DNA of 64,000 bases. Source: Phycisphaerales bacterium. GTDB taxonomy: Bacteria > Planctomycetota > Phycisphaerae > UBA1845 > UTPLA1. The stretch is from contig JAKSDK010000138.1 in assembly GCA_022360095.1 (NCBI GenBank), positions 62,001 through 126,000 on the forward strand. The letters run 5' to 3'. The notes under the pieces are model-generated. The model saw only the letters and a list, made by a program, of their open reading frames with translations. It ran no database searches and was not told the DNA's origin. Both the position numbers and the translations under genes were made by a program. Positions within the stretch are counted from its first letter, which is position 1. Each line of letters begins with the position of its first letter. Below, piece by piece: positions 1-64,000 of the stretch.

Positions 1-542
1 GTGCGCCAATAGATGACACACCATAAATCTTCTCTAATGAGTTGTCCGACTTAGCCCCCAATGCCCCCGGACCAAATCGTTCAAGGTATGCCCTTGTGAA
101 ATTTGGCATCCGCGCTACGGATCCTTCCTTATGCCCAATACGACTTTCAGAGTATTTTGCACACCAATGGTTCGCCGGTTCTTTCGCCCAAGTAGGCAAT
201 AGATGCCTGTTAAGCAGCGCCGTGGTCAGAAGTTGGGGTTGACGCTGGGCTGGGGTTCTTATAAAAATCTCAGGCGGTGTTGCCCGAGTGGCGTGGGGTT
301 TCGGGGCTCAGAGAGAGGCCGTGAGCGATTGGGCGGTTCAGTCGCGCTCGCGGTGGCGATACCCTGCCAGAGGCAGCCCGATACCGAGAAATCAGGAGCC
401 GGTAGGGAACCCCTTGGCACGGCCCGTCCAAGGCTGTTGACATGGGCGAAGCGCCGGTGCCTCATAGTAGTTTTCGGCATCAACCGATGGCATTCGCTTG
501 CGGTGAAGGCTTGGTTCTTAATTCGCGAGGCGCAGAACGCTC
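1..542. other. Intergenic region, no gene recognised
   Basis: I see no convincing gene before the ABC transporter operon that starts at 543. Short open frames here lack a ribosome site and any family resemblance. The stretch contains a possible promoter (TTGACG at 239-244 followed by an AT-rich TATAAA-like run near 260-266) and a second TTGACA at 437-442 without a good -10 partner. The segment between may be a long, G-rich 5' leader of the operon. Confidence 0.4.
239..266 (+). promoter_or_regulatory. Possible sigma-70-type promoter for the ABC transporter operon
   Basis: TTGACG lies at 239-244 and TATAAA at 260-265. The spacing of 15 bp is short for a sigma-70 promoter (16 bp if the -10 is read as ATAAAA). 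It points to the operon starting at 543, which would leave a leader of about 270 nt. Based on consensus match only. Confidence 0.3.
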
Positions 543-1514
543 ATGATCCGAGTGCAGAACCTGACAAAACTCTACGGCGACCGAAAAGCGGTCGATGGCA
601 TCTCATTTCACATCGAAGAAGGCGAAATCGTCGGCTTCCTGGGCCCGAACGGCGCCGGTAAGACGACCACGCTGCGAATCCTGACCTGCTACATGCCCGC
701 AACGTCCGGCGCAGCCTCGATCGGGGGACGCGACGTTTTCAACAATTCGATGGCCGTCCGACGAATCGTCGGCTATCTGCCCGAGAACGCCCCACTGGAT
801 GGGAACATGCGAGCCCGGGAGTATTTGAGCTTCCGCGGCAAGATTCGCGGCCTGAATCGGCCCGATCGTGAAGCGGCCATCAAGCGCGTGACCGATCAAT
901 GCTGGCTAGGCGATTTCATCGACCGGCCGATTCACCAGTTGAGCAAAGGGATGCGGCAACGAGTCGGCTTGTCCGACGCTCTGCTGCATGATCCGAAGGT
1001 GCTGATTCTGGACGAGCCGACGGTTGGCCTCGACCCGGGCCAAATCCGGGAAACGCGAAACCTGATTCACGAATTGGCCAAGCGACACACGGTCCTGCTG
1101 TCGAGCCATATCCTGCCGGAAGTCGAAGCGACCTGCGAGCGGACAATCATCATCGCAGGTGGAAAGATCGTGGCGTCGGGCTCACCTGAAGAACTGAAGA
1201 AACGTATCCGCGAAGGTTCGCGTCTGATTCTTGAAGTCGCAGGCCCGCCCGACGAGGTTAAGAAAACGGTCTCGGGTGAAAAAGGCATCCAAAGCGTCGA
1301 GTGCGTGGCATCGGACAACGGCTGGCACCGGTTGACGATCGAGACGCAGAAAAACGTCGATCCCAGAGAGGAGGTCTACAAGATCGTGAAGCAGAAGAAT
1401 TGGTCGCTTCGCGAGCTTCGACTCGAGCAAGGCAGTCTTGAGGAGTTCTTCGTCCGAATCACAGCGGAGCAGGCCGCGAAGCAAAGGTCTTCGAAACAGG
1501 AGGTGCGGTCATGA
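543..1514 (+). CDS. ABC transporter ATP-binding protein, GldA/NatA-like
   Basis: This 323-residue ATPase would power an ABC-2 type exporter. All nucleotide-binding motifs are intact: Walker A GPNGAGKTT at 34-42, signature LSKGMRQR at 133-140, Walker B VLILDEP at 153-159 and the H-loop histidine at about 189. The C-terminal ~100 residues form the extra domain usual in this subfamily. Its stop overlaps the start of the permease gene (ATGA at 1511-1514), so the two are translationally coupled. With the permease and the GldG-like protein downstream it forms the three-part arrangement called GldA-GldF-GldG in gliding Bacteroidetes. That arrangement also occurs in non-gliding bacteria, so gliding should not be inferred; the substrate is unknown. 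Confidence 0.93.
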   Translation: MIRVQNLTKLYGDRKAVDGISFHIEEGEIVGFLGPNGAGKTTTLRILTCYMPATSGAASIGGRDVFNNSMAVRRIVGYLPENAPLDGNMRAREYLSFRGKIRGLNRPDREAAIKRVTDQCWLGDFIDRPIHQLSKGMRQRVGLSDALLHDPKVLILDEPTVGLDPGQIRETRNLIHELAKRHTVLLSSHILPEVEATCERTIIIAGGKIVASGSPEELKKRIREGSRLILEVAGPPDEVKKTVSGEKGIQSVECVASDNGWHRLTIETQKNVDPREEVYKIVKQKNWSLRELRLEQGSLEEFFVRITAEQAAKQRSSKQEVRS

Positions 1515-2233
1515 TCCGGCGTGTCACGGCTTTGATTCAACGGGAACTCGTGGCGAACTTCTTGTCGCCGATCGCTTATATCGTGGCAGCGCTCTTCCTG
1601 GTGGCGACGGCGCTTTTTTTCATGCCGTTGACCCTGGTCGAGGGGGGAGAGGCGTCGATGCGAGTCACGCTCGACTGGATGGCGATGGCCGTACTCGTCT
1701 TTACGATCCCGCTGCTGACGATGCGCACCCTTGCAGACGAGTTTGCGACCGGCACGATCGAGACGCTGATGACGGCGCCGGTCGCTGATTTTGAAGTGGT
1801 CTTGGGCAAGTTTTTCGGTGTTCTCATCTTCTACCTGGCCCTGCTTCTGACCACCGTGGTTCACGTTTTCCTGCTCCTTAAATACGGTGCTCAGGATGTC
1901 ACGGTCGTGCTCTACAGCTATCTCGGCATGATCCTGCTCGGCGGGCTGTACATTTCGATGGGCATCTTCGCGAGCTCGCTGACTCGGTATCAGTTGCTCG
2001 CCGCGATTCTGACGATGGGGCTTCTGTCGCTCTTCGGCGCGCTGGTCAACGAGGTGGCCGGGTGGTTCACCGGACTCTGGCGTCAGGTCTTCAACTATGT
2101 CAACATCATTCATCATTTCGAGGATTTCAGCAAAGGCATCTTCGACACGAAGGCGATCGCCTTCTTTGTCAGCGGCACCCTCTTTTTCCTGTTCTTGTCC
2201 GTCAAGGTATTGGAGTCGAGACGATGGCGGTAA
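1511..2233 (+). CDS. ABC-2 type transporter permease, GldF-like
   Basis: A 240-residue integral membrane protein with about six hydrophobic segments. It has the ABC-2 permease layout: an N-terminal segment, then the conserved TIPLLTMRTLADE and GTIETLMTAPV stretches around residues 70-95, typical of NosY/GldF-like permeases. It overlaps the ATPase gene by 4 bp and the next gene by 10 bp, so the three are one transcriptional unit. The partner ATPase is encoded immediately upstream. Confidence 0.9.
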   Translation: MIRRVTALIQRELVANFLSPIAYIVAALFLVATALFFMPLTLVEGGEASMRVTLDWMAMAVLVFTIPLLTMRTLADEFATGTIETLMTAPVADFEVVLGKFFGVLIFYLALLLTTVVHVFLLLKYGAQDVTVVLYSYLGMILLGGLYISMGIFASSLTRYQLLAAILTMGLLSLFGALVNEVAGWFTGLWRQVFNYVNIIHHFEDFSKGIFDTKAIAFFVSGTLFFLFLSVKVLESRRWR

Positions 2234-4992
2234 GCACCAACGACACAAAAACGCCCCAAGCCGAGGAGATGAGTTCGGGACGGCGGTTCGCCATCGGCGC
2301 GAACGTCACCATTGCCGTCATCACTGCGGCCGCGCTGCTCGTGGCCGTCAATTGGATTTGCTCCCTCAAATACTACCGGCGGGACATCGCGTCCATGGGC
2401 AATTTCGGCATCAGCGAACGCATGAAAAAAATCGTCGGCGAGCATGACGGTGAAATCAAGTTGTCGCTTTTGTACCGACCCAACGAAAAGGACGAAAAGC
2501 AGCGGGGCTATATCGAGCGTCTCATGGAGTATTGTGACGAGCTGAGTCGTTTTGCGCCGAACGTGAGCGTGACACACGTCGCCACGGACAGCCAGCGGGA
2601 GAAGCTCGTGGCCCAGATCGGCGGAACCTTCGGCGGCGAGGCGGAAAGCCACAAAAAGGCCCTGGATTCGTTCACCCAGGCCAAGGACGTGTTGGAAACC
2701 GATCTGGAACAGCGCCTGACCTCCGCACAAGCACTGCTCGAAGAGGAAACCGGCTGGTTGAGCAACTTTCCGCTATTCACACGCGTCGTCGTCCTGCTCC
2801 GGGAGACCAAGGAGGTACTCACGAAGACCACGGAAGAAATCGATCAATTCACGCCTGAGGGAGGAATCCCGAAGTATGCCGACGCCACGAATGTGGCGAA
2901 GGAGACCGTCAAGGGCATCAAGGAGGATTTCGAGAACGTCGCCAAGTTTATGTCGCAGTTCACGACGCTGGCCGACGAGACGACGCGAGCGGATTCGCCG
3001 TATATCGCGATGCTCCGCAAGGTCGCCGGCGAGGCCAAGTCCGCCGTCGATTCGTTGCGACTATTGATCGGGAACGAGGGTGAACCGCCGCAGGAGATTA
3101 CCGCGGCGCTGAAAGCCTATGCCGACCGTAGTGCCGAGGTCGGCAAGACCCTGAACCTCCTGGTTGAAAGGGTCAATCAGTTCGGAAAGCGATTTCCGAT
3201 GGTCGAACAACATGCGAACTGGGCCACTCGCGTGCAACGCGGCCCGTTTCTGATGCGTTACGAAGTGGCCGGTGTCTTGCAGGACGTCGGCCGAAGCCTT
3301 TCACAAAATCGCCTCACTTTGCTGGGCGTGATCGATACGGCGGACCCCGAGCAACTTAAACGGGCACTGATCAAAGCCCGAGATACGACGGCGACCCTTG
3401 AGCAAAACGCGGCGATTTGCGAGGAGATCCTGACGGGCCTGGCGGACGGCCTCTCCAATCTGGACGACGCTTCAAAACAACTGTTGGAGGCCGCGCGTGG
3501 CGGAGCCTTCCTGCAAGATCAGATCGCATCGCTGGATAAGGTCGCCAAAGAATTGGAGGCATTGCCGGAGCTGAAACTCGGGTCGGTCGCGGATCAGCTA
3601 AAGGAAGACAATGCCGTCCTCGTTGAAGCCAACGGCAGTATTCAGGTGGTTGACTTCCTATCCGTGTGGCCGGTCAGAGAAGCCCTCACGGGCTCGGCTC
3701 CCTCGGATGACGAGATCGCTCATACATTCAATGGGGACAGCGCCCTGTCGTCGGCGATCCTATCGCTGACGTCGCAAAAACCGTTTGCGACGGTCATGCT
3801 GGTTTCCTTTGAACCGCCGGCTCCGCAGCAGCAAAGCCCGTTCATGCCGAGACCGCCTCCGAGTTCGATTCCGATCGGTGCGCTCTCTGCGGTCAAAACG
3901 CGGCTGCAGAATGCGAACTTTGAAGTTGTCGATTGGAATCTGGCGACGCAGCCAACGAAGCCCTCCGTCGAAGAGGGACGCGAGGAACTTTTCCTTCTAC
4001 TGCCTCCCGCACCGCCGGCCCCTCCCAACCCTTTCGGCGGCGCGACGCCGCCTGAGCAAATGTTCAACGAGAAGCATCGCACGATCATCCGTGATTTGCT
4101 GGACAAAGACGCCAAGATGCTTTTCCTGACCTCATGGGAAGTCATGGGCGGCTTCGGCGGTCGCTTCCAGACACCGCCCTACGGGTATGCCCCATTGCTG
4201 GAGCAGGATTGGGGGATCCGAGTCAATAACAGTCTGCGGATGGTGTCCGTTGAGCCGGACGTTCAAAAGGAAGGCGCCTTTTTCGTTTCGCTCCCGAAAT
4301 TCCAGCACTTGCCCGTGAACCACTTCACGGACCACCCCATCGGCAAACCGATGCGGGGCACGCGATTTCTGGTCAACGATGCATGTTCGATTGAAACGAC
4401 CGACAAGGTTCCTGAAGAGGTGACCACGAAAGTCATTTTGAATATCCCCAGGAAACAGGAATACATCGCGTCGTCCGTCGAAGAGATCATCGAGATCATC
4501 AATAAGATCAACGATCAGAAATCCGGCGGCTCGGTCCATTTGGGCCGACTTCCGAAGGTCGGTCCGTTTGACCTGATGGTTGCGGCAGAGCGTCAGGCTC
4601 CCGTTAAGTCGAAGGATGAAGCCGATACGGATGAAGTCAAAAACGAGGATGAGGAGACTCCAAAAGACGAGACCTCCTCGTCAAGAGGCAAGATTGTGGT
4701 CTGCGGCTTCGGCAAGAGCCTGCACGACCAGTACCTCCGGCAGCCGGTGTTGGCCGAGGCGGAAAGGGTCCGTTTCGACCCGCCGCCTTCCGAAAACCTC
4801 GACCTGCTCGTCAACACGATGTACTGGCTGAACGACCAGGAGACCTATATCGGGCGCGGACCGGTCCCGGTACCGCGGATTCAAGCGATTACAGAAGGCG
4901 AAATGCGTTTGATGTGGGTCTTCACCCTCGTGGGGTGGCCGATCCTGGTGTTGGCGCCGGGGATGATCTTCTGGTACATCCGGCGCCGCTAG
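2224..4992 (+). CDS. GldG-like ABC auxiliary membrane protein
   Basis: A 922-residue protein if started at the ATG at 2224, which overlaps the permease stop by 10 bp; a longer upstream open frame would overlap the permease heavily and is rejected. A single hydrophobic segment lies near residues 20-42 and another at the extreme C terminus (LMWVFTLVGWPILVLAPGM), followed by a basic tail. The large exported middle part resembles the ABC-transporter auxiliary domain of GldG. A predicted helical, coiled-coil-like stretch of about 350 residues is inserted in its first half, and a Pro-rich loop (PPAPPAPPNPFGG) and an acidic Lys/Glu/Asp linker lie further on. It probably acts as the periplasmic partner of the preceding ATPase and permease. 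Confidence 0.82.
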   Translation: MAVSTNDTKTPQAEEMSSGRRFAIGANVTIAVITAAALLVAVNWICSLKYYRRDIASMGNFGISERMKKIVGEHDGEIKLSLLYRPNEKDEKQRGYIERLMEYCDELSRFAPNVSVTHVATDSQREKLVAQIGGTFGGEAESHKKALDSFTQAKDVLETDLEQRLTSAQALLEEETGWLSNFPLFTRVVVLLRETKEVLTKTTEEIDQFTPEGGIPKYADATNVAKETVKGIKEDFENVAKFMSQFTTLADETTRADSPYIAMLRKVAGEAKSAVDSLRLLIGNEGEPPQEITAALKAYADRSAEVGKTLNLLVERVNQFGKRFPMVEQHANWATRVQRGPFLMRYEVAGVLQDVGRSLSQNRLTLLGVIDTADPEQLKRALIKARDTTATLEQNAAICEEILTGLADGLSNLDDASKQLLEAARGGAFLQDQIASLDKVAKELEALPELKLGSVADQLKEDNAVLVEANGSIQVVDFLSVWPVREALTGSAPSDDEIAHTFNGDSALSSAILSLTSQKPFATVMLVSFEPPAPQQQSPFMPRPPPSSIPIGALSAVKTRLQNANFEVVDWNLATQPTKPSVEEGREELFLLLPPAPPAPPNPFGGATPPEQMFNEKHRTIIRDLLDKDAKMLFLTSWEVMGGFGGRFQTPPYGYAPLLEQDWGIRVNNSLRMVSVEPDVQKEGAFFVSLPKFQHLPVNHFTDHPIGKPMRGTRFLVNDACSIETTDKVPEEVTTKVILNIPRKQEYIASSVEEIIEIINKINDQKSGGSVHLGRLPKVGPFDLMVAAERQAPVKSKDEADTDEVKNEDEETPKDETSSSRGKIVVCGFGKSLHDQYLRQPVLAEAERVRFDPPPSENLDLLVNTMYWLNDQETYIGRGPVPVPRIQAITEGEMRLMWVFTLVGWPILVLAPGMIFWYIRRR

Positions 4993-5044
4993 CCCATCAA
5001 AAGTTGCCGAGTCAAGAGTTCAGGAGCAATTACGGAACTAGATC

Positions 5045-7309
5045 ATGAATCCCAAGACAACCATTGGTCTTGTCGTGGCGTTGTTGTTTGCCGTAGGTGG
5101 CGTCTGGTGGGCCCAGTCCTCTTCGAATCCGGAAGAGCAGCCGGAGACAACGGGACCGACGTTGTTGTTCGAGCTTAGCGCAGGCGACGTCACCGACTTT
5201 GAAGTCAAGTCCGGGTCCGCTTCGACATGTGTCCTTACAAAGGAGGGCAGTCAGTGGCGTATGAGCGCACCGATCAGCGGTCCCGGCCAGCAAACCACGA
5301 TCGATCAAGACGTTTCCAAAATAGTGACCTTGGAATACGTCGAGTCGTATTCGTCAGGCGACCCCGATCGCCCGACCGACGACCTGACCGCATTGAATAA
5401 CCCTCTAAAGATCGTCAAGCTGACCGACAAGGACGACAATGCCTACGTCCTGAAGATCGGCGCTCGCCAGAAACTCTCTAACAAGACCTACGTCCAGAAG
5501 GAAGGCGATGACACGATCTATCTGGTGAACGGTGATCTGAACCAGGACATGCGTCGCAGCCTGAGCGATTATCGTGGCAAGCGTGTGTCCGAATTCAAAA
5601 CGGCAGAAGCCGTGCGCATTGAGGTCCAAGGGAATCAGAATTATGCCCTGGCCAAGCAGGACAAGCGGTGGACCATCGACTCACCCGTTAAAGCCCGGGC
5701 TGAGGTGGCCCCCGTCAACATCCTATTGAACAGCTTGTCCAGCCTTTCGGCGCTTGACTTTGTGGAGGATGCCCCGAAATCCCTGCGACCTTACGGCCTT
5801 GGCGATCCCCGGTTGACGGTCGCAATCACCACGGAAAAGAGAACACGGAAACCCACGGAACCCGTCGAGGGTCCGACCAGTCAGCCTGTCGAGCCTGAAT
5901 ACGACGTTGAAACGAAGACCATTCGGGTGGCCTTCGGCGGCACGGCGGACGACAAAGTGTTCGCCAAGCTGGACGAGCCGGACGGCGCCGCCGTATTTCA
6001 GGTGGACGCGAGTGTGCTCGAAAAAATTGCGCCTCCTCTGAAGGACCTTCGAGACAAGAAAATCGTGAACCTTCAGATTAATCAAGCTGAGAAGGTGACC
6101 GTGAATTCCGGTGCCGATTCGATCGAATTGGTCAAATCAGGATCAGATTGGAAGATCAATTCGGGCATCGAGGAACTCCCTTCGAACAAAGCGGAATTTG
6201 CCGCGGTGGACGATTTGTTGAAGACCCTTCGCGACCTGAAGGCCACGGGTTTTGAGGTCGGCGAATCTCCTAACTTTGGTTTCGGTTCTCCCCGCGCGGT
6301 GATCGAAGTCTCTCAATCCGGGCAGGTCGAGCCTTTGAAGGTCGTGGTCGGCGCCACCACGCCAAGTAAGACCGGCGCCTATATCCGTAACGAGCGCGAG
6401 GACTTCGTGGCCGTTGTTCCCGCTGATAAGGCGTCGGCCCTGACGGCCAAGCCCATCGCTTTCCTGAGCCGAGAGTTGTTGAAGTTCTCCCCCACCGACG
6501 CGTCGAAACTCAACATCGTCCGGCCCGGCAAAACCTATGCCGTCCAGCGTGAAAACAATGTATGGCAGTTTTCTGAGCCGGTTCAAGGCAAGGCGGAAAT
6601 CACGGCCGTCACGAATATCATGAGCGACCTTTCGAACCTGCGCGGCCGGCGTGTCGTTGCGAGGGCCGCTGAAGCCGCTCGTTACGGACTGGATTCCCCC
6701 GCGGTCCAAGCCACCGTGACCCTGAGCCCCCCGCCAACAGCTCAACCGGCGGAAAGCCCACCTACTCCGCCGACGCTTCACACCGTGCTGGTCAAGCGCC
6801 ACGTCGGAAAAGTCTATGCCATGGTCGCGGGCGGCTCGACGATTTGCGAAGTTGACGCAAAAATCCTGACCGACCTCGAAGCTGAGTTGTTGGAAACCAA
6901 GGTGGTGTCGATGGAGCCTTCGTTGGCCCGGCGCCTCGCGTTCTCAGGAGAAGGCACGTTCACGTTTGAGAAGAACGGTGACGATTGGTCCCTGGTCGGC
7001 GAGTCCAGTTTCCAAACCGATCCGTCGAAAATGACGGAGATGTTGGAGTCGCTTCGTGATTTGCGAGCCAAGCATTATGTAAGTTACAAAGGAGCGGATC
7101 TGTCGAGCTATGGCTTGCAAGACCCCGCCGTTACCATCGGCGTCGAGACCACCGAAGGTGATTCGCTTGCCCTGATGATATCGGGCAAGGGTCCGGGCAG
7201 TGATCGTTACGCGTCGATTTCGACGACTGCAGACCAGGTATTTGTCATCAAGCTTGAAGACCTCACCAAACTCCTGAAAAAAGTGACGGACTTCCAAAAG
7301 ACGAACTAA
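5045..7309 (+). CDS. DUF4340 domain-containing protein with four repeats
   Basis: A 754-residue protein with an N-terminal membrane anchor or signal (TTIGLVVALLFAVGGVWWA) and an otherwise soluble, exported body. The motif [YF]G[LF]xxP occurs four times: near residues 250, 411, 547 and 689, each about 140-160 residues apart and each preceded by an LRxLRA/K-like helix. I read this as four tandem DUF4340 units. DUF4340 genes are regularly found after GldG-like genes, as here (52 bp gap), so the protein probably works with the ABC complex. No catalytic motif is visible. Confidence 0.82.
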   Translation: MNPKTTIGLVVALLFAVGGVWWAQSSSNPEEQPETTGPTLLFELSAGDVTDFEVKSGSASTCVLTKEGSQWRMSAPISGPGQQTTIDQDVSKIVTLEYVESYSSGDPDRPTDDLTALNNPLKIVKLTDKDDNAYVLKIGARQKLSNKTYVQKEGDDTIYLVNGDLNQDMRRSLSDYRGKRVSEFKTAEAVRIEVQGNQNYALAKQDKRWTIDSPVKARAEVAPVNILLNSLSSLSALDFVEDAPKSLRPYGLGDPRLTVAITTEKRTRKPTEPVEGPTSQPVEPEYDVETKTIRVAFGGTADDKVFAKLDEPDGAAVFQVDASVLEKIAPPLKDLRDKKIVNLQINQAEKVTVNSGADSIELVKSGSDWKINSGIEELPSNKAEFAAVDDLLKTLRDLKATGFEVGESPNFGFGSPRAVIEVSQSGQVEPLKVVVGATTPSKTGAYIRNEREDFVAVVPADKASALTAKPIAFLSRELLKFSPTDASKLNIVRPGKTYAVQRENNVWQFSEPVQGKAEITAVTNIMSDLSNLRGRRVVARAAEAARYGLDSPAVQATVTLSPPPTAQPAESPPTPPTLHTVLVKRHVGKVYAMVAGGSTICEVDAKILTDLEAELLETKVVSMEPSLARRLAFSGEGTFTFEKNGDDWSLVGESSFQTDPSKMTEMLESLRDLRAKHYVSYKGADLSSYGLQDPAVTIGVETTEGDSLALMISGKGPGSDRYASISTTADQVFVIKLEDLTKLLKKVTDFQKTN

Positions 7310-7344
7310 GACACTTGGCCGATCCCTCGTTCGAAGGAAACACA

Positions 7345-8130
7345 ATGCAGGGCGAGATTACCCGAATCGAGAGCGGTCCGACAAAGGAAAGAATCGTCAG
7401 GTCCTCTTTGATGTTCACGCTGTTCGCGGTCGGGGCCGTATGGTTTGCGTACGACGGCTGGAAAGGCTATCCCGACAAAAACTTTCGTGAGCACATCGAA
7501 TCGCTTCCGCCTGAGGACCGGGAAAAAGCAAAAGAGTCTGCGGTCTATCCTGAGGTCAGCGAAGAGACTCTGAGGTCGGCGCAGGAAGCCGTCCGGAAGA
7601 TCGGCCTCGACAACCAGCGCAATGCACTGGAAGATTTGTATGGAGGGCCGCCCTCCTACGAAAACGATCAGACCCTGTACTATTACGGCCCCTATTTTCG
7701 AGTCGAATTCCCCATCAAGAACGGCAGTCTCGGCGAACTCGTTCCTCAGGCCACGGAGAAGCGACAACTGGATATTGCCGTGCAGCAATGGCTCGCCGTC
7801 GGTCTGGCAGTGTTCTCGCTCTTCGTGCTGATTCACGTCCTCCGCGTGATCTTTACTCAACTCACCCTGGACGAAAACGGACTGAGTTACCGTGGCAAGG
7901 GATCGATCAGTTGGAAAGACATGACCGCACTGGAAGCAGACCGTTTTCGAGAGAAGGGTTGGGTCGATCTGGTCTTTTCAGACAATGGCCGGGAACGGCG
8001 ATTGCGCTTGGATGAATATCATCTCAAGGCGTTCAACGACGTCATCGCCGCTATCTGCACGCAAAAGGGATTTGAAGATCCGGTCGAACTCGAAAAAGCT
8101 GAGAAGGCCGCGAAGCAGCAGCAAACATGA
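7345..8130 (+). CDS. Small two-TM membrane protein with PH-like C-terminal domain
   Basis: 261 residues from the ATG at 7345, chosen because AGGAA lies 5-6 nt upstream; an in-frame TTG at 7315 is possible but has no ribosome site. Hydrophobic segments lie near residues 22-40 and 150-175. The remaining C-terminal part (NGLSYRGKGSISWKDM onward) has the strand pattern of a bacterial PH-like domain. It is the last gene of the ABC/DUF4340 unit, 35 bp after the DUF4340 stop. Function is unknown; association with the exporter is inferred from position. Confidence 0.7.
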   Translation: MQGEITRIESGPTKERIVRSSLMFTLFAVGAVWFAYDGWKGYPDKNFREHIESLPPEDREKAKESAVYPEVSEETLRSAQEAVRKIGLDNQRNALEDLYGGPPSYENDQTLYYYGPYFRVEFPIKNGSLGELVPQATEKRQLDIAVQQWLAVGLAVFSLFVLIHVLRVIFTQLTLDENGLSYRGKGSISWKDMTALEADRFREKGWVDLVFSDNGRERRLRLDEYHLKAFNDVIAAICTQKGFEDPVELEKAEKAAKQQQT

Positions 8131-8160
8131 CCGATGTTCAGCGGGGCCGCTCGTCTCAAT

Positions 8161-8721
8161 CTAATCGTCCAGCTCAATCGGTCTTATCACTTCCAGTTGT
8201 GGCCGAAAGGGTTGCTTGACGCGAGGCGGCGCTGAAAAACTCGGTTTGGGCTCAGGTGAATCCAGCCTGTCCTCCCGTGAGGACGGTTCAAGATTTACCT
8301 CGATTTCGGGTGGCGTCTCGGATTCCGACTGCTGAATCGGTGCCAACGGCGTGATCTGGCATTTCCCCTGGATCACTCCACCTTCCTGGACGACGATCGT
8401 CGCTGCCTTGACATCACCGAAGACCTGTCCGGTCGGTGTCACCTCAATGGACTCGTTTGCCGATACGGATCCGCGAACACGTCCGCTGACGATCACGTTG
8501 TTGGCCGAAATCTCGATATTGAGCTGGGACGTTTGCTCGATCAGAATATCCCCGCATGTCGCCAGCGTCTTCCCGGGGTGGGCCCCGACGATCCTAAGAC
8601 TCTCCAGCGTCACTCGTTTCTGGCAATGAGGGCAAAAAACCGAGAGCGCCCTTGCCGCCACCCGCATCATTCCACGGCAATGGCAGCACCTTACGATCCT
8701 GTTTGACGACCCGTCACTCAT
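8161..8721 (-). CDS. Bactofilin family protein with N-terminal zinc ribbon
   Basis: 186 residues. The N terminus carries CxxC...CxxC (CCHC near 12-15 and CPHC near 32-35), a likely zinc ribbon. Residues ~45-140 show the repetitive short-strand pattern of the bactofilin beta-helix (GDILIEQ, NVIVSGRVRGSV, GDVKAATIVVQEGGVIQGK). Bactofilins polymerise without nucleotide into cytoskeletal filaments at the membrane. The C-terminal 45 residues are Pro/Ser/Glu-rich and probably disordered. The gene is convergent with the ABC operon. Confidence 0.85.
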   Translation of the reverse strand: MSDGSSNRIVRCCHCRGMMRVAARALSVFCPHCQKRVTLESLRIVGAHPGKTLATCGDILIEQTSQLNIEISANNVIVSGRVRGSVSANESIEVTPTGQVFGDVKAATIVVQEGGVIQGKCQITPLAPIQQSESETPPEIEVNLEPSSREDRLDSPEPKPSFSAPPRVKQPFRPQLEVIRPIELDD

Positions 8722-9142
8722 TCAGCGCGCCTTTCCTACCGAATTGGGGCGATTTTATGGCCTGACGGCTCCATCTGCCAGGGGGTTCCGCGTCAGATCG
8801 ACCGAACCGACCCGAGTTTGCGATCGTTATATAGGATGGAGGCGACCTATAGAACCCTACCTTGCGCGAGCGCACGGAAGAAATGGCCGATTTCTGCATA
8901 GATCGTTCATAATCCTGTGCATAAATTGTTCATATACTTTGGATATTCTCGGACGGCATCCATGCCAGGATCGACGAAGGGGCGTTGATATTCGCATTTT
9001 GTTAGCATAGCCCGCAATCCCACAGCAATAGTCGTAATCCTATTGATAAGATGATTTTACAACCATAAATTCTTCCGAATCAGTGTTTAGTTCGTTGTCC
9101 AAACTTGACGTTATCGGCGATGATCGCTAGGATGATCCCCCT
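8722..9142. other. Divergent intergenic region between bactofilin gene and folC
   Basis: 421 bp with no gene that I can support. It is A+T-richer than its surroundings, particularly 8890-9080. It holds the folC promoter at its right end and presumably the bactofilin promoter on the minus strand. The hexamer TTCATA occurs twice (near 8907 and 8929), which could be an operator, but two copies are weak evidence. Confidence 0.5.
9104..9132 (+). promoter_or_regulatory. Sigma-70-type promoter just upstream of folC
   Basis: TTGACG at 9104-9109 and TAGGAT at 9127-9132 are separated by exactly 17 bp, a close consensus match. Transcription would start about 7 nt after the -10, near 9139. That leaves almost no leader before the ATG at 9143, so the message is either near-leaderless or the true start codon is the ATG at 9188. 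Confidence 0.55.
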
Positions 9143-10711
9143 ATGACGAGATCAACACAAACGAGACAAGCAACTTCACGACGCAAGATGACAGAAGCCG
9201 GTTCTAATCGACGCTCCCCTGCAAAAAAAGCGAAGAGGACCCCGAGGAACGCCAAGGGCGTGTCGAAAAAAGTCGCGAAGCCGTTGGCCGCACGTACGGA
9301 AACAACCAAATCGCCCAAAAGGAAGAAGGCTGTTAAAACAGGCAAAATAATCCGATCATACCAAACCGCGCTAGACTATTTGGGCTCTCGAATCAACTAT
9401 GAACGGCGCCCAATGCGCCGGCATGAGCGTGGAACGCTGACGCTTGATCGAATGAAGCGACTTCTGAAGGACCTCGACAACCCTCAGAACAGCTTCCGAA
9501 GCGTCCATATTGCGGGGAGCAAGGGCAAGGGCTCGACGGCGACAATGCTTGCACAAATGCTTATGGGGAACGACCTTAAGGTCGGCCTCTACACATCGCC
9601 GCACATTCTCGACATTCGCGAACGGATTGTGATCAACGACGAGCTGATTACCAAGCCCGCCTTGACCAAGCTGATTGCCAAAATCTCCGAGGTGTCGGCT
9701 CAATACGACGACCAGCCGACCTACTTCGAGATACTGACGGCTGCGGCCTTTTTGCATTTCGCAGAACGGCAAGTGGACGTCGCCGTGATTGAAACGGGTC
9801 TTGGCGGACGTTTTGACGCAACGAACGTGCTTAAGCCTGAAGCATGCGCCATTACCAATATCAGCATTGACCACACCCCCGAACTTGGAGATTCGCTGGA
9901 GAGCATTGCCGCGGAAAAGGCCGGCGTCTTCAAATCCAAAGTGCCGATCGTTTCCGCCCCGCAAACCAAGGAAGTCAAAAAAGTCCTGAAGAAGGCTGCG
10001 GATGCATCCGGGAGCGATTTGCATTTTGCCGGTGATGATATCAGGTTCAGCTACCGGTTTGAGTCATCGCGTAACGCAGGCCCTCAGGCGAGAATCTGTG
10101 TGACGACGCCGACGAGCCACTTTGATCACCTGCTGGTTCCGTTGGTGGGCGAGCATCAGGCCGTTAATTGCGGTGTGGCGTTGGGCCTGCTTGACCAACT
10201 CAAGAACCGCGGTTTCGAGTTGAATGACGAGTCCTCCATCAACGGACTGGCCAACGTGCAGCTGCAAGGCCGCATGGAGATGTTGTGCGATAAGCCTCGT
10301 GTGCTCGGTGACGGCGCCCACAATGCCGCCAGCATCGAAGCCTTGATGCGGGCCATCGGTCAAAACGTTCCTTACGACTCCATGGTCGTCATCTTCGGTT
10401 GCTTTGCCGACAAGGACATCGAAGGAATGCTGAAACTGATCCGGCTTGGTGCAGACAAGGTGATTTTTACACGGGTCAAATCCCCCAGAACCGCCGACCC
10501 CGAGGTTCTGGCTTCAACATTTGCAAACATTTCGGGCCGTATGGCCCAGGTCGCCCCGAGCCTCGCGGATGCGCTTGAGATCGCTGAGAAGGCGGTGACC
10601 CGCGAAGATCTCATCTGCGTCACGGGTTCGTTTTATCTTGTGAGCGAGGCGAAAGAGCATTTCGCAGATCATCCTCATCGCGCGATGTCCATCCTGGTTC
10701 AGACTGCTTAG
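9143..10711 (+). CDS. folC: Bifunctional folylpolyglutamate synthase/dihydrofolate synthase
   Basis: FolC adds L-glutamate to dihydropteroate and to folates, using ATP, in the cytoplasm. The Mur-ligase-type P-loop GSKGKGST is at 125-132. Further family motifs are TSPHILDIRERI, VIETGLGGRFDATN and, near residue 390, DGAHN. At 522 residues it is longer than usual because of about 65 N-terminal residues very rich in Lys, Arg, Ser and Thr; an alternative start at 9188 removes only 15 of these. folP lies 33 kb away in the same window. The 3' end overlaps the convergent gene at 10620-11228 by 92 bp. Confidence 0.93.
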   Translation: MTRSTQTRQATSRRKMTEAGSNRRSPAKKAKRTPRNAKGVSKKVAKPLAARTETTKSPKRKKAVKTGKIIRSYQTALDYLGSRINYERRPMRRHERGTLTLDRMKRLLKDLDNPQNSFRSVHIAGSKGKGSTATMLAQMLMGNDLKVGLYTSPHILDIRERIVINDELITKPALTKLIAKISEVSAQYDDQPTYFEILTAAAFLHFAERQVDVAVIETGLGGRFDATNVLKPEACAITNISIDHTPELGDSLESIAAEKAGVFKSKVPIVSAPQTKEVKKVLKKAADASGSDLHFAGDDIRFSYRFESSRNAGPQARICVTTPTSHFDHLLVPLVGEHQAVNCGVALGLLDQLKNRGFELNDESSINGLANVQLQGRMEMLCDKPRVLGDGAHNAASIEALMRAIGQNVPYDSMVVIFGCFADKDIEGMLKLIRLGADKVIFTRVKSPRTADPEVLASTFANISGRMAQVAPSLADALEIAEKAVTREDLICVTGSFYLVSEAKEHFADHPHRAMSILVQTA

Positions 10712-11228
10712 GCGGCGGAAACTTCTTTTGTTGTCGTGCGGACACGCCGGCCAGCAAAAAGCAGACCGTCCACAAAACGGCCATGACGAGCCCGACAACG
10801 ATCCGCCCGACCGACGAAAACTGGATGAACGCGTTGCCCAGATACGCCCAAAAAAACAAGGCCATCACGGCCGTGAGCCAAAACGCGGTGCGACCGCTTC
10901 CCGGTCGGTCATGTTGAAGGCCGAAACCGATCGTCAACAATCCCATCCCTGAGAGGAACGACAGGACCACTGCCACCATGGACCAAAGCTGATGCATTGA
11001 CGCATCGGTGATGACTTCCGGAATAAACCTGCCGGCTTCGGTCGACCGCAGTTCATCCTGCCAGCAACTGGCCGCCGACCAAAGACAACAGGTACTGACG
11101 GAAAGCAGAAATCCGATCGATTGGTAGACAAAACCGGTCGCATGGCAAAAAGCACGCGGCGAGGCCTGCTGTTCAGATTCGGACTCAGGCTCCTCAGTCG
11201 TCTTCGATTGCATGGTGTTCATGTCCAT
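10620..11228 (-). CDS. Hypothetical membrane protein
   Basis: 202 residues with four hydrophobic segments (near 33-52, 81-103, 115-132 and 143-163), an acidic N terminus and a polar C terminus. I do not recognise a family. The frame runs on past the folC stop, so the two genes overlap tail to tail by 92 bp. The hydrophobic pattern and the Met-rich start make it a believable gene, but the C-terminal residues lie antisense to folC. Confidence 0.6.
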   Translation of the reverse strand: MDMNTMQSKTTEEPESESEQQASPRAFCHATGFVYQSIGFLLSVSTCCLWSAASCWQDELRSTEAGRFIPEVITDASMHQLWSMVAVVLSFLSGMGLLTIGFGLQHDRPGSGRTAFWLTAVMALFFWAYLGNAFIQFSSVGRIVVGLVMAVLWTVCFLLAGVSARQQKKFPPPKQSEPGWTSRDEDDLRNALSPRSQDKTNP

Positions 11229-11318
11229 TCGGGCCCGGATTATAGCGGATTGATCACTCGCGGGTTTGATCCTCTCTGACGACAGGATAAGCCCGATCCG
11301 GCGGCAATAACATCATTC

Positions 11319-11347
11319 TTCTCACGTTTTAGCCTCATAGGTACAAT
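11319..11347 (+). promoter_or_regulatory. Probable promoter of the LTxEQ-repeat gene
   Basis: TTCTCA at 11319-11324 and TACAAT at 11342-11347 are 17 bp apart. The -10 matches five of six consensus bases. It lies about 80 bp upstream of the ATG at 11426. Confidence 0.4.
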
Positions 11348-11425
11348 GAGTTCTTGCCCTGCCGGGCATCCTCCAGTGAATCGGCGATTATCCGTCGCAG
11401 AAATGAAGAATGGGAGAGCACAATC

Positions 11426-12508
11426 ATGACGAAGCGAATATTAGTCTCCAGCATGATCAGCATCATTTTCTGGTCCTTTTGCGAGGCTCAGGACGCCGAG
11501 CGGGACACCCGACGAAGACGCCCCAGAGGTCCGCGATTCGAGTGGATTTTTGACCGCGTCGCCAGGGACCTCGAGCTTGATGAGGAACAGAAGCGACAGT
11601 TTGACGAGATTCGAGCCGCGCATCGAGAGCGAATGGAACCGTTTCGAGAGCGCCGAGAGGCCATCCGACAGGCCAGAGATGAGGGCAATGACGAGCTGGC
11701 CGATCAGCTACGATCAGAGCTGCGTGAGTCGATGCGAGGAAGCGGCGGACCTCGCGAGTCCATGCAGCAAGCCCTGGATGAACTCGATCCGATTCTGACG
11801 GAGGAACAGCGAGGCCGCCTGAGCGAGATGCGGGAGCGCCAAAGGGAACGCCGCGAACGGCGACGCCAAGATCGCAATATGATGGAAAATCTTCCGGATC
11901 AGCTTCAGATGGATGAGTCGCAGCGGTCGCAATATGCCGCCCTGATGGATGCGAGCCGTAAACAAATGCGTGAGCGCTTCTCGAACATGCGACCGTTGTT
12001 TGAGCAAATGCGGGAAGCTCGTGAATCGAATGACGAGGCGCGTTATGAGGAACTGAGGACACAGCTCGATAACATGCGTCCCGATCGTCAGGCCATGCGG
12101 GATAATCTGCTGGGGCAGGTGGAAAGCATTCTTCGAGACGATCAGAAGCAGCAATTGGCGGATCTTCGGCAGAACCTTCAAACGAGCGATGCCCAACCGG
12201 ATGAGAAGCTGCCGGGAGACCTTCGCACAACACTTCGTGCAGCCACGCGCCTCAGGCTCAACACCGAACAAAAGGCCGAACTGAGGAAGATAAACGCCGA
12301 CGCCCGAAAAGCCTGGCGCGATGCCCGTCGAACCGACCGCGAAAACCGCAGCCGTGATCGAGAGGCGGAAGCGGCGCTCACGGCCCAAGTCAAGACGCAG
12401 ATTCTGGGCATACTCGACGAAGAACAAACTGAGAAATATCGAGAAGAGCTGAAGAAGTTGGATCGCAAAGGCGGCAAAAAATCACGCCGTCGCATCCGCG
12501 GAATCTGA
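11426..12508 (+). CDS. Secreted Arg/Glu-rich helical protein with LTxEQ-type repeats (Spy/CpxP-like)
   Basis: 360 residues from the ATG at 11426, which has GGGAG upstream and begins a clear signal peptide (KRILVSSMISIIFWSFCEAQ). The mature part is extremely charged and probably all helical. A motif of the form [L/M]-x-x-[D/E]-x-Q followed by a helix recurs six times (LDEEQKRQF, LTEEQRGRL, MDESQRSQY, LRDDQKQQL, LNTEQKAEL, LDEEQTEKY). This resembles the LTxxQ motif of periplasmic Spy/CpxP proteins, which bind unfolded proteins or metals, although those have only two copies. It sits 30 bp before a PQQ-propeller gene and may share its transcript. Confidence 0.7.
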   Translation: MTKRILVSSMISIIFWSFCEAQDAERDTRRRRPRGPRFEWIFDRVARDLELDEEQKRQFDEIRAAHRERMEPFRERREAIRQARDEGNDELADQLRSELRESMRGSGGPRESMQQALDELDPILTEEQRGRLSEMRERQRERRERRRQDRNMMENLPDQLQMDESQRSQYAALMDASRKQMRERFSNMRPLFEQMREARESNDEARYEELRTQLDNMRPDRQAMRDNLLGQVESILRDDQKQQLADLRQNLQTSDAQPDEKLPGDLRTTLRAATRLRLNTEQKAELRKINADARKAWRDARRTDRENRSRDREAEAALTAQVKTQILGILDEEQTEKYREELKKLDRKGGKKSRRRIRGI

Positions 12509-12538
12509 CGACCTTCTCCTGAAACTGGAGGCACCCTG

Positions 12539-13963
12539 ATGAGAAAAATCGCCGCCGCGGTGGTTTGTTTTTGTGCCTGTTCAAACGCGGCTTTTGCAGA
12601 ATCTCGGTCCGGTGGTAAGTTTTGGCCTCAGTGGCGCGGCCCCCACGCGACCGGCGTCGCGAAAAAGTCCAAGCCGCCGACCGAGTGGAGCGAGACCAAG
12701 AACGTTCGGTGGAAGGTCGCCATACCGGGTCAAGGTCATGCCACGCCGATTGTCTGGGGTGACCGAGTTTACGTTCAAACGGCGGTCAAGACCGAAAAGC
12801 GTCTCAAGCCCAAGGGGGACGCTCCGGCCCAGCTTTTCGGAAATGACTCAGGCCGTGATCAGAGCGCGGACATCTTCGCATCAGGCTATCTTCAGCCTGA
12901 GGAGCGCCGGCGACGTGGTGGTCGGGGTCGCAGGGGGCGCCGCCGTCGTCCGAAGCCGACCCAGGTTCACAAGTTTTCCGTTTTGGCCCTCAATCGGCTG
13001 GACGGTAAAGTTGTCTGGGAAAAATCAGTGTGTGAAGAGCTGCCTCACGAGTCACTTCATCCCGATAGTACTCAGGCGTCGAATTCGCCCGTGACCGACG
13101 GTAAACATCTCTATGCCTATTTCGGTTCGCGCGGTCTGTATTGCCTCGATATGGACGGCAACCTGAAATGGAAAAAAAACTTCGGCAAAATGCGAACCCG
13201 AAACAGTTTTGGGGAAGGCAGCTCACCGGTTCTCTTCGGTGACGCAATTGTCGTAAATTGGGACCATGAAGACGACTCCTTCATCGTCGCTCTCCATAAG
13301 AAAACCGGCGAGCAGTTATGGAAGGTCAACCGCGATGAGCCGACGTCATGGTCCACGCCGATCGTCGTGGAACATGAGGGCAAGCCTCAGGTCGTGACCG
13401 CCTCCACCGGGTATGTCCGCAGCTATGATCTGAAAAGCGGAGACGTCCTCTGGCGATGCGGCGGCCTGACCTCCAATGTGATTTCGACGCCCGTGTCGGA
13501 TTTCGGCATGATCTTCGCGATGAGCGGCCGTCGAGGTGATGCCCTGCTGGCCATCCGTTACCCGGGTGCGACCGGAGACATCACCGATTCCAAGGCGGTC
13601 GTCTGGCAGCATGACAAGGATACATCGTACGTTCCTTCGCCATTGCTGTATGACGACACTCTCTATTTTCTGAAAAGATCGAACGCAATTCTCTCATGTT
13701 TCAATGCCAAGACCGGCAAAAAATATTACGCTCAACAACGGCTTGAGGGAGTCGACGGCGTATACGCCTCTCCGGTCGGAGCTGACGGCCGTGTGTATAT
13801 CGCCGGTCGCAACGGTACGACCGTCGTCATCAAACGGGGCCCTGAATTTGAAGTGCTGGCGACCAACTTTCTGGACGACGGTTTCGACGCGTCTCCCGCA
13901 ATTGCAGGGAATGAGTTGTACCTGCGCGGCCGCCGACATCTTTATTGCATCGCAACAAATTAG
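12539..13963 (+). CDS. Secreted PQQ-binding-like beta-propeller protein
   Basis: 474 residues with a signal peptide (AAAVVCFCACSNAAFA) and GGAGG 7 nt before the ATG. The opening QWRGPHATGVAKKSKPPTEW stretch is typical of planctomycete outer-membrane-protein-assembly-like/PQQ propellers. Tryptophan-docking blades follow (LNRLDGKVVWEKS, HKKTGEQLWKVN, DLKSGDVLWRCGG, NAKTGKKYYAQQ). An Arg/Gly-rich insert lies at about 120-141. It lacks quinoprotein dehydrogenase catalytic residues that I can recognise, so a scaffold or binding role is likelier than catalysis. Confidence 0.85.
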   Translation: MRKIAAAVVCFCACSNAAFAESRSGGKFWPQWRGPHATGVAKKSKPPTEWSETKNVRWKVAIPGQGHATPIVWGDRVYVQTAVKTEKRLKPKGDAPAQLFGNDSGRDQSADIFASGYLQPEERRRRGGRGRRGRRRRPKPTQVHKFSVLALNRLDGKVVWEKSVCEELPHESLHPDSTQASNSPVTDGKHLYAYFGSRGLYCLDMDGNLKWKKNFGKMRTRNSFGEGSSPVLFGDAIVVNWDHEDDSFIVALHKKTGEQLWKVNRDEPTSWSTPIVVEHEGKPQVVTASTGYVRSYDLKSGDVLWRCGGLTSNVISTPVSDFGMIFAMSGRRGDALLAIRYPGATGDITDSKAVVWQHDKDTSYVPSPLLYDDTLYFLKRSNAILSCFNAKTGKKYYAQQRLEGVDGVYASPVGADGRVYIAGRNGTTVVIKRGPEFEVLATNFLDDGFDASPAIAGNELYLRGRRHLYCIATN

Positions 13964-14042
13964 ATCAGAGCCGCACCCTTGACAACATTTTGCATTGCAC
14001 AATGAGCGAACGAACGTTTCGGCGTCGAAAAACAGCGTGACC

Positions 14043-14077
14043 AAAGCCCCGGTCAGGCATGCCTGACCGGGGCTTTT
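14043..14077. terminator. Bidirectional terminator, perfect palindrome
   Basis: A 34-bp perfect palindrome (arms AAAGCCCCGGTCAGGCA and its complement) with A/T tracts at both outer ends. It lies between the convergent PQQ-propeller and TadG-like genes and can terminate both. The arm sequence recurs at 23958-24003. Confidence 0.85.
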
Positions 14078-14166
14078 CGGAAAAAATCAGAGCCGCGAAC
14101 GCCCGGGAACGATTCCCCTACGATCGCGGCTCTGTGAGTGTCCTTGATCTGTCCGTGAGACTCTTC

Positions 14167-16140
14167 TTATTGGATCAGCCGTACCGGCCGCTTTCCTCCG
14201 AGCGTCTGGAATATTTGCTTAAGCTGATTCACGTAGTAGGGCTCGTTGTTGTTGTCGGGATCCGGGGCATTGTCCGCGAAGTAATAGTGTTCAGCCGTTG
14301 ACGCCATATCGATGCAAAGATCCTCGTTCACGTCACCGCCGACACCGATGGAATAGACGGTCATCCCCATGTTCTTGGCTTCAGCCGCCTGATCGATGGC
14401 CCAATCAATCGCATCGGCATGGTTGTTGCCCACATAGGAATTGTACTCATTCACGTTGGGCTTTCCGTCGGTCAGCATAATAATGACCTTCGACGCAGCG
14501 GTTCGGGCCCGGCTGCTGGTCAATTCGGCGATGGCCTTATTCATACCCGCACCGATGTTCGTCGTGGAAGTGTCATGGCCGGCCTGGTAAGTGTTCAGAT
14601 TCGTAGGAATCAGCTGCAACGCTTCCGCCAGGGTCTGACCCGAGTCCGGAATCGACAGGTCCATCCGATGAATACCATACTGGCCGAACGTTTCCAGCGA
14701 GACATGATCCTGGGTATCCAGCGTGACGATCTCATTAATCATCGTCTGCACGGCGTCCTTGACCGAATAAAGCGGCTCTTCCGGCGCGTCGGCCAACTCG
14801 GGCGTGTCTCCATGATTGGCCCGGTCTTCCAGCAGATAATTTACAAACGTCTTGATTCCGTATCGATACCGGAGATCCGAGTCGGTGTCCTCCATCCAGG
14901 TCGAGCTCGATTTGACGTAGTCGACATAGTCACTCCAACTTCCGTCGGCGAAGGGATAACTCACTTCCTGAGTCAGCTCGCTGCTGCCGACGATACTGTT
15001 GCCGTTTCCTCCGCTGCTGAATTTCGCACCGCTCTTGCCGCTTTTCCAGCCCGCCAGGCCTAGAAGGACTTTCACTCGGTTACGATAATACGTCGATTGA
15101 TAGTCATACTGACTACTTAACAAGGCGCTGCGCTCCGACGAGGTATAGCCCGCCTCGGTCAGATTTGCGATGACGTCCGGATCAGTGCAGGTGTAATAGC
15201 GCGGAATGTAATAAAGTCCGTCGTCATTCGTGGGGTTGTACACGTTCAACGTCACCGGATCACCAAAGCCGGTCATCCAGCCCCATCGAGGTCCGGTCGG
15301 ATTGGAACTTCCGCCGGCCGGCTCGTCGCCCGGATCAGGATTACCGCCTTCCACTTGCGGTGACCCCGCTCCCGTGGCGGGTTGGCTATCACCTGCGGCG
15401 GGCGCGCCGGGGGATGAAGGATTTGAACCGTTCTTTATTCCGGCACAACCCTTGTTTACCGGCAAGGCCAACCAAATGTCCTTCAGGTTGATCTGCACGC
15501 CGTCGATGGTTCCGCTCTTTTCGGAAGCGAACGTATCGTAGTGGCGTAGCTCGCTGTCATCATTCATGGAACCCGAGAGGTCGATCACCAGCGCAATGTC
15601 CCTGGGCACGAGCATGGCTACGGCACTCGCTTCCATTTGGGTCTCCGTCAGGCCAAAGGTCCTCGCAAACAGCAAGGACACGGGCCCGTCGGAGGCGCTT
15701 TGATCTCGTCGCAACGTCACCTTGACCGCGTCGTAGGGCTGTGTATTTGCGTGAAAATCAAACTTATCGTCGCCGGACATGGTGGCATGACCGAACACCA
15801 GGTCAGTCTGAATCAGATCGGCGTTGTCGCCCATAATGCTGTTCTGGCTGGCATATTTCGCGGCTTCGGCCAAGGCCATGTCTGTCGGATTGGCTGTGGT
15901 CCCAAGTTGAGAAGCGGCTGCCAGCGCCGCCGCATCCGCAGCGCTTTGCAGTTCCTGCTTCGCGCCATACATCAACCCGGTATCAACAGCCAGCGCCGCC
16001 ACGCCCAGGCCCACGGCACTGCCGAAGACGGTGGTTTGGACCATGATCGATCCGCGACGAGCGCGGGATTTCGGATTTCTGCCCACGGCTGTGATTCGAA
16101 GGCCCCGATTGTGTTTCCGGCGTTGGGATGATGGCGGCAC
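14167..16140 (-). CDS. TadG-like membrane protein with interrupted VWA domain
   Basis: 657 residues from the GTG at 16140, chosen because AGGAG lies 8 nt upstream; an in-frame TTG at 16167 has no such site. After a basic N terminus comes one membrane segment (residues ~37-60) and an AADAAALAAA stretch, as in TadE/TadG pilus-assembly pseudopilins. A VWA domain begins with the MIDAS motif DLSGSM at 187-192 and resumes only near 458 (SVKDAVQTM), with TNIGAG near 527 and TDGKP near 557. The intervening ~260 residues include a Pro/Gly/Ser-rich stretch. It is probably exported and membrane-anchored. No other tad genes are nearby. Confidence 0.8.
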   Translation of the reverse strand: MPPSSQRRKHNRGLRITAVGRNPKSRARRGSIMVQTTVFGSAVGLGVAALAVDTGLMYGAKQELQSAADAAALAAASQLGTTANPTDMALAEAAKYASQNSIMGDNADLIQTDLVFGHATMSGDDKFDFHANTQPYDAVKVTLRRDQSASDGPVSLLFARTFGLTETQMEASAVAMLVPRDIALVIDLSGSMNDDSELRHYDTFASEKSGTIDGVQINLKDIWLALPVNKGCAGIKNGSNPSSPGAPAAGDSQPATGAGSPQVEGGNPDPGDEPAGGSSNPTGPRWGWMTGFGDPVTLNVYNPTNDDGLYYIPRYYTCTDPDVIANLTEAGYTSSERSALLSSQYDYQSTYYRNRVKVLLGLAGWKSGKSGAKFSSGGNGNSIVGSSELTQEVSYPFADGSWSDYVDYVKSSSTWMEDTDSDLRYRYGIKTFVNYLLEDRANHGDTPELADAPEEPLYSVKDAVQTMINEIVTLDTQDHVSLETFGQYGIHRMDLSIPDSGQTLAEALQLIPTNLNTYQAGHDTSTTNIGAGMNKAIAELTSSRARTAASKVIIMLTDGKPNVNEYNSYVGNNHADAIDWAIDQAAEAKNMGMTVYSIGVGGDVNEDLCIDMASTAEHYYFADNAPDPDNNNEPYYVNQLKQIFQTLGGKRPVRLIQ

Positions 16141-16309
16141 TTTGTCACTCCTGTTTGAGTACAACAACCAGCACGTTCAAAAGCGAGGGCATACACCTAC
16201 TCTTTAAGATTCACATGAACGTGAAGCAAACCATCCCGGGACGAATTCAGGAAATGCGGGGCGATAATGTAGACAGAGGAAGAAAAAGATGCCCGATAAG
16301 AGTAACAAC

Positions 16310-16963
16310 CTATTTGTGATAGCCTGCGAGGTTTCTTAATTGCTGCCGCTGGATTCCCATCGTGATTTGCTGCAATCCGCGCTTGAGCTCGATGGAGTCC
16401 TCGGTAATCGACAGTCCGTATCTTTTTCGCCCCTCACCGAGCGTATTCACATTACGGACGCGGGCCTTACCCGTGAATCGCTGTCCTCCGTAATACAGCG
16501 TCACTTCCACAACGGACCCGTTTTCGTAGCTCTCCAAGGACCAGATACTGAACCCGTTGAAGCTGACGTCGACCAGCCAAACGGAATCCGTCCCTATCAT
16601 TGCATTGAGTTTGCTGCCGGGGACCGATACTCTGAACGTGCTTCGTACCTCGCAAGGGTGGGGCTGGCCGATCCAGGTCAAGCGGATCAGGATCGGCGGC
16701 TCTTGTCGGAGGATGGCCTGGACGGTGGCCTGGGCTCGGACAAATTTGTATTTGAGACGGCAAAGCACCTCAACGCGCGCATCGACAGGCAGCTCAATCC
16801 ACTCCTGAGTTTCAAAGACCAACTCGCAGGCTGTCGATGTAACGACAGCGCCTCGTATAGCGTGTTCCCCGGAATCGTCCGAGAAACGTACGTGTATGCC
16901 CGAGCCGCTCTCCAACATCATCGCACCTGAGTAGGGTTGCCCTTCCGTCCCGAAGATGTGCAT
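16310..16963 (-). CDS. PilZ domain-containing protein
   Basis: 217 residues. An N-terminal YcgR-N-like beta domain is followed, from about residue 105, by a PilZ-type domain: RSTFRV matches the position of the usual RxxxR region in part, and VDVSFNGFSI matches the [D/N]xSxxG motif. PilZ proteins bind cyclic di-GMP and change motility or polysaccharide export. The arginine motif is reduced here, so nucleotide binding is not certain. The gene lies 170 bp upstream of the TadG-like gene on the same strand. Confidence 0.75.
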   Translation of the reverse strand: MHIFGTEGQPYSGAMMLESGSGIHVRFSDDSGEHAIRGAVVTSTACELVFETQEWIELPVDARVEVLCRLKYKFVRAQATVQAILRQEPPILIRLTWIGQPHPCEVRSTFRVSVPGSKLNAMIGTDSVWLVDVSFNGFSIWSLESYENGSVVEVTLYYGGQRFTGKARVRNVNTLGEGRKRYGLSITEDSIELKRGLQQITMGIQRQQLRNLAGYHK

Positions 16964-17023
16964 CGGTGCATCAGGCGCTGCGCTTAATCGGAACCAATTC
17001 AGGTGAGGATATCGGAATTCGCT

Positions 17024-17794
17024 CTACGCCCTGCCGACGGTCAGGAAAATCGGAGCCCAGATGTTCTTCTTGCGCTGCCGGACGTCCTTGAAGCCCGCAT
17101 CGAGGAAGTACTCGCGCATATCAGACCAGGAGACATGACAGACCTTGGCCTCCGGAGTGCTCTCGGCAGCCGTGATGAACACATCGAACAGGAACCAGCC
17201 GATAACGTTATCCCGAAAACCGTCAATGAGCATGAGGCGGCCTCCAGGCCGCAAAACCCTCCGCATTTCCCGAACCGCCTCCCTTTGGTGCGGATAGTGA
17301 TGGAATGAGTTGCTGCAGGTCACGACATCGAAGGACTGATCCCTGAAAGGCAGGTGCTCGGCGTCGCCATTCAAGAAACTGGGGGCGTCTTCATCGATTT
17401 CCTGAGCTTTGCCATGCGCGACACCGCACATGCTTAACGAATAATCCAAGCCAACGAGCTGGCGAGACGGCAACGGACTTCCCGCGACCATCGCGACCCA
17501 GGTGCCAGTGCCACTGCCGATGTCCAGCAGATCGAATGGCGCCGGATCATCGCGACGCCAACGATAAAGTTCCTCCATGAACATCCGATAAGTCGGCTGG
17601 AACAACAAGTGCTGGACAATCGATCGGTCATACGTATGGGCCCACGCATCGAATTCGTGACGGGCTCGATGCTTGACGGCGTGATGAACGGATCGGTGCT
17701 GATCGTTCTGTTGAATATCGTTCGGAACACCGTCTTTCTTACCGAGGGCTTCGGCCGAATCGATATTCTCCTGTCTGACCTCGTACTTCGTCAT
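17024..17794 (-). CDS. Class I SAM-dependent methyltransferase (UbiE/Methyltransf_11-like)
   Basis: 256 residues from the ATG at 17794; the frame is open upstream to 17860 and the start is uncertain because no strong ribosome site is visible. Motif I LDIGSGTGTW, the post-I acidic VGLDYS, motif II (AEHLPFRDQSFDVVTCSNSFHHY) and LRPGGRLMLIDGF are all present, which shows a complete Rossmann-type methyltransferase. The substrate cannot be told from the sequence. It lies 60 bp upstream of the PilZ gene's far side on the same strand, without an obvious functional link. Confidence 0.85.
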   Translation of the reverse strand: MTKYEVRQENIDSAEALGKKDGVPNDIQQNDQHRSVHHAVKHRARHEFDAWAHTYDRSIVQHLLFQPTYRMFMEELYRWRRDDPAPFDLLDIGSGTGTWVAMVAGSPLPSRQLVGLDYSLSMCGVAHGKAQEIDEDAPSFLNGDAEHLPFRDQSFDVVTCSNSFHHYPHQREAVREMRRVLRPGGRLMLIDGFRDNVIGWFLFDVFITAAESTPEAKVCHVSWSDMREYFLDAGFKDVRQRKKNIWAPIFLTVGRA

Positions 17795-18098
17795 GACGCA
17801 GATTCTAATCCAGCTTGGCGATGACTGCATGATTATCGCGTCGGCAGGTTCGCGACACACCGACGCACACGATGGATGACCTTAGAATCGCATGGATCAT
17901 GAAATCAACTTAAGGCGTTCTTTGCTTCCGTCGAAAAACGGCGCCGTTGAAACACGTTCTCGCAGATGGAACCCTGAAATCGAAACCGTCTAAAGTTTGA
18001 CAACTTCAGCGGTCGATAGGTTGTTGCCGCCGTTTCTAGTGACCCACATTCCTCCTGACAAACACCTCTCGCCGAGATGTCATGGGAGACCCGTCGCG

Positions 18099-18266
18099 AT
18101 GTCCAAGCGGGAGCTTATTGATCGCATCAGACTTTTGAATCGTTCCGCCCGAGAAGCATTTCTCCAGGCCTTTACTGAAGATGAACTCGCAGCCTATCTT
18201 CAACAACTGGAATCCATCAAACCACGAAACGATCCCGGCCTCACCATCGAGACGTCCAATAACTGA
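18099..18266 (+). CDS. Small conserved-looking protein of 55 residues
   Basis: The frame is open from 17997, but the ATG at 18099 has GGGAG about 10 nt upstream and begins a compact helical sequence: MSKRELIDRIRLLN, then FTEDELAAYLQQLE. It looks like a small DNA- or protein-binding helical bundle similar to short hypothetical proteins common in planctomycetes. I do not know a function. TTGACA at 17997-18002 may belong to its promoter. Confidence 0.6.
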   Translation: MSKRELIDRIRLLNRSAREAFLQAFTEDELAAYLQQLESIKPRNDPGLTIETSNN

Positions 18267-18287
18267 CATCACGGTTGCGGCTCACAC

Positions 18288-19262
18288 TCAGCCACGCTTG
18301 CGGTTCTCTTTCAAAATCGCGCTGGAGCGAGTGACGATCTGCGAACGAGGCCACTGTTGCGTGTAAGTGTCCAATAGGTCCTCATAGACCTTGTTACCTT
18401 TGCGTATGCTGCCTTCCTGGATCAGTGAATCGGCGTGCCACCATTCGACCACCATCTGCTCAATGGAGTCGGGCTTCGCCACGCGTTGGGCATGCTCGTA
18501 ATAGCGGCGCGCCGCGACGTAGTCATAGCGAAATTCCGAAAGAAGTCTTCCCGCTAGAATGGCGGCAGCCCATCGTTTCGTGTCCGACAGTTCAGGCGAC
18601 TTCACCGCCGTGGTGAGGTGCTTCCCGCATTTGTCGATCAGGCCCCGGTCCACGATGGCGCCTTGGCTGATGATCTCATAAAAAAAGGCAATGCCGGTCT
18701 CAAACGACATTCCATCGTTCGCAGTCACTGCCGGTTCGGAATGAGACCGGATATCAAGCATGGCGGCCCCACGCTTTGCGGCATTGAACTCATCGCGCTC
18801 CTCAAAGAGAAGATAAGTTTCCTCTACACTGCCTGACCTGCCCAGGGGAACATAAAGCATTTCAACCAATCTGGCGCAAGAGCGGGCATCGATATTTCGT
18901 AAATGGAAATGATATTCATCAGGCGGGGCGGACGAGGCCTGATCGCCGCTCACAAGATAAAGGTGAAAAAAGGGACGCGTGTCGCGCCGAGATGAGACCA
19001 CAGAATTCGAAGCGTTGGGTACAGCTGGGGAATTCCGCGAGACTGGATTATGGGCCATTCTGTTATCTTGCCCTTTCGTCTCTGCCGGCGGCGTCTGGTG
19101 CCGGTCAGCAAGCGTGGGCGACGCGGTCTGATTGGGGCGAACGATCCGACTGGGTTTTTTCCACCATTCCAGGTCCCAATTCCAGTCTGTGTCAGAACAA
19201 CCCACCGTCTGACCGAAAAGCAGCAACGTGAGCAAAGCGAGAGCGAATGGCCTGAGGATCAT
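18288..19262 (-). CDS. Putative lipoprotein of unknown function
   Basis: 324 residues from the ATG at 19262, which has GGAAAG 8 nt upstream; the frame is open further upstream without support. The signal ends in a lipobox-like TVGC near residue 22, followed by a tryptophan-rich WNWDLEWWKK stretch. The C-terminal half reads as helical, TPR-like hairpins (AAILAGRLLSEFRYDYVAARRYYEHAQRV). It may be an outer-membrane or periplasmic repeat protein; no catalytic motif is seen. Confidence 0.65.
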   Translation of the reverse strand: MILRPFALALLTLLLFGQTVGCSDTDWNWDLEWWKKPSRIVRPNQTASPTLADRHQTPPAETKGQDNRMAHNPVSRNSPAVPNASNSVVSSRRDTRPFFHLYLVSGDQASSAPPDEYHFHLRNIDARSCARLVEMLYVPLGRSGSVEETYLLFEERDEFNAAKRGAAMLDIRSHSEPAVTANDGMSFETGIAFFYEIISQGAIVDRGLIDKCGKHLTTAVKSPELSDTKRWAAAILAGRLLSEFRYDYVAARRYYEHAQRVAKPDSIEQMVVEWWHADSLIQEGSIRKGNKVYEDLLDTYTQQWPRSQIVTRSSAILKENRKRG

Positions 19263-19698
19263 TGCGGGCACTTTCCAAGGGAAGGTCTTACCGGAAACTG
19301 TCAGTGATTGTGACACTGCAAACGAATGTGTCAAACGCTTTAACCGGAGTCGATTTGAAGACGCGGGCGACGGTCATTGTTAACACACGATTGGCTTGAT
19401 GTGAAAAAATGGACAATCTGAACCGCCCGTATCGTCTATCTTAGTTGTGATGAAGTGTATAACTTCTGCCTCATTCGCTGGATACGTTTTTATTGACGCC
19501 GATTATCCGGAATTTGTTTTTTTGAATTGGACTCGCCTTCCGCCGAGGACAGGGATATCATTAGCATCTCGCAAGGGGAAAGCCCACGTTCGTGTGGGAA
19601 CAGAGAACAACTCACAGTATCATCCACTCGGGCTTGCATCCCTTGCCAATGTTGCGCTGTTGGCTCGCTCAGGCGTAACTCCATATGGGGAGGCGGGA
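19263..19698. other. Intergenic region before the cysteine hydrolase gene
   Basis: 436 bp between divergent genes. The frame of the downstream gene is open back to 19447, but those extra 84 codons have no ribosome site and no family resemblance, so I treat them as leader. A small hairpin CCCACGTTCGTGTGGG lies near 19583-19598. I matched no riboswitch consensus. Confidence 0.45.
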
Positions 19699-20589
19699 AT
19701 GAGCACGTTAACGCACCGCGGAAGACCGTACCGTGTGTTGGTTGATCTCAATACACAATGTGATTTTCTTTTACCACGTGGGGCTCTGCCGGTCTCAAAC
19801 CGTGCAGAGGTCCTGCCGAAAATCCGCCAGCTCATGAACTGGGCCAGGCTTGAGCAAGTGGGGGTCATTTCAAGTCTTGAAGCGCATCGCCCCAGTGAAA
19901 GCAGCAAAGGGTTGCCGCCCCACTGCATCGATCGGACACGCGGCCAACGAAAGCTGCCATTTACTCTGATGCCTCGTCGTGTCTTCCTTCAGGGTGACAA
20001 TACGCTGGACGTGCCGATGGACCCTTTTCGACGTTATCAACAAGTCATCCTCACAAAACGCGAGACGGACTTTCTATCCAACCCCAAGGCAGATCGTTTG
20101 ATCAACGGACTCACACCGAGTTATTGGATCATCTTCGGCGTCACAGCATCCCATTGCGTCAAGGCCATGGTTCTTGGACTCCTCGCCCGACAGCAGCACG
20201 TTGTCGTCGTCAAGGATGCATGTGGCTATTGGTCCCAGGTCGACGGAGAGCACGCCTTCCTGCAAATGGACGCCAAGGGCGCCATCCTGCTGTCCACCGA
20301 TGAGCTCATTAGCGGTCTGGCCGAGGAGAAGATCCGGGCGAAATTTCCGGTGCCGGTCGCCGAAGACGACGATGACCAGGAAATCATGGCGGACCGGGAA
20401 GGCCGAAACGGAGATGGACAGGATCGACATGAACGAAATCCAGCGGCTTCCAATGGCCGCAGGAAGGCCAAATCCGGTAAGGACGACAAGCGTGGCAAGG
20501 ACATTTCGGACTTCATTCCGGCACGGCTGATCCGTCGCAAAGCGCGGTCATCCAAGTCCTCGGCCAAATCACCGCGGGACCTTGCCTGA
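19699..20589 (+). CDS. Isochorismatase-like cysteine hydrolase with charged C-terminal tail
   Basis: 296 residues from the ATG at 19699, which has GGGGAGGCGGGA directly upstream. The catalytic triad of the cysteine-hydrolase (isochorismatase/nicotinamidase) fold is visible: Asp16 in VDLNTQCDF, Lys120 in ILTKRETDF and Cys153 in GVTASHCVK. The substrate in this superfamily cannot be set by the triad alone. About 85 C-terminal residues are Asp/Arg/Lys/Ser-rich and probably disordered, which is unusual for the family. It lies about 120 bp before the ferredoxin gene. Confidence 0.75.
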   Translation: MSTLTHRGRPYRVLVDLNTQCDFLLPRGALPVSNRAEVLPKIRQLMNWARLEQVGVISSLEAHRPSESSKGLPPHCIDRTRGQRKLPFTLMPRRVFLQGDNTLDVPMDPFRRYQQVILTKRETDFLSNPKADRLINGLTPSYWIIFGVTASHCVKAMVLGLLARQQHVVVVKDACGYWSQVDGEHAFLQMDAKGAILLSTDELISGLAEEKIRAKFPVPVAEDDDDQEIMADREGRNGDGQDRHERNPAASNGRRKAKSGKDDKRGKDISDFIPARLIRRKARSSKSSAKSPRDLA

Positions 20590-20710
20590 AACACATCACC
20601 TCGACTATCCTCTTGAGCCAGCGTATTAGGGCGAGATGCCGGACGGTTGGGTTCAAGAAAAGTCCCGTCCCGGTTTATGCCGAAAATGAACGTAAAGGGA
20701 CCAATGCCCC

Positions 20711-21007
20711 ATGGGTAAGAAACTTCCCAAACAACTGGCGATCCTGGACGAGGATCTCTGCACCGGGTGCGACGCCTGCGTCACGGTGTGTCCAGTGGAC
20801 TGCATCGACAAGATCAAGGACCCCCACCACCCCGGCTACGCCATGGGCATCTGCACGATCGACCTCCAGGTCTGCATCGGCTGCCGGCTGTGTGCCCAGG
20901 TCTGCCCCTGGGATGTGATCACGATGGTCCCGACGGATCAGGTCATGGCCCAGGAGAAATATCAGGAGCTCGTGCGGGAAGAGCAGCTTGCAGCGTTGGC
21001 GAAATAA
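20711..21007 (+). CDS. 2[4Fe-4S] ferredoxin
   Basis: 98 residues with two complete cluster motifs, CTGCDACVTVCP near 17-28 and CIGCRLCAQVCP near 55-66, separated by a spacer of about 26 residues that includes DPHHPGYAMG. It is a small cytoplasmic electron carrier. The N terminus (MGKKLPKQLAILDEDL) and the long C-terminal helix are typical of ferredoxin-like RnfB/polyferredoxin fragments in planctomycetes. The redox partner is not evident from the neighbours. Confidence 0.9.
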   Translation: MGKKLPKQLAILDEDLCTGCDACVTVCPVDCIDKIKDPHHPGYAMGICTIDLQVCIGCRLCAQVCPWDVITMVPTDQVMAQEKYQELVREEQLAALAK

Positions 21008-21013
21008 ATCATG

Positions 21014-21097
21014 TAGAATTGAGAATTTAGAACGTAGAAAAGGGAGAAACTCTCAGAGCGTGTTTTCTCGATTCTACATTCATCATTCTAAATTCTA
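21014..21097. repeat. AT-rich imperfect inverted repeat abutting cstA
   Basis: The arms 21014-21039 and 21072-21097 are 26 nt each and match at 21 positions when one is reverse-complemented (TAGAATT... against its partner). A shorter inner pairing (GAGAAAC with GTTTTCTC) extends the hairpin. The right arm ends 3 nt before the cstA ATG, so cstA has no visible Shine-Dalgarno sequence. Composition is strongly unlike the flanking genes. Confidence 0.7.
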
Positions 21098-21100
21098 TTT

Positions 21101-23278
21101 ATGTCTACCTTTCTGATTGCCGTCGGCAGCTTCGTCCTCTACCTCATTGCCTACCATACCTACGGTCGCTGGCTGGCTCGCAAGTTCTTCAAGCTCGACC
21201 GCAATGCACCCGTGCCGAGCAAACAGCTCAACGACGGGCAGGACTATGTTCCCACACGTCGAGAGATTCTGTTTGGCCACCATTTCACCTCCATCGCGGG
21301 AACCGGGCCGATCGTCGGTCCTGCACTGGCCGTCATCTGGGGTTGGCTGCCTGCCCTGCTCTGGGTGCTGTTCGGAAGCATTTTCATCGGGGCCGTCCAT
21401 GACTTTGGTGCGCTGGTCGTGTCGATTCGCAACCGGGGACAGACCGTCGGCGAAGTCGCGGGTCGCCTGATCAACCCGCGGGTCAAGATCCTCTTTCTGC
21501 TGATCCTGTTTCTGGCGTTGACCATCGTGCTGGCCATTTTCGGCCTGGTCATCGCCAGCATCTTCGCAATGTATCCGGCGTCGGTGTTGAGCGTATGGCT
21601 GGAGATTCCGCTGGCCGTGGCGATGGGCTATTGGATCTATCGTAAGCGCAAGTCGCCGCATCTGCCTGCGGTCATGGCTTTGGCGCTGATGTTGCTGGCC
21701 GTCGTCCTGGCGGTGAAGTTTCCCATTCTGCAATTCATGTTTGAACCGTTGACTGTGGCTGGGCTGACCGTCTCGCCCGTCGTGATCTGGACGGTCCTAT
21801 TGTTTGTTTATTGCTACGTGGCTTCGACCATGCCGGTCTGGAAGTTGCTCCAGCCTCGCGATTACATCAACAGCCATCAGTTGATCCTATGCCTGTTCCT
21901 GATCGTGGCAGGCATCGGCGCGGCGACGTTTTTCACCGAGGGCGGCGCGCCGATCGTTGCCCCCGCGATTCGCGCCGAGGTTCCGGGCGCCCCGCCGATC
22001 ATGCCGTTTCTGTTCGTCACCATCGCCTGTGGCGCGATCAGCGGCTTCCATTGCCTGGTCAGTAGTGGGACGACCAGCAAGCAGATTTCGTGCGAGACCG
22101 ACGCCCAGTTTGTCGGCTACGGCTCTATGCTCACGGAGGGCTTTTTGGCTGTGTTGGTAATCCTGGCATGCTGTGCCGGACTTGGAATCGGCACCAACAT
22201 CAAATCCATAACATGGTCATGGACCACCCAACAGGAGTACATCAATAATCCTAAGAAAACGAGCATCCAAGGTCGCCTATGGGACACAGGCTTTAGCACC
22301 GCAGACAGTGACTATTGGTTGATTCATCGTCGTGTGGTAGAGGAAGACGTGCAAACATCATCAAGCTGGGCGCTGATTGAAGAACAGGGTCGCGTATCCG
22401 AGTCCGGCTGGTCGAACGCCGTTTTCTCCCCGGGCAGCTTAGGAGAACGGGAAATCGGCTTGACGCCGGGCGACAAAATTGCTTTGCGAAACGGCACACT
22501 CAGCATTGAAAGTGATGGAACCGCGAAGGTGTCAGGGCCATTTTCCTGGCATGCGCGGTATGGTTCCTGGCATGACGCCGGCGGACTCGCCGCCAAGGTT
22601 GGTGCCTTCGTCGAAGGCGCCGGCAATTTGGTCGCTAGCCTGGGAATCCCGGTCAAGATCGCCATCGCGCTGATGGCGGTACTGGTCGCATCCTTCGCGG
22701 CGACGACATTGGACACGGCGACGCGCTTACAGCGCTACGTCGTGCAGGAACTTGCAAACTCCTTCCATGTTCGTCCCTTGACGACCAAGCACGGCGCCAC
22801 GCTGTTCGCGGTCGTCATCGCCGCCGTGGTCGCCGCCCTGCCGCCGCCGAACATGACCTGGGCCAACGGCATGGGCAAAGGCGGACTGATTCTTTGGCCC
22901 GTCTTCGGCGCGACGAACCAGCTGTTGGCCGGACTCGCCTTTATGGTGGTCGCCTTTTATCTCGCCCGTCGAAAAAAACCGACTTGGTTCATTGTCTTCC
23001 CGGCGATTCTGATGCTGGTCGTGCCGTTTTGTGCGATGCTGTATCAGTTGGGTGTGCTCAATCCGGACGGCTGGTGGCCGAGGAGGCAATGGCATCTCGT
23101 CGTGACGGGTGTCATCATTGTGGCACTTCAGGCCTGGATGGTCGCCGAGGCACTGAAGCTCTGGCCAAAAGTTCGTGGCATTTTGGAAGTCACCCCACCC
23201 CCTCTGCCACGGGGTTTCCCCGTGGTCGAAACGGCCGGCTCTCCGGCTCCCACCGACGACCAAGGCCGTAGCTGCTGA
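21101..23278 (+). CDS. cstA: Carbon starvation protein CstA, peptide transporter family
   Basis: 725 residues with about 15-16 hydrophobic segments. Family stretches include YGRWLARKFFKLD, GHHFTSIAGTGPIVGPALAV, FGSIFIGAVHDFGALV, SSGTTSKQI and FAATTLDTATRLQRYV. CstA proteins import peptides or pyruvate across the inner membrane. Residues ~366-478 form a polar extra-membrane insertion (TWSWTTQQEYINNPKK onward) that is visibly poorer in G+C than the rest. The gene follows an AT-rich inverted repeat and precedes a GbsR/MarR-type regulator. Confidence 0.92.
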   Translation: MSTFLIAVGSFVLYLIAYHTYGRWLARKFFKLDRNAPVPSKQLNDGQDYVPTRREILFGHHFTSIAGTGPIVGPALAVIWGWLPALLWVLFGSIFIGAVHDFGALVVSIRNRGQTVGEVAGRLINPRVKILFLLILFLALTIVLAIFGLVIASIFAMYPASVLSVWLEIPLAVAMGYWIYRKRKSPHLPAVMALALMLLAVVLAVKFPILQFMFEPLTVAGLTVSPVVIWTVLLFVYCYVASTMPVWKLLQPRDYINSHQLILCLFLIVAGIGAATFFTEGGAPIVAPAIRAEVPGAPPIMPFLFVTIACGAISGFHCLVSSGTTSKQISCETDAQFVGYGSMLTEGFLAVLVILACCAGLGIGTNIKSITWSWTTQQEYINNPKKTSIQGRLWDTGFSTADSDYWLIHRRVVEEDVQTSSSWALIEEQGRVSESGWSNAVFSPGSLGEREIGLTPGDKIALRNGTLSIESDGTAKVSGPFSWHARYGSWHDAGGLAAKVGAFVEGAGNLVASLGIPVKIAIALMAVLVASFAATTLDTATRLQRYVVQELANSFHVRPLTTKHGATLFAVVIAAVVAALPPPNMTWANGMGKGGLILWPVFGATNQLLAGLAFMVVAFYLARRKKPTWFIVFPAILMLVVPFCAMLYQLGVLNPDGWWPRRQWHLVVTGVIIVALQAWMVAEALKLWPKVRGILEVTPPPLPRGFPVVETAGSPAPTDDQGRSC

Positions 23279-23338
23279 TCCCCCGGTCCCCTGATCCCCT
23301 CTCCCCTGAAACCCTTGACCCCTCTCCCCCCCGGTACT
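23279..23338. repeat. C-rich low-complexity tract
   Basis: About 60 bp made mostly of CCCC-containing units (several CCTGATCCCC/CCTCTCCCC variants), lying between cstA and the GbsR-like gene. It looks like slipped-strand repeat expansion and holds no gene. Confidence 0.6.
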
Positions 23339-23399
23339 ACATTCCTTTCAGAGGATATTGAAAATTCTGTCAATCCAATGTTGCTTGGAGCCAATGACA

Positions 23400-23948
23400 A
23401 TGTCCGACATGCCGACACCCTTGGAGGCCGCGAAGGCCCTATTCATCCGCCGCTGGGGGGAAATGGGCGGCTATTGGGGCATCAACCGTACAATGGCGGA
23501 GATTCATGCCCTGCTGTTCGTTTCCACCGAGCCCATCTGCACGGATGATGTCATGGAAAAACTCATGATTTCGCGGGGCAACGCCTCGATGAACCTCCGT
23601 TCGCTGGTGGATTGGGGCTTGATTGAACGCGTGCACCTGCGAGGCGACCGCAAGGAGTATTTCATCTGTCAAACGGACGTCTGGCAGATGTTCGAGACGA
23701 TCGTCCGCCAGCGTCGTCGCCGCGAGGTGGAGCCGATCCTGGAGACCATCGCGCGTTGCAAAGACATGGTCGCCGGCAAGCCCGAGGGCCGCGGCACGGC
23801 TGAAGAGTCGGCGGTTTATCGCCAGCGTCTGGATGAAATGAACAAGTTCCTGGAAACCATCGGGACGCTCGTCGATCTGTTGATGAAGGTCGGACCGAGA
23901 GGCATCGGGCACATCAGCAACACGATGGCGGCATTGGCCGCGAGATAA
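23400..23948 (+). CDS. GbsR/MarR family transcriptional regulator
   Basis: 182 residues from the ATG at 23400; GGAG lies 9 nt upstream, while another ATG at 23394 is too close to it. The N-terminal ~100 residues form a winged helix of the GbsR type (GRMGGYWGINRTMAEIHALL-like opening, ICTDDVMEKLMISRGNASMNLRSL recognition region, and the wing VHLRGDRKEYF). The C-terminal half is helical and would dimerise. It directly follows cstA and may control it; the ligand is unknown. Confidence 0.85.
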   Translation: MSDMPTPLEAAKALFIRRWGEMGGYWGINRTMAEIHALLFVSTEPICTDDVMEKLMISRGNASMNLRSLVDWGLIERVHLRGDRKEYFICQTDVWQMFETIVRQRRRREVEPILETIARCKDMVAGKPEGRGTAEESAVYRQRLDEMNKFLETIGTLVDLLMKVGPRGIGHISNTMAALAAR

Positions 23949-23957
23949 TGGAAAGTT

Positions 23958-24003
23958 AAAGCCCCGGTCAGGCATGCCAAAGGCATGTCTGACCGGGGCT
24001 TTT
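23958..24003. terminator. Bidirectional terminator sharing arms with the one at 14043
   Basis: Arms of 21 nt (23958-23978 and 23982-24002) with one G.T wobble and an AAA loop, flanked by A and T runs. It lies between the convergent GbsR-like gene and the small zinc-ribbon gene. The arm AAAGCCCCGGTCAGGCATGCC is the same as in the terminator at 14043-14077. Confidence 0.85.
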
Positions 24004-24031
24004 CTGCATAGAGATCAACTGCTGCAGCGTA

Positions 24032-24220
24032 TTACGTTGTCTGCTTCTTTTTGTCCCGGCTGTCGTCGCCTTCCAGGATGCGAGGCTTGACTTCGCCGCT
24101 GATCCCGAGCACAAGCTCCAGCAGCTTGCCGGTTTGCGAACAGGTCATGTGGATCGTCGACTCCGGCATATCGAGGACATGGGACTGCTTACAGGCCGGG
24201 CATTGAAATCGAACTTGCAT
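24032..24220 (-). CDS. Small zinc-ribbon-like protein
   Basis: 62 residues from the ATG at 24220 (GAGAGAGA purine-rich stretch upstream); an open extension upstream is not supported. It starts VRFQCPACKQSHVLDMP and has a third cysteine in MTCSQTGK, so a complete four-cysteine site is not visible and metal binding is uncertain. The C terminus is Asp/Lys-rich. It is the shortest of several zinc-ribbon proteins in the window. Confidence 0.6.
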   Translation of the reverse strand: MQVRFQCPACKQSHVLDMPESTIHMTCSQTGKLLELVLGISGEVKPRILEGDDSRDKKKQTT

Positions 24221-24350
24221 GGGGGTCTCTCTCTGAATCCGCGGGTTGAATACACGCCAACCCGCGCAGCTTAACGACATTCGTTGAGCTTGAAAAGCAG
24301 ACGCCTCACGTCGGATGACCATCACGAAAGTATCAGGCTTTCGGCGCGCT

Positions 24351-25019
24351 TCAGACGCTGACCGCCTCGGGCGTTGAACCCTTCTTCTGCCCGGCGCCCT
24401 GATTTGTGGGGGTTCCCGTGAACTCTTCGCCCAACGCCAAAGCGGTCTCCTTGCACATCGCCTCGATTTGCTCGGCGACCTTCTTTAACGTCTGATCGGC
24501 GCTTCCGGCGCCGGATTGGGCCAGCTTCAGCGCCTCGGTCAATTTCGCGTATTCGGAGCGTCTGGAGGCGTCGATGGCATCAATGGCTCGCCATAACTCA
24601 GCATAAAGCTCCTTGAATTCATCCTTCTTCCTCAGCTCGCGGCGTTTCGGAAAACGCCCTTCCGTCACCTGACGAAGCAGATTCTCCATGACAAAAATGG
24701 GACCGGAAAGACGATGCGTGAAAACGATCGTCCAAACCCCGAACGCCAAGGCCAACAGAGACGCAAATGCCACAGCCGAAATCAGGACGACGGGCGTGCT
24801 TTCCCAGACACTGATTTCCTGCGGGTTCGTCTTCCCGAGAATGCTGGACCGGGCCTGCTCATGGAGAACACCAAACAGCACGGAACTCATGAACGTCGTA
24901 ATGATGAAGACGCCCATCACGACAAAAATCGTATACTTCCATTGAAAAGAGGCGTTGATGACACGCCTTCGTCGCCGATGCGATCTGGCAGTGGACCTTT
25001 GATTCTCGTTCATGGCCAT
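24351..25019 (-). CDS. Membrane protein with two TM segments and a HAMP-like domain
   Basis: 222 residues. A basic N terminus is followed by TM segments near 29-52 and 75-100 with a short outside loop. After the second TM comes a HAMP-like helix pair (HRLSGPIFVMENLLRQVTEG...) and a long helical tail. No kinase, methyl-accepting or cyclase domain follows, so it would have to pass its signal to a separate protein. I do not recognise a named family. Confidence 0.7.
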   Translation of the reverse strand: MAMNENQRSTARSHRRRRRVINASFQWKYTIFVVMGVFIITTFMSSVLFGVLHEQARSSILGKTNPQEISVWESTPVVLISAVAFASLLALAFGVWTIVFTHRLSGPIFVMENLLRQVTEGRFPKRRELRKKDEFKELYAELWRAIDAIDASRRSEYAKLTEALKLAQSGAGSADQTLKKVAEQIEAMCKETALALGEEFTGTPTNQGAGQKKGSTPEAVSV

Positions 25020-25210
25020 CAGGAACCTTTCTTTGAAGTATCGCCAACGCTTCGAATTCGCCCGCGCACGGACCGACTCACGCCGTCCGCTATCGGGCTA
25101 AATCGGTCCGGCCCATCGGGATGATTAATTCATATCGTTTTCGGCCTATGGAAGAAGTCCGATATGGAATCCATGACGTGCGGTCACCCGAAAAACCGGC
25201 GCGGAACGCC

Positions 25211-28200
25211 TCAACCCGGCGTTCCGTATCCACCCCCGCCCGGCGTCTCAATGGTCAGGACGTCCCCTGCGTCAACGGAAATGCTGCATATCGACGGAAG
25301 CGTTTCCGTCTGAGCGCCCTCTTGGTTTGCACGTCGAATGAGATTGCGGCCGGTCTGCCCTGGGAGACCGCCGCTCAGTCCGTACGGCGCTCGCGTTCGT
25401 CGCTGGGTGAGTAGCGAGACTTTCAGGGGCGTTAAAAACTCCATTTCACGGAGAATGCCGTCCCCACCGCGCCATTTACCTTGGCCGCCGGAATCTCGGC
25501 GTATCGCGAATCGTCTCAATCTCACCGGATATCGATCTTCGAGCACTTCCGGATCCGTCAGGCGCGTGTTTGTCATGTGGGTGTGTATGGCACCGGCGCC
25601 GTCAAAGCCCGGACCGGCCCCCGCGCCACCGCCGATTGTCTCGTAATAACCAAATTGTCCGCTGCCGAATGAGAGATTGTTCATCGTGCCCTGACTGGCG
25701 GCAACCATTCCCAGTGCACCGAAGATCGCATCCACAATCCTCTGCGAAGTTTCGACGTTTCCGCCCGCCACGGCGGCACACCGTGCAGCGTCCTCACGCC
25801 TCGGCGGATTGAGAAAGCATTCCGGCAACACGATGCGTAGCGGAACCAGAACGCCTGCGTTCAAGGGGATGTCTTCGTTAATGAGACAGCGAAAGCAGTA
25901 CAGTGCGGCGCTACTCACGATCGCCGGCGTGGCATTTAGATTCCCCGCCAACACAGGACCCGTTCCCGCAAAATCGACCACCGCTTCATCGCCGTCAACC
26001 GTGACCGTGACGACGATTTTCGAACCGTCGTCCATGTCATCGGTAAACCGATAGGTTTCGTTTCCCAGATTGCGAAGTGTCGTCCGCATCTTGGTTTCCG
26101 CCGCCCTTTGGATGTGACGCATGTAGTCCTGGACCATGCCCAAACCATGTCGAGCCATCATGCCTTGCAAGAGCCGTACTCCACAATGGTTCGCAGCCAC
26201 TTGAGCCTGGATATCGGCGACGTTCTGGTCAACATCGCGCGACGGGTAGGACCCGCCGTCGAGAATCGTTCGCAATGCGTCCTCTCGAATCCTGAAAACG
26301 CCGGCCTCCCCTTTGTTGTCGGCCGGATCGATCTCGATCAACCTCATCGCTCGAAGCAGCACTCCCTCTTCAGCCAGACTTCGGCTTTCCGATGGCATGG
26401 AGCCCGGTGTGATACCGCCGATCTCAGAATGATGGGCCCGACTTGCCGTGAAAAAGAGGATCTTCCGCCCTTTTTCGTCAAAGACAGGCGTGATCACCGT
26501 CACGTCCGGAAGATGTGTCCCGCCGCGGTATGGATCGTTGGTCACAAAAACTTCGCCCGCCCGCATCACCGGGACATCTTCCATAAGACATTTGACGCAT
26601 TCACTCATCGACCCGAGATGAACGGGAATGTGGGGCGCGTGTGACACGAGCTCGCCATCGGGATCGAAGAGGGCGCAGGAAAAATCAAGGCGATCCTTGA
26701 CGTTGGTCGACAGCGCTGTTCGCTGAAGCGTGGCCCCCATCTGCTCGGCGATGTCCGCCAAGAGATTGTTGAACAACTCTAAAGTAACAGGGTCATAGCC
26801 TCGGTTTGTGGTCGAAGGCGTCTCGGCCACATGAGGCCGGTTCAAGTTTTCCTCATTGCGCAGCAGGATGTCACCCTCGGCATTCAACTCGGCCTGCCAA
26901 CCCGGCTCCACGATGGTCGTGCTCGTGGTTTCCAGCACGATCACCGGCCCCTCGATGACCTCACCGGGCTGCAAGGCTTCGCGCGGATAAACCGGCGTTT
27001 TGTGAAAGGCGCCGTCGAAGAAAACATTCGCGAAGCCGGGTTCTGCCTTGGGCCTTCGCGATTCTGCCCGCTCGGTCGAAACCGAGCGTCTGATACGACT
27101 GCTCACTTCCAAACGAGCCGCATGTATTTCGATCGGGCGGTTTGAAAAGGTGAATCCGTATTGTCGTTCGTGCATCAACTCAAAGGCCTGGCGCCAGTCT
27201 TTGTCCTTTGGCTGGACGACGGTCATGGTGGAGTCCTGTCCTTGGTAACGCAGTTCAAGCATCCGACGACGAGGAGCGATGTCATCGTCGGCGAACCCCT
27301 CCTTCAACAGCTCACACCGCAATTTCAATTCAGCTTCTGCAAACCAGCGATTCATCTCATCCAGGGTTTCCGGGGCGAGTGACTCGCCGACGTCACGGGC
27401 GGCGAACTTCGTGACATCCGCCATCCCGATTCCATAGGCACTGAGCACACCCGCATGGGCCGGCAGAAGTATCCGGCGCATGCCCAATTCACGCGCAATG
27501 GCACAAGCGTGTTGCCCGCCGGCCCCGCCGAAGCTCACCAACGCGTACTCACGCGGATCGTAACCGCGTCGGATTGAAATCTTGCGAATGGCCGCCACCA
27601 TGTGCTCATTCGCAATATCAACGTAGCCGGTGGCCAGTTCCTCTCGCTCATAATGGCGACCTGTCCTTGATTCGATTTTTACCCGCACTTCGTCGAGCCG
27701 GGCCTCCACGACCGCGCGATCCAGCGGAAAAGGAAAATTTCCCTGCGTGACACGGCCCAGATAGAAATTGACATCGGTCACACAAAGCGGTCCGCCGCGA
27801 CCGTAACATGCGGGTCCGGGCGCGGCACCGGCGCTTTGCGGTCCGACGATCGGCTTGATGCCGTCAAAACCGCAGATCGAACCGCCGCCGGCAGCCACCG
27901 TTTCGATCGCGAGCATCGGCGCAGCAATCCGAAGGCGTCCCCCGGTCTCGCGGTCCACCAAGGCCATCTCGTAGCGGCGCTCGTACTGTCCGTCGAAGCG
28001 GCTGACGTCCGTGCTCGTACCGCCCATGTCGAAACCGATGACCTTTGCAAGACCTGCCTGTCGCGCAGAGGCTGCACAACCGACCACTCCGCCGGCCGGC
28101 CCCGACAGGATGCTATCCTTCGCGGCGAAGTCAGCGGCCGTGACCAGACTGCCGGCGCTTGTCATCCATTTCGTCGATGCGTCGGGAACCTCTGCACAAA

Positions 28201-29098
28201 TCTCGTCAACGTACTGACGGATGACCGGTTCGAGATAGGCATTGACGACGGCCGTTTCGGCACGGGCAAGCATTCCCTGAAGCGGTGACAACTGATTGGA
28301 TTGTGAAACCGCTTCAAAACCGATCGACCGAGCCAGTTCTGCGACCAGATTTTCGTGATCCGAGTTTCGATAACTATTGATCAGACCAACGGCCACCGCT
28401 CGGATGCCGGATTTCTTCGCACCCAGCAGTTTGTCTCGCACCTCGTCCGGATCGATCGGCTTAATGACGTCCCCGCGTGCGCCCACGCGCTCATCCAATT
28501 CAATGACATGCCGATGCAAAGGCGTCGGCTTTCGAATGTGCAGATCGAACAGCTTCGGGCGGGTCTGGTCCCCGATCCTCAACAAGTGACCAAGTCCTCG
28601 CGTCGTCACAAAGGCGGTCGGTGCACCCTTGCGCTCCAGCAATGCGTTGGTTCCGCGTGTCGTTCCAAGGCGAAGGTGAGCCGGTCCGATCGCATCGGCC
28701 ATTGTCTTTTTCGCCAACCAGCGAATCCCGACGAGCGGAGCCTCTTCACTGCTGGACAACTCGTAGACCGTTCCGACTTCGGGGCTCGTCTTAAGCGGGC
28801 GTTCGAGTTCGAGAGAGCCATCCCGTGCGTCAAACTCTGCAACGACCGCATCATCGACCGTCGCAGACGTCAGCAGCGCGAGCTTAAAACCCTGGAAGAA
28901 ATTCGGCGGATCATCCCGACGCCGTTCGTCCAGAATCCGGCGTCGTGTCGACCCCGGCCCGACTTGTCCGCGGTAGATACCGCTGCTGAGGAGTTTATGG
29001 GTTGTCAGTGTGCCATCGGCCGCACGGGCGATACAGTCCGTGAACGTACCACCCACGTCGATCCAGAATTCACGCGGGCCTGACGATTCCAAAAGCAT
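25211..29098 (-). CDS. Fused hydantoinase A/B protein, 5-oxoprolinase-like
   Basis: 1295 residues, close to the length of eukaryotic 5-oxoprolinase, which opens 5-oxo-L-proline to glutamate with ATP. Residues 1-755 are the HyuA half: the phosphate-binding IDVGGTFTDC near 13-22 and GFDMGGTSTD near 352. Residues ~764-1290 are the HyuB half (YDPVTLELFNNLLADIAEQM, TALSTNVKDRLDFSCALFD) ending in the Gly-rich tail GGGGYGTPG. Many bacteria encode the halves separately. A permease gene lies 50 bp upstream on the same strand, so uptake and hydrolysis are probably coupled. Hydantoin or another cyclic amide remains possible as substrate. Confidence 0.9.
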   Translation of the reverse strand: MLLESSGPREFWIDVGGTFTDCIARAADGTLTTHKLLSSGIYRGQVGPGSTRRRILDERRRDDPPNFFQGFKLALLTSATVDDAVVAEFDARDGSLELERPLKTSPEVGTVYELSSSEEAPLVGIRWLAKKTMADAIGPAHLRLGTTRGTNALLERKGAPTAFVTTRGLGHLLRIGDQTRPKLFDLHIRKPTPLHRHVIELDERVGARGDVIKPIDPDEVRDKLLGAKKSGIRAVAVGLINSYRNSDHENLVAELARSIGFEAVSQSNQLSPLQGMLARAETAVVNAYLEPVIRQYVDEICAEVPDASTKWMTSAGSLVTAADFAAKDSILSGPAGGVVGCAASARQAGLAKVIGFDMGGTSTDVSRFDGQYERRYEMALVDRETGGRLRIAAPMLAIETVAAGGGSICGFDGIKPIVGPQSAGAAPGPACYGRGGPLCVTDVNFYLGRVTQGNFPFPLDRAVVEARLDEVRVKIESRTGRHYEREELATGYVDIANEHMVAAIRKISIRRGYDPREYALVSFGGAGGQHACAIARELGMRRILLPAHAGVLSAYGIGMADVTKFAARDVGESLAPETLDEMNRWFAEAELKLRCELLKEGFADDDIAPRRRMLELRYQGQDSTMTVVQPKDKDWRQAFELMHERQYGFTFSNRPIEIHAARLEVSSRIRRSVSTERAESRRPKAEPGFANVFFDGAFHKTPVYPREALQPGEVIEGPVIVLETTSTTIVEPGWQAELNAEGDILLRNEENLNRPHVAETPSTTNRGYDPVTLELFNNLLADIAEQMGATLQRTALSTNVKDRLDFSCALFDPDGELVSHAPHIPVHLGSMSECVKCLMEDVPVMRAGEVFVTNDPYRGGTHLPDVTVITPVFDEKGRKILFFTASRAHHSEIGGITPGSMPSESRSLAEEGVLLRAMRLIEIDPADNKGEAGVFRIREDALRTILDGGSYPSRDVDQNVADIQAQVAANHCGVRLLQGMMARHGLGMVQDYMRHIQRAAETKMRTTLRNLGNETYRFTDDMDDGSKIVVTVTVDGDEAVVDFAGTGPVLAGNLNATPAIVSSAALYCFRCLINEDIPLNAGVLVPLRIVLPECFLNPPRREDAARCAAVAGGNVETSQRIVDAIFGALGMVAASQGTMNNLSFGSGQFGYYETIGGGAGAGPGFDGAGAIHTHMTNTRLTDPEVLEDRYPVRLRRFAIRRDSGGQGKWRGGDGILREMEFLTPLKVSLLTQRRTRAPYGLSGGLPGQTGRNLIRRANQEGAQTETLPSICSISVDAGDVLTIETPGGGGYGTPG

Positions 29099-29148
29099 CT
29101 CGGCAGATTATGAGGCAAGAGCTCTTCCAGCAAGGGAACCATCGACGA

Positions 29149-30975
29149 TTAGCCGGTATCCGCCAACGGACCCGGCCGGCTCGTGATTTCCACGGTGTGC
29201 ACCGTGCTCGAAGCGACGCCGGTCGCCTGAGGGTCCGAACCGAGCAATTCAGGGGGTTCCGGCAAAGGATGCTCCTCCGCCCCGATGTTCTCGAAGCCCC
29301 TGTTGCGCTTTCGCATCCAATGAATACCGAATAGAAGCAGCGCGGCCGCGCCGTAAGCAGCGGCCAGGCGGTATCCACGGTGAAAGAACCTACCGGCATC
29401 CTCAATATAAAACTCCGTATCCTTGAACGCGTCTTCGGTCCTTTGCCACAAAAGCAGCTCCTGAGGCATCGTGCTGCCGGGTTCAACCCGATATGCATGC
29501 TGAAAGCCCAGGAGCGTCATGATCACGGCGATGACGCACCATGCGCCTGCCGCTTTGAATCTGCGATCAATCAGAAACGCGGTGATTGCGGAGACAATGA
29601 TGCAGGTGATGATAAACCCACTGTTTGCGCCGGCCAGGGCATAGACGCCGACCGGCCACCAGTCATCGGTGAAGGCGTTTTCGAGTTGCTGTCCATGTTC
29701 GTTGATCATCGGCAAGATGCCTTGGGTGGCGCCGACACCCATGAGTATTTGCGGCACGAGAAGAACGGCCATCATCGCGACCGCCGGAAAGAAGCTAATG
29801 GCCACGGCCGCGTAATGCCGCTTGGGCACGGCTTCATAGCTCTGCGCAGTAATGATGATCCCAATCCACATCACAATCGCGATTCCCGCCTCGATCGGAA
29901 TGAGACTCACCGCCATCGCGCCAAGTCCGAAGATGAAGACGATCGAGAAGAATAATCCGTTGATAATGGAATACCCGGATCGGGCCCCGAGTGCCTTCCA
30001 ACCTGGGTGGCCGATGTAGATTGTGGTGGGGAAACAACTGCCGAAGAGGCCTGCCGCGATCGAGCCGATGCCGTTGACCGCCATGCAGGGGCCGGTGGAG
30101 AACCGGTCCCCCGCCGCCTCGGCTGATTCGATGTTCTGAAGCGAGCCGATCGCATTGATCAGGCCCATCGGCAGAATGATGCCGAGATAGGCCAGAACCA
30201 GATGGCGATGATTCTTGTATAGATCAACGATGGATTCCCAGGTGTCTTGAGGAACATGCAGGCCGATCCATTCGCCGGACTGGCGGACGGCCTCAATGCT
30301 CATCATCTGCGGTCCAACAGCGAATGGCACCGTCCAGGCGAGAACCGTGCCCAGAATCAGGGCAACCAAGCCGCTCGGTAATCCGCCGGGAAATCGCACC
30401 TTGGCGAAATAACCGATCAAGACAATGAACATCGGAACAATCGCCACCAACGGCCGCTCGAAAATCTGGAACGCGAAAGGGCTGGCGATGAAAATCACCG
30501 CAATCGCGGCGAGTGCGGAGAGCAGCGCCGCCCGAGGCGTGACACGACGAATCCAGCCGCCGACAAAGGCGCCCACGAATTCGATAACGCCGCTACCGAG
30601 GCATGCGACGAGTCCCACCTTCCACGTCAGGTCGACGTCATTCGTAAGCCGGTAAACCGGGGCAAGAATGAACAGAATGTAAGCGAAGACGGATGGCGTG
30701 TTGATCCCGTAAGGCAAGGCCGTGCAGGTCAGGTTTCCGTCACGCTTGGCCACGCGCCGGGCATGCAGTGCGTAATAGATATTGCCGATGAACAGGCTGA
30801 CCGCGATGCCGGGCAAGATACGAAGAAAAATCAGCGTATCGTCGAAACCGCACAAGCCTTTGCATAGCGCGACGATCACCAATACCTGTACGAGATTGTC
30901 GACGGCGAGACCAAAAAAGCCGTCCAAATCACCTTTGACAAACCAAGGATAGCGCTTTACGTGATTCATCAGCAT
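29149..30975 (-). CDS. NCS2/sulphate-permease-like membrane transporter
   Basis: 608 residues with 12-14 hydrophobic segments. It resembles the xanthine/uracil (NCS2, AzgA-like) permeases: FFGLAVDNLVQVLVIVALC at the start, LPYGINTPSVFAYILF near 90-105, and SLIPIEAGIAIVMWIGIIITAQS near 365. It is 50 bp upstream of the oxoprolinase gene and presumably brings in its substrate. A polar C-terminal tail of about 60 residues follows the last membrane segment. The exact substrate cannot be read from sequence. Confidence 0.85.
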   Translation of the reverse strand: MLMNHVKRYPWFVKGDLDGFFGLAVDNLVQVLVIVALCKGLCGFDDTLIFLRILPGIAVSLFIGNIYYALHARRVAKRDGNLTCTALPYGINTPSVFAYILFILAPVYRLTNDVDLTWKVGLVACLGSGVIEFVGAFVGGWIRRVTPRAALLSALAAIAVIFIASPFAFQIFERPLVAIVPMFIVLIGYFAKVRFPGGLPSGLVALILGTVLAWTVPFAVGPQMMSIEAVRQSGEWIGLHVPQDTWESIVDLYKNHRHLVLAYLGIILPMGLINAIGSLQNIESAEAAGDRFSTGPCMAVNGIGSIAAGLFGSCFPTTIYIGHPGWKALGARSGYSIINGLFFSIVFIFGLGAMAVSLIPIEAGIAIVMWIGIIITAQSYEAVPKRHYAAVAISFFPAVAMMAVLLVPQILMGVGATQGILPMINEHGQQLENAFTDDWWPVGVYALAGANSGFIITCIIVSAITAFLIDRRFKAAGAWCVIAVIMTLLGFQHAYRVEPGSTMPQELLLWQRTEDAFKDTEFYIEDAGRFFHRGYRLAAAYGAAALLLFGIHWMRKRNRGFENIGAEEHPLPEPPELLGSDPQATGVASSTVHTVEITSRPGPLADTG

Positions 30976-31152
30976 AAACTCCCAGGGGATCGCCTACGGT
31001 TCTCTAGATTTGCGAATGGTGCTAGTATCGTATACTCCCTCGGCATCACGATATTTTGACTGCCGCCCACGAATGGGAGTTGTACAGGTAGATGAATGTT
31101 TTTCCAATGCCCAGGCGTTGAAGATCAGGTCCCCACCTTCGGGGAGGTGGTT

Positions 31153-31209
31153 GGCTCTGATCGTTGTAGGGCGGGTTCCACCCGCCGCCACGGCTATCTC
31201 GGCTCTGAT
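31153..31209. repeat. Small palindromic element flanked by 9-bp direct repeats
   Basis: GGCTCTGAT occurs at 31153-31161 and again at 31201-31209. The 39 bp between hold the palindrome GGCGGGT-TCC-ACCCGCC. This has the form of a REP-like element with a target-site duplication. It ends 10 bp before the uvrA start codon. Confidence 0.5.
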
Positions 31210-31219
31210 AAGTTGATCG

Positions 31220-34102
31220 ATGTCTGAAGGCGATACCAAATGGATTGAGATTCACGGTGCTCGGACGCACAACCTCCGCGACGTCTCGCTCAAAATTCCC
31301 CGCGATAAGCTGATTGTTGTCACGGGCCTCAGCGGCTCCGGCAAAAGCAGCCTCGCTTTTGACACGCTCTATGCCGAAGGCCAACGCAAATACGTTGAAT
31401 CTCAATCCGCCTATGCCCGTCAATTTCTGGGGTTGATGAGCAAGCCGGACGCTGAACGAATCAGCGGCCTGCCGCCGACCATCGCCATCGCACAGCAGTC
31501 CGTGCGGAGCAATCCCCGCTCGACCGTCGCGACGACCACGGAGATCTACGACTTTCTTCGGCTGCTGTTTGCCCGAATCGGCCGGCCGCATTGTCCCCAA
31601 TGTGATCGGCCGATCGATCGGCAGACCGTCACGCAAATCGTCGATCGCGTTCTTGATCTGCCGGAGCGATCGAGAATCATGATTCTTGCCCCGCTCGTTC
31701 GTGAAGAAAAGGGGAATCACAAGGAGGTCCTGAAGCATGTTCTTCGGCAGGGCTTCGTTCGTGCTCGCATCGACGGCGAACTTCACGAAGTCAAGAACGT
31801 CCCTTCATTGACCAAGGAGAAGAAACACACCATTGAGGCCGTTGTGGACCGGATTATCATGAAACCCGGTCTGCAAACGCGGGTGACGGAGTCCGTCGAG
31901 ACGGCGTTACGGCTGACGGAAGGCATCGTGGCGGTTTCGCATCAGCATGCCACGACCGGCAAGGGCGCAAATGCCGGAGCAGATCCTTGGCGGGACGCCA
32001 TTTTCAGCGAGCGTTACGCCTGCATCCATTGCAACACCCGCCTTCCGGAGATGGAGCCACGGTTGTTCTCGTTCAATTCGCCCCACGGCGCCTGCCCGGA
32101 GTGTGACGGTCTCGGGACTGTGATGGAATTTGATCAGGAATTGATCGTGCCGGATCCAAGAGCGCCGCTGGAGCGCGGCGCCATCGGCGCCTGGCAACGA
32201 AGCGGCAAGCAGATGACGGCCGCTTACTCCCGGATCATCAAAGAATTCTGCGAGCGGTTTAATGTGTCTCCCGCGACGCCTTATGAATCGATTCCCAGCC
32301 GGCTGCGTGAGATTCTCATCCGCGGAACGAAGCCCGGGGACGAAGCCGAATTCGGATGTCACTTCGAGGGCGTGATCCCGAATCTGGACCGGCGATGGAA
32401 GACGACCGACAGCGAGGCGGTCAAGCGCCGGCTGCACAGCTATCTTATCGAAAGACCCTGCCAACGTTGCCGGGGAGCGCGATTGCGCCAGGAAAGCCTC
32501 GCCGTCAGACTCGGCCAACTGAACATCGACGACCTGACTCAAATGAGCATCGACACGGCGGCAGACTATTTTTCGGCGCTGACGATCGAGGGTGAGGACA
32601 TGGAGATCGCCGAGCCGATTCTTCGAGAAATACGAAATCGGTTGCAGTTCATGATTGACGTCGGCATCGGTTACCTGACGCTGAATCGCGGCAGCAATAC
32701 GCTTTCCGGCGGCGAGTCACAGCGCATTCGCCTTGCCACGCAAATCGGCAGCGGCCTGGTCGGCGTATGCTACGTGCTCGACGAACCGACCATCGGCCTG
32801 CACCAGCGCGACAACGCCCGACTGATCGAATCTCTTCAGCGCCTCAAGGAACTCGGCAACACGGTGCTCGTTGTCGAGCATGACGTTGAGATGATCCAGG
32901 CCGCGGAGTGGGTGATCGACATCGGCCCCGGCGCCGGTGCACACGGCGGACGCGTGCTCGTCAACGGTCCGCGCGAGGAATTGCTCGCCGCCGACGAGTC
33001 CGTGACGGCCCAATACCTGCGCGGCGACCTGAGGATCGAGCCGCCTGGAAAACGGCGAAACCGATCGAAAAAAAATCTGATTGAATTAGAAGGTGCGGCT
33101 GAGAACAATCTCAAGTCGATCGACGTTTGCTTTCCGCTGGGAGTCTTTTGCTGTGTGACGGGTGTGTCCGGCTCAGGGAAATCAACGCTGGTGAATCAAA
33201 TCCTGCTCCGCGCGCTCAAGCGCCGCCTGTACAATTCAAACGAACTGCCCGGTGTCCATAAAAGCATCACCGGCGCCGGCCGGATCGACAAGGTCATCGA
33301 GATCGATCAGTCTCCGATCGGTCGCACGCCGCGCAGCAATCCCGCCACGTATGCGGGCGTCTTTGATCACATCCGAGAGCTGTTTGCAAAAACTCGAGAA
33401 GCGCGCATTCGCGGCTATGCCGCAGGCCGTTTCAGCTTCAACGTCAAGGGAGGACGTTGTGAAGCATGCCAGGGTCAGGGCACCAAACGGATCGAAATGC
33501 ATTTCCTTCCCGACATTTTCGTTCGGTGCGACAAGTGCAAAGGCACGCGATATGACCGCGAGACACTCGACATACATTTCCGCGGCAAGTCGATCGCGGA
33601 CGTCCTCGACATGCGGGTCGAGGAAGCGTTGCCGTTCTTCGACAGCTTCAGTGCGATCAAGAACATGCTTCAGGCCCTTCACGACGTCGGCCTCGGCTAC
33701 ATCACGCTCGGCCAGCCGGCCAACACACTCTCAGGCGGAGAGGCCCAACGCATCAAGCTTGCGGCCGAACTCGGCAAGACGGCCGTCGGCCATACGCTGT
33801 ACATCCTCGATGAGCCGACCACCGGCCTGCACTTCGCCGACATTCATAAGTTGCTCGATGTCCTAAACCGATTGTGCAACCTGGGCCACACGATCCTCGT
33901 GATCGAACACAATCTCGACGTGATTCGACAGGCCGACTGGATCATCGATCTCGGCCCCGAGGGCGGCGATGCCGGTGGCCAAGTCGTGACCGAAGGAACC
34001 CCGGAACAAGTCGCCTCGCACCCCAACAGCCATACGGGCCGGCACCTTCGTCCGACGTTATCCGACGCGGAAGAGTGTTGTCCCTCGGGCGATTCGAAAT
34101 AA
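31220..34102 (+). CDS. uvrA: Excinuclease ABC subunit UvrA
   Basis: UvrA finds DNA lesions and loads UvrB in nucleotide excision repair. At 960 residues it has the usual length. Walker A motifs GLSGSGKS (36-43) and GVSGSGKST (about 648) are intact, as are signature/Walker B pairs ([12 protein letters not shown]...[10 protein letters not shown] and [12 protein letters not shown]...[10 protein letters not shown]). Zinc-binding cysteines are present in CPQC, CIHC...CPEC and the CEAC...CDKC module. No strong ribosome site precedes the ATG. Confidence 0.98.
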
Positions 34103-34116
34103 CGCACCGGATTGGA

Positions 34117-34146
34117 TTGGGCGATGTTCCAAAAATCGGTTATTAT
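34117..34146 (+). promoter_or_regulatory. Possible promoter of the zinc-ribbon membrane protein gene
   Basis: TTGGGC at 34117-34122 and TATTAT at 34141-34146 are 18 bp apart. It lies just after the uvrA stop and about 155 bp before the next start codon. Confidence 0.35.
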
Positions 34147-34302
34147 ATCAACACCTTTGGAACGTCGTGAGAGAGACATACCCATGACGACGGGGCACTA
34201 TTTTGATCGGGCTGAATGGACTTTACGGCACGCGTTCTGTAGCCGCCTTGTTTCTTGGATTCCGCGACGATTGAGAATGAGTATTGGACCGAGGGAACGT
34301 TC

Positions 34303-35496
34303 GTGGCGTTACGTGTCAAATGCAAATGCGGCAAAACGCTGAAGATTTCATCGAAGCATGCAGATCGGAAGCTGGGATGCCCCCACTGCAAACACGCGTT
34401 TCGTATCTCGGCCGCCAAATTCAAAAACGCTGAGGCCAATTCCGTTGCGCGAAGTCCGGCGCCTCGACCACCGCCGCCGCCCGCTCCACGACCTGTCCCA
34501 CTTCAGGCGTCCCCGACACCTGCCAATCTCGACGACGAGCTGCTCGGCGAACTCTCCGGCGTTTTCGACCATTCTCAAAGTGACATCCTCACTGCGCTCG
34601 ACGCGGACGCGACCTCTGCTCCAACCTCCGCGGCGCCGGCAGCGATTGCCGTGGAAGCCGCGAAGCCGGTTTCACTCAGCTATGCGCGTGACGGGCGACC
34701 GGAACGGCCGCGAGGCTCGAGCCTGCGTGATACCGTACAGGGGCCCCAGCGTGGGTTCTGGTCCGATGCATTCATGAGCTTCATCTATCCCGTCCAAAGC
34801 GGCGGCAACGCCATTACGCTGGTGATCATCCTTTTCCTCTCGGCGATTCGGGAATTCCTTCCGGACTCAGGCTGCATGAGTCTGATTCCTTCGCTCATTA
34901 TTTTCGGCTGGCTGGCCGCGCTGTACTTTTCCGTCATTCAAGAGACATCGACCGGCTCGGACGATTTGCCAGGAATCCGGATGGAAGGCGGGTTTCTGGA
35001 TGACATCATCAAACCGGCGCTGAAGTTCATCGGTGCGATCGCGGTGGTGCTCGCACCATCCGTGTTCCTGGCCATCGCCTTGAGTTCTGGTTTGTTGCCG
35101 TCTTCGATGGGATGGATGATCCCCATTTGGACAGCGGCCGGCATCTTCCTGTTGCCGATCTCGCTTCTACTGTTCGCTTTTGACGCCTTGGGGACGATCT
35201 ATCGACTTGACCTGATCTTCTCGACCATCTTCCGAACCATCCTACCCTACCTGGCAATTTGGCTCATGTTACTGATCATCGGCACCGGGCTCATGATCAC
35301 GAACCTCGGCGAGATGATCCTCGACGCATTCAAAATAGATTTCCTCACCAGCGTCTCGCTCACGAACGTCGGCCTGGGGTTCGCCATCATGCTTCTTCTG
35401 AATATCTTCAGCACGTATCTGATGATCGTCGCCATGCGGGTCATCGGCCTCTATTACTTGCACTTCAAGAAGCGATTCACCATCGTTATGGAGTAG
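34303..35496 (+). CDS. Zinc-ribbon membrane protein
   Basis: 397 residues from the GTG at 34303 (GAGGGA about 6 nt upstream); a TTG at 34255 in frame has no site. A zinc ribbon begins at once (KCKCGKTL...GCPHCKHAF). A Pro/Ala-rich linker of about 100 residues follows, then five or six hydrophobic segments with a Yip1-like look (residues ~165-390). The last residues are basic. Such ribbon-linker-membrane proteins are common in planctomycetes and have no assigned function. Its stop overlaps the convergent DUF3179 gene by 11 bp. Confidence 0.75.
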   Translation: MALRVKCKCGKTLKISSKHADRKLGCPHCKHAFRISAAKFKNAEANSVARSPAPRPPPPPAPRPVPLQASPTPANLDDELLGELSGVFDHSQSDILTALDADATSAPTSAAPAAIAVEAAKPVSLSYARDGRPERPRGSSLRDTVQGPQRGFWSDAFMSFIYPVQSGGNAITLVIILFLSAIREFLPDSGCMSLIPSLIIFGWLAALYFSVIQETSTGSDDLPGIRMEGGFLDDIIKPALKFIGAIAVVLAPSVFLAIALSSGLLPSSMGWMIPIWTAAGIFLLPISLLLFAFDALGTIYRLDLIFSTIFRTILPYLAIWLMLLIIGTGLMITNLGEMILDAFKIDFLTSVSLTNVGLGFAIMLLLNIFSTYLMIVAMRVIGLYYLHFKKRFTIVME

Positions 35497-36325
35497 GCAG
35501 TCGCCAGACCTGATCCGTGGACGTCTCTTCCCGACCGCGGTCTCCCAGTAAAACAACCGTGTCGGGGTGTTCCTGACACCATTGAGACAACGTTACAATC
35601 GGAGGCTTGTCAAGAAACGATAGGCGACTTCCCTTGCGCGGGCCGCTGATCGCATCAAAGGCACCGTTCTGCAGCGGATACCAGACGGTTTCGGTCTGAC
35701 GATCGTAAAGTACAAAAATGTTGTTGAAGGTATAGCCGGTGGTCCCGAATGTCGTGGCCGTGCCATCCACTTCCCGTCCGTACACGACGGACAACTTATC
35801 CAACGGTCACCATCCGACGGTCACCGGCCTGCCGCCGACGGTGTCGTTGACGAGTTCGTGGCGATTGAGCAATTGGATTGGATATGCCCGAGCATCGCCG
35901 TTGTGTTCATAGCCGATGACGGAAAGCTCATCGATGTTCTCTTGGCCGCGTTGTGCCCAACGGCCCTTCAACGTCGCATCGTCGGGTTTGACAAAAACCG
36001 GATGGTCGATGGCCGGGATCGAGTCGCGACCGATGCCGAATTGGAATTCGGCAAGCGGCAGCGGTGATCCGGTCAAATCAAACCACTCAGACCCGCGCTC
36101 CGCCGGATCGATCGGCCCTGCGGCCCACAGATATTGCCGATCCCCTTCCGTGTGAATCTTGTTTGCCGGGGCATATCGAGAAGGGCGGAAACCAAGAGGG
36201 CCGTCCGATAGATAACTGAACCAGTATATGGAAAAGCCGGCGCATATCAGAATGATCGCCGTCAAGGCGATGACGGTGCTTAAGTCTTCTTTGCGATAGA
36301 ACCGTTTTTCGTCCGACTTCGGCAT
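35486..36325 (-). CDS. DUF3179 domain (seleno)protein with in-frame TGA read as Sec
   Basis: 279 residues if the TGA at 35807-35809 is decoded as selenocysteine (residue 173). The first 172 codons encode an N-terminal membrane anchor (VIALTAIILICAGFSIYWF) and the start of a DUF3179 domain ending ELVNDTVGGRPVTVGW. The TGA follows, and the same frame continues PLDKLSVVYGREVDG, TFGTTGYTFNNIFVLYDRQTE and VWYPLQNGAFDAISGP to a TAG stop. DUF3179 proteins normally have Cys in the CPL motif at that position. A stem-loop directly after the TGA fits a bacterial SECIS. To my knowledge a (seleno)protein form of this family is recognised in automated annotation, but its function is unknown. A conventional gene caller would split it in two. 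Confidence 0.82.
35774..35794 (-). promoter_or_regulatory. Candidate bacterial SECIS stem-loop after the in-frame TGA
   Basis: On the minus strand GTCCGT (35792-35787) pairs perfectly with ACGGAC (35781-35776), with two further U.G pairs below. The 5-nt loop CGUGU begins 20 nt after the TGA and has G at its second position. Known bacterial SECIS elements have an apical loop about 16-37 nt after the UGA with G among the first loop bases; the E. coli fdhF loop begins about 18 nt after. Confidence 0.65.
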
Positions 36326-36529
36326 CCCGCACCCTTTTGCCCCGACAGGCGGTTGCCGGATGGCTCCAAACTCGTTGTTGATATATTATCTGTCGTGACC
36401 GATAGATTGCAGAAATTGCCGTTGGGCAAACTCTGCCAAAGAGACATGGCAAGATGTTTCTGAGCCACGACCTCCAAAAGCCTGCAATATCCGGGCGAAG
36501 AGAGGAATAACAAACATAGGAGTCCGACG

Positions 36530-37105
36530 TTGGGCAAAAGAAAGTCGTCGTCCAAGGCTTTTCTGGATCTCCTGGAGCCTCTTGGCGACTCGCTCTACCG
36601 CTACGCCAAACGGATGGCCTGGGACGATGATCTGGTTGCGGACATCGTTCAGGAAGCCGTGATGACCGGCTGGCGGGAGTTCGGACGGTTCGAGCGCAAT
36701 ACGAATTTCAAAGCATGGATGTTCAAGATTCTGATCAACACGATTTACCGACTGAACAAACGCGCGGCTCGTCAACGGGTCGCGACACTCGACGAATCGA
36801 ATCCCGACTCGTCCTTGATGCTCGAACGAGAAAATACCTGGGCCTCGCTGTTGGAAAATCCGGAGCGTCTGATGCAATTGCTTGACGAACGCTTAGTCCA
36901 TGCCTTGGACAGACTGGCGACAGACGAACGCCAGTGTCTATTGCTGCGAATCCTCGAGGGGTTCAGCTATAAGGAGATTGCATCGATGATGGAAATTCCG
37001 CTGGGAACGGTGATGTCCCATGTGCATCGTGCCCGGGCCAAGCTCCGCGAGCGGCTGGCTGCGCTGGCACTCGAACACGGCTTCATTACGAGGGCTTCCG
37101 AATGA
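36530..37105 (+). CDS. ECF-type RNA polymerase sigma factor
   Basis: 191 residues from the TTG at 36530, which has AGGAG 8 nt upstream. Region 2 is seen in ADIVQEAVMTGWREF and the following NTNFKAWMFKILIN. Region 4 is the helix-turn-helix LLRILEGFSYKEIASMMEI followed by GTVMSHVHRARAKLRERL. It shares a 4-bp stop/start overlap with the zf-HC2 anti-sigma gene, so the two form a regulated pair. The target promoters are not known. Confidence 0.93.
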   Translation: MGKRKSSSKAFLDLLEPLGDSLYRYAKRMAWDDDLVADIVQEAVMTGWREFGRFERNTNFKAWMFKILINTIYRLNKRAARQRVATLDESNPDSSLMLERENTWASLLENPERLMQLLDERLVHALDRLATDERQCLLLRILEGFSYKEIASMMEIPLGTVMSHVHRARAKLRERLAALALEHGFITRASE

Positions 37106-37860
37106 ATTGCAAAGATGTCCGAAAGTGGATGAGCCCTTACATGGACTCCGAGCTGGACCCGACGAAGATTTTCGAGATCAGCGAGCACCTGCGGAGCTGC
37201 CCGAAGTGCAAGGCACGATTCGAAAGAGAACGCGGCATCGATGATCTGATTCGCAGTCGTTTGGAACGGGACCGAATGCCTTCCGATTTGTGGATGCGAA
37301 TCAGTCGGAAGGTGTCAATGCCGTTCTGGCTGCGACAACTCACCAGGCCGAGTGGAATTGCCGCGGCGGTCTGTCTCGCGTTGTTGATCTTTGGTGCAAT
37401 CGGTTTCTGGCCGCGCGACACCGGCGATGAACGTCCCTGGTTGGTTCGCGAGTTGGCCCTCTTGGCCGCGGATGACGATTTCACGGAAGACACGTCCACG
37501 GTCAGGACATCGGAACGGCTGTTGCGTGACCTGTTTGGGATCGAGATTGCGGCTTCAACCGCGCATCCGCACGCGTTGGCCTTAATCAAGGCAACAACTC
37601 AAGTTGATGAGAATGGCCATGAGTACGTCCAAGTTCACCTGAACTGCTGTGGTAATCCCGTCCTGATGGTCCTCGCACGCCCCGGTGACGGCCCGATGCC
37701 GACGCCGTTCGACGGGGCCCCGTTCGATCAGGACGGGGGCACCGATCAGATTGACGGCATCAACATCATGACGAAGAATTTCGGTGACATCATGGCCGTC
37801 GTCGCATCCACGCATGCGGTGGAGCAAATCGCCAAGAGTTTGCAAATCAACAAGGTCTAG
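37102..37860 (+). CDS. Zinc-finger (zf-HC2) anti-sigma factor, membrane-anchored
   Basis: 252 residues. The anti-sigma zinc domain is complete: Cys3, His29, Cys33 and Cys36 in SEHLRSCPKC. One membrane segment lies near 85-104 (GIAAAVCLALLIFGAIGFW), followed by an exported C-terminal domain of about 150 residues that would sense the signal. The gene overlaps the sigma factor gene (ATGA at 37102-37105). Release of the sigma factor probably follows a change at the exported domain. Confidence 0.88.
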   Translation: MNCKDVRKWMSPYMDSELDPTKIFEISEHLRSCPKCKARFERERGIDDLIRSRLERDRMPSDLWMRISRKVSMPFWLRQLTRPSGIAAAVCLALLIFGAIGFWPRDTGDERPWLVRELALLAADDDFTEDTSTVRTSERLLRDLFGIEIAASTAHPHALALIKATTQVDENGHEYVQVHLNCCGNPVLMVLARPGDGPMPTPFDGAPFDQDGGTDQIDGINIMTKNFGDIMAVVASTHAVEQIAKSLQINKV

Positions 37861-38056
37861 CGCTACCTACGATTCAGCTTAATCGGCCGCCGACACCGGA
37901 GGCGGTTTAGAGCCGAAGGGCGATCTCATAACTCGCCTGCTGCGCCGATTTGCCCGATTTTCGGGTCGCTGACCCTACGAGACTCTGCACGCCGCCTTTT
38001 CCTCACAGGCACAGCTCTGATTGTGTTGTTCGATGACGACCCGCGCCAACAAGATC

Positions 38057-38089
38057 TGAGCGCTTCGGTTCATTCCTACGTTTTACATA
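38057..38089 (+). repeat. First copy of a duplicated 33-bp upstream motif
   Basis: TGAGCGC, six variable bases, then TCATTCCTACGTTTTACATA. It lies 18 bp before the ATG of the orphan gene at 38108. A second copy at 39165-39197 precedes the tyrosinase genes; the two agree at about 25 of 33 positions with no gap. Confidence 0.5.
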
Positions 38090-38107
38090 ATAGAGGGAGA
38101 ACAATTC

Positions 38108-38962
38108 ATGAGAAAAGAAACCGTGCTTGCGAGCGTCCGCACCACCATACGGTTTTCCGAAGAAATGTCTGAATGGATAAGAAGCAATGAACGACAGTTC
38201 TGGTTTGCGCGTGAAGGAGGCACGGTTTTCTTTGGTGAGTATTCAGAGATATGGAATTCTTTGTTGATTCACACCTGCGAGCCCGTCATTCAAGACTACT
38301 TCCGAGAACTCGGTATCGAAGATGAGTACATGCCTCAGCTCAGAATGCAAGAATCCTACCGCGGCTCCTGGATTATTGATTGTGCAATTGTCATGTTCGC
38401 CTCCGCCGGTACGGCTTACGCAATCCTGAAGGGAGTGTCCGAACTACCTGCTATCGCGGACGGATTGGCGGAGCTAAAAAGGCGTCTTAAACCAAAGGTA
38501 TCTGAAGCCGTAGGCGATCGGTCCCGTGAGCAAATTGTCGCGGAGACACAAGAGCACGATGCACAAGAATTGCCCCGGCACATCGTGACAACTGATTTTG
38601 TGATCGATGCACGACCAATGTTGTCACTAACTCCCGCACAGCTCAAATCCCACAAAATCCACCTAAGTGCAGGAATATCACGTGATTCATTCACCCTGGA
38701 AAATCTCGGCAATGAGCCATTACGCCAAGTCAAAATCGGTTTGTTTCAAAGCTCCAGTCAACGCCATGTATGGAAATACGAAGACTCCCACACGGCGATG
38801 GTCAACTTATTGTCTGCCGGACAGACCATTACAAAAGACCTTGCTGATTTCAAAAAATCAGCCCAAAGTGAATTCTCATTACCCGCCAGTTCCGCAGTAC
38901 ACGTGGACTGTTGGGTTCAGGACAATCATGGAATCTATTTGTTTAATTTTTTCCTTGAGTAA
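38108..38962 (+). CDS. Orphan protein of unknown function, AT-richer
   Basis: 284 residues; GAGGGAGA lies 8-14 nt before the ATG. I do not recognise a family. One hydrophobic stretch (IIDCAIVMFASAGTAYAILKGV, residues ~95-115) suggests a membrane segment. Upstream of it the sequence is Trp/Phe-rich; a basic linker and a beta-rich C-terminal domain (VTTDFVIDARPML... to NHGIYLFNFFLE) follow. G+C content is visibly lower than that of neighbours, which suggests acquisition by transfer. Confidence 0.65.
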   Translation: MRKETVLASVRTTIRFSEEMSEWIRSNERQFWFAREGGTVFFGEYSEIWNSLLIHTCEPVIQDYFRELGIEDEYMPQLRMQESYRGSWIIDCAIVMFASAGTAYAILKGVSELPAIADGLAELKRRLKPKVSEAVGDRSREQIVAETQEHDAQELPRHIVTTDFVIDARPMLSLTPAQLKSHKIHLSAGISRDSFTLENLGNEPLRQVKIGLFQSSSQRHVWKYEDSHTAMVNLLSAGQTITKDLADFKKSAQSEFSLPASSAVHVDCWVQDNHGIYLFNFFLE

Positions 38963-39277
38963 CGTGGGTATCCGAAACGATGATCAGAGCCGCGCATGCG
39001 AGGAAAGCAGTGGGCTCACGCATGCTGAGGCCCCTGACGAACAGAACACAGATCACTTCGCAATCGGGTGCCGCTTACCGCTCCATCCGACGCCCCCTTT
39101 CCACCGCATGCCCACTTCTTCCTCATGAGCGAGTGTCAATTAATGGCGGCCTCCTGAAAAAAAGTGAGCGCGTTTACTCATTCCTGCGTCTTACATAGCG
39201 AAGATCATTGTTTCTAACCGATCTGCATTTTCAAGAACGAGAAGTGACTGATTTCGCGCATTTCATTGGAGCTGGAC
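38963..39277. other. Intergenic region before the tyrosinase cassette
   Basis: 315 bp with no gene I can support. It contains two copies of GCATGC-like palindromes around 38994 and 39020 and the second copy of the 33-bp motif (39165-39197). The rest shows no recognisable structure. Confidence 0.45.
39165..39197 (+). repeat. Second copy of the duplicated 33-bp upstream motif
   Basis: TGAGCGC, six variable bases, then TCATTCCTGCGTCTTACATA. It lies 80 bp before the ATG at 39278. It may be a shared promoter or operator with the copy at 38057-38089. Confidence 0.5.
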
Positions 39278-39712
39278 ATGGCTAAGAAGAAAACACATGA
39301 GAAGTCGCCATCCAGGAAGCCTGGCAAAGGCCGTCGCTTTGACACCAAGCTTCCCAAGACGTCCGCCCTCGCCGAGATTGAGTTTCCGTCGGAGACGGCA
39401 GTTCAGCCGGCCTGGATCGCGAAGCGTTACCCCGATTACGTCCATGACCATGGTATCCACGGGGAGCTTACAAGCGTGCGGCGGAGCGAATATGCGGGCC
39501 ATACCATTCAAGTGACCACGTCATACAAAATCGAAATTGACGGCACGAAAGTCAACCTACATGCCTCCGTGGATAATGACGGTACCGTGCATTGCCACAC
39601 GACGCCCTACGACCGCTATCACTCCATCCTGGATTTAGTCAGAACGCTTATCGATCGGTTTCCACAGGCGCTGACCGACCTTCAGCACGGCTCACACGGT
39701 CACCCTATGTGA
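39278..39712 (+). CDS. Small His-rich protein upstream of tyrosinase, possible accessory factor
   Basis: 144 residues from the ATG at 39278 (GGAG about 7 nt upstream). A Lys/Arg-rich N terminus is followed by a strand-rich domain with HASVDNDGTVHCHTTPYDRYH and a His-rich C-terminal end (HGSHGHPM). It lies 16 bp before the tyrosinase gene and is cotranscribed. Streptomyces tyrosinases are activated by a small partner encoded just upstream (MelC1); the position is the same, but I see no sequence match and no signal peptide. A copper-donor or partner role is inference. Confidence 0.7.
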   Translation: MAKKKTHEKSPSRKPGKGRRFDTKLPKTSALAEIEFPSETAVQPAWIAKRYPDYVHDHGIHGELTSVRRSEYAGHTIQVTTSYKIEIDGTKVNLHASVDNDGTVHCHTTPYDRYHSILDLVRTLIDRFPQALTDLQHGSHGHPM

Positions 39713-39728
39713 ATGGAGGTGAGAGACG

Positions 39729-40631
39729 ATGATTCGGCGAAACATACTCTCTGATGACGGCATCGCTCAGCAATACGTTCAGGCCGTCTCACGGCTGAAA
39801 GATCCGGATGCGTATCCGTGGCCCGGCCAGGATGGTCTTTCACTCTATGACTTCTTCGTTTTCTGGCATCACCGGGCCATGATGCTGTCTACACCGCCCG
39901 GCCAAATGTCGCGAAACGCCGCCCATTCGGGACCGGTTTTTCTCCCCTGGCATCGTTACATGCTCCTTCGGTTGGAAGGATATCTCCGTGAAGCGGTCGA
40001 AGACGATGGCTTTCGCATTCCATACTGGGATTGGGCGAGTGACTCAACGCTCCCCGACCCAAGACTGTCGCCACTGTGGGATAACAACCTGTTGGGCCAA
40101 TTTATCGCGACAGGCTCAACCTGGCGGGTTCGCTTCGGGCCTAATCCGTTCGGGGGCGGGGGGAGCCCACGAATAACGGACCGTGCCCTCGATCGAAGCC
40201 TTGGAGCACCAGGCGGGCGACTGTCAAGTCGCGCGGAGATTCGTGAGCTCGTGCGCGACAACGCCGTCTACGACCTGCCGCGCTTTGGCCAGTCCGCCGC
40301 CGGTTTTCGAAATGAACTTGAAGGCTGGCAGGACATGGGACATCATCACAATCTCGCCCATGTCTGGGTAGGCGGTGACATGACGATCTCTACATCACCC
40401 AACGACCCTGCTTTTTTTCTTCTTCACTGCAACGTTGATCGGATATGGGCCGCCTGGCAGAAAGCACATCCGAGCGCAACGTACCGTCCGCCGCAAAGTG
40501 CATCGGATGACCTGCGGTTTCACCGGCTTCGCGACCCGATGCACACGTTTTTTGATGAAGAGATCACACCGGAAGACATGCTCGATTTTTCCGGCTGGTA
40601 CGACTACGACACTTACGAGGATATTCTTTAG
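39729..40631 (+). CDS. Tyrosinase family protein (type-3 copper)
   Basis: 300 residues. All six copper-ligand positions can be placed: CuA near His47/48, His66 and His75 (HSGPVFLPWHRYMLLRLE); CuB at His207 and His211 (MGHHHNLAHVWVGGDM) and His233 (DPAFFLLHCNVDRIW). The PYWDW motif is present near 98-102. Tyrosinases oxidise phenols and catechols to quinones with O2. No signal peptide is visible, so it is probably cytoplasmic or exported with its partner. Tyrosinases of this compact type are not a usual part of planctomycete genomes that I know of. Confidence 0.92.
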   Translation: MIRRNILSDDGIAQQYVQAVSRLKDPDAYPWPGQDGLSLYDFFVFWHHRAMMLSTPPGQMSRNAAHSGPVFLPWHRYMLLRLEGYLREAVEDDGFRIPYWDWASDSTLPDPRLSPLWDNNLLGQFIATGSTWRVRFGPNPFGGGGSPRITDRALDRSLGAPGGRLSSRAEIRELVRDNAVYDLPRFGQSAAGFRNELEGWQDMGHHHNLAHVWVGGDMTISTSPNDPAFFLLHCNVDRIWAAWQKAHPSATYRPPQSASDDLRFHRLRDPMHTFFDEEITPEDMLDFSGWYDYDTYEDIL

Positions 40632-40656
40632 CGGCGCGATTTCCGCCGCTAAGAAT
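40623..40656. terminator. Bidirectional terminator after tyrosinase
   Basis: ATTCTTTAGCGGCG (40623-40636) pairs with CGCCGCTAAGAAT (40644-40656), with a single bulged T. The stop codon of the tyrosinase lies in the left arm. It separates the convergent tyrosinase and the gene ending at 40662. Confidence 0.7.
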
Positions 40657-40661
40657 AGGTA

Positions 40662-42050
40662 TCAATGCCATTCCGCCATGTGTTCCGCCTGTGTCCGAGT
40701 GTAGGCCCCCGGTTGGTAGAACTGGTCGTAGAAATCCAAATCCAGATGGTGCGCCTGATGGGCCAAAGTGGATCGAAGCGGACCGAAGTTGGCCGGGAAA
40801 CGACCATAGGTTTCGTAAATATACGTGCAGTAAGCAATCGTGGCCGCGATGCATTCATCGCTGAATTCCGGAATGGAATTCTGAATTTTTTCTGAATTTT
40901 TCCACGTTGCGGAGAATGAAGATCGCAACGAAGCATCGTGCAGATTCTTGCGCTTCTGTTCGAGAAACGCGAGCACGGCTTCCTCCATCGATCTGTAATA
41001 GGGTGGGCAGAACGGCTTGATCAGGTCCACACCGTCCACCGTCAGACCCAATGGATGAGGCTGAGGCCATTTCGCATCGAACAGGTTCAGAAACATGCTT
41101 GCGAAAAAACCTGTCTTGATGACCTGGGTGAACCGTTGAGAACCCATGCGGAAGCCGAGCGCTTGAAACCATGCCACCTCGCGCGCGGTTGCGTAATGCG
41201 TCCACCCCCCCAGTCCCATCGCCTGTTCCATCAGGGACAGGTTATGCAGCATGAAGGCCTGCTCTGCCACCATAAACTCTACGATCGCGGTTTCGAGATT
41301 CACGATGGGAACAATACGGTCACCGTTAAGATCGTCCCGGAGCTTGCCGCCTCGGGACATTCCAAAACGGGCGATGCCGGCCGGCCTGAGTCCTTCCCGC
41401 TCGTCGACGATGAACATGGCCATCTGATCATCGAACATCGACAGAATAATATTGATGTACATCGCCGTGAGGTCACAGATGGGCAAGAAATAGGTCGTGC
41501 CGGGGAGGTTGGTCGACCATTTGTTAAATGGGAACACGTTGGGCACTTCCTTGATGATCGACGTCGCCGTGTCGCGAATCCGCACTCGCATCCTCTCGTA
41601 CACGTCTTCGTACCGTCGATCGATCGCCATCCGACTCAGATCGTCAATCTGCTCCAACGAATAATCCTGCGGCCGTTTCAGGAGATATGTGCCCTGATCG
41701 TTGATCACGACCAGTGACGTACTGTGGACGGCGTCGGCGCTGGCGCCTGTTCGACCCAGGAGCGACGCCATCACGTTCCCGCCGGCGGATTCAGGTTCAC
41801 CATCGGGCGCATACGGGAGTTCACCTAAACAGAAACCGTTGATTCCGGCAGCGGCGAAGGCGAGAATCGCCTCTTCCAACATCGTGAGCGGCAAGGGCTC
41901 CTTTCGACTTGCATAGGCGAGACCGCCTGTCGGTAACGTCGCCCCCACACTGAAGCGCCGAGAACGTCTATGGGTTAGAGCATCGACCAGGGGATAAGTC
42001 AGGAGTTTCTGCAACGCCTCTCTCTGCTTACTCGTTTTTCCCATCGGCAT
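40662..42050 (-). CDS. Unassigned protein with nitroreductase-like features
   Basis: 462 residues. The opening RRSRRFSVGATLPTGG plus a helix LPLTMLEEAILAFAAAGING and a later VAEQAFMLHNLSLMEQAMGLGGW recall FMN-dependent nitroreductases, where similar segments bind flavin and form the dimer. The protein is about twice the usual length. Its C-terminal part ends YETYGRFPANFGPLR and a histidine-rich AHQAHHLDLDFYDQFY stretch. No membrane segment is visible. I cannot assign a reaction; the nitroreductase link is tentative. Confidence 0.6.
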   Translation of the reverse strand: MPMGKTSKQREALQKLLTYPLVDALTHRRSRRFSVGATLPTGGLAYASRKEPLPLTMLEEAILAFAAAGINGFCLGELPYAPDGEPESAGGNVMASLLGRTGASADAVHSTSLVVINDQGTYLLKRPQDYSLEQIDDLSRMAIDRRYEDVYERMRVRIRDTATSIIKEVPNVFPFNKWSTNLPGTTYFLPICDLTAMYINIILSMFDDQMAMFIVDEREGLRPAGIARFGMSRGGKLRDDLNGDRIVPIVNLETAIVEFMVAEQAFMLHNLSLMEQAMGLGGWTHYATAREVAWFQALGFRMGSQRFTQVIKTGFFASMFLNLFDAKWPQPHPLGLTVDGVDLIKPFCPPYYRSMEEAVLAFLEQKRKNLHDASLRSSFSATWKNSEKIQNSIPEFSDECIAATIAYCTYIYETYGRFPANFGPLRSTLAHQAHHLDLDFYDQFYQPGAYTRTQAEHMAEWH

Positions 42051-42141
42051 ACGCTTTTTTTATTCTGAAGATCACTCAATGAGGAGGGTGGACTGTCGGT
42101 CTAGGCATTCATTCTATGCGAACGACGGCCATGACAAAACG

Positions 42142-42173
42142 AAAAAACCCCGGGCAGGTTTGCCCGGGGTTTT
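42142..42173 (-). terminator. Rho-independent terminator
   Basis: AAAACCCCGGGCA and TGCCCGGGGTTTT form a 13-bp stem with a GGTT loop. Read on the minus strand it is followed by TTTTTT, so it ends the lipoprotein gene that stops at 42219. Confidence 0.85.
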
Positions 42174-42218
42174 CAGTGCTCCGAAATATTCACAGGCATG
42201 TCGCGCATGCCTTTTGAC

Positions 42219-43574
42219 TTAAGAAGATCGAATAATGTCCATCGTGGCGACCTGACCGGTGGAAAGATCGAAAACGTTATTTCCCAAGTCCGCGCCGTCG
42301 AGTCCCAGCACCGTGACTTGAGCGGTGTTGGGCGGAAGAGTGCCTTCATTGAGCGCCTCGAACTCAAAGTGATTCAAGCCCGAAACAAGGCCGACGTCCA
42401 CCGCGAATGCCGTCGTACTCACGGCACCGGTGAAGATAACCTCCCCGTTTCGCCGGATGGCGATTTCATCCCCGTCGTCCACGCCGGTGTCCAACAGCGA
42501 TAATTGGATCGCCGTTGCGCCGGTCAAGATTCCGCCGAGATTCTGGTCACCACTGAGAATCTTGCAAAGCTGCTCCGCGAGCGTCTCGCCAGTCAGCGTC
42601 CGGCTTCCGTCGTTGAACGTACGCAGTGTGAAACATGCAACGCCGATGGGATTTGCATTCGTAAAGATGTTGGCGACATCCAGGCCGGCCTTCAATCCTT
42701 CACAGGCCACGCCGACCGCCACCCTCAATCCCGAGAATACACGATCACCCGTCGAGCCTGGGCTGGACTGGCTGCGGGCCAAGTTGACCGACTCCAGTGC
42801 GAGCTGGCACAGCGTATTGGCCGCCCGGGCCGGCAGTTCACCCGTTAACAGGGACTTGAGCTGACAGACGCGTCCAATCACCGTGACGATGCCATTTCCA
42901 ACCTTGTCGCAATCCGTCTTATCCAGGGACGACTGGCCTGCAATTTTCCTCAACTGTGAAGACGAATCGGTGATGCGAATTCGCGCCGTGCCGTTGTCGT
43001 AATTCGGATTCGGCGTCTCTTCGAGCGTCGAGCCGAGAATCGTCACCGAGTCGGTACTCGGATCATACTCTCCGATGAATTGGCTGGGTGGGTCCGATGC
43101 ATTAAGCGTCAGGACAATACGTGGGTTCTGTCCGCTGACATCGACGTCCACGGCGTCCCCCGTGGCAAAAGTCAGCATGGTTCCCTCGTCTCGAAAGTCT
43201 TGCTTCAAAACCAGATTACCATCCTCATCAAGAACGGTCACGGCATCGATCGTCACCTCGCCGGTCGTTTCGTCCACATCGCCCTGGACGAAGACCTGCG
43301 TGTCATCTTCCAGGAGTACGCCAAAAATTGACCTTTCCGGACCGAGCGCTGCGGGCAGTATGGTCTTGACCAGCGCGTCGTCAGCTGGAAGCTTTTCCAG
43401 GCCGTTGAGCAGAGCGAGAGACTGTGCGGGAGCCTCAAAAGCCGCAGGCGTCTCGCAACCGGGCGAGAAACCGAGACTGATGGTCAGAAGACCGACGAAA
43501 GCCGCAAGACCATGAATTCGGCGAAACCCGGTGTGACGATCGCGCTTTTCGGAAATCGTATTCGACGCCTGCAT
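42219..43574 (-). CDS. Putative lipoprotein of unknown function
   Basis: 451 residues. After a basic N terminus, a hydrophobic stretch (LAAFVGLLTISLGFSPGC) ends in a lipobox-like cysteine near residue 40. The mature protein is beta-rich (DTQVFVQGDVDETTGEVTIDAVTVLD) and acidic, with several cysteines in the middle (DKTDCDKV, RVCQL, NTLCQL). The C-terminal ~110 residues look like an Ig-like or bacterial adhesion fold (GDEIAIRRNGEVIFTGAVSTTAFAVDVG). Probably on the cell surface; function unknown. Confidence 0.7.
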   Translation of the reverse strand: MQASNTISEKRDRHTGFRRIHGLAAFVGLLTISLGFSPGCETPAAFEAPAQSLALLNGLEKLPADDALVKTILPAALGPERSIFGVLLEDDTQVFVQGDVDETTGEVTIDAVTVLDEDGNLVLKQDFRDEGTMLTFATGDAVDVDVSGQNPRIVLTLNASDPPSQFIGEYDPSTDSVTILGSTLEETPNPNYDNGTARIRITDSSSQLRKIAGQSSLDKTDCDKVGNGIVTVIGRVCQLKSLLTGELPARAANTLCQLALESVNLARSQSSPGSTGDRVFSGLRVAVGVACEGLKAGLDVANIFTNANPIGVACFTLRTFNDGSRTLTGETLAEQLCKILSGDQNLGGILTGATAIQLSLLDTGVDDGDEIAIRRNGEVIFTGAVSTTAFAVDVGLVSGLNHFEFEALNEGTLPPNTAQVTVLGLDGADLGNNVFDLSTGQVATMDIIRSS

Positions 43575-43772
43575 ATCTTAATCCTCCGTTCGTCTGATGA
43601 TGATTGGACGTTCCGAAGGAGTACACGGATGGGGGCTGAAACTGACACGGAATCTTGGAACTTTTTCAGATTTTGATGGAAAAAGCTCGAGAGCTCCCCG
43701 GCCTTACCGACATGGAACGTCCTAAGATGAGCTATGACAGGAAATTAGATTGAATAACTTGCATGAAGTGTT

Positions 43773-44660
43773 CTAGGGCGCCCCCTGAAGAGAAAGCCGC
43801 CAACAAACCTCGACCACCTGCCGCATCTCTGCCACGTCATGCACTCGGACCATGTCAACACCGGTGAGTGCCGAATGAGCAACCGTGGCGGCAGTGCCTA
43901 TGAGACGGCGTTCCGGGTCGGGCTCGTTTAGAAGCCGGCCGAGGAAGCTCTTGCGCGACGTGCCGACAATGACCGGCCATTTTTTTCCGTAGGTCGCGGC
44001 CGCGCGCAGCAAAGACAAATTGTGTTCCAGCGTTTTGCCGAAACCGATGCCGGGATCAACGATCATTTTTTCGCCGACCTTCACACCGGCAGCGGCCAAT
44101 GCTTGCGCCCTTTCATCGAAGAACGCGCCGACATCGGCCACAACGTCTTCATAGCGCGGCGCGGCTTGCATCGTTTCAGGCGTGCCCTGCATGTGCATGA
44201 TCACGAACGGTACATTCCACTCCGCGAGCAAGCGAGGCATGTCACCGTCGGCTCGGGCGCCGGAGATGTCGTTGACGATGTCTGCCCCGGCCTCCAGCGC
44301 GGCAGCCGCGACCCTCGCTGAACGGGTGTCGATGGAGATCGGGAGTGATACGCCGCGCGACCGAGCACCCCGGATCACGGGGAGGACGCGGTCGATCTGC
44401 TCATCGTCGGACACGGGCGGGGCCCCGGGACGGGTGGACTCGCCGCCGATATCAATGACGTCGGCCCCTTCGGCCGCCATCGCCTCGGCTCGGGCAATCG
44501 CGGCGACCGGATCGAAATAGTGCCCGCCGTCGCTGAAGCTGTCCGGCGTCACGTTGAGCACACCCATGATCCGGCAGCGCCGACCAAACACAAGATCGCC
44601 GTGGGCCGTAGGATAGTTGCGGCGGCGACGTGAAATCGGTTCGTTGCCTTTTGCTGACAC
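43773..44660 (-). CDS. folP: Dihydropteroate synthase
   Basis: FolP joins 7,8-dihydropterin diphosphate with p-aminobenzoate to make dihydropteroate, the step before FolC. At 295 residues it is the usual length. Family motifs are complete: MGVLNVTPDSFSDGG near 32-46, DVIDIGGESTRPGA near 75-88, SIDTRSARVA, DPGIGFGKTLEHN and GTSRKSFLGRLL. The gene is divergent from the GT-C/TPR gene with only 50 bp between. Confidence 0.97.
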   Translation of the reverse strand: MSAKGNEPISRRRRNYPTAHGDLVFGRRCRIMGVLNVTPDSFSDGGHYFDPVAAIARAEAMAAEGADVIDIGGESTRPGAPPVSDDEQIDRVLPVIRGARSRGVSLPISIDTRSARVAAAALEAGADIVNDISGARADGDMPRLLAEWNVPFVIMHMQGTPETMQAAPRYEDVVADVGAFFDERAQALAAAGVKVGEKMIVDPGIGFGKTLEHNLSLLRAAATYGKKWPVIVGTSRKSFLGRLLNEPDPERRLIGTAATVAHSALTGVDMVRVHDVAEMRQVVEVCWRLSLQGAP

Positions 44661-44710
44661 AGCGGGAATGATAGACGGGGTGCATCATCCCCTACAAGCA
44701 TGGAGAGACC

Positions 44711-47260
44711 GTGACGGAAGCTGCAACTCAGTCCGAACCTCGGATGCCGGACACGATGTCCGGTCGTAGGACCCTGCTCGCGCTGGCCGTCGTCGGTGGA
44801 CTCGCCTTCGCCTTCGGCTGGCCGACGAGGCACGGGGAGTTTCTCATGGGGGACGACCAGCGGTTTGTCACAAACCATGTTCTCGTCAATCATCCTTCTC
44901 TCAGGCATGCCTGGAAGCTGCTGACCACGGTGCACGGCGATCTCTGGCAGCCGTTGCCGATGCTGAGCTTCCAGGCAAATTTTGCCCTTGCCGCCCCGGA
45001 ACCGGCGTCCCGCTTCGGTGTCAGCCCCTACGGCTTTCATCTGACCAACATCGTGTTGCACATGATCAATGCGATCCTCGTATGTCTGATCGCGCTCCGG
45101 ATCTCACGTCGGCTGTCGGTCGCATTTCTGACCGGAGCCATGTTTGCGTGCCATCCGTATGCGCTTGAGCCGGTCGCATGGGTCTCGGGGAGGATGATTC
45201 TGCTGGCATCGTTCTTTGCCCTCATCACGATCCTGATTTGCCTTTACCGGCGCGAGGACGGGGGCGGTTCGTGGCCATGGTGGGCGGGGCTGACCTGGTT
45301 GCTCTCGTTGCTCTCGAAAGTATTGCCCGGCGTCCCGATCGCTACTGTTTGGTGCGACTACGGACGTCATCGGCGCGTACCCCGCCGTGCCTGGGTGACC
45401 TATGCCGTGCTACTGGCACTCGGCATCACGGCCGGTGCGTACGCGTTGGACATCACCCGCCGCACCGGCTTTACGCGGGGAATGGAAAAAAGTGATACGA
45501 CGAGCATTCCGGTACGCTGTCTTCTGGCGGGACGATACTACCTGGAGAACTACGTCTGGCCGTCGGGGGTTGCCCCGTGGTCGCCCCCGCCGTCTAACGT
45601 GATGTTCGGATCGCGGGCGACCGTCGTGGCGATCATCGAACTCGGAGCGTTGTTGATCCTGACCCTCATGGCCTGGCGCTATTCTCGCATGGCTTTCATT
45701 GGGCTCGTGCTCTTCGCGATCCTGGCTGCTCCGTTTCTGGCGACAGGCATTGCGCGTCGGCTCCTGGCGGCCGATCGATATATGTACCTTCCGCTATTGG
45801 GCCTGAACCTGGCGTTTGCGGCGATTCTTGTCCAGATGTCCGATTGGCTGGCCAGACGATCTTCCTATGCTTCATCACGCGCGTTGATGCTCGCGCCCAT
45901 CGTGATGATGGGCACTTGGCTATGGATCAGCTGGAATCTGGCGCCGGTATGGTCGGACACGCTTCATTTCAGCCGGCGAATCGTCGAAGTTTATCCTGAC
46001 GAGGTGACGGCCCATAACGAATTGGCCAGGGCCTACCTCTTTGAAAAGCAACCCGACCGGGCGCTACAGGTTGTTGCCGATGCCAGGAAGCGGTGGCCGG
46101 CGAACCCCCGACTCGCGGCCCAGGCGGGCGAAGCCTATCGAATGAAAAAGGACTGGCGACGGGCTGAAGAGGAGCTTCGCAAGGCGGCGACTCAGATGCC
46201 CGGCCACCTTCGAACACAATATCACTATGCGCTAACGATCGAGAAGCTCGGCCGGCGCGCCGAGGCGCGAAAACGCTATCTGCAGATTCTCGAGGAGCAC
46301 GACGGCCACCTGCAGGCGATGACGGCGCTGGCAAGAAGCTACGTGTCCACCGGTGAAATCGATCAGGCCGTTGTGACCTATGAAAAAGTCCTTCGGATCA
46401 ACGCATTCCATCGAAGCGGTCTGTTCGAACTGGCGTTGTTGCAAATTCGACGACAATCATGGCCAAACGCCGAACGACTGTTGCGCGAGATTCTCAAACT
46501 GAACCCAAACGACCAGGCCGCGGAGTTCCATCTGGCGGTCGTCCTGTTTCGACAGGGCCATAAACGATCTGCGTTGGGGATTTACGATCGGCTGCTTGAA
46601 AAAGATGAATCCAACGTCAACATTCATCTCAATCGGGCCTATGCGCTGGCGGACATGGACCGAATTGATCAGGCTGAAGAAGCCTTCCACAAGATTCTCA
46701 GCATACAGCCGGATCATCTCGACGCAGCCATCGGACTGCACGAGCTGTTCCAAGCGCAGCGGCGGTTCACCGACCTTCTAGGGCTCTGGAGTGATTTTGA
46801 ACGAATCACGAACAGGACGGAGGCAAAAGCCTATCTGGCCTGGTCCTACGTGCTCAATGATCAAATGGCGCAAGCCGAGCGCATGGTCGCCTCGATTCCC
46901 CTTGATACACCCGACCGTAATTTCGCGGAATGGGCATTGATCTATGACGCATTGCGGCGTGGAGCCTTGAGTGAACCGGAGACGTATTTTCACCAAACGA
47001 ACATTCCGACAAAGGCGAACCCGAATCGTCAGAGGCAAACCAGAAGGATGATGTCCATTTTCACGGAGTTGCCCGAGAAGGTTCGGTCATCCGCGGCTGG
47101 ACAGTACACTCTTGCCAGACTCTTTTTGTATTATGGCGATCAGGCGAAAGCCAGCATGACCGCCCAAGCGCTGGCCGACAACGTCATGCAGGATCAATGG
47201 ACAAAAGCGGCAAGAGACCTGCTCGAGGTCCTTGCCGCGTCAAAACCCGTCAATCCGTGA
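44711..47260 (+). CDS. GT-C-like membrane protein with C-terminal TPR repeats
   Basis: 849 residues. The N-terminal ~400 hold about ten hydrophobic segments with a first outside loop containing MGDDQ, an acidic motif typical of GT-C (PMT-like) glycosyltransferases, and LLAADRYMYLPLLGL, which recalls animal TMTC O-mannosyltransferases. Residues ~430-800 are TPR hairpins (AHNELARAYLFEKQPDRALQVVADA, LGRRAEARKRYLQILEEHDG and others). The combination suggests a glycosyltransferase with a substrate-binding TPR tail on the periplasmic side. Specificity is unknown. Confidence 0.8.
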   Translation: MTEAATQSEPRMPDTMSGRRTLLALAVVGGLAFAFGWPTRHGEFLMGDDQRFVTNHVLVNHPSLRHAWKLLTTVHGDLWQPLPMLSFQANFALAAPEPASRFGVSPYGFHLTNIVLHMINAILVCLIALRISRRLSVAFLTGAMFACHPYALEPVAWVSGRMILLASFFALITILICLYRREDGGGSWPWWAGLTWLLSLLSKVLPGVPIATVWCDYGRHRRVPRRAWVTYAVLLALGITAGAYALDITRRTGFTRGMEKSDTTSIPVRCLLAGRYYLENYVWPSGVAPWSPPPSNVMFGSRATVVAIIELGALLILTLMAWRYSRMAFIGLVLFAILAAPFLATGIARRLLAADRYMYLPLLGLNLAFAAILVQMSDWLARRSSYASSRALMLAPIVMMGTWLWISWNLAPVWSDTLHFSRRIVEVYPDEVTAHNELARAYLFEKQPDRALQVVADARKRWPANPRLAAQAGEAYRMKKDWRRAEEELRKAATQMPGHLRTQYHYALTIEKLGRRAEARKRYLQILEEHDGHLQAMTALARSYVSTGEIDQAVVTYEKVLRINAFHRSGLFELALLQIRRQSWPNAERLLREILKLNPNDQAAEFHLAVVLFRQGHKRSALGIYDRLLEKDESNVNIHLNRAYALADMDRIDQAEEAFHKILSIQPDHLDAAIGLHELFQAQRRFTDLLGLWSDFERITNRTEAKAYLAWSYVLNDQMAQAERMVASIPLDTPDRNFAEWALIYDALRRGALSEPETYFHQTNIPTKANPNRQRQTRRMMSIFTELPEKVRSSAAGQYTLARLFLYYGDQAKASMTAQALADNVMQDQWTKAARDLLEVLAASKPVNP

Positions 47261-47277
47261 AAAGGAGGCGCCCGACA

Positions 47278-48474
47278 TCACCGAGCTTTGGCCGGCCGCT
47301 CCGAAGCAGCAGGCCTTCGAATCAGCGCCGGATCCACAAGATTGACGCGATCCTGCGTATCGCCGAAACGGCCGAAGCCGACTTCAATCACCAGCTTTCG
47401 TTTTCCTTTTAGACTTACGTCCACTTTTCGAGGTTGCTGACCGTGCTGAAGGCCTGAGAGGTGAGCCACGCTTCGATCATCCACGCGAAGGACAAGCTCC
47501 GCGTCAGCCCATCGTCCGGACGAGTCGTCGATCCCCACCAGCCCCGTAAATCGCTCGAATTGACCGTCGAGCTGCCATTGTAGACGGCAAGCCGAATGGA
47601 GTCCGAGACCGCGCGCATAGTCCTTACCTGCGATTCGCAGGGGGCCTCCGAAGGCATTCGTATTGATGCCCATCGGCCATTGACGTACGAAAAACGGCAT
47701 GCTTTCGTGCATCACGGGGCGCAGATCCGTAAGCCAAACGCGACTGCCGCCCATCATTTCGGCATCGGCGATGAAGCCGACGTGACAGTGAACCGATTGG
47801 CCGTTTGCGAGAACGATTCGAACCGTTTTGTTTTCACGCTCCAGTGTCTTGGCCATCACTTTGCTGCCGTCCAGGAAACGCAGACGAATTGAGACTGCGT
47901 TTTTTCCAGAAACCGGGGATGAAGCGAACTGGATGGCCTGGATAACCGACCAGGATCTTACTTGTTCCGTGTCGTTGCTGAAGATCGATACGCCGTCTCG
48001 TCCGACGGCCGTAATCACGCCACGATTGACGTCTCCATTCATCAGGAGAACCGAATCGACTGAACGATCCAATCCACCTGCGGTCGATTTTCCCCACTTC
48101 CCGATGGCGTCGAGGCCGTCGAGGGGCAAACTGATTTCACCGAGCTGATGATGTCGAACAGTGACCTTGTCTTCGCCGCCTCGGACGATGTCCCCCAAAA
48201 GCCGGTCGCCGTCTTTCGTCTCAATCCTCCAGTCGCCAAAGGACGGCTTATCCTGCCTGCACGAAAATTCCACGCGATCGACACGGTGAGCATCGATCCC
48301 GTCCGACCGACCTTGGTTCGACACGATCACAAGCTCACCATCAGCCCGCCAAACGTGGATCGAGCCCTGATGGACCTTGCCGTCAACCGTTTTCACACGA
48401 ACATGACCGACATCGTCGCCCTGGGATGGCGGGAGAAGCAACGCGCTGAGCATCAGGACGGTCCGTGTTGACAT
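47278..48474 (-). CDS. Secreted NPCBM domain protein
   Basis: 398 residues from the ATG at 48474 (AGGTGA 6 nt upstream); a GTG at 48483 would overlap the previous stop but lacks a site. A signal peptide is followed by beta-rich repeats (VHQGSIHVWRADGELVIVSNQG, DRLLGDIVRGGEDKVTVRH). The C-terminal part is an NPCBM-type module (GGPLRIAGKDYARGLGLHS, FERFTGLVGIDD), a carbohydrate-binding-like fold often attached to exported enzymes. Last gene of the large minus-strand operon. Confidence 0.8.
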   Translation of the reverse strand: MSTRTVLMLSALLLPPSQGDDVGHVRVKTVDGKVHQGSIHVWRADGELVIVSNQGRSDGIDAHRVDRVEFSCRQDKPSFGDWRIETKDGDRLLGDIVRGGEDKVTVRHHQLGEISLPLDGLDAIGKWGKSTAGGLDRSVDSVLLMNGDVNRGVITAVGRDGVSIFSNDTEQVRSWSVIQAIQFASSPVSGKNAVSIRLRFLDGSKVMAKTLERENKTVRIVLANGQSVHCHVGFIADAEMMGGSRVWLTDLRPVMHESMPFFVRQWPMGINTNAFGGPLRIAGKDYARGLGLHSACRLQWQLDGQFERFTGLVGIDDSSGRWADAELVLRVDDRSVAHLSGLQHGQQPRKVDVSLKGKRKLVIEVGFGRFGDTQDRVNLVDPALIRRPAASERPAKAR

Positions 48475-48479
48475 GGGAC

Positions 48480-49598
48480 TCACCTTTGAAAAATGGGCAA
48501 CACCTGCTTCGGAACCTGGAGAATGATCAGCGCCATCGCCGTACCGTATTCCGTTCCCGCCTGGCCTCGCCAGTAGCCCTCCGGTGATTGTTTGATCATC
48601 AGTTCATCGCGAATTGCCGGCCACCACTGCGCCCAGTGCTCCCCCCCGGCCTGATAAAATGCCTGCGCGGCGTAGTAGTGTCCATAGAAATAGTGTGTCT
48701 GCTCCTCGGTTTTGCCCGGCGTAAACTTTTCGAGATAGACAAGTCCGCGTTTAATTGCCGGCGTTTCATAACGCCCCGCGTAATACAAAGCGGCGACACC
48801 GGCGGCGGATCGGGCAAACATGGAACCGGATGAATCAAGCATATAGCGAAATCCCCCGTCGGGATTTTGGCTGTCCTGCACATACTTGACGGCCCGGTCG
48901 ATGGTACTCTTTGGCACGGCAATGCCTGCATTCCTCGCAGCCCTTAACGCCATGACCTGACAAATCGTCACCGACAAGTCGGCATCCTCAGGTCGCGGAT
49001 GGTATCGCCAACCGCCCTGCTTATTCTGTGTGCGAACAATCAGCATCACGGCTTTCTGCAATTTTTCACGAAGATCGGAACGATGGGACATCCCGTACAT
49101 TTCCGCGAGGAACAACGCGGCGAAGCCGTGGCCGTACATCGGTCCGTACGACGTCTCGGCGGCGATCAGTCCGGACTGCTGAGAACAGGACTCCAAGACA
49201 AACTTGAGACCCGATTCAACGTTGCCTGCATATTGGCCTCGACCCGGCATGTGACCGTCGCTCATGAACGCCAGGCAGGCCAAGGCCGTGATCCCAACGT
49301 GGCGTCCATATTGCGACTGGCTGCCGAAGGACCCGTCGTGACTCTGTTGGCGAGCCAGCCACTGCAGGCCGCGCGAGATAGAACGCTGCAACTTCGGCGC
49401 AGCCCTTTCGATCTCGATTTGAGGCTTAGTCCCCGTGCGTATTTGGTCCGAGACACTTTCATCCGCCTGGATCACCTGGCCGTCATTCGCGACGGCCCCT
49501 GTCGTCACAGAGACGATAAGCATGAACCATACCGGAATACACATTCCGAGTTGAATCTTGTACGCTCGCACAGTACCTGCTGAACCTTCGCTGATCAT
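48480..49598 (-). CDS. Secreted alpha/alpha-toroid protein (prenyltransferase/squalene-cyclase repeats)
   Basis: 372 residues with an N-terminal signal. Repeats of the QW type are clear: LQWLARQQSHDGSFG, LIVRTQNKQGGWRY, YVQDSQNPDGGFRY and IKQSPEGYWRG, each on a helix pair, as in squalene-hopene cyclases. The DxDD motif of terpene cyclases is not evident, so a binding or toroid scaffold is likelier than cyclisation. It overlaps the upstream gene by 4 bp and lies 5 bp before the NPCBM gene. Confidence 0.82.
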   Translation of the reverse strand: MISEGSAGTVRAYKIQLGMCIPVWFMLIVSVTTGAVANDGQVIQADESVSDQIRTGTKPQIEIERAAPKLQRSISRGLQWLARQQSHDGSFGSQSQYGRHVGITALACLAFMSDGHMPGRGQYAGNVESGLKFVLESCSQQSGLIAAETSYGPMYGHGFAALFLAEMYGMSHRSDLREKLQKAVMLIVRTQNKQGGWRYHPRPEDADLSVTICQVMALRAARNAGIAVPKSTIDRAVKYVQDSQNPDGGFRYMLDSSGSMFARSAAGVAALYYAGRYETPAIKRGLVYLEKFTPGKTEEQTHYFYGHYYAAQAFYQAGGEHWAQWWPAIRDELMIKQSPEGYWRGQAGTEYGTAMALIILQVPKQVLPIFQR

Positions 49599-50278
49599 GG
49601 CCGCACCTGTCCGCTCTTTTGTGCCTCCTCAGCCAAATTCCGGTAGTAGTCGTGAATCTGCTCGCGAAACTTGGGCAGAAACTTTTCATCAAATCCCTGA
49701 ATGACTTCGTCACGGTCCCGTTCCGGCAGGAAACCCCATTGTCGTGCCAAATCGGCTTTGGTCGGCTTGCCCTTGTTGCGACCCTTCTTGCTTGCATCTT
49801 CGCCGGCGGGTCCCTGAGGCACCGGCGCGACCCCAGAGGTGCCGGATCGTTTTTGACCGTCCGCACGACGCTGCCCTTTGGAGGGTCGATCGGTTTTTCG
49901 GCGGACTCGGCGGTGGCGGTCCGGTGCGCTCCGGCTCTTGCCGGCCTCTTCGATGAGCCGGTCCAGCCCATTCAGGATTTCTTCTTGGATCTTTTGTGTT
50001 TCCTTCCCCGGATCGAGTCGCTCGGTGAGGCGATCGGCCGCTTCCTCCATGTGCCCCAAGGTTGCCTCCACGGTGTCGCGCGCACTGGATTGACCACCGA
50101 GGAGCTTGCGAACAAGCTGGTCATCAACGACATCTGAAGGCTGAGTCGTCGTTACTCCCGCATGATCCGAGTTCGCTGACGCCCCGGCGTCGCCGAACGT
50201 CGTGCCGTGGAAGTACACACCTGCCAGGGCGGCGAAGCACGCGATGGACATGCAGAGCGTTCTGTGGTTCCTGCTCAT
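49595..50278 (-). CDS. Small exported protein of the MoxR-type operon
   Basis: 227 residues with a signal or anchor (TLCMSIACFAALAGVYF). The middle is Lys/Arg/Gly-rich and probably disordered. The C-terminal end, AARQWGFLPERDRDEV-like (ARQWGFLPERDRDEVIQG) then FLPKFREQIHDYYRNLAEE, is a helical motif that I associate with planctomycete MoxR-cluster proteins. It overlaps the next gene by 4 bp. Function is unknown. Confidence 0.7.
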   Translation of the reverse strand: MSRNHRTLCMSIACFAALAGVYFHGTTFGDAGASANSDHAGVTTTQPSDVVDDQLVRKLLGGQSSARDTVEATLGHMEEAADRLTERLDPGKETQKIQEEILNGLDRLIEEAGKSRSAPDRHRRVRRKTDRPSKGQRRADGQKRSGTSGVAPVPQGPAGEDASKKGRNKGKPTKADLARQWGFLPERDRDEVIQGFDEKFLPKFREQIHDYYRNLAEEAQKSGQVRP

Positions 50279-50279
50279 C

Positions 50280-53200
50280 CTAGGGTCCTCCCGCTGACGC
50301 GGCCTTTTTGATCATACGAACCGACAGATCGTGAATCTCACGTTGCCCTAGGCCCAGTTCTTCCGTTTCGCGCAATTGTGCTTCGCTCCGGAGTAACGGG
50401 TCGGGCAACGAGGCGTTCCAGGACCGAGTGCGTTCACTTAGTTCGGCCTGCAGCATCCGTAAGACCTTCAGCTCAGCGAGCGTCGGCACCGGCTTGGAGA
50501 CTCGAGGCGTGCCCGCGCCGCCGCCGCCGCCTTCCGCCGCCACAAACTGCTTCCTGTCCTTCCGTGGCCGGTCCTGCAAAGCGACGATCAAACGATCCAG
50601 GTGCTGCAAGACCTGTTGCTGGCTTCCCACCGCCTTCGGACAGTCATGTGCCCAAAGCCGTTCGGCGGCCTTCTCCATCTGCCGTTCCGCTTTTTCGCAA
50701 ACGTGCCGATAGATCACACTGCCGACCATCTTCTCATTCACATTCTTTAACGGCTCAACCAATTTTGTCTGTTTTTTGGCGAGGCCGTTGAGCTTGAGAC
50801 CGTCAATTCGCGAAAGCCGTTCGGTCTTGTTCCGTCGAGTATCGATGACCTCGGTCTCCCGCCTCAAGACGGCCTGTGATTCGCGAAGGTCCATTAGCGT
50901 ATCGAGAATGGCAACGAGTGACCGTTCGGCGATCATTCGCTCCGTACGGTCCTGCAAGGTCCGGAGCAACTCACGCGCCTCATCGAGCGCGTCCAGCGCT
51001 TGACGCTGCGCTTCAACTGCGGAGGGCCATTCGCTCCGTTCAAATTTCTCAACCGCGGATTGCATGGCATTGACGGATGCCATGATTTTGGCCCTTGCCG
51101 CAACACCTTCAAAGTCGGAAGTCTTGATACGAGGAGCAAGACTTGCCGTCGTCCCTGCCAGGCTGGATTGCCGCCCGATGAGCTTGTGCGGCGGCGCTTC
51201 GGCAGACTCACTCAAAGCCAAAGCCTTGTCGATCAAATCCTGTTGCCTCCGAATCAATTCAGTCAACCGGGCGGCCAAGTCCTCCAGGGCCCGAGACAGG
51301 TCAGCCAATTCGCGATCCGGCTTTGTCTCCAACATGGACAACATGGCGCGCAATCCCTCAGCGGCACGGTTCTGATATTGTTGTGCACGGTTCAAGCGAT
51401 TCTCACGAATCTCTGCGCCTGCATCCTCCATTTCGTCCGCCAGGGATCGCTGATACGCAGCTTCGACGGCTCGATCCAACGCGGCAGAGGCGGCAACATG
51501 AGTCGTTTTTTGTGATGACGCCAACTGCTTCATGCTTCGGAGGAGCGCCTCCGCATCCAGTTTGAGCTGCGATTGACGAGAATATGTCCGCATCAGCTCG
51601 GATCGCTGAGGGGCATCCAGCGAATCCGCCGCTCGTCCTCCGAGAGTACGGGCCATTCGAACGACATCACGGATCAGCATTTCCTGCCTGTCGAGCAGTT
51701 CACGATTCAGGCGGACGATATCCGCAAATTCGTTCCACTGATCCAGGTCGGCGAGCATCCCACGAAGTGCCGTCGCCAGTTTGTCTTGTTTTTCCCTTGA
51801 CCTCATCAGGTGCGATTGTTGTTCTGCCGGAGTCGCCGCCTCAGCCAGACTGACAAGCGCCTCCGCGGCTCCATGCCCCGTCTCATCCGTCGATCTTTTC
51901 AGCTTGCGAGCAAGGCGTTCCGCCTGCAAGGCAACGTCCAGCCTCGACGCCTGATTCATTTCAGCCCGATGAGCCGTCTGTTCTATCCGTCGCGCCACCT
52001 CCCGGCCCGAATCCGACAAGTGCCTCAGTTCCCTTGCGAGCCTCGCGGCAACTTTTCTCTGCTGATCACTCAAAGATCGCACCGGCCCTACATCCAATCG
52101 ATCACTCTCGTCTTGCACGGCCTCGAGGTCAGCCAGCAACTGTCGCAACCGGGATCGCGTGTCGAGCAATCCCTGGCGCAAAAGCTCGGCCAGTTGTGGG
52201 ACGGAAACGATCCGAATCCGCCGAACGGAAGAGCGTACCAACGGATGCCGGCGGCCGTTCAATTCGAAGTTGTCCCCGGCCTCTGCGACATACTCAATCA
52301 CATCACCTGGTTTGGGGACCATCAATGTCGAGCCGACGCGCCAGACGTAGGCCCGACGGACCTCCGTCGGCTCCTCCCGTTGACGGCCCGGCTCTTCGAG
52401 CAACTCGACGATCTCCATCATGTCGGAATCGCTGCCGGCGGCGAGCAAGCGCAAAGACGTGATGCCAAAATCGTCTTGCGCCTGAACATTGACCTTGAGC
52501 CTTCCCCGTGGCGCGAGCTCAACTTCGCCAACAGGCTCGGTAATGGCCGTTTTGGGTGACTCATCCTCCCGAACCAGAAGTTGATGCTTGCGCCCACCGC
52601 GTGACCGAAGTCCTTCGGCATCGCTCAGGCAAATCTCAAACAAACCGCCCTTTTGTGCAACGAACTGCCCGACCAGCACGTTGTCAGAGGCGTCACCCAT
52701 CTGTTCGAGCCTGATCGCTTGACCATCCTCGAATCGAATGATGTTTGCAGTGTCATGCTCCGACACGGCCAGCCGCTTGTTGGTCACGACCTCCAATCGA
52801 AGCCGACTTCCAAGGGCGACAACGACCGGCTCGCTTCCGAGCGGTTGGACCGTCTTGCGACGGTTTTGGACGTAGTCCGGGGGTTCGACGACAAACCGTG
52901 CCGAAGCGACATCGGGACGGCGGGCCACCCGGATCATGAACGGGGACGCCAGAGTGTCGTCATCACCGGCCGCAAATGCATAGCGCATGGACTCGCGCAC
53001 ATTCTCAAAGGTGTGTCGATACACGCCGTCCGCATTGCGGTTCATCAAAAACCGCTGTTGCTCGCCATCCGGTCGGAAGCTGACCACAAAGGCACGCAGA
53101 CTGCGCCCCTCACCTCTTTTCAGCCGCATTTCGGCGTGGAAGTATTCGCCGTATGCGACAACGGCATCCCGTGTGAGCGGTTCGATGGCCACGGCCTTGG

Positions 53201-53756
53201 GCCAGTTGGCGCCGCCCAACGGCAGGACCAATCGTTGCCAGGCGATGGCGGAAGCTGAAGGGCTCACCGCGTGAAAAAACAAAACCAAACCCAAGGAGAT
53301 GACGGCCATAAAACCTGAACGCAAGGTTTTTCTGGAATTCAAACCCACCGAAAGCGGCGTCTCGCCGACCGATTGCAGCGCATTGTCAATCACGCGTTCC
53401 CATAGCTGTGGAGAACCTTGTCCACCGTGGCGCATATAGGTCACCGCGCTGGCGAGGCGATCCCGTGTCGCGGGCGTCAGACGACCCAGGTTAAGTGCCA
53501 ACTGCTCCAGACTGATCGAAGCCAGGAGAGGGCGGATGATCCGACGGTAGCCCCATACCGCGCTCCAGCTCGTACCGACGAGGAGGACAGGCATGCGAAT
53601 GAACCAGGGAAACTGAACCCACCAATCAAGAAAGGCGAAGATTCCAAAAATGACCGACAAACTCAGAATCAGACGACCAAGTCCGTCGAGGACAAGAAGC
53701 ATGCGCAATCTGAACCGAATGGAGACCAAGGCTTGAATGAGCTGGTTTGATCGCAT
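50280..53756 (-). CDS. Large DUF4175-like membrane protein with coiled coil
   Basis: 1158 residues. Two membrane segments near 28-62 and a third near 150-170 precede a long exported part. It includes beta-rich segments with YAFAAGDDDTLASPFMIRVARR, then a helical coiled-coil region from about 540 to 1090 dominated by Leu, Ala, Arg and Glu. It matches the DUF4175-type layout in length and start. The next gene begins 1 nt after its stop codon, so the two are tightly coupled. Presumably a scaffold in the MoxR/VWA complex. Confidence 0.75.
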   Translation of the reverse strand: MRSNQLIQALVSIRFRLRMLLVLDGLGRLILSLSVIFGIFAFLDWWVQFPWFIRMPVLLVGTSWSAVWGYRRIIRPLLASISLEQLALNLGRLTPATRDRLASAVTYMRHGGQGSPQLWERVIDNALQSVGETPLSVGLNSRKTLRSGFMAVISLGLVLFFHAVSPSASAIAWQRLVLPLGGANWPKAVAIEPLTRDAVVAYGEYFHAEMRLKRGEGRSLRAFVVSFRPDGEQQRFLMNRNADGVYRHTFENVRESMRYAFAAGDDDTLASPFMIRVARRPDVASARFVVEPPDYVQNRRKTVQPLGSEPVVVALGSRLRLEVVTNKRLAVSEHDTANIIRFEDGQAIRLEQMGDASDNVLVGQFVAQKGGLFEICLSDAEGLRSRGGRKHQLLVREDESPKTAITEPVGEVELAPRGRLKVNVQAQDDFGITSLRLLAAGSDSDMMEIVELLEEPGRQREEPTEVRRAYVWRVGSTLMVPKPGDVIEYVAEAGDNFELNGRRHPLVRSSVRRIRIVSVPQLAELLRQGLLDTRSRLRQLLADLEAVQDESDRLDVGPVRSLSDQQRKVAARLARELRHLSDSGREVARRIEQTAHRAEMNQASRLDVALQAERLARKLKRSTDETGHGAAEALVSLAEAATPAEQQSHLMRSREKQDKLATALRGMLADLDQWNEFADIVRLNRELLDRQEMLIRDVVRMARTLGGRAADSLDAPQRSELMRTYSRQSQLKLDAEALLRSMKQLASSQKTTHVAASAALDRAVEAAYQRSLADEMEDAGAEIRENRLNRAQQYQNRAAEGLRAMLSMLETKPDRELADLSRALEDLAARLTELIRRQQDLIDKALALSESAEAPPHKLIGRQSSLAGTTASLAPRIKTSDFEGVAARAKIMASVNAMQSAVEKFERSEWPSAVEAQRQALDALDEARELLRTLQDRTERMIAERSLVAILDTLMDLRESQAVLRRETEVIDTRRNKTERLSRIDGLKLNGLAKKQTKLVEPLKNVNEKMVGSVIYRHVCEKAERQMEKAAERLWAHDCPKAVGSQQQVLQHLDRLIVALQDRPRKDRKQFVAAEGGGGGAGTPRVSKPVPTLAELKVLRMLQAELSERTRSWNASLPDPLLRSEAQLRETEELGLGQREIHDLSVRMIKKAASAGGP

Positions 53757-53812
53757 GATGAACTAATTTCTGAATACCGATTTCCTGCCAAGGAACGGTT
53801 ACGTCTTAATCA

Positions 53813-56179
53813 TTAGGCCAATCCAATTCCCTTACGAATGATCCACTCCGTCACAATGAGCCCTATGAAGACGATAAGAATGAGCCTGGTGTCCCAGAGC
53901 GGTTCTTCAACGTCGTCAGGAATCCGCTCGCTCCGATCAGGCAGGCCGGCGATCAATTCATCCAGGTCATCCGTCATCTCCCGGAACGAGCCGCCGCTTC
54001 GAACAGCGAGGTTCCTCAAGAACGCATGGTCGGATTCAAGCCGGTCGCGTTCTGCGTCGCGAGCCGTGACCGAAATTGTGTGTTCGGGAGATTCAGCACC
54101 GGCAAAGCCGACCGGTTCTTCGAGCGATAACGCCAGGATGCCGGTTCGCCGCGGAATGAACTCTCCCTGCCAGGTGCCTCTTATCATTTCGTTTGGCGTC
54201 AAGGTGATACGATCGACAAGTGCATCTCGTTCGTCATGCACAAGCACGACCGTCTCGCCCAAGGCATGAGGACCGGCCTTCCTACCCGTGACAAGCTCAA
54301 CCTGAACTTTCCGGCCGAGTTGGTAAGCTTTTCGGTCAGTCTCCAAACGCCATGACCGTCGAGTCCCGAGCTTGCGCCCTCGCGCCAACGTACGAATCAC
54401 CTGAAGCCAGGTGTTCTCGTAATAGCTTTCGCCGGAATAACGCCTCCATCGCCAAAGATCATCGCTGCCCAAGTAAAAAGTACGACCTGCGCCAAAGCGG
54501 CCGAGCACCATAATCGGCATGGCCCCTTGCTGAGATTGAACCGAGGGGTGCACGGCCAGAACCGTTGCGGCGGGCTGTGAGCCAAGAACGCTGGCGAACC
54601 AGTACCAGCCGGGCATCGATGACATCAATTCGTCGTTGCGCGCCCGATCAAACTCGAATCTGAAAATCGGGTGTTCACGCCCTTCGATCGTGAGCTTCGG
54701 GGTAAACGAATTTTCCATCGCCGTCTCGTACCGCCCCAAAAAGTTCGGAGCGATCCTGATCGGAAGAAGTTTTTCCAATTTGGTTCGCCGAAGACGATGA
54801 GGCATGTTTCGTTCGCCGGCCAAAAAAGCCAGACCGCCGCCTTGAGAAGAAACAAAATCTACAAGCATCGACTCCTGAACCGGGCTAAGCCAATCGCCTC
54901 GTGGGTCCACATCGCCCATGATCACGACGTCATATCGACCGAGTTCCTCGACACTACGCGGAAACCGCTGAATGGGATGAGTCCCCTCCTGTGTAAATCC
55001 CGCCGTCGCTCCCAAGAGAAGACAGGAACTTCGAAAGGTCGCCTCGCGAAGCAACAGATTTTTCAAATAGCGATACTCGTAGCGCGGAACACCCTCGACA
55101 TACAAAACACTGAGCTTTTCGTCATGAGCGCGGATGGCGACGTCCGCCCAATTGTTCTCCACGTTTTTTTCGTCCGCATGAGGGACGGCTGCGATACGCA
55201 ATATCCTTCGGCCGACGGCTTCGGGACGATATTGAAGCTCGCCCCGCCACATTTCCTGCGCTCCCTGGACGGTCGTCGTCTGTTTCGCCAACAATTCATC
55301 GGTGGTCTTGTCCCGCATTTCCAGCGTCATCGGGACCGGCGAGTTAAAGCCCTTGATCTTCAGGCGAATACGGATCTTGACGGTATCGAAAACAAAAACA
55401 TCTTCCTCGGCCCAAGCGGAAATAACGTCAATATCCCGCCGTGCTTTGTCTGAGCCCATCGCAATCACATGAATGGGAACCGACCGAGCTTTGGCCCGTG
55501 CCAACATGGCGTCGAGCGTTGAGGGCGATGTTTGGCGACCGTCACTGACGAGAACCACGCCGGCGACGCGGCTGCTTCGGTTCCGCTCCAGTGTCGTGTT
55601 CACACCGCCGACGATATCCGTTTCAGGGCCGTCGGGGTCGGCGCCCTCAAGTCGGCCGAGCAGGAGGGCCAGCTCATCCGGCCCGCTGACTGAACCGTGT
55701 CGAGCTGCCTCTTCACCGAACGTCCACAATTCGGCACGATGGCGAGGAAGAATTCTCGCAAAGAGGCCCTGATCCGGATCGAGCAATGTCCATACGGCTG
55801 CGGACCAGCGCGATTGATGCGGCTGCGGGACGCCATGCCGGGTGATCGCAACATCCTGCTCCGCCATACTGGTGGACCGGTCGAGCAATACCGGCACGAC
55901 GGACGGCTCTACATGGTTTCGATGAAGCACGAGCATGGGGCGACTGAATAGCAGCAAGACCAACATGATCGTTCCAAAACGCAGCACCATGAGCGGCCAT
56001 CGCCATCGATCCTTCATCACTTCGCGCCGATAGAGCCGAAACACCACGAATGCGGCAATCACTGCGCCGAACAACATGATCCATGGCGCGGGAGGCGTGG
56101 CGAAGCGGATATTCAAAGGCGCGTCATCACGAAGATGAATCCGCTCCAGACCCAATAGCCATTCCAAGACCTCCGTCAT
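53813..56179 (-). CDS. VWA-like membrane protein with amidotransferase-like domain
   Basis: 788 residues. Membrane segments lie near 30-50 and 63-83, and one near the C terminus. A VWA-like domain opens with VPVLLDRSTSMAEQD near 96-110. A CARDB/Ig-like stretch follows, then a class-I glutamine-amidotransferase-like domain (YDVVIMGDVDPRGDWLS, LVDFVSSQGGGLAFLAG). It overlaps the previous gene in the operon by 4 bp. Such VWA proteins are assembled or handled by MoxR ATPases. Confidence 0.8.
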   Translation of the reverse strand: MTEVLEWLLGLERIHLRDDAPLNIRFATPPAPWIMLFGAVIAAFVVFRLYRREVMKDRWRWPLMVLRFGTIMLVLLLFSRPMLVLHRNHVEPSVVPVLLDRSTSMAEQDVAITRHGVPQPHQSRWSAAVWTLLDPDQGLFARILPRHRAELWTFGEEAARHGSVSGPDELALLLGRLEGADPDGPETDIVGGVNTTLERNRSSRVAGVVLVSDGRQTSPSTLDAMLARAKARSVPIHVIAMGSDKARRDIDVISAWAEEDVFVFDTVKIRIRLKIKGFNSPVPMTLEMRDKTTDELLAKQTTTVQGAQEMWRGELQYRPEAVGRRILRIAAVPHADEKNVENNWADVAIRAHDEKLSVLYVEGVPRYEYRYLKNLLLREATFRSSCLLLGATAGFTQEGTHPIQRFPRSVEELGRYDVVIMGDVDPRGDWLSPVQESMLVDFVSSQGGGLAFLAGERNMPHRLRRTKLEKLLPIRIAPNFLGRYETAMENSFTPKLTIEGREHPIFRFEFDRARNDELMSSMPGWYWFASVLGSQPAATVLAVHPSVQSQQGAMPIMVLGRFGAGRTFYLGSDDLWRWRRYSGESYYENTWLQVIRTLARGRKLGTRRSWRLETDRKAYQLGRKVQVELVTGRKAGPHALGETVVLVHDERDALVDRITLTPNEMIRGTWQGEFIPRRTGILALSLEEPVGFAGAESPEHTISVTARDAERDRLESDHAFLRNLAVRSGGSFREMTDDLDELIAGLPDRSERIPDDVEEPLWDTRLILIVFIGLIVTEWIIRKGIGLA

Positions 56180-58335
56180 TTTCTCGGCCCCATCGAAGTT
56201 GCAATCATCGTTTCGAGCAGAACAACCGTGATCAATATGAACATCGAGACGCGAGCAAATTCCCGGGCAGGCCCCGTCACGACAAGGGCATCCGCCTCAT
56301 TCGCGCGATTGACCAGGGCGCTCTTACTCCCAAACCGAATTTTCAATTCAGCCTCATCGATTGCGCGAAGATCACTCGCTTCCGGATTGATGTTGACGGC
56401 GAAGAGAACGCCGGTCTTTCCGGTGTTCACTTGATAGAACCCCGGCTGCTCGGTATCGCGAAACGTCAAAGACAATGCCTCGTTCATCGACCTGGGCTGG
56501 ACCTGGATGGCGCCGTTCCGAGGCGGAATGACGGTCCCAGGCCCCGCCGCATCCGCGGCATCCACATCTTGAACCAGAAAATCTCCCACATAGACATTGC
56601 GATCCGCATCTGCGCCGGTCGCAGCGAATACGGTCGTGTTCAACATGAGCGGCAGGTAATCAGGTTTTGCAGGCAGGCTACTGTCATCCATGTTCGCGCC
56701 GGTCAACCAAATCAGCACACGTCCCTTTTCGACGCGGGACGCCACCATCGCCGGCTCGCTGTTCGAAAGATTGAGAATCGTCCGTGACGCCGTGGACCGT
56801 GGCAATGGCTCTTTTCGAGTGCGCCAATAGTGTTTTACACGGGCCATCTGAAGGCCGCCCTGATCGTGTCCGACGAAATCGGCGAGAAGCGAGTGGCTCT
56901 GTCCCGAAAGTCCGAAGCGTATCGTTTCGTCCGTGTCCACGCGGACAAAGTCAGCGAGTTCGAACGGCATCAGACGAACGGATTTCGCGCCGACGATGGA
57001 TTCACGTTCGTAGTTCTCCTGTTGAACGTTCTTTCCCAAGAACATGATGAGCCCCCCGCCCTCACAAACCCATTGCGCGAGCCGGTCCCACGTTGCCTCG
57101 GAAAGCCTGCGCACGTCGCCGAGTGCGATCACGTCATAATCCGTGAGAATCTCCGACTCCATTTCGCCGGGTGTTCTGGTCGTGGTGCGAAAAAAACGTT
57201 CGACACCGTCGTGGGATGATGTCGCGAGAGCCACACGATAGTAGAAAAGAGATTGACGGGAAGGTTCGTTTCCCGACTCCCCTTCGACCAGCAGAACCGG
57301 AATCTGCTCGGCCACCTGCACGGCAAGGTGGCACGTGTTGTCGATCTCCAAAACATCGGGTCGCGGCAACAAAAGTGTGGCCGTCACACGATGCGGACCG
57401 GCCCGTGGAAACGCAAACTCCGCTGTTTTCGTGACGATGGCATGGGGCGACATCGCATCCAGTTTCACGGTTTGCACAAGCCGGTCGCCAAGGCGCAGCT
57501 CAACTTTCGCGCCGGCGACCGTTTCGGAGCCGTGGTTGGTGACGTCCCAGGTCATTCGCACGGGGACGCCGGCGCCGATGATCTGGCCGTCACATCGCAG
57601 ATTCGTGACGGCCAGGTTCGTGCGAACTTCGGGACCGACATTGATGAAGAGCAGGCGATCGACATTCAATGTCGACTCGCCTCCCACGATGTTCATGCTT
57701 GCATGATCAAACGAGGCTCGAGACAGATCAGTCAGGACATAGATTTCGCGACAGCCCTCCACGGCATTGCCTCGTGAGAGTATCTCCGAAGCCTGACGAA
57801 CGGCTGCAGCCAAGTCTGTCGTTCGAGCCGAGCATTGCAGCGAAGCAACGATCTCGTGGACGGCGCCACGGTTCAGCGCGGGCTGATCCATCCAAGAGCG
57901 AGGTGGCGATGACGCGGTGATCACACCGAGACCATCACCGGCTTGCGCCTTGTCGATGAGCTGAACCGCCGCTTTCTTTGCTGCATCAAAGGCGGATCGG
58001 CCGTCTTCCAAGCGAGCCTGCATCGACAAGCCATCGTCGATAATCAGAACTCGGTCATATTGAGGCGCCGTCAGGAAACGCCCTGATCCAAGCTTGCTCA
58101 TGTAAGGCCTGGCGATGGTCAGCCCTATGAGCAGAATGGCCAATGTGCGTAGCGCAAGGAGCCACCAACGATCGATGCGAATGCGGTTCTGGCTGCGCCG
58201 GTGGGCTTTGACAAGAAAGATCATCGCCGCCCAGGGCTCGCGCCGGTATCTCCGCCGATTGATCAGATGGATCAACAACGGCAACAGCGCCAGGCCCAAT
58301 GTCGCCACGGCAATGCCTGGATGAACGAAAGACAA
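56176..58335 (-). CDS. BatA-like VWA membrane protein
   Basis: 719 residues. It begins with the BatA N-terminal pattern (FVHPGIAVATLGLALLPLLIHLINRR...EPWAAMIFL) and a second TM near 60-75. A VWA-like domain opens with VLIIDDGLSMQARLEDG near 92-110. An Ig-like domain and a GATase-like domain (LTDYDVIALGDV, LAQWVCEGGGLIMFLG) follow. A TM closes the C terminus (FILITVVLLETMIA). The MIDAS motif is imperfect (DDGLS instead of DxSxS), so metal binding may be lost. Confidence 0.82.
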   Translation of the reverse strand: MSFVHPGIAVATLGLALLPLLIHLINRRRYRREPWAAMIFLVKAHRRSQNRIRIDRWWLLALRTLAILLIGLTIARPYMSKLGSGRFLTAPQYDRVLIIDDGLSMQARLEDGRSAFDAAKKAAVQLIDKAQAGDGLGVITASSPPRSWMDQPALNRGAVHEIVASLQCSARTTDLAAAVRQASEILSRGNAVEGCREIYVLTDLSRASFDHASMNIVGGESTLNVDRLLFINVGPEVRTNLAVTNLRCDGQIIGAGVPVRMTWDVTNHGSETVAGAKVELRLGDRLVQTVKLDAMSPHAIVTKTAEFAFPRAGPHRVTATLLLPRPDVLEIDNTCHLAVQVAEQIPVLLVEGESGNEPSRQSLFYYRVALATSSHDGVERFFRTTTRTPGEMESEILTDYDVIALGDVRRLSEATWDRLAQWVCEGGGLIMFLGKNVQQENYERESIVGAKSVRLMPFELADFVRVDTDETIRFGLSGQSHSLLADFVGHDQGGLQMARVKHYWRTRKEPLPRSTASRTILNLSNSEPAMVASRVEKGRVLIWLTGANMDDSSLPAKPDYLPLMLNTTVFAATGADADRNVYVGDFLVQDVDAADAAGPGTVIPPRNGAIQVQPRSMNEALSLTFRDTEQPGFYQVNTGKTGVLFAVNINPEASDLRAIDEAELKIRFGSKSALVNRANEADALVVTGPAREFARVSMFILITVVLLETMIATSMGPRK

Positions 58336-58394
58336 TGCTCTCCTCGCTCTTCATCAAGAACCAAATACGCAGGAACGTCCTGCGAAACACATGC

Positions 58395-59339
58395 CTACCG
58401 CCAATGTTTGGATCGTTTTGAGCGCACGGCGAGGTATGCGCTCAAAGCGACGCTCAACGGAGTGCTCGTGTCAAGGAGTTCGTAATCAGCCTGCTGCTCA
58501 TGACAGCCGCGGCGAAATGCACCAAGAAACTCATTCAATTCACTCAAGTAGCGTTCACGCATCACGCGGGGTTCCGTCAGCAAGGTCCCCATGCCCTCCA
58601 AACCGTTGAACCGAACGGGCTGATCAAAGGGGAACGTCAACTCCGCACGGTCAAGCGTGTGCAGGACAATGGGTTCGTGTCCGCGATGTCGCAAATGTCG
58701 AATTCCGTTTAAGACATCCGTCATTTCGCCCAGGAAGTCGCTCAGAATAACGATCAAATGCCGCTGCGCGAGCGTTTCCGCCAGCTCGTCGAAGACGGAC
58801 CTGAAGGCCGTGTCCCCCGTGCCTTGAGCGCTTTCAAGTTCCTGCACGACGAGTTTCCATTTATTAGGATTATTCGAGGCTCTGGTTGTCCTTCGCACTT
58901 CGCTATCAAACGTGACCAGGGCCACCGCATCGGATTGTTGCAGGGCCAGGTATGCCATCGCGGCTGAAACGGTCGTGGCATAGTCTCGTTTTGAAAGGGG
59001 TGAGGAAGCCGAGCGATAGCTCATCGATTCAGAACAATCGACCGCCAGGAGCAATTGCAGATTGGTCTCCTGTTCGTATTGCTTGACATAATGCTTGTCG
59101 GTCCGTCCGTAGGCCTTCCAGTCCAAATGCCTCAGATCGTCTCCCTGGCAGTATTTTCGATATTCAGCGAATTCGATCGACACACCTCGTAGCGGCGAAT
59201 GATGCATGCCGCTGATAAAGCCCTGAACAAGAAGACGCGCACGGAGATCCAGACTGCGGATCTTCGCAAGCACGGCCGGATCGAGGTATTTGCGATAGTC
59301 ATCGGTTTGACGGACCATCGGACGTGGCGCCCCCTTCAA
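58395..59339 (-). CDS. DUF58 domain-containing protein
   Basis: 314 residues, soluble. The DUF58 signature RHLDWKAYGRTDKHYVKQYE lies near 75-95, followed by a VWA-like half (LAVDCSESMSYRS, VTFDSEVRR, LIVILSDFLGEM). DUF58 proteins are nearly always encoded beside MoxR ATPases, as here (38 bp downstream of moxR). They are thought to take part in the chaperone-like action of MoxR on VWA partners. Confidence 0.92.
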   Translation of the reverse strand: MKGAPRPMVRQTDDYRKYLDPAVLAKIRSLDLRARLLVQGFISGMHHSPLRGVSIEFAEYRKYCQGDDLRHLDWKAYGRTDKHYVKQYEQETNLQLLLAVDCSESMSYRSASSPLSKRDYATTVSAAMAYLALQQSDAVALVTFDSEVRRTTRASNNPNKWKLVVQELESAQGTGDTAFRSVFDELAETLAQRHLIVILSDFLGEMTDVLNGIRHLRHRGHEPIVLHTLDRAELTFPFDQPVRFNGLEGMGTLLTEPRVMRERYLSELNEFLGAFRRGCHEQQADYELLDTSTPLSVALSAYLAVRSKRSKHWR

Positions 59340-59376
59340 AATCGATACGGGATCAGCCGGTTCGGTTTCATTTTTT

Positions 59377-60477
59377 TCATCCGTCGCTCAGCACACGACC
59401 CGCTCCCACGGCATCCAAATCCGGAGTTTCGCTCTGAGGAATCTCCATCAACAGCAGATCCACGACTCGGTCAGACGTCATTCCGTCTACTTCAGCGTTA
59501 AAGTTGGTCACAATCCGATGCCGCAGAACGGGATGAGCTACGGCGCGAATGTCTTCGGTGGAAACGTGGTATCGCCCCCCGAGAATCGCTCGGGCCTTCC
59601 CGGCCAGGACCAGGAACTGAGACGCACGGGGACCCGCCCCCCAACTGACGAAATCGGACACGAACTGAGGCGCTCCTTCCGACTGGGGACGAGACGCCCT
59701 TGCCAATCGCATGGCATACCGCATGACGTGATCGGCGCACGGCACCCTGCGTACGACTTCCTGCAACGCCTGGATATCAACGCTGGAGAAAACACGTTTG
59801 AGCGGCGCGTCCGACGTCGACGTCGTCAGTTCAATGATTCGGAGTTCCTCTTCCTCGCTCGGATAGTCAACCAGGATTTTGAACATGAAGCGGTCGAGCT
59901 GCGCCTCAGGCAGCGGATACGTCCCTTCCTGCTCAATCGGGTTCTGTGTCGCGAGCACGAAGAACGGCTGCTGCAACCGATGCGTGAAACCCGCGGCCGT
60001 CACCTGGTTCTCCTGCATGGCCTCAAGCAACGCGGCTTGAGTCTTGGGTGGCGTCCGATTGATTTCATCCGCGAGGACCACGTTCGCGAAAACCGGCCCC
60101 TGTACAAAACGCAATTGCCGCGTGCCTGTGCTCTTATCCTCCTCGATGATTTCGGTACCGGTGATGTCGCTGGGCATCAGATCGGGCGTGAATTGGATAC
60201 GATTGAACGACAAACTCAGAGTCTGGGCCAGCGAATTGATCGCTCTCGTCTTTGCCAGACCCGGCACGCCTTCGAGGATTCCATGCCCCCGGGCAAACAG
60301 ACAGATCAGAAGCTGGTCGATGACCTCTTCCTGCCCCACAATGACCTTGCGCAATTCCTGCAGGATCTGATCTCGACTGGCCGCCAAGGCCTCGACGGCC
60401 TCAGTCTCACGCTTGCCCAAGGGGCCATTCGGCGTCGAACCATCTCGCTCGCCCATTTCGTTTTCACGTTGCTCCAT
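59377..60477 (-). CDS. MoxR family AAA+ ATPase
   Basis: 366 residues from the ATG at 60477 (GAGAGG about 9 nt upstream). The frame is open to 60720, but the extra residues are Pro/Ser-rich and lack support. Walker A is GVPGLAKT at 70-77, Walker [10 protein letters not shown], sensor 1 [23 protein letters not shown], and the C-terminal AAA-lid region [19 protein letters not shown]. MoxR ATPases act with DUF58 and VWA proteins to assemble or activate membrane complexes. First gene of the operon. Confidence 0.93.
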
Positions 60478-60976
60478 CGTTTGACACCTCTCCATCAGGG
60501 GGTGGAGTCCATTCAATTTTAGGTTCGACAACCGCCAGGCAACGGCCAATTCAGACGACAACGGGCGAGAGGGCCGTTCAATGCCGCCTGGATAGGTTGT
60601 AATGTCTGGACGACCTATCGATGGACTCGGAAAACTCGGTGCGCCCCTTTTTTGGGACGAAAGCGAGTCCATCACGAGAAATCCCGGACATGAGGCCACC
60701 GACCCACCTTCAGGATTCAAGGATGTCGCAAGGCTTACTGTCCCGGTTTAATATCGTCGAACAGGCTTCGTTGAGGACAACGTTTCATCTGATATGAAGT
60801 TAGAAACAACATAGAACCGAGATCAACGACCCGCCGTACAACAGTTGACGCGTTACGATAGCGAAAACTGCGACCAGGTCGGCGGTTTCTGCCGATTAAG
60901 ACTGCTCGCTTAATGATCGAACGCGATCCCCCCGTGGCATCTTGAACATTGCTCGAAACGATGACAAGATTCAAGA
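60478..60976. other. Divergent intergenic region, moxR operon and 60977 gene
   Basis: 499 bp if moxR starts at 60477. It holds the promoter region of the moxR operon on the minus strand. On the plus strand TTGAAC lies at 60942-60947, with a weak CAAGAT 17 bp further on before the ATG at 60977. I see no other feature. Confidence 0.4.
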
Positions 60977-62047
60977 ATGGCGATTGTCGGACACGCACTC
61001 GTTGGGCTTTCACTCGCGGGACTTGATCGATCAAAGTCTCATGACTTGCTCCGGTACCTCTGGCCGGGCCTCGTCGTTCTGCTCGCCTACCTTGTGGACC
61101 TCGTGGAATGGATCGCCTGGATCTGTGTCTCTGATTCCACAAATCATCATTTTCTGACGGGTTCGCCGCTACTTACGGCCGGTCTCGTCCTCTTCGTCTG
61201 GATCATCATGGGGTTATCCGGTCGATTCAGGAAAACGTCGCCCTACGTCATTGCCGCCCTGGCAATCTATAGTCATCTTCTCCTGGACTATCGTCCCGTT
61301 CGCGCGTTGATCGGAGACGCTTACGGTTATCCCATGGGTGAATACCTACCGAGCTTTTTTCCATCGATGCAGGCCGAGACGTGGCTATACGGCTTCATTC
61401 TGGTCGCCGTCTCGCTTTTCAGGGCCGCCATACAGCCCAACTGTCCCTCAAAAGGCCGAGTGGCGGCGAGCCTTCTGGCGCTCTTGTCCATTATCGCGGC
61501 CAGCACGAGGATGCCTGTTTTCTGGCTCCCCGCGTATCTGGCATCGCTTGCGCACGCCGCTATTTTATTACGCCGGGAGATCAAGCTGCGTTTACTATGG
61601 AGCCTTGTTCCACTGGTGCCGCTGTCGGCGCTTTTCGGAGTCGAGTTGACCGCGGCCTGGCTTTCCTCGAACGCGAGAGAATTAGCCCGACAGGGACGCG
61701 CCCAAGAAGCGATCCAAATCCGGCAGCGCGTGTTGGCCATTCCAACGCGCTCCGTCCGGGTCGAAAATTACATCGGCCTTGGTCATTGCTATCTGGCGTT
61801 GGGCGAGCTGGAACAAGCGGAGAAATCGCTGTTACAAGCGCAAAACGTCGCGAACGGAGCTTATGGACCATCGTATTATCTGGCAAGATTCTACACGCAT
61901 CGAAGGTGTCGTCAGACACGTTACTTCCGACCCGATAAGGCGGAAGCACTCTTGACGGACATTCGCGACGGTCCCCACACCCAGCGCGTACGCTCACTCG
62001 CCCGAAGAGTGCTCGACGAAATGCGCAAAGAGGGTCTGATCAGGTGA
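60977..62047 (+). CDS. YdjM-like membrane protein with C-terminal TPR
   Basis: 356 residues. The N-terminal ~230 have six or seven hydrophobic segments and weak traces of the YdjM/DUF457 membrane hydrolase family (HALVGLSLAGL; YSHLLLDYRP), but the usual HR..THS histidines are not complete. Residues ~235-350 are TPR-like hairpins (AREL ARQGRAQEAIQIRQRVL, GLGHCYLALGELEQAEKSLLQ). Enzyme activity is doubtful. Confidence 0.65.
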   Translation: MAIVGHALVGLSLAGLDRSKSHDLLRYLWPGLVVLLAYLVDLVEWIAWICVSDSTNHHFLTGSPLLTAGLVLFVWIIMGLSGRFRKTSPYVIAALAIYSHLLLDYRPVRALIGDAYGYPMGEYLPSFFPSMQAETWLYGFILVAVSLFRAAIQPNCPSKGRVAASLLALLSIIAASTRMPVFWLPAYLASLAHAAILLRREIKLRLLWSLVPLVPLSALFGVELTAAWLSSNARELARQGRAQEAIQIRQRVLAIPTRSVRVENYIGLGHCYLALGELEQAEKSLLQAQNVANGAYGPSYYLARFYTHRRCRQTRYFRPDKAEALLTDIRDGPHTQRVRSLARRVLDEMRKEGLIR

Positions 62048-62125
62048 AAAACACCTGAAGACAGGCCGTCGCGTCGATAATGACCTAGGAACTTACTTTT
62101 TCGCGTTAACCAAACCAGGAGTGCC

Positions 62126-63097
62126 ATGAAAGCGTTCATTACAGGCGGCGGCGGTTTCATCGGTTCTCACCTGGCCGAGTATTTGCTCGACCGAGGTGAT
62201 GAGGTCGTCGTGCTGGACAACCTCTCGACCGGAAATCTCGACAATCTGTCCAAGGTCATGGAACACCCGAAACTGCGGTTCATCGGGGGCGATGTCAGGC
62301 ACCCGAAGATCGTAACGAAGCTTGTCGAAAAGGCGGATCAAGTGTTCCATCTGGCGGCGGCGGTCGGTGTTCAGTTGATTGTGGACCAGCCCGTTCACAC
62401 GATCGAGACGAACATCCACGGCACTGAAGTCGTCCTCCATGCCTGCAATCACTTTCAAAAGCCAGTTTTCCTGGCTTCGACCAGCGAAGTTTACGGCAAG
62501 AGCGACAAGGTCCCGTTCAGCGAGGATGACGATACGACGCTGGGCGCGACCCGTTTCTCGCGTTGGTCCTATGCCTGTTCAAAGGCCATCGACGAATTCC
62601 TTGGCCTGGCCTATCACCAGCAATTTGATCTCCCCGTCATCGTGGCGCGTTTCTTCAACACCGTCGGACCGCGGCAAACCGGTCGATATGGAATGGTGAT
62701 TCCTCGGTTCGTGGAGCGAGCCTTGAAGCACGAGCCCTTGGAGATCTACGGAACCGGAAACCAGTCGCGTTGTTTTGGGTATGTCGGCGACGTTGTGAAG
62801 GCGGTGGTCGATTTGATGGAATGCCCCACGGCGTTCGGCCGCGTCTACAACGTGGGAGCCACGGAGGAAATCACCATCGGGGCGCTGGCGGACAAGATCA
62901 TCGAGATGACTGGAAGCAAGAGCAAGAAGCGCTACGTCTCCTATGAAGATGCCTACGGACGGCCGTTCGATGACATGATGCGAAGAGTGCCGTCGCTGGA
63001 TCGTATCCATGCAAAAATCGGCTATCAGCCGAGCTTGCGCCTCGATGACATCTTGCGCGAAGTTATTGCAGAGAAACGCGCAGTGTTAGAATCGTGA
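62126..63097 (+). CDS. NAD-dependent sugar-nucleotide epimerase/dehydratase
   Basis: 323 residues of the extended short-chain dehydrogenase type. NAD-binding GGGGFIGSH at 7-15, acidic partner VVVLDNLSTG, catalytic STSEVYG near 118-124 and YxxxK at Tyr149/Lys153 (SYACSKAIDEF). The layout resembles UDP-glucose 4-epimerases and UDP-glucuronate decarboxylases; the exact activity cannot be chosen. It is next to a glycosyltransferase, which suggests surface polysaccharide synthesis. Confidence 0.92.
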   Translation: MKAFITGGGGFIGSHLAEYLLDRGDEVVVLDNLSTGNLDNLSKVMEHPKLRFIGGDVRHPKIVTKLVEKADQVFHLAAAVGVQLIVDQPVHTIETNIHGTEVVLHACNHFQKPVFLASTSEVYGKSDKVPFSEDDDTTLGATRFSRWSYACSKAIDEFLGLAYHQQFDLPVIVARFFNTVGPRQTGRYGMVIPRFVERALKHEPLEIYGTGNQSRCFGYVGDVVKAVVDLMECPTAFGRVYNVGATEEITIGALADKIIEMTGSKSKKRYVSYEDAYGRPFDDMMRRVPSLDRIHAKIGYQPSLRLDDILREVIAEKRAVLES

Positions 63098-63130
63098 TGA
63101 TTGCAGCGTGCGAAGAGGAGTCTTAGGGGC

Positions 63131-64000
63131 TCAACGAGCCAGTGGACGCCGGCCATTCTGCCAGGACGCGTGGGCAGCCTCCAACGTTTCAACGAATTGC
63201 CTCGCGCGTTCTTCCCGTGAACATGCGGTTTCAGCATAAAGACGACCACGCCTGCCCATGTCGATCGCGTCGTCCCGATGATCGCGAAACCAGACGCACG
63301 CATCTGCAAATGCCATGGGATCATCAGGCGGCACAACTTTGCCGAAATCATTCTCCTCAATCATCCCCGCCAACCAGCCCGGGTAATTGTTCAACACAGG
63401 CAAACCGCTGGCAATGTAATCAAAGAATTTGTTCGGCGAAGTGCCTCGGTAAAAGGCCGGTACGTTTTTTAGCAACATCAGCCCCACATCGAATGTCGGC
63501 AGCATCCGAGCCAAATCCGCCTTGGAGACGGGATCATGCCAGAGAATATCCTCTTCGAGCCCCATGTCCCGTGTCCGCCGAACAAGCCCGGGTTTTAGGC
63601 CGCCGCTGCCCACACAGATAAACTGAATGCCCCGCTCACCGCGTCGCTTTAGTTCTGCAGCCGTGTCGATCAGCGCGTCCAGGCCGTTGGCCTTTCCGTG
63701 GGCGCCGGTGAAGGCGAAGCGACAACGTGTCGGGTCTCCGATCCATTGATCTCTCGCCAACTCGTGGTCCGGCCGAAACAACTCTAAATCGGAGGCATTG
63801 GGGATGACTGTGATCTGCTTCTCAGGATAGCCGGTTTGCGCGATACCTTCCCTCATGCCCGGAGACAGAGCAATGCAATGGGTCGCCGCTGAGTAGATCC
63901 GGCGCTCCAAACGCCGAAGATACCAGATCATTGCGGGATTCTTGATGATGCCCATGGCGATGGCGAGTTCCGGCCAGAGGTCGCGAACCTCAAAAACAAA
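63131..64000 (-). CDS. Glycosyltransferase family 4 (WbuB-like), partial
   Basis: 290 residues are visible; the start lies beyond the window. The frame is open to the last base (FVFEVRDLWPELAIAMG precedes the internal Met at 63955), and this stretch matches the family. Family 4 features are ALSPGMREGI, VIPNASDLELFRP, FTGAHGKANGLDALI and the donor-binding GTSPNKFFDYIASGLPVL. It ends with a basic tail. It is convergent with the epimerase gene. Confidence 0.92.
   Translation of the reverse strand, partial: FVFEVRDLWPELAIAMGIIKNPAMIWYLRRLERRIYSAATHCIALSPGMREGIAQTGYPEKQITVIPNASDLELFRPDHELARDQWIGDPTRCRFAFTGAHGKANGLDALIDTAAELKRRGERGIQFICVGSGGLKPGLVRRTRDMGLEEDILWHDPVSKADLARMLPTFDVGLMLLKNVPAFYRGTSPNKFFDYIASGLPVLNNYPGWLAGMIEENDFGKVVPPDDPMAFADACVWFRDHRDDAIDMGRRGRLYAETACSREERARQFVETLEAAHASWQNGRRPLAR

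Follow-up and report, generated by a model that had tools for sequence, protein, structure and literature searches.

A gene in the window (the whole stretch of 64,000 nucleotides that was analyzed) almost certainly encodes a genuine selenoprotein of the DUF3179 family, with selenocysteine (Sec) inserted at codon 173. The gene occupies 35486..36325 of the minus strand, starts with ATG at 36325, ends with the stop codon TAA at 35488-35486 and was read through as one frame of 279 aa. Codon 173 is TGA (35809-35807 on the minus strand, feature 35807..35809) and would be read as Sec within the motif VGWUPLDKL. It is the sole interruption of the frame, with 172 open codons 5' and 106 open codons 3' of it, and plain ORF calling of the window cuts the gene into two ORFs at this position. 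These codon numbers had been given in the original prediction and agreed with the coordinates; the strand, which had been left unstated, was minus. The claim that both halves are DUF3179 sequence was borne out by a profile match. PF11376 matched residues 100-265 of the read-through protein (35531..36028, minus strand) on both sides of the TGA with 136 bits (E = 2.3e-39; Pfam gathering cut-off 27 bits). Frame openness alone was taken as weak evidence, because 65 TGAs in the window are flanked 5' and 3' by 60 or more open codons. At the sequence level, what goes beyond chance is the homology on both sides of the TGA together with the recurrence of this TGA codon in dozens of relatives.

Relatives were collected by PF11376 profile search in 114 genomes of the order and in 392 genomes sampled across the phylum. 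In a search with the window protein itself, one candidate (L024) matched over only 22 residues of the N-terminal hydrophobic helix and was rejected as non-homologous. DUF3179 genes of the order comprised a long, stop-free type and a short type, the latter almost always with exactly one TGA, located inside the domain. The position of the TGA codon was identical in 47/47 TGA-bearing genes that were read from the order and in 40/40 fetched from the phylum sample, where many more such genes were detected; these counts, like the hairpin counts below, were taken from alignment rows of related sequences and do not represent independent trials. If the gene were a pseudogene, or if the assembly contained a sequencing error, the TGA would be a nonsense mutation in a gene undergoing decay, and the two halves returned by the plain ORF list are all that speaks for this. 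As had been argued originally, a nonsense mutation at exactly that codon would be a coincidence, and the same codon was affected at 87 loci, which neither a pseudogene nor a sequencing error in the TGA would produce. The relatives showed no random stops as signs of decay; in 87/87 TGA-bearing relatives read, the TGA occupied this one codon and the frame was otherwise open.

The original prediction also held that the TGA replaces the conserved Cys of a CPL motif. The column was correct, but its Cys is not invariant: across 24 DUF3179 proteins of the order that lack a stop, the residue is C, S, N, D or A, with Ser, Asn or Asp being frequent. Nearly constant in these 24 proteins is the Cys at +3 (xPLC), which the window protein lacks in the alignment (motif UPLD). 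His156, near the Sec in sequence, is nearly invariant. Motifs among the 40 phylum genes were UPLC, UVIC, UHLC, UTLC, UPLA, UMVC, UAAC, USLC and UPLT, and UxxC was found in 34/87 Sec members. In a quick tree, the window protein was placed in a clade of 43 rows (SH-aLRT 100), all of which had Sec and none a Cys at +3; here, UPL was followed by A, D, V, S and other residues. With stop-free genes drawn from the order only, this tree gives no date for the origin of Sec. UGA in the same column was also observed in divergent DUF3179 types (L093 in G103, L047 in G062, L050 in G065 and L056 in G082) with the motifs SFUVVC, TWUHLC and SWUPSE.

A predicted hairpin of the bacterial SECIS (bSECIS) type was identified downstream of the UGA by folding and comparison (35774..35794, minus strand). 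Its 8-bp stem begins 12 nt downstream of the UGA, the 5-nt loop CGUGU with G at position 2 starts 20 nt past the UGA, and the free energy is -9.0 kcal/mol. The published bSECIS model comprises a loop of 3-9 nt with G in the first two bases, a stem of 4-16 bp, a UGA-to-loop distance of 16-37 nt and an MFE <= -7.5 kcal/mol (PMC13188914), and the window hairpin falls within these ranges for loop, G, stem, spacing and MFE alike. In 86/87 Sec genes there was a hairpin whose first two loop bases include G, and the SECIS-type hairpin was absent from the UGA-free DUF3179 homologues examined. Over 45 aligned sequences, 96.7% of stem cells were paired (a value reached by 0 of 500 shuffles), and 4/8 stem pairs had compensatory changes, with both sides altered (reached by 1 of 500 shuffles). 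Within the stem, codon Ser+6 was TCC in 41/41 cases (background 21%) and codon Gly+10 was GGA in 40/42 (background 18%); codons apart from these vary. The stem codons thus appear to be fixed beyond the need of the protein, which points to a constraint at the RNA level. In a comparison with windows of the same genes, the hairpins were among the stabler ones (median percentile 0.087), and stability alone was not used as proof because only 32/87 were below 0.05. The predicted hairpin is independent, RNA-level evidence for Sec that had not been considered in the original prediction. With 87/87 relatives sharing the codon and a constrained hairpin behind it, a pseudogene or a sequencing or assembly error was rejected on comparative data and is given a negligible probability.

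For Sec insertion, selA, selB, selD and tRNA-Sec, proposed originally as the genes to search for, were all found in the host genome (8.5 Mb, 1918 contigs, 94.3% complete). The profile SBP_bac_10 (PF07596) had four weak hits in this genome against none in the controls, which fits Planctomycetota without proving it. SelA matched with 536 bits and is adjoined by SelB on contig C1146, and SelD is present on contig C196 (L010). The tRNA-Sec scored 70.6 bits, above the gathering score, and was called tRNA-SeC with anticodon tca (UCA) by ARAGORN. A selA match was obtained in 61/65 best genomes of the order; being near-universal there, selA supports the assignment and does not discriminate. Six genomes with a TGA-bearing DUF3179 gene in which selA was missing or a weak fragment are 63-88% complete. 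The SelD gene also has one in-frame TGA (motif CAGUAGK), and on this ground SelD itself is a probable selenoprotein.

In favor of a genome-wide reassignment of TGA as a sense codon, or of readthrough with another amino acid, is that the base after the TGA is C in most members, a context in which UGA stops translation weakly. TGA is, however, the stop codon of 18/36 long ORFs in the window. Therefore the standard code holds and genome-wide recoding was rejected. The presence of the sel genes and the constraint on the hairpin also argue against recoding or readthrough of this kind, which we consider very improbable. The selenoprotein assignment, put forward originally as probable, is strongly supported by the sel genes, the conservation of the UGA and the SECIS-type hairpin. 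SelB would deliver Sec-tRNA(UCA) at UGA codon 173, directed by the downstream hairpin.

DUF3179 (PF11376) is already listed in reviews among selenoprotein families as UxxC/T (PMC9312934, PMC13188914); both sources cite Zhang and Gladyshev 2007, on the Olavius algarvensis symbiont, for this family. The published members and the window protein share the Pfam domain and Sec at the first position of an xPLC-type motif. The published motif is UxxC or UxxT, whereas the window protein has UPLD with neither Cys nor Thr at +3, and Cys never occurs at this position in its 43-row clade; it is therefore a variant of the published form, and it further differs as a predicted membrane-anchored short form. 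Because the family is already listed, the novelty lies in the Sec-only clade without the +3 Cys and in the functional links described below. No function for DUF3179 was mentioned in the literature searched, and Sec would single out one active-site residue in a family without known function. The wide spread across the phylum points to a large, hidden group of selenoproteins; in plain ORF calls, genes of this kind are broken in two at the UGA.

An AlphaFold2 model of the protein had a mean pLDDT of 85.3 and a pTM of 0.76 and was good over the domain; it places U173 at a strand end. The model has an N-terminal helix at residues 15-40 (36206..36283, minus strand), which is hydrophobic and, judged from sequence, probably anchors the protein in the membrane with the DUF3179 domain outside. 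The product would thus be a DUF3179 domain that is anchored in the membrane and has a single selenol in its probable active site. A PDB sequence search with the protein retrieved no relative (best E 0.95), and Foldseek with the model retrieved nothing at E <= 0.001. As neither sequence nor fold links the protein to any PDB chain, no function can be read from the fold, and for the same reason the putative active site was assigned from conservation.

The divergent neighbor of the gene encodes an ECF sigma factor (36530..37105, plus strand; Pfam Sigma70_r4_2 and Sigma70_r2, NCBIfam sigma70-ECF above cut-off). It is followed by a gene for a zf-HC2 anti-sigma factor (37102..37860, plus strand), assigned by Pfam and homologue context, with a HxxxCxxC zinc finger and a hydrophobic segment. 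The anti-sigma factor also carries an LNCC motif, which recurs in three neighbors of other Sec-DUF3179 genes. An ECF sigma/anti-sigma pair likewise adjoins the gene in close relatives. The best homologues of the anti-sigma factor in the order directly adjoin Sec-DUF3179 genes on the same strand (G061, G069, G070 and G071), and a further one of these lies at most 2 kb from a Sec-DUF3179 gene in divergent layout (G092). The window pair resembles SigR/RsrA-type pairs in combining an ECF sigma factor with a HxxxCxxC zinc-finger anti-sigma factor, but differs by the hydrophobic segment and the LNCC motif. The best NCBIfam matches, SigH_actino and RsrA, were both below their curated cut-offs, the anti-sigma factor scoring 41.7 bits against 62.5 for the RsrA-type model TIGR03988. 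The anti-sigma factor may be a redox or metal sensor. From gene linkage, the DUF3179 gene is probably regulated by a redox-sensing ECF sigma/anti-sigma pair.

In the order, both UGA-bearing and UGA-free DUF3179 genes recur near ArsS and other arsenosugar or metal-resistance genes (L150, L151, L152 and L153). Among the loci read, the DUF3179 regions of G083, G092, G107 and G111 contained varying sets of arsenosugar or metal genes: ArsM-like methyltransferase, ArsS, TIGR04283 glycosyltransferase, PitA-like permease, VTT/DUF547 protein, MerA-like oxidoreductase, CopZ/MerT-like protein and MerR. By coordinate comparison, ArsS was within ~0.4 kb of stop-free DUF3179 genes in five genomes (G013, G056, G092, G107 and G111) and about 3.5 kb away in G032. 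It was less than 10 kb from Sec-type genes in G074, G075, G083, G086, G092 and G104. Closeness of DUF3179 and ArsS was thus found in at least 11 genomes; by our estimate, the chance of a gene lying within 10 kb in a 4.5-Mb genome is about 0.4%. The arsenic link is indirect for the window copy, since ArsS of the host is on another contig (C1700).

A second DUF3179 gene of the host (L109:4967-7531, plus strand, contig C1146) is fused behind a T4_deiodinase domain (PF00837, 104 bits), which has its own in-frame UGA (motif SYTUPPF) and downstream hairpin. A TPR-like region joins this domain to the DUF3179 domain with its own UGA, and the protein is a predicted double selenoprotein. Such a double-UGA fusion occurs in three genomes: the host, G002 and G106. 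Besides L109, the fusion is seen at L159 and L160 (minus strand). The second gene thereby carries the domain of deiodinase-like bacterial selenoproteins, whereas the window gene lacks it; deiodinase activity is not claimed. Another fusion, of a Sec-DUF3179 with DUF547, occurs in G104.

For the pathway and substrate class of DUF3179, gene linkage was the only source. On this basis the window protein may, tentatively and at somewhat less than an even chance, be a selenol protein that serves at the envelope under redox or metalloid stress. It would be an extracytoplasmic selenol enzyme, probably under the redox-sensing ECF sigma/anti-sigma pair, and the stress countered at the envelope would be of the redox or the thiophilic-metalloid (arsenic-type) kind. 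With no Cys at +3, Sec would act alone in a one-selenol, peroxidase-like chemistry with an external thiol as reductant. The missing second Cys would also suit a Sec that serves not as redox catalyst but as ligand of As(III), Hg(II) or Cu, in an envelope sensor, chaperone or sink. The nearly invariant His156 and the linkage of the family with CopZ/MerT-like, MerR, ArsM and ArsS genes are in line with such a ligand; the fusion to a deiodinase-like domain carrying a UGA of its own suggests redox chemistry instead, and UxxC, present in the 34 members counted above, is a typical redox motif. We regard a ligand role as unlikely, although the evidence does not distinguish redox catalysis from metalloid binding. 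The double-UGA fusions in three genomes could also indicate that the Sec domain and its deiodinase-like partner jointly carry out halogen or peroxide chemistry that has nothing to do with arsenic. The recurrent closeness to ArsS argues against this, and its probability is rated low. Similarly low is that of the specific form of the enzyme proposal, in which the Sec-only clade would be a redox-regulated envelope selenoenzyme that acts on arsenicals or related oxidants together with a deiodinase-like selenoenzyme, to which it is fused in some genomes; if true, this would be the first function for DUF3179. The ArsS links, the ECF sigma pair and the double-UGA fusion lead to concrete, testable predictions of function. 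Elsewhere in the window, a gene at 39729-40631 (plus strand) may, judged by eye from the motif HCNVDRIW, encode a tyrosinase-like copper protein.
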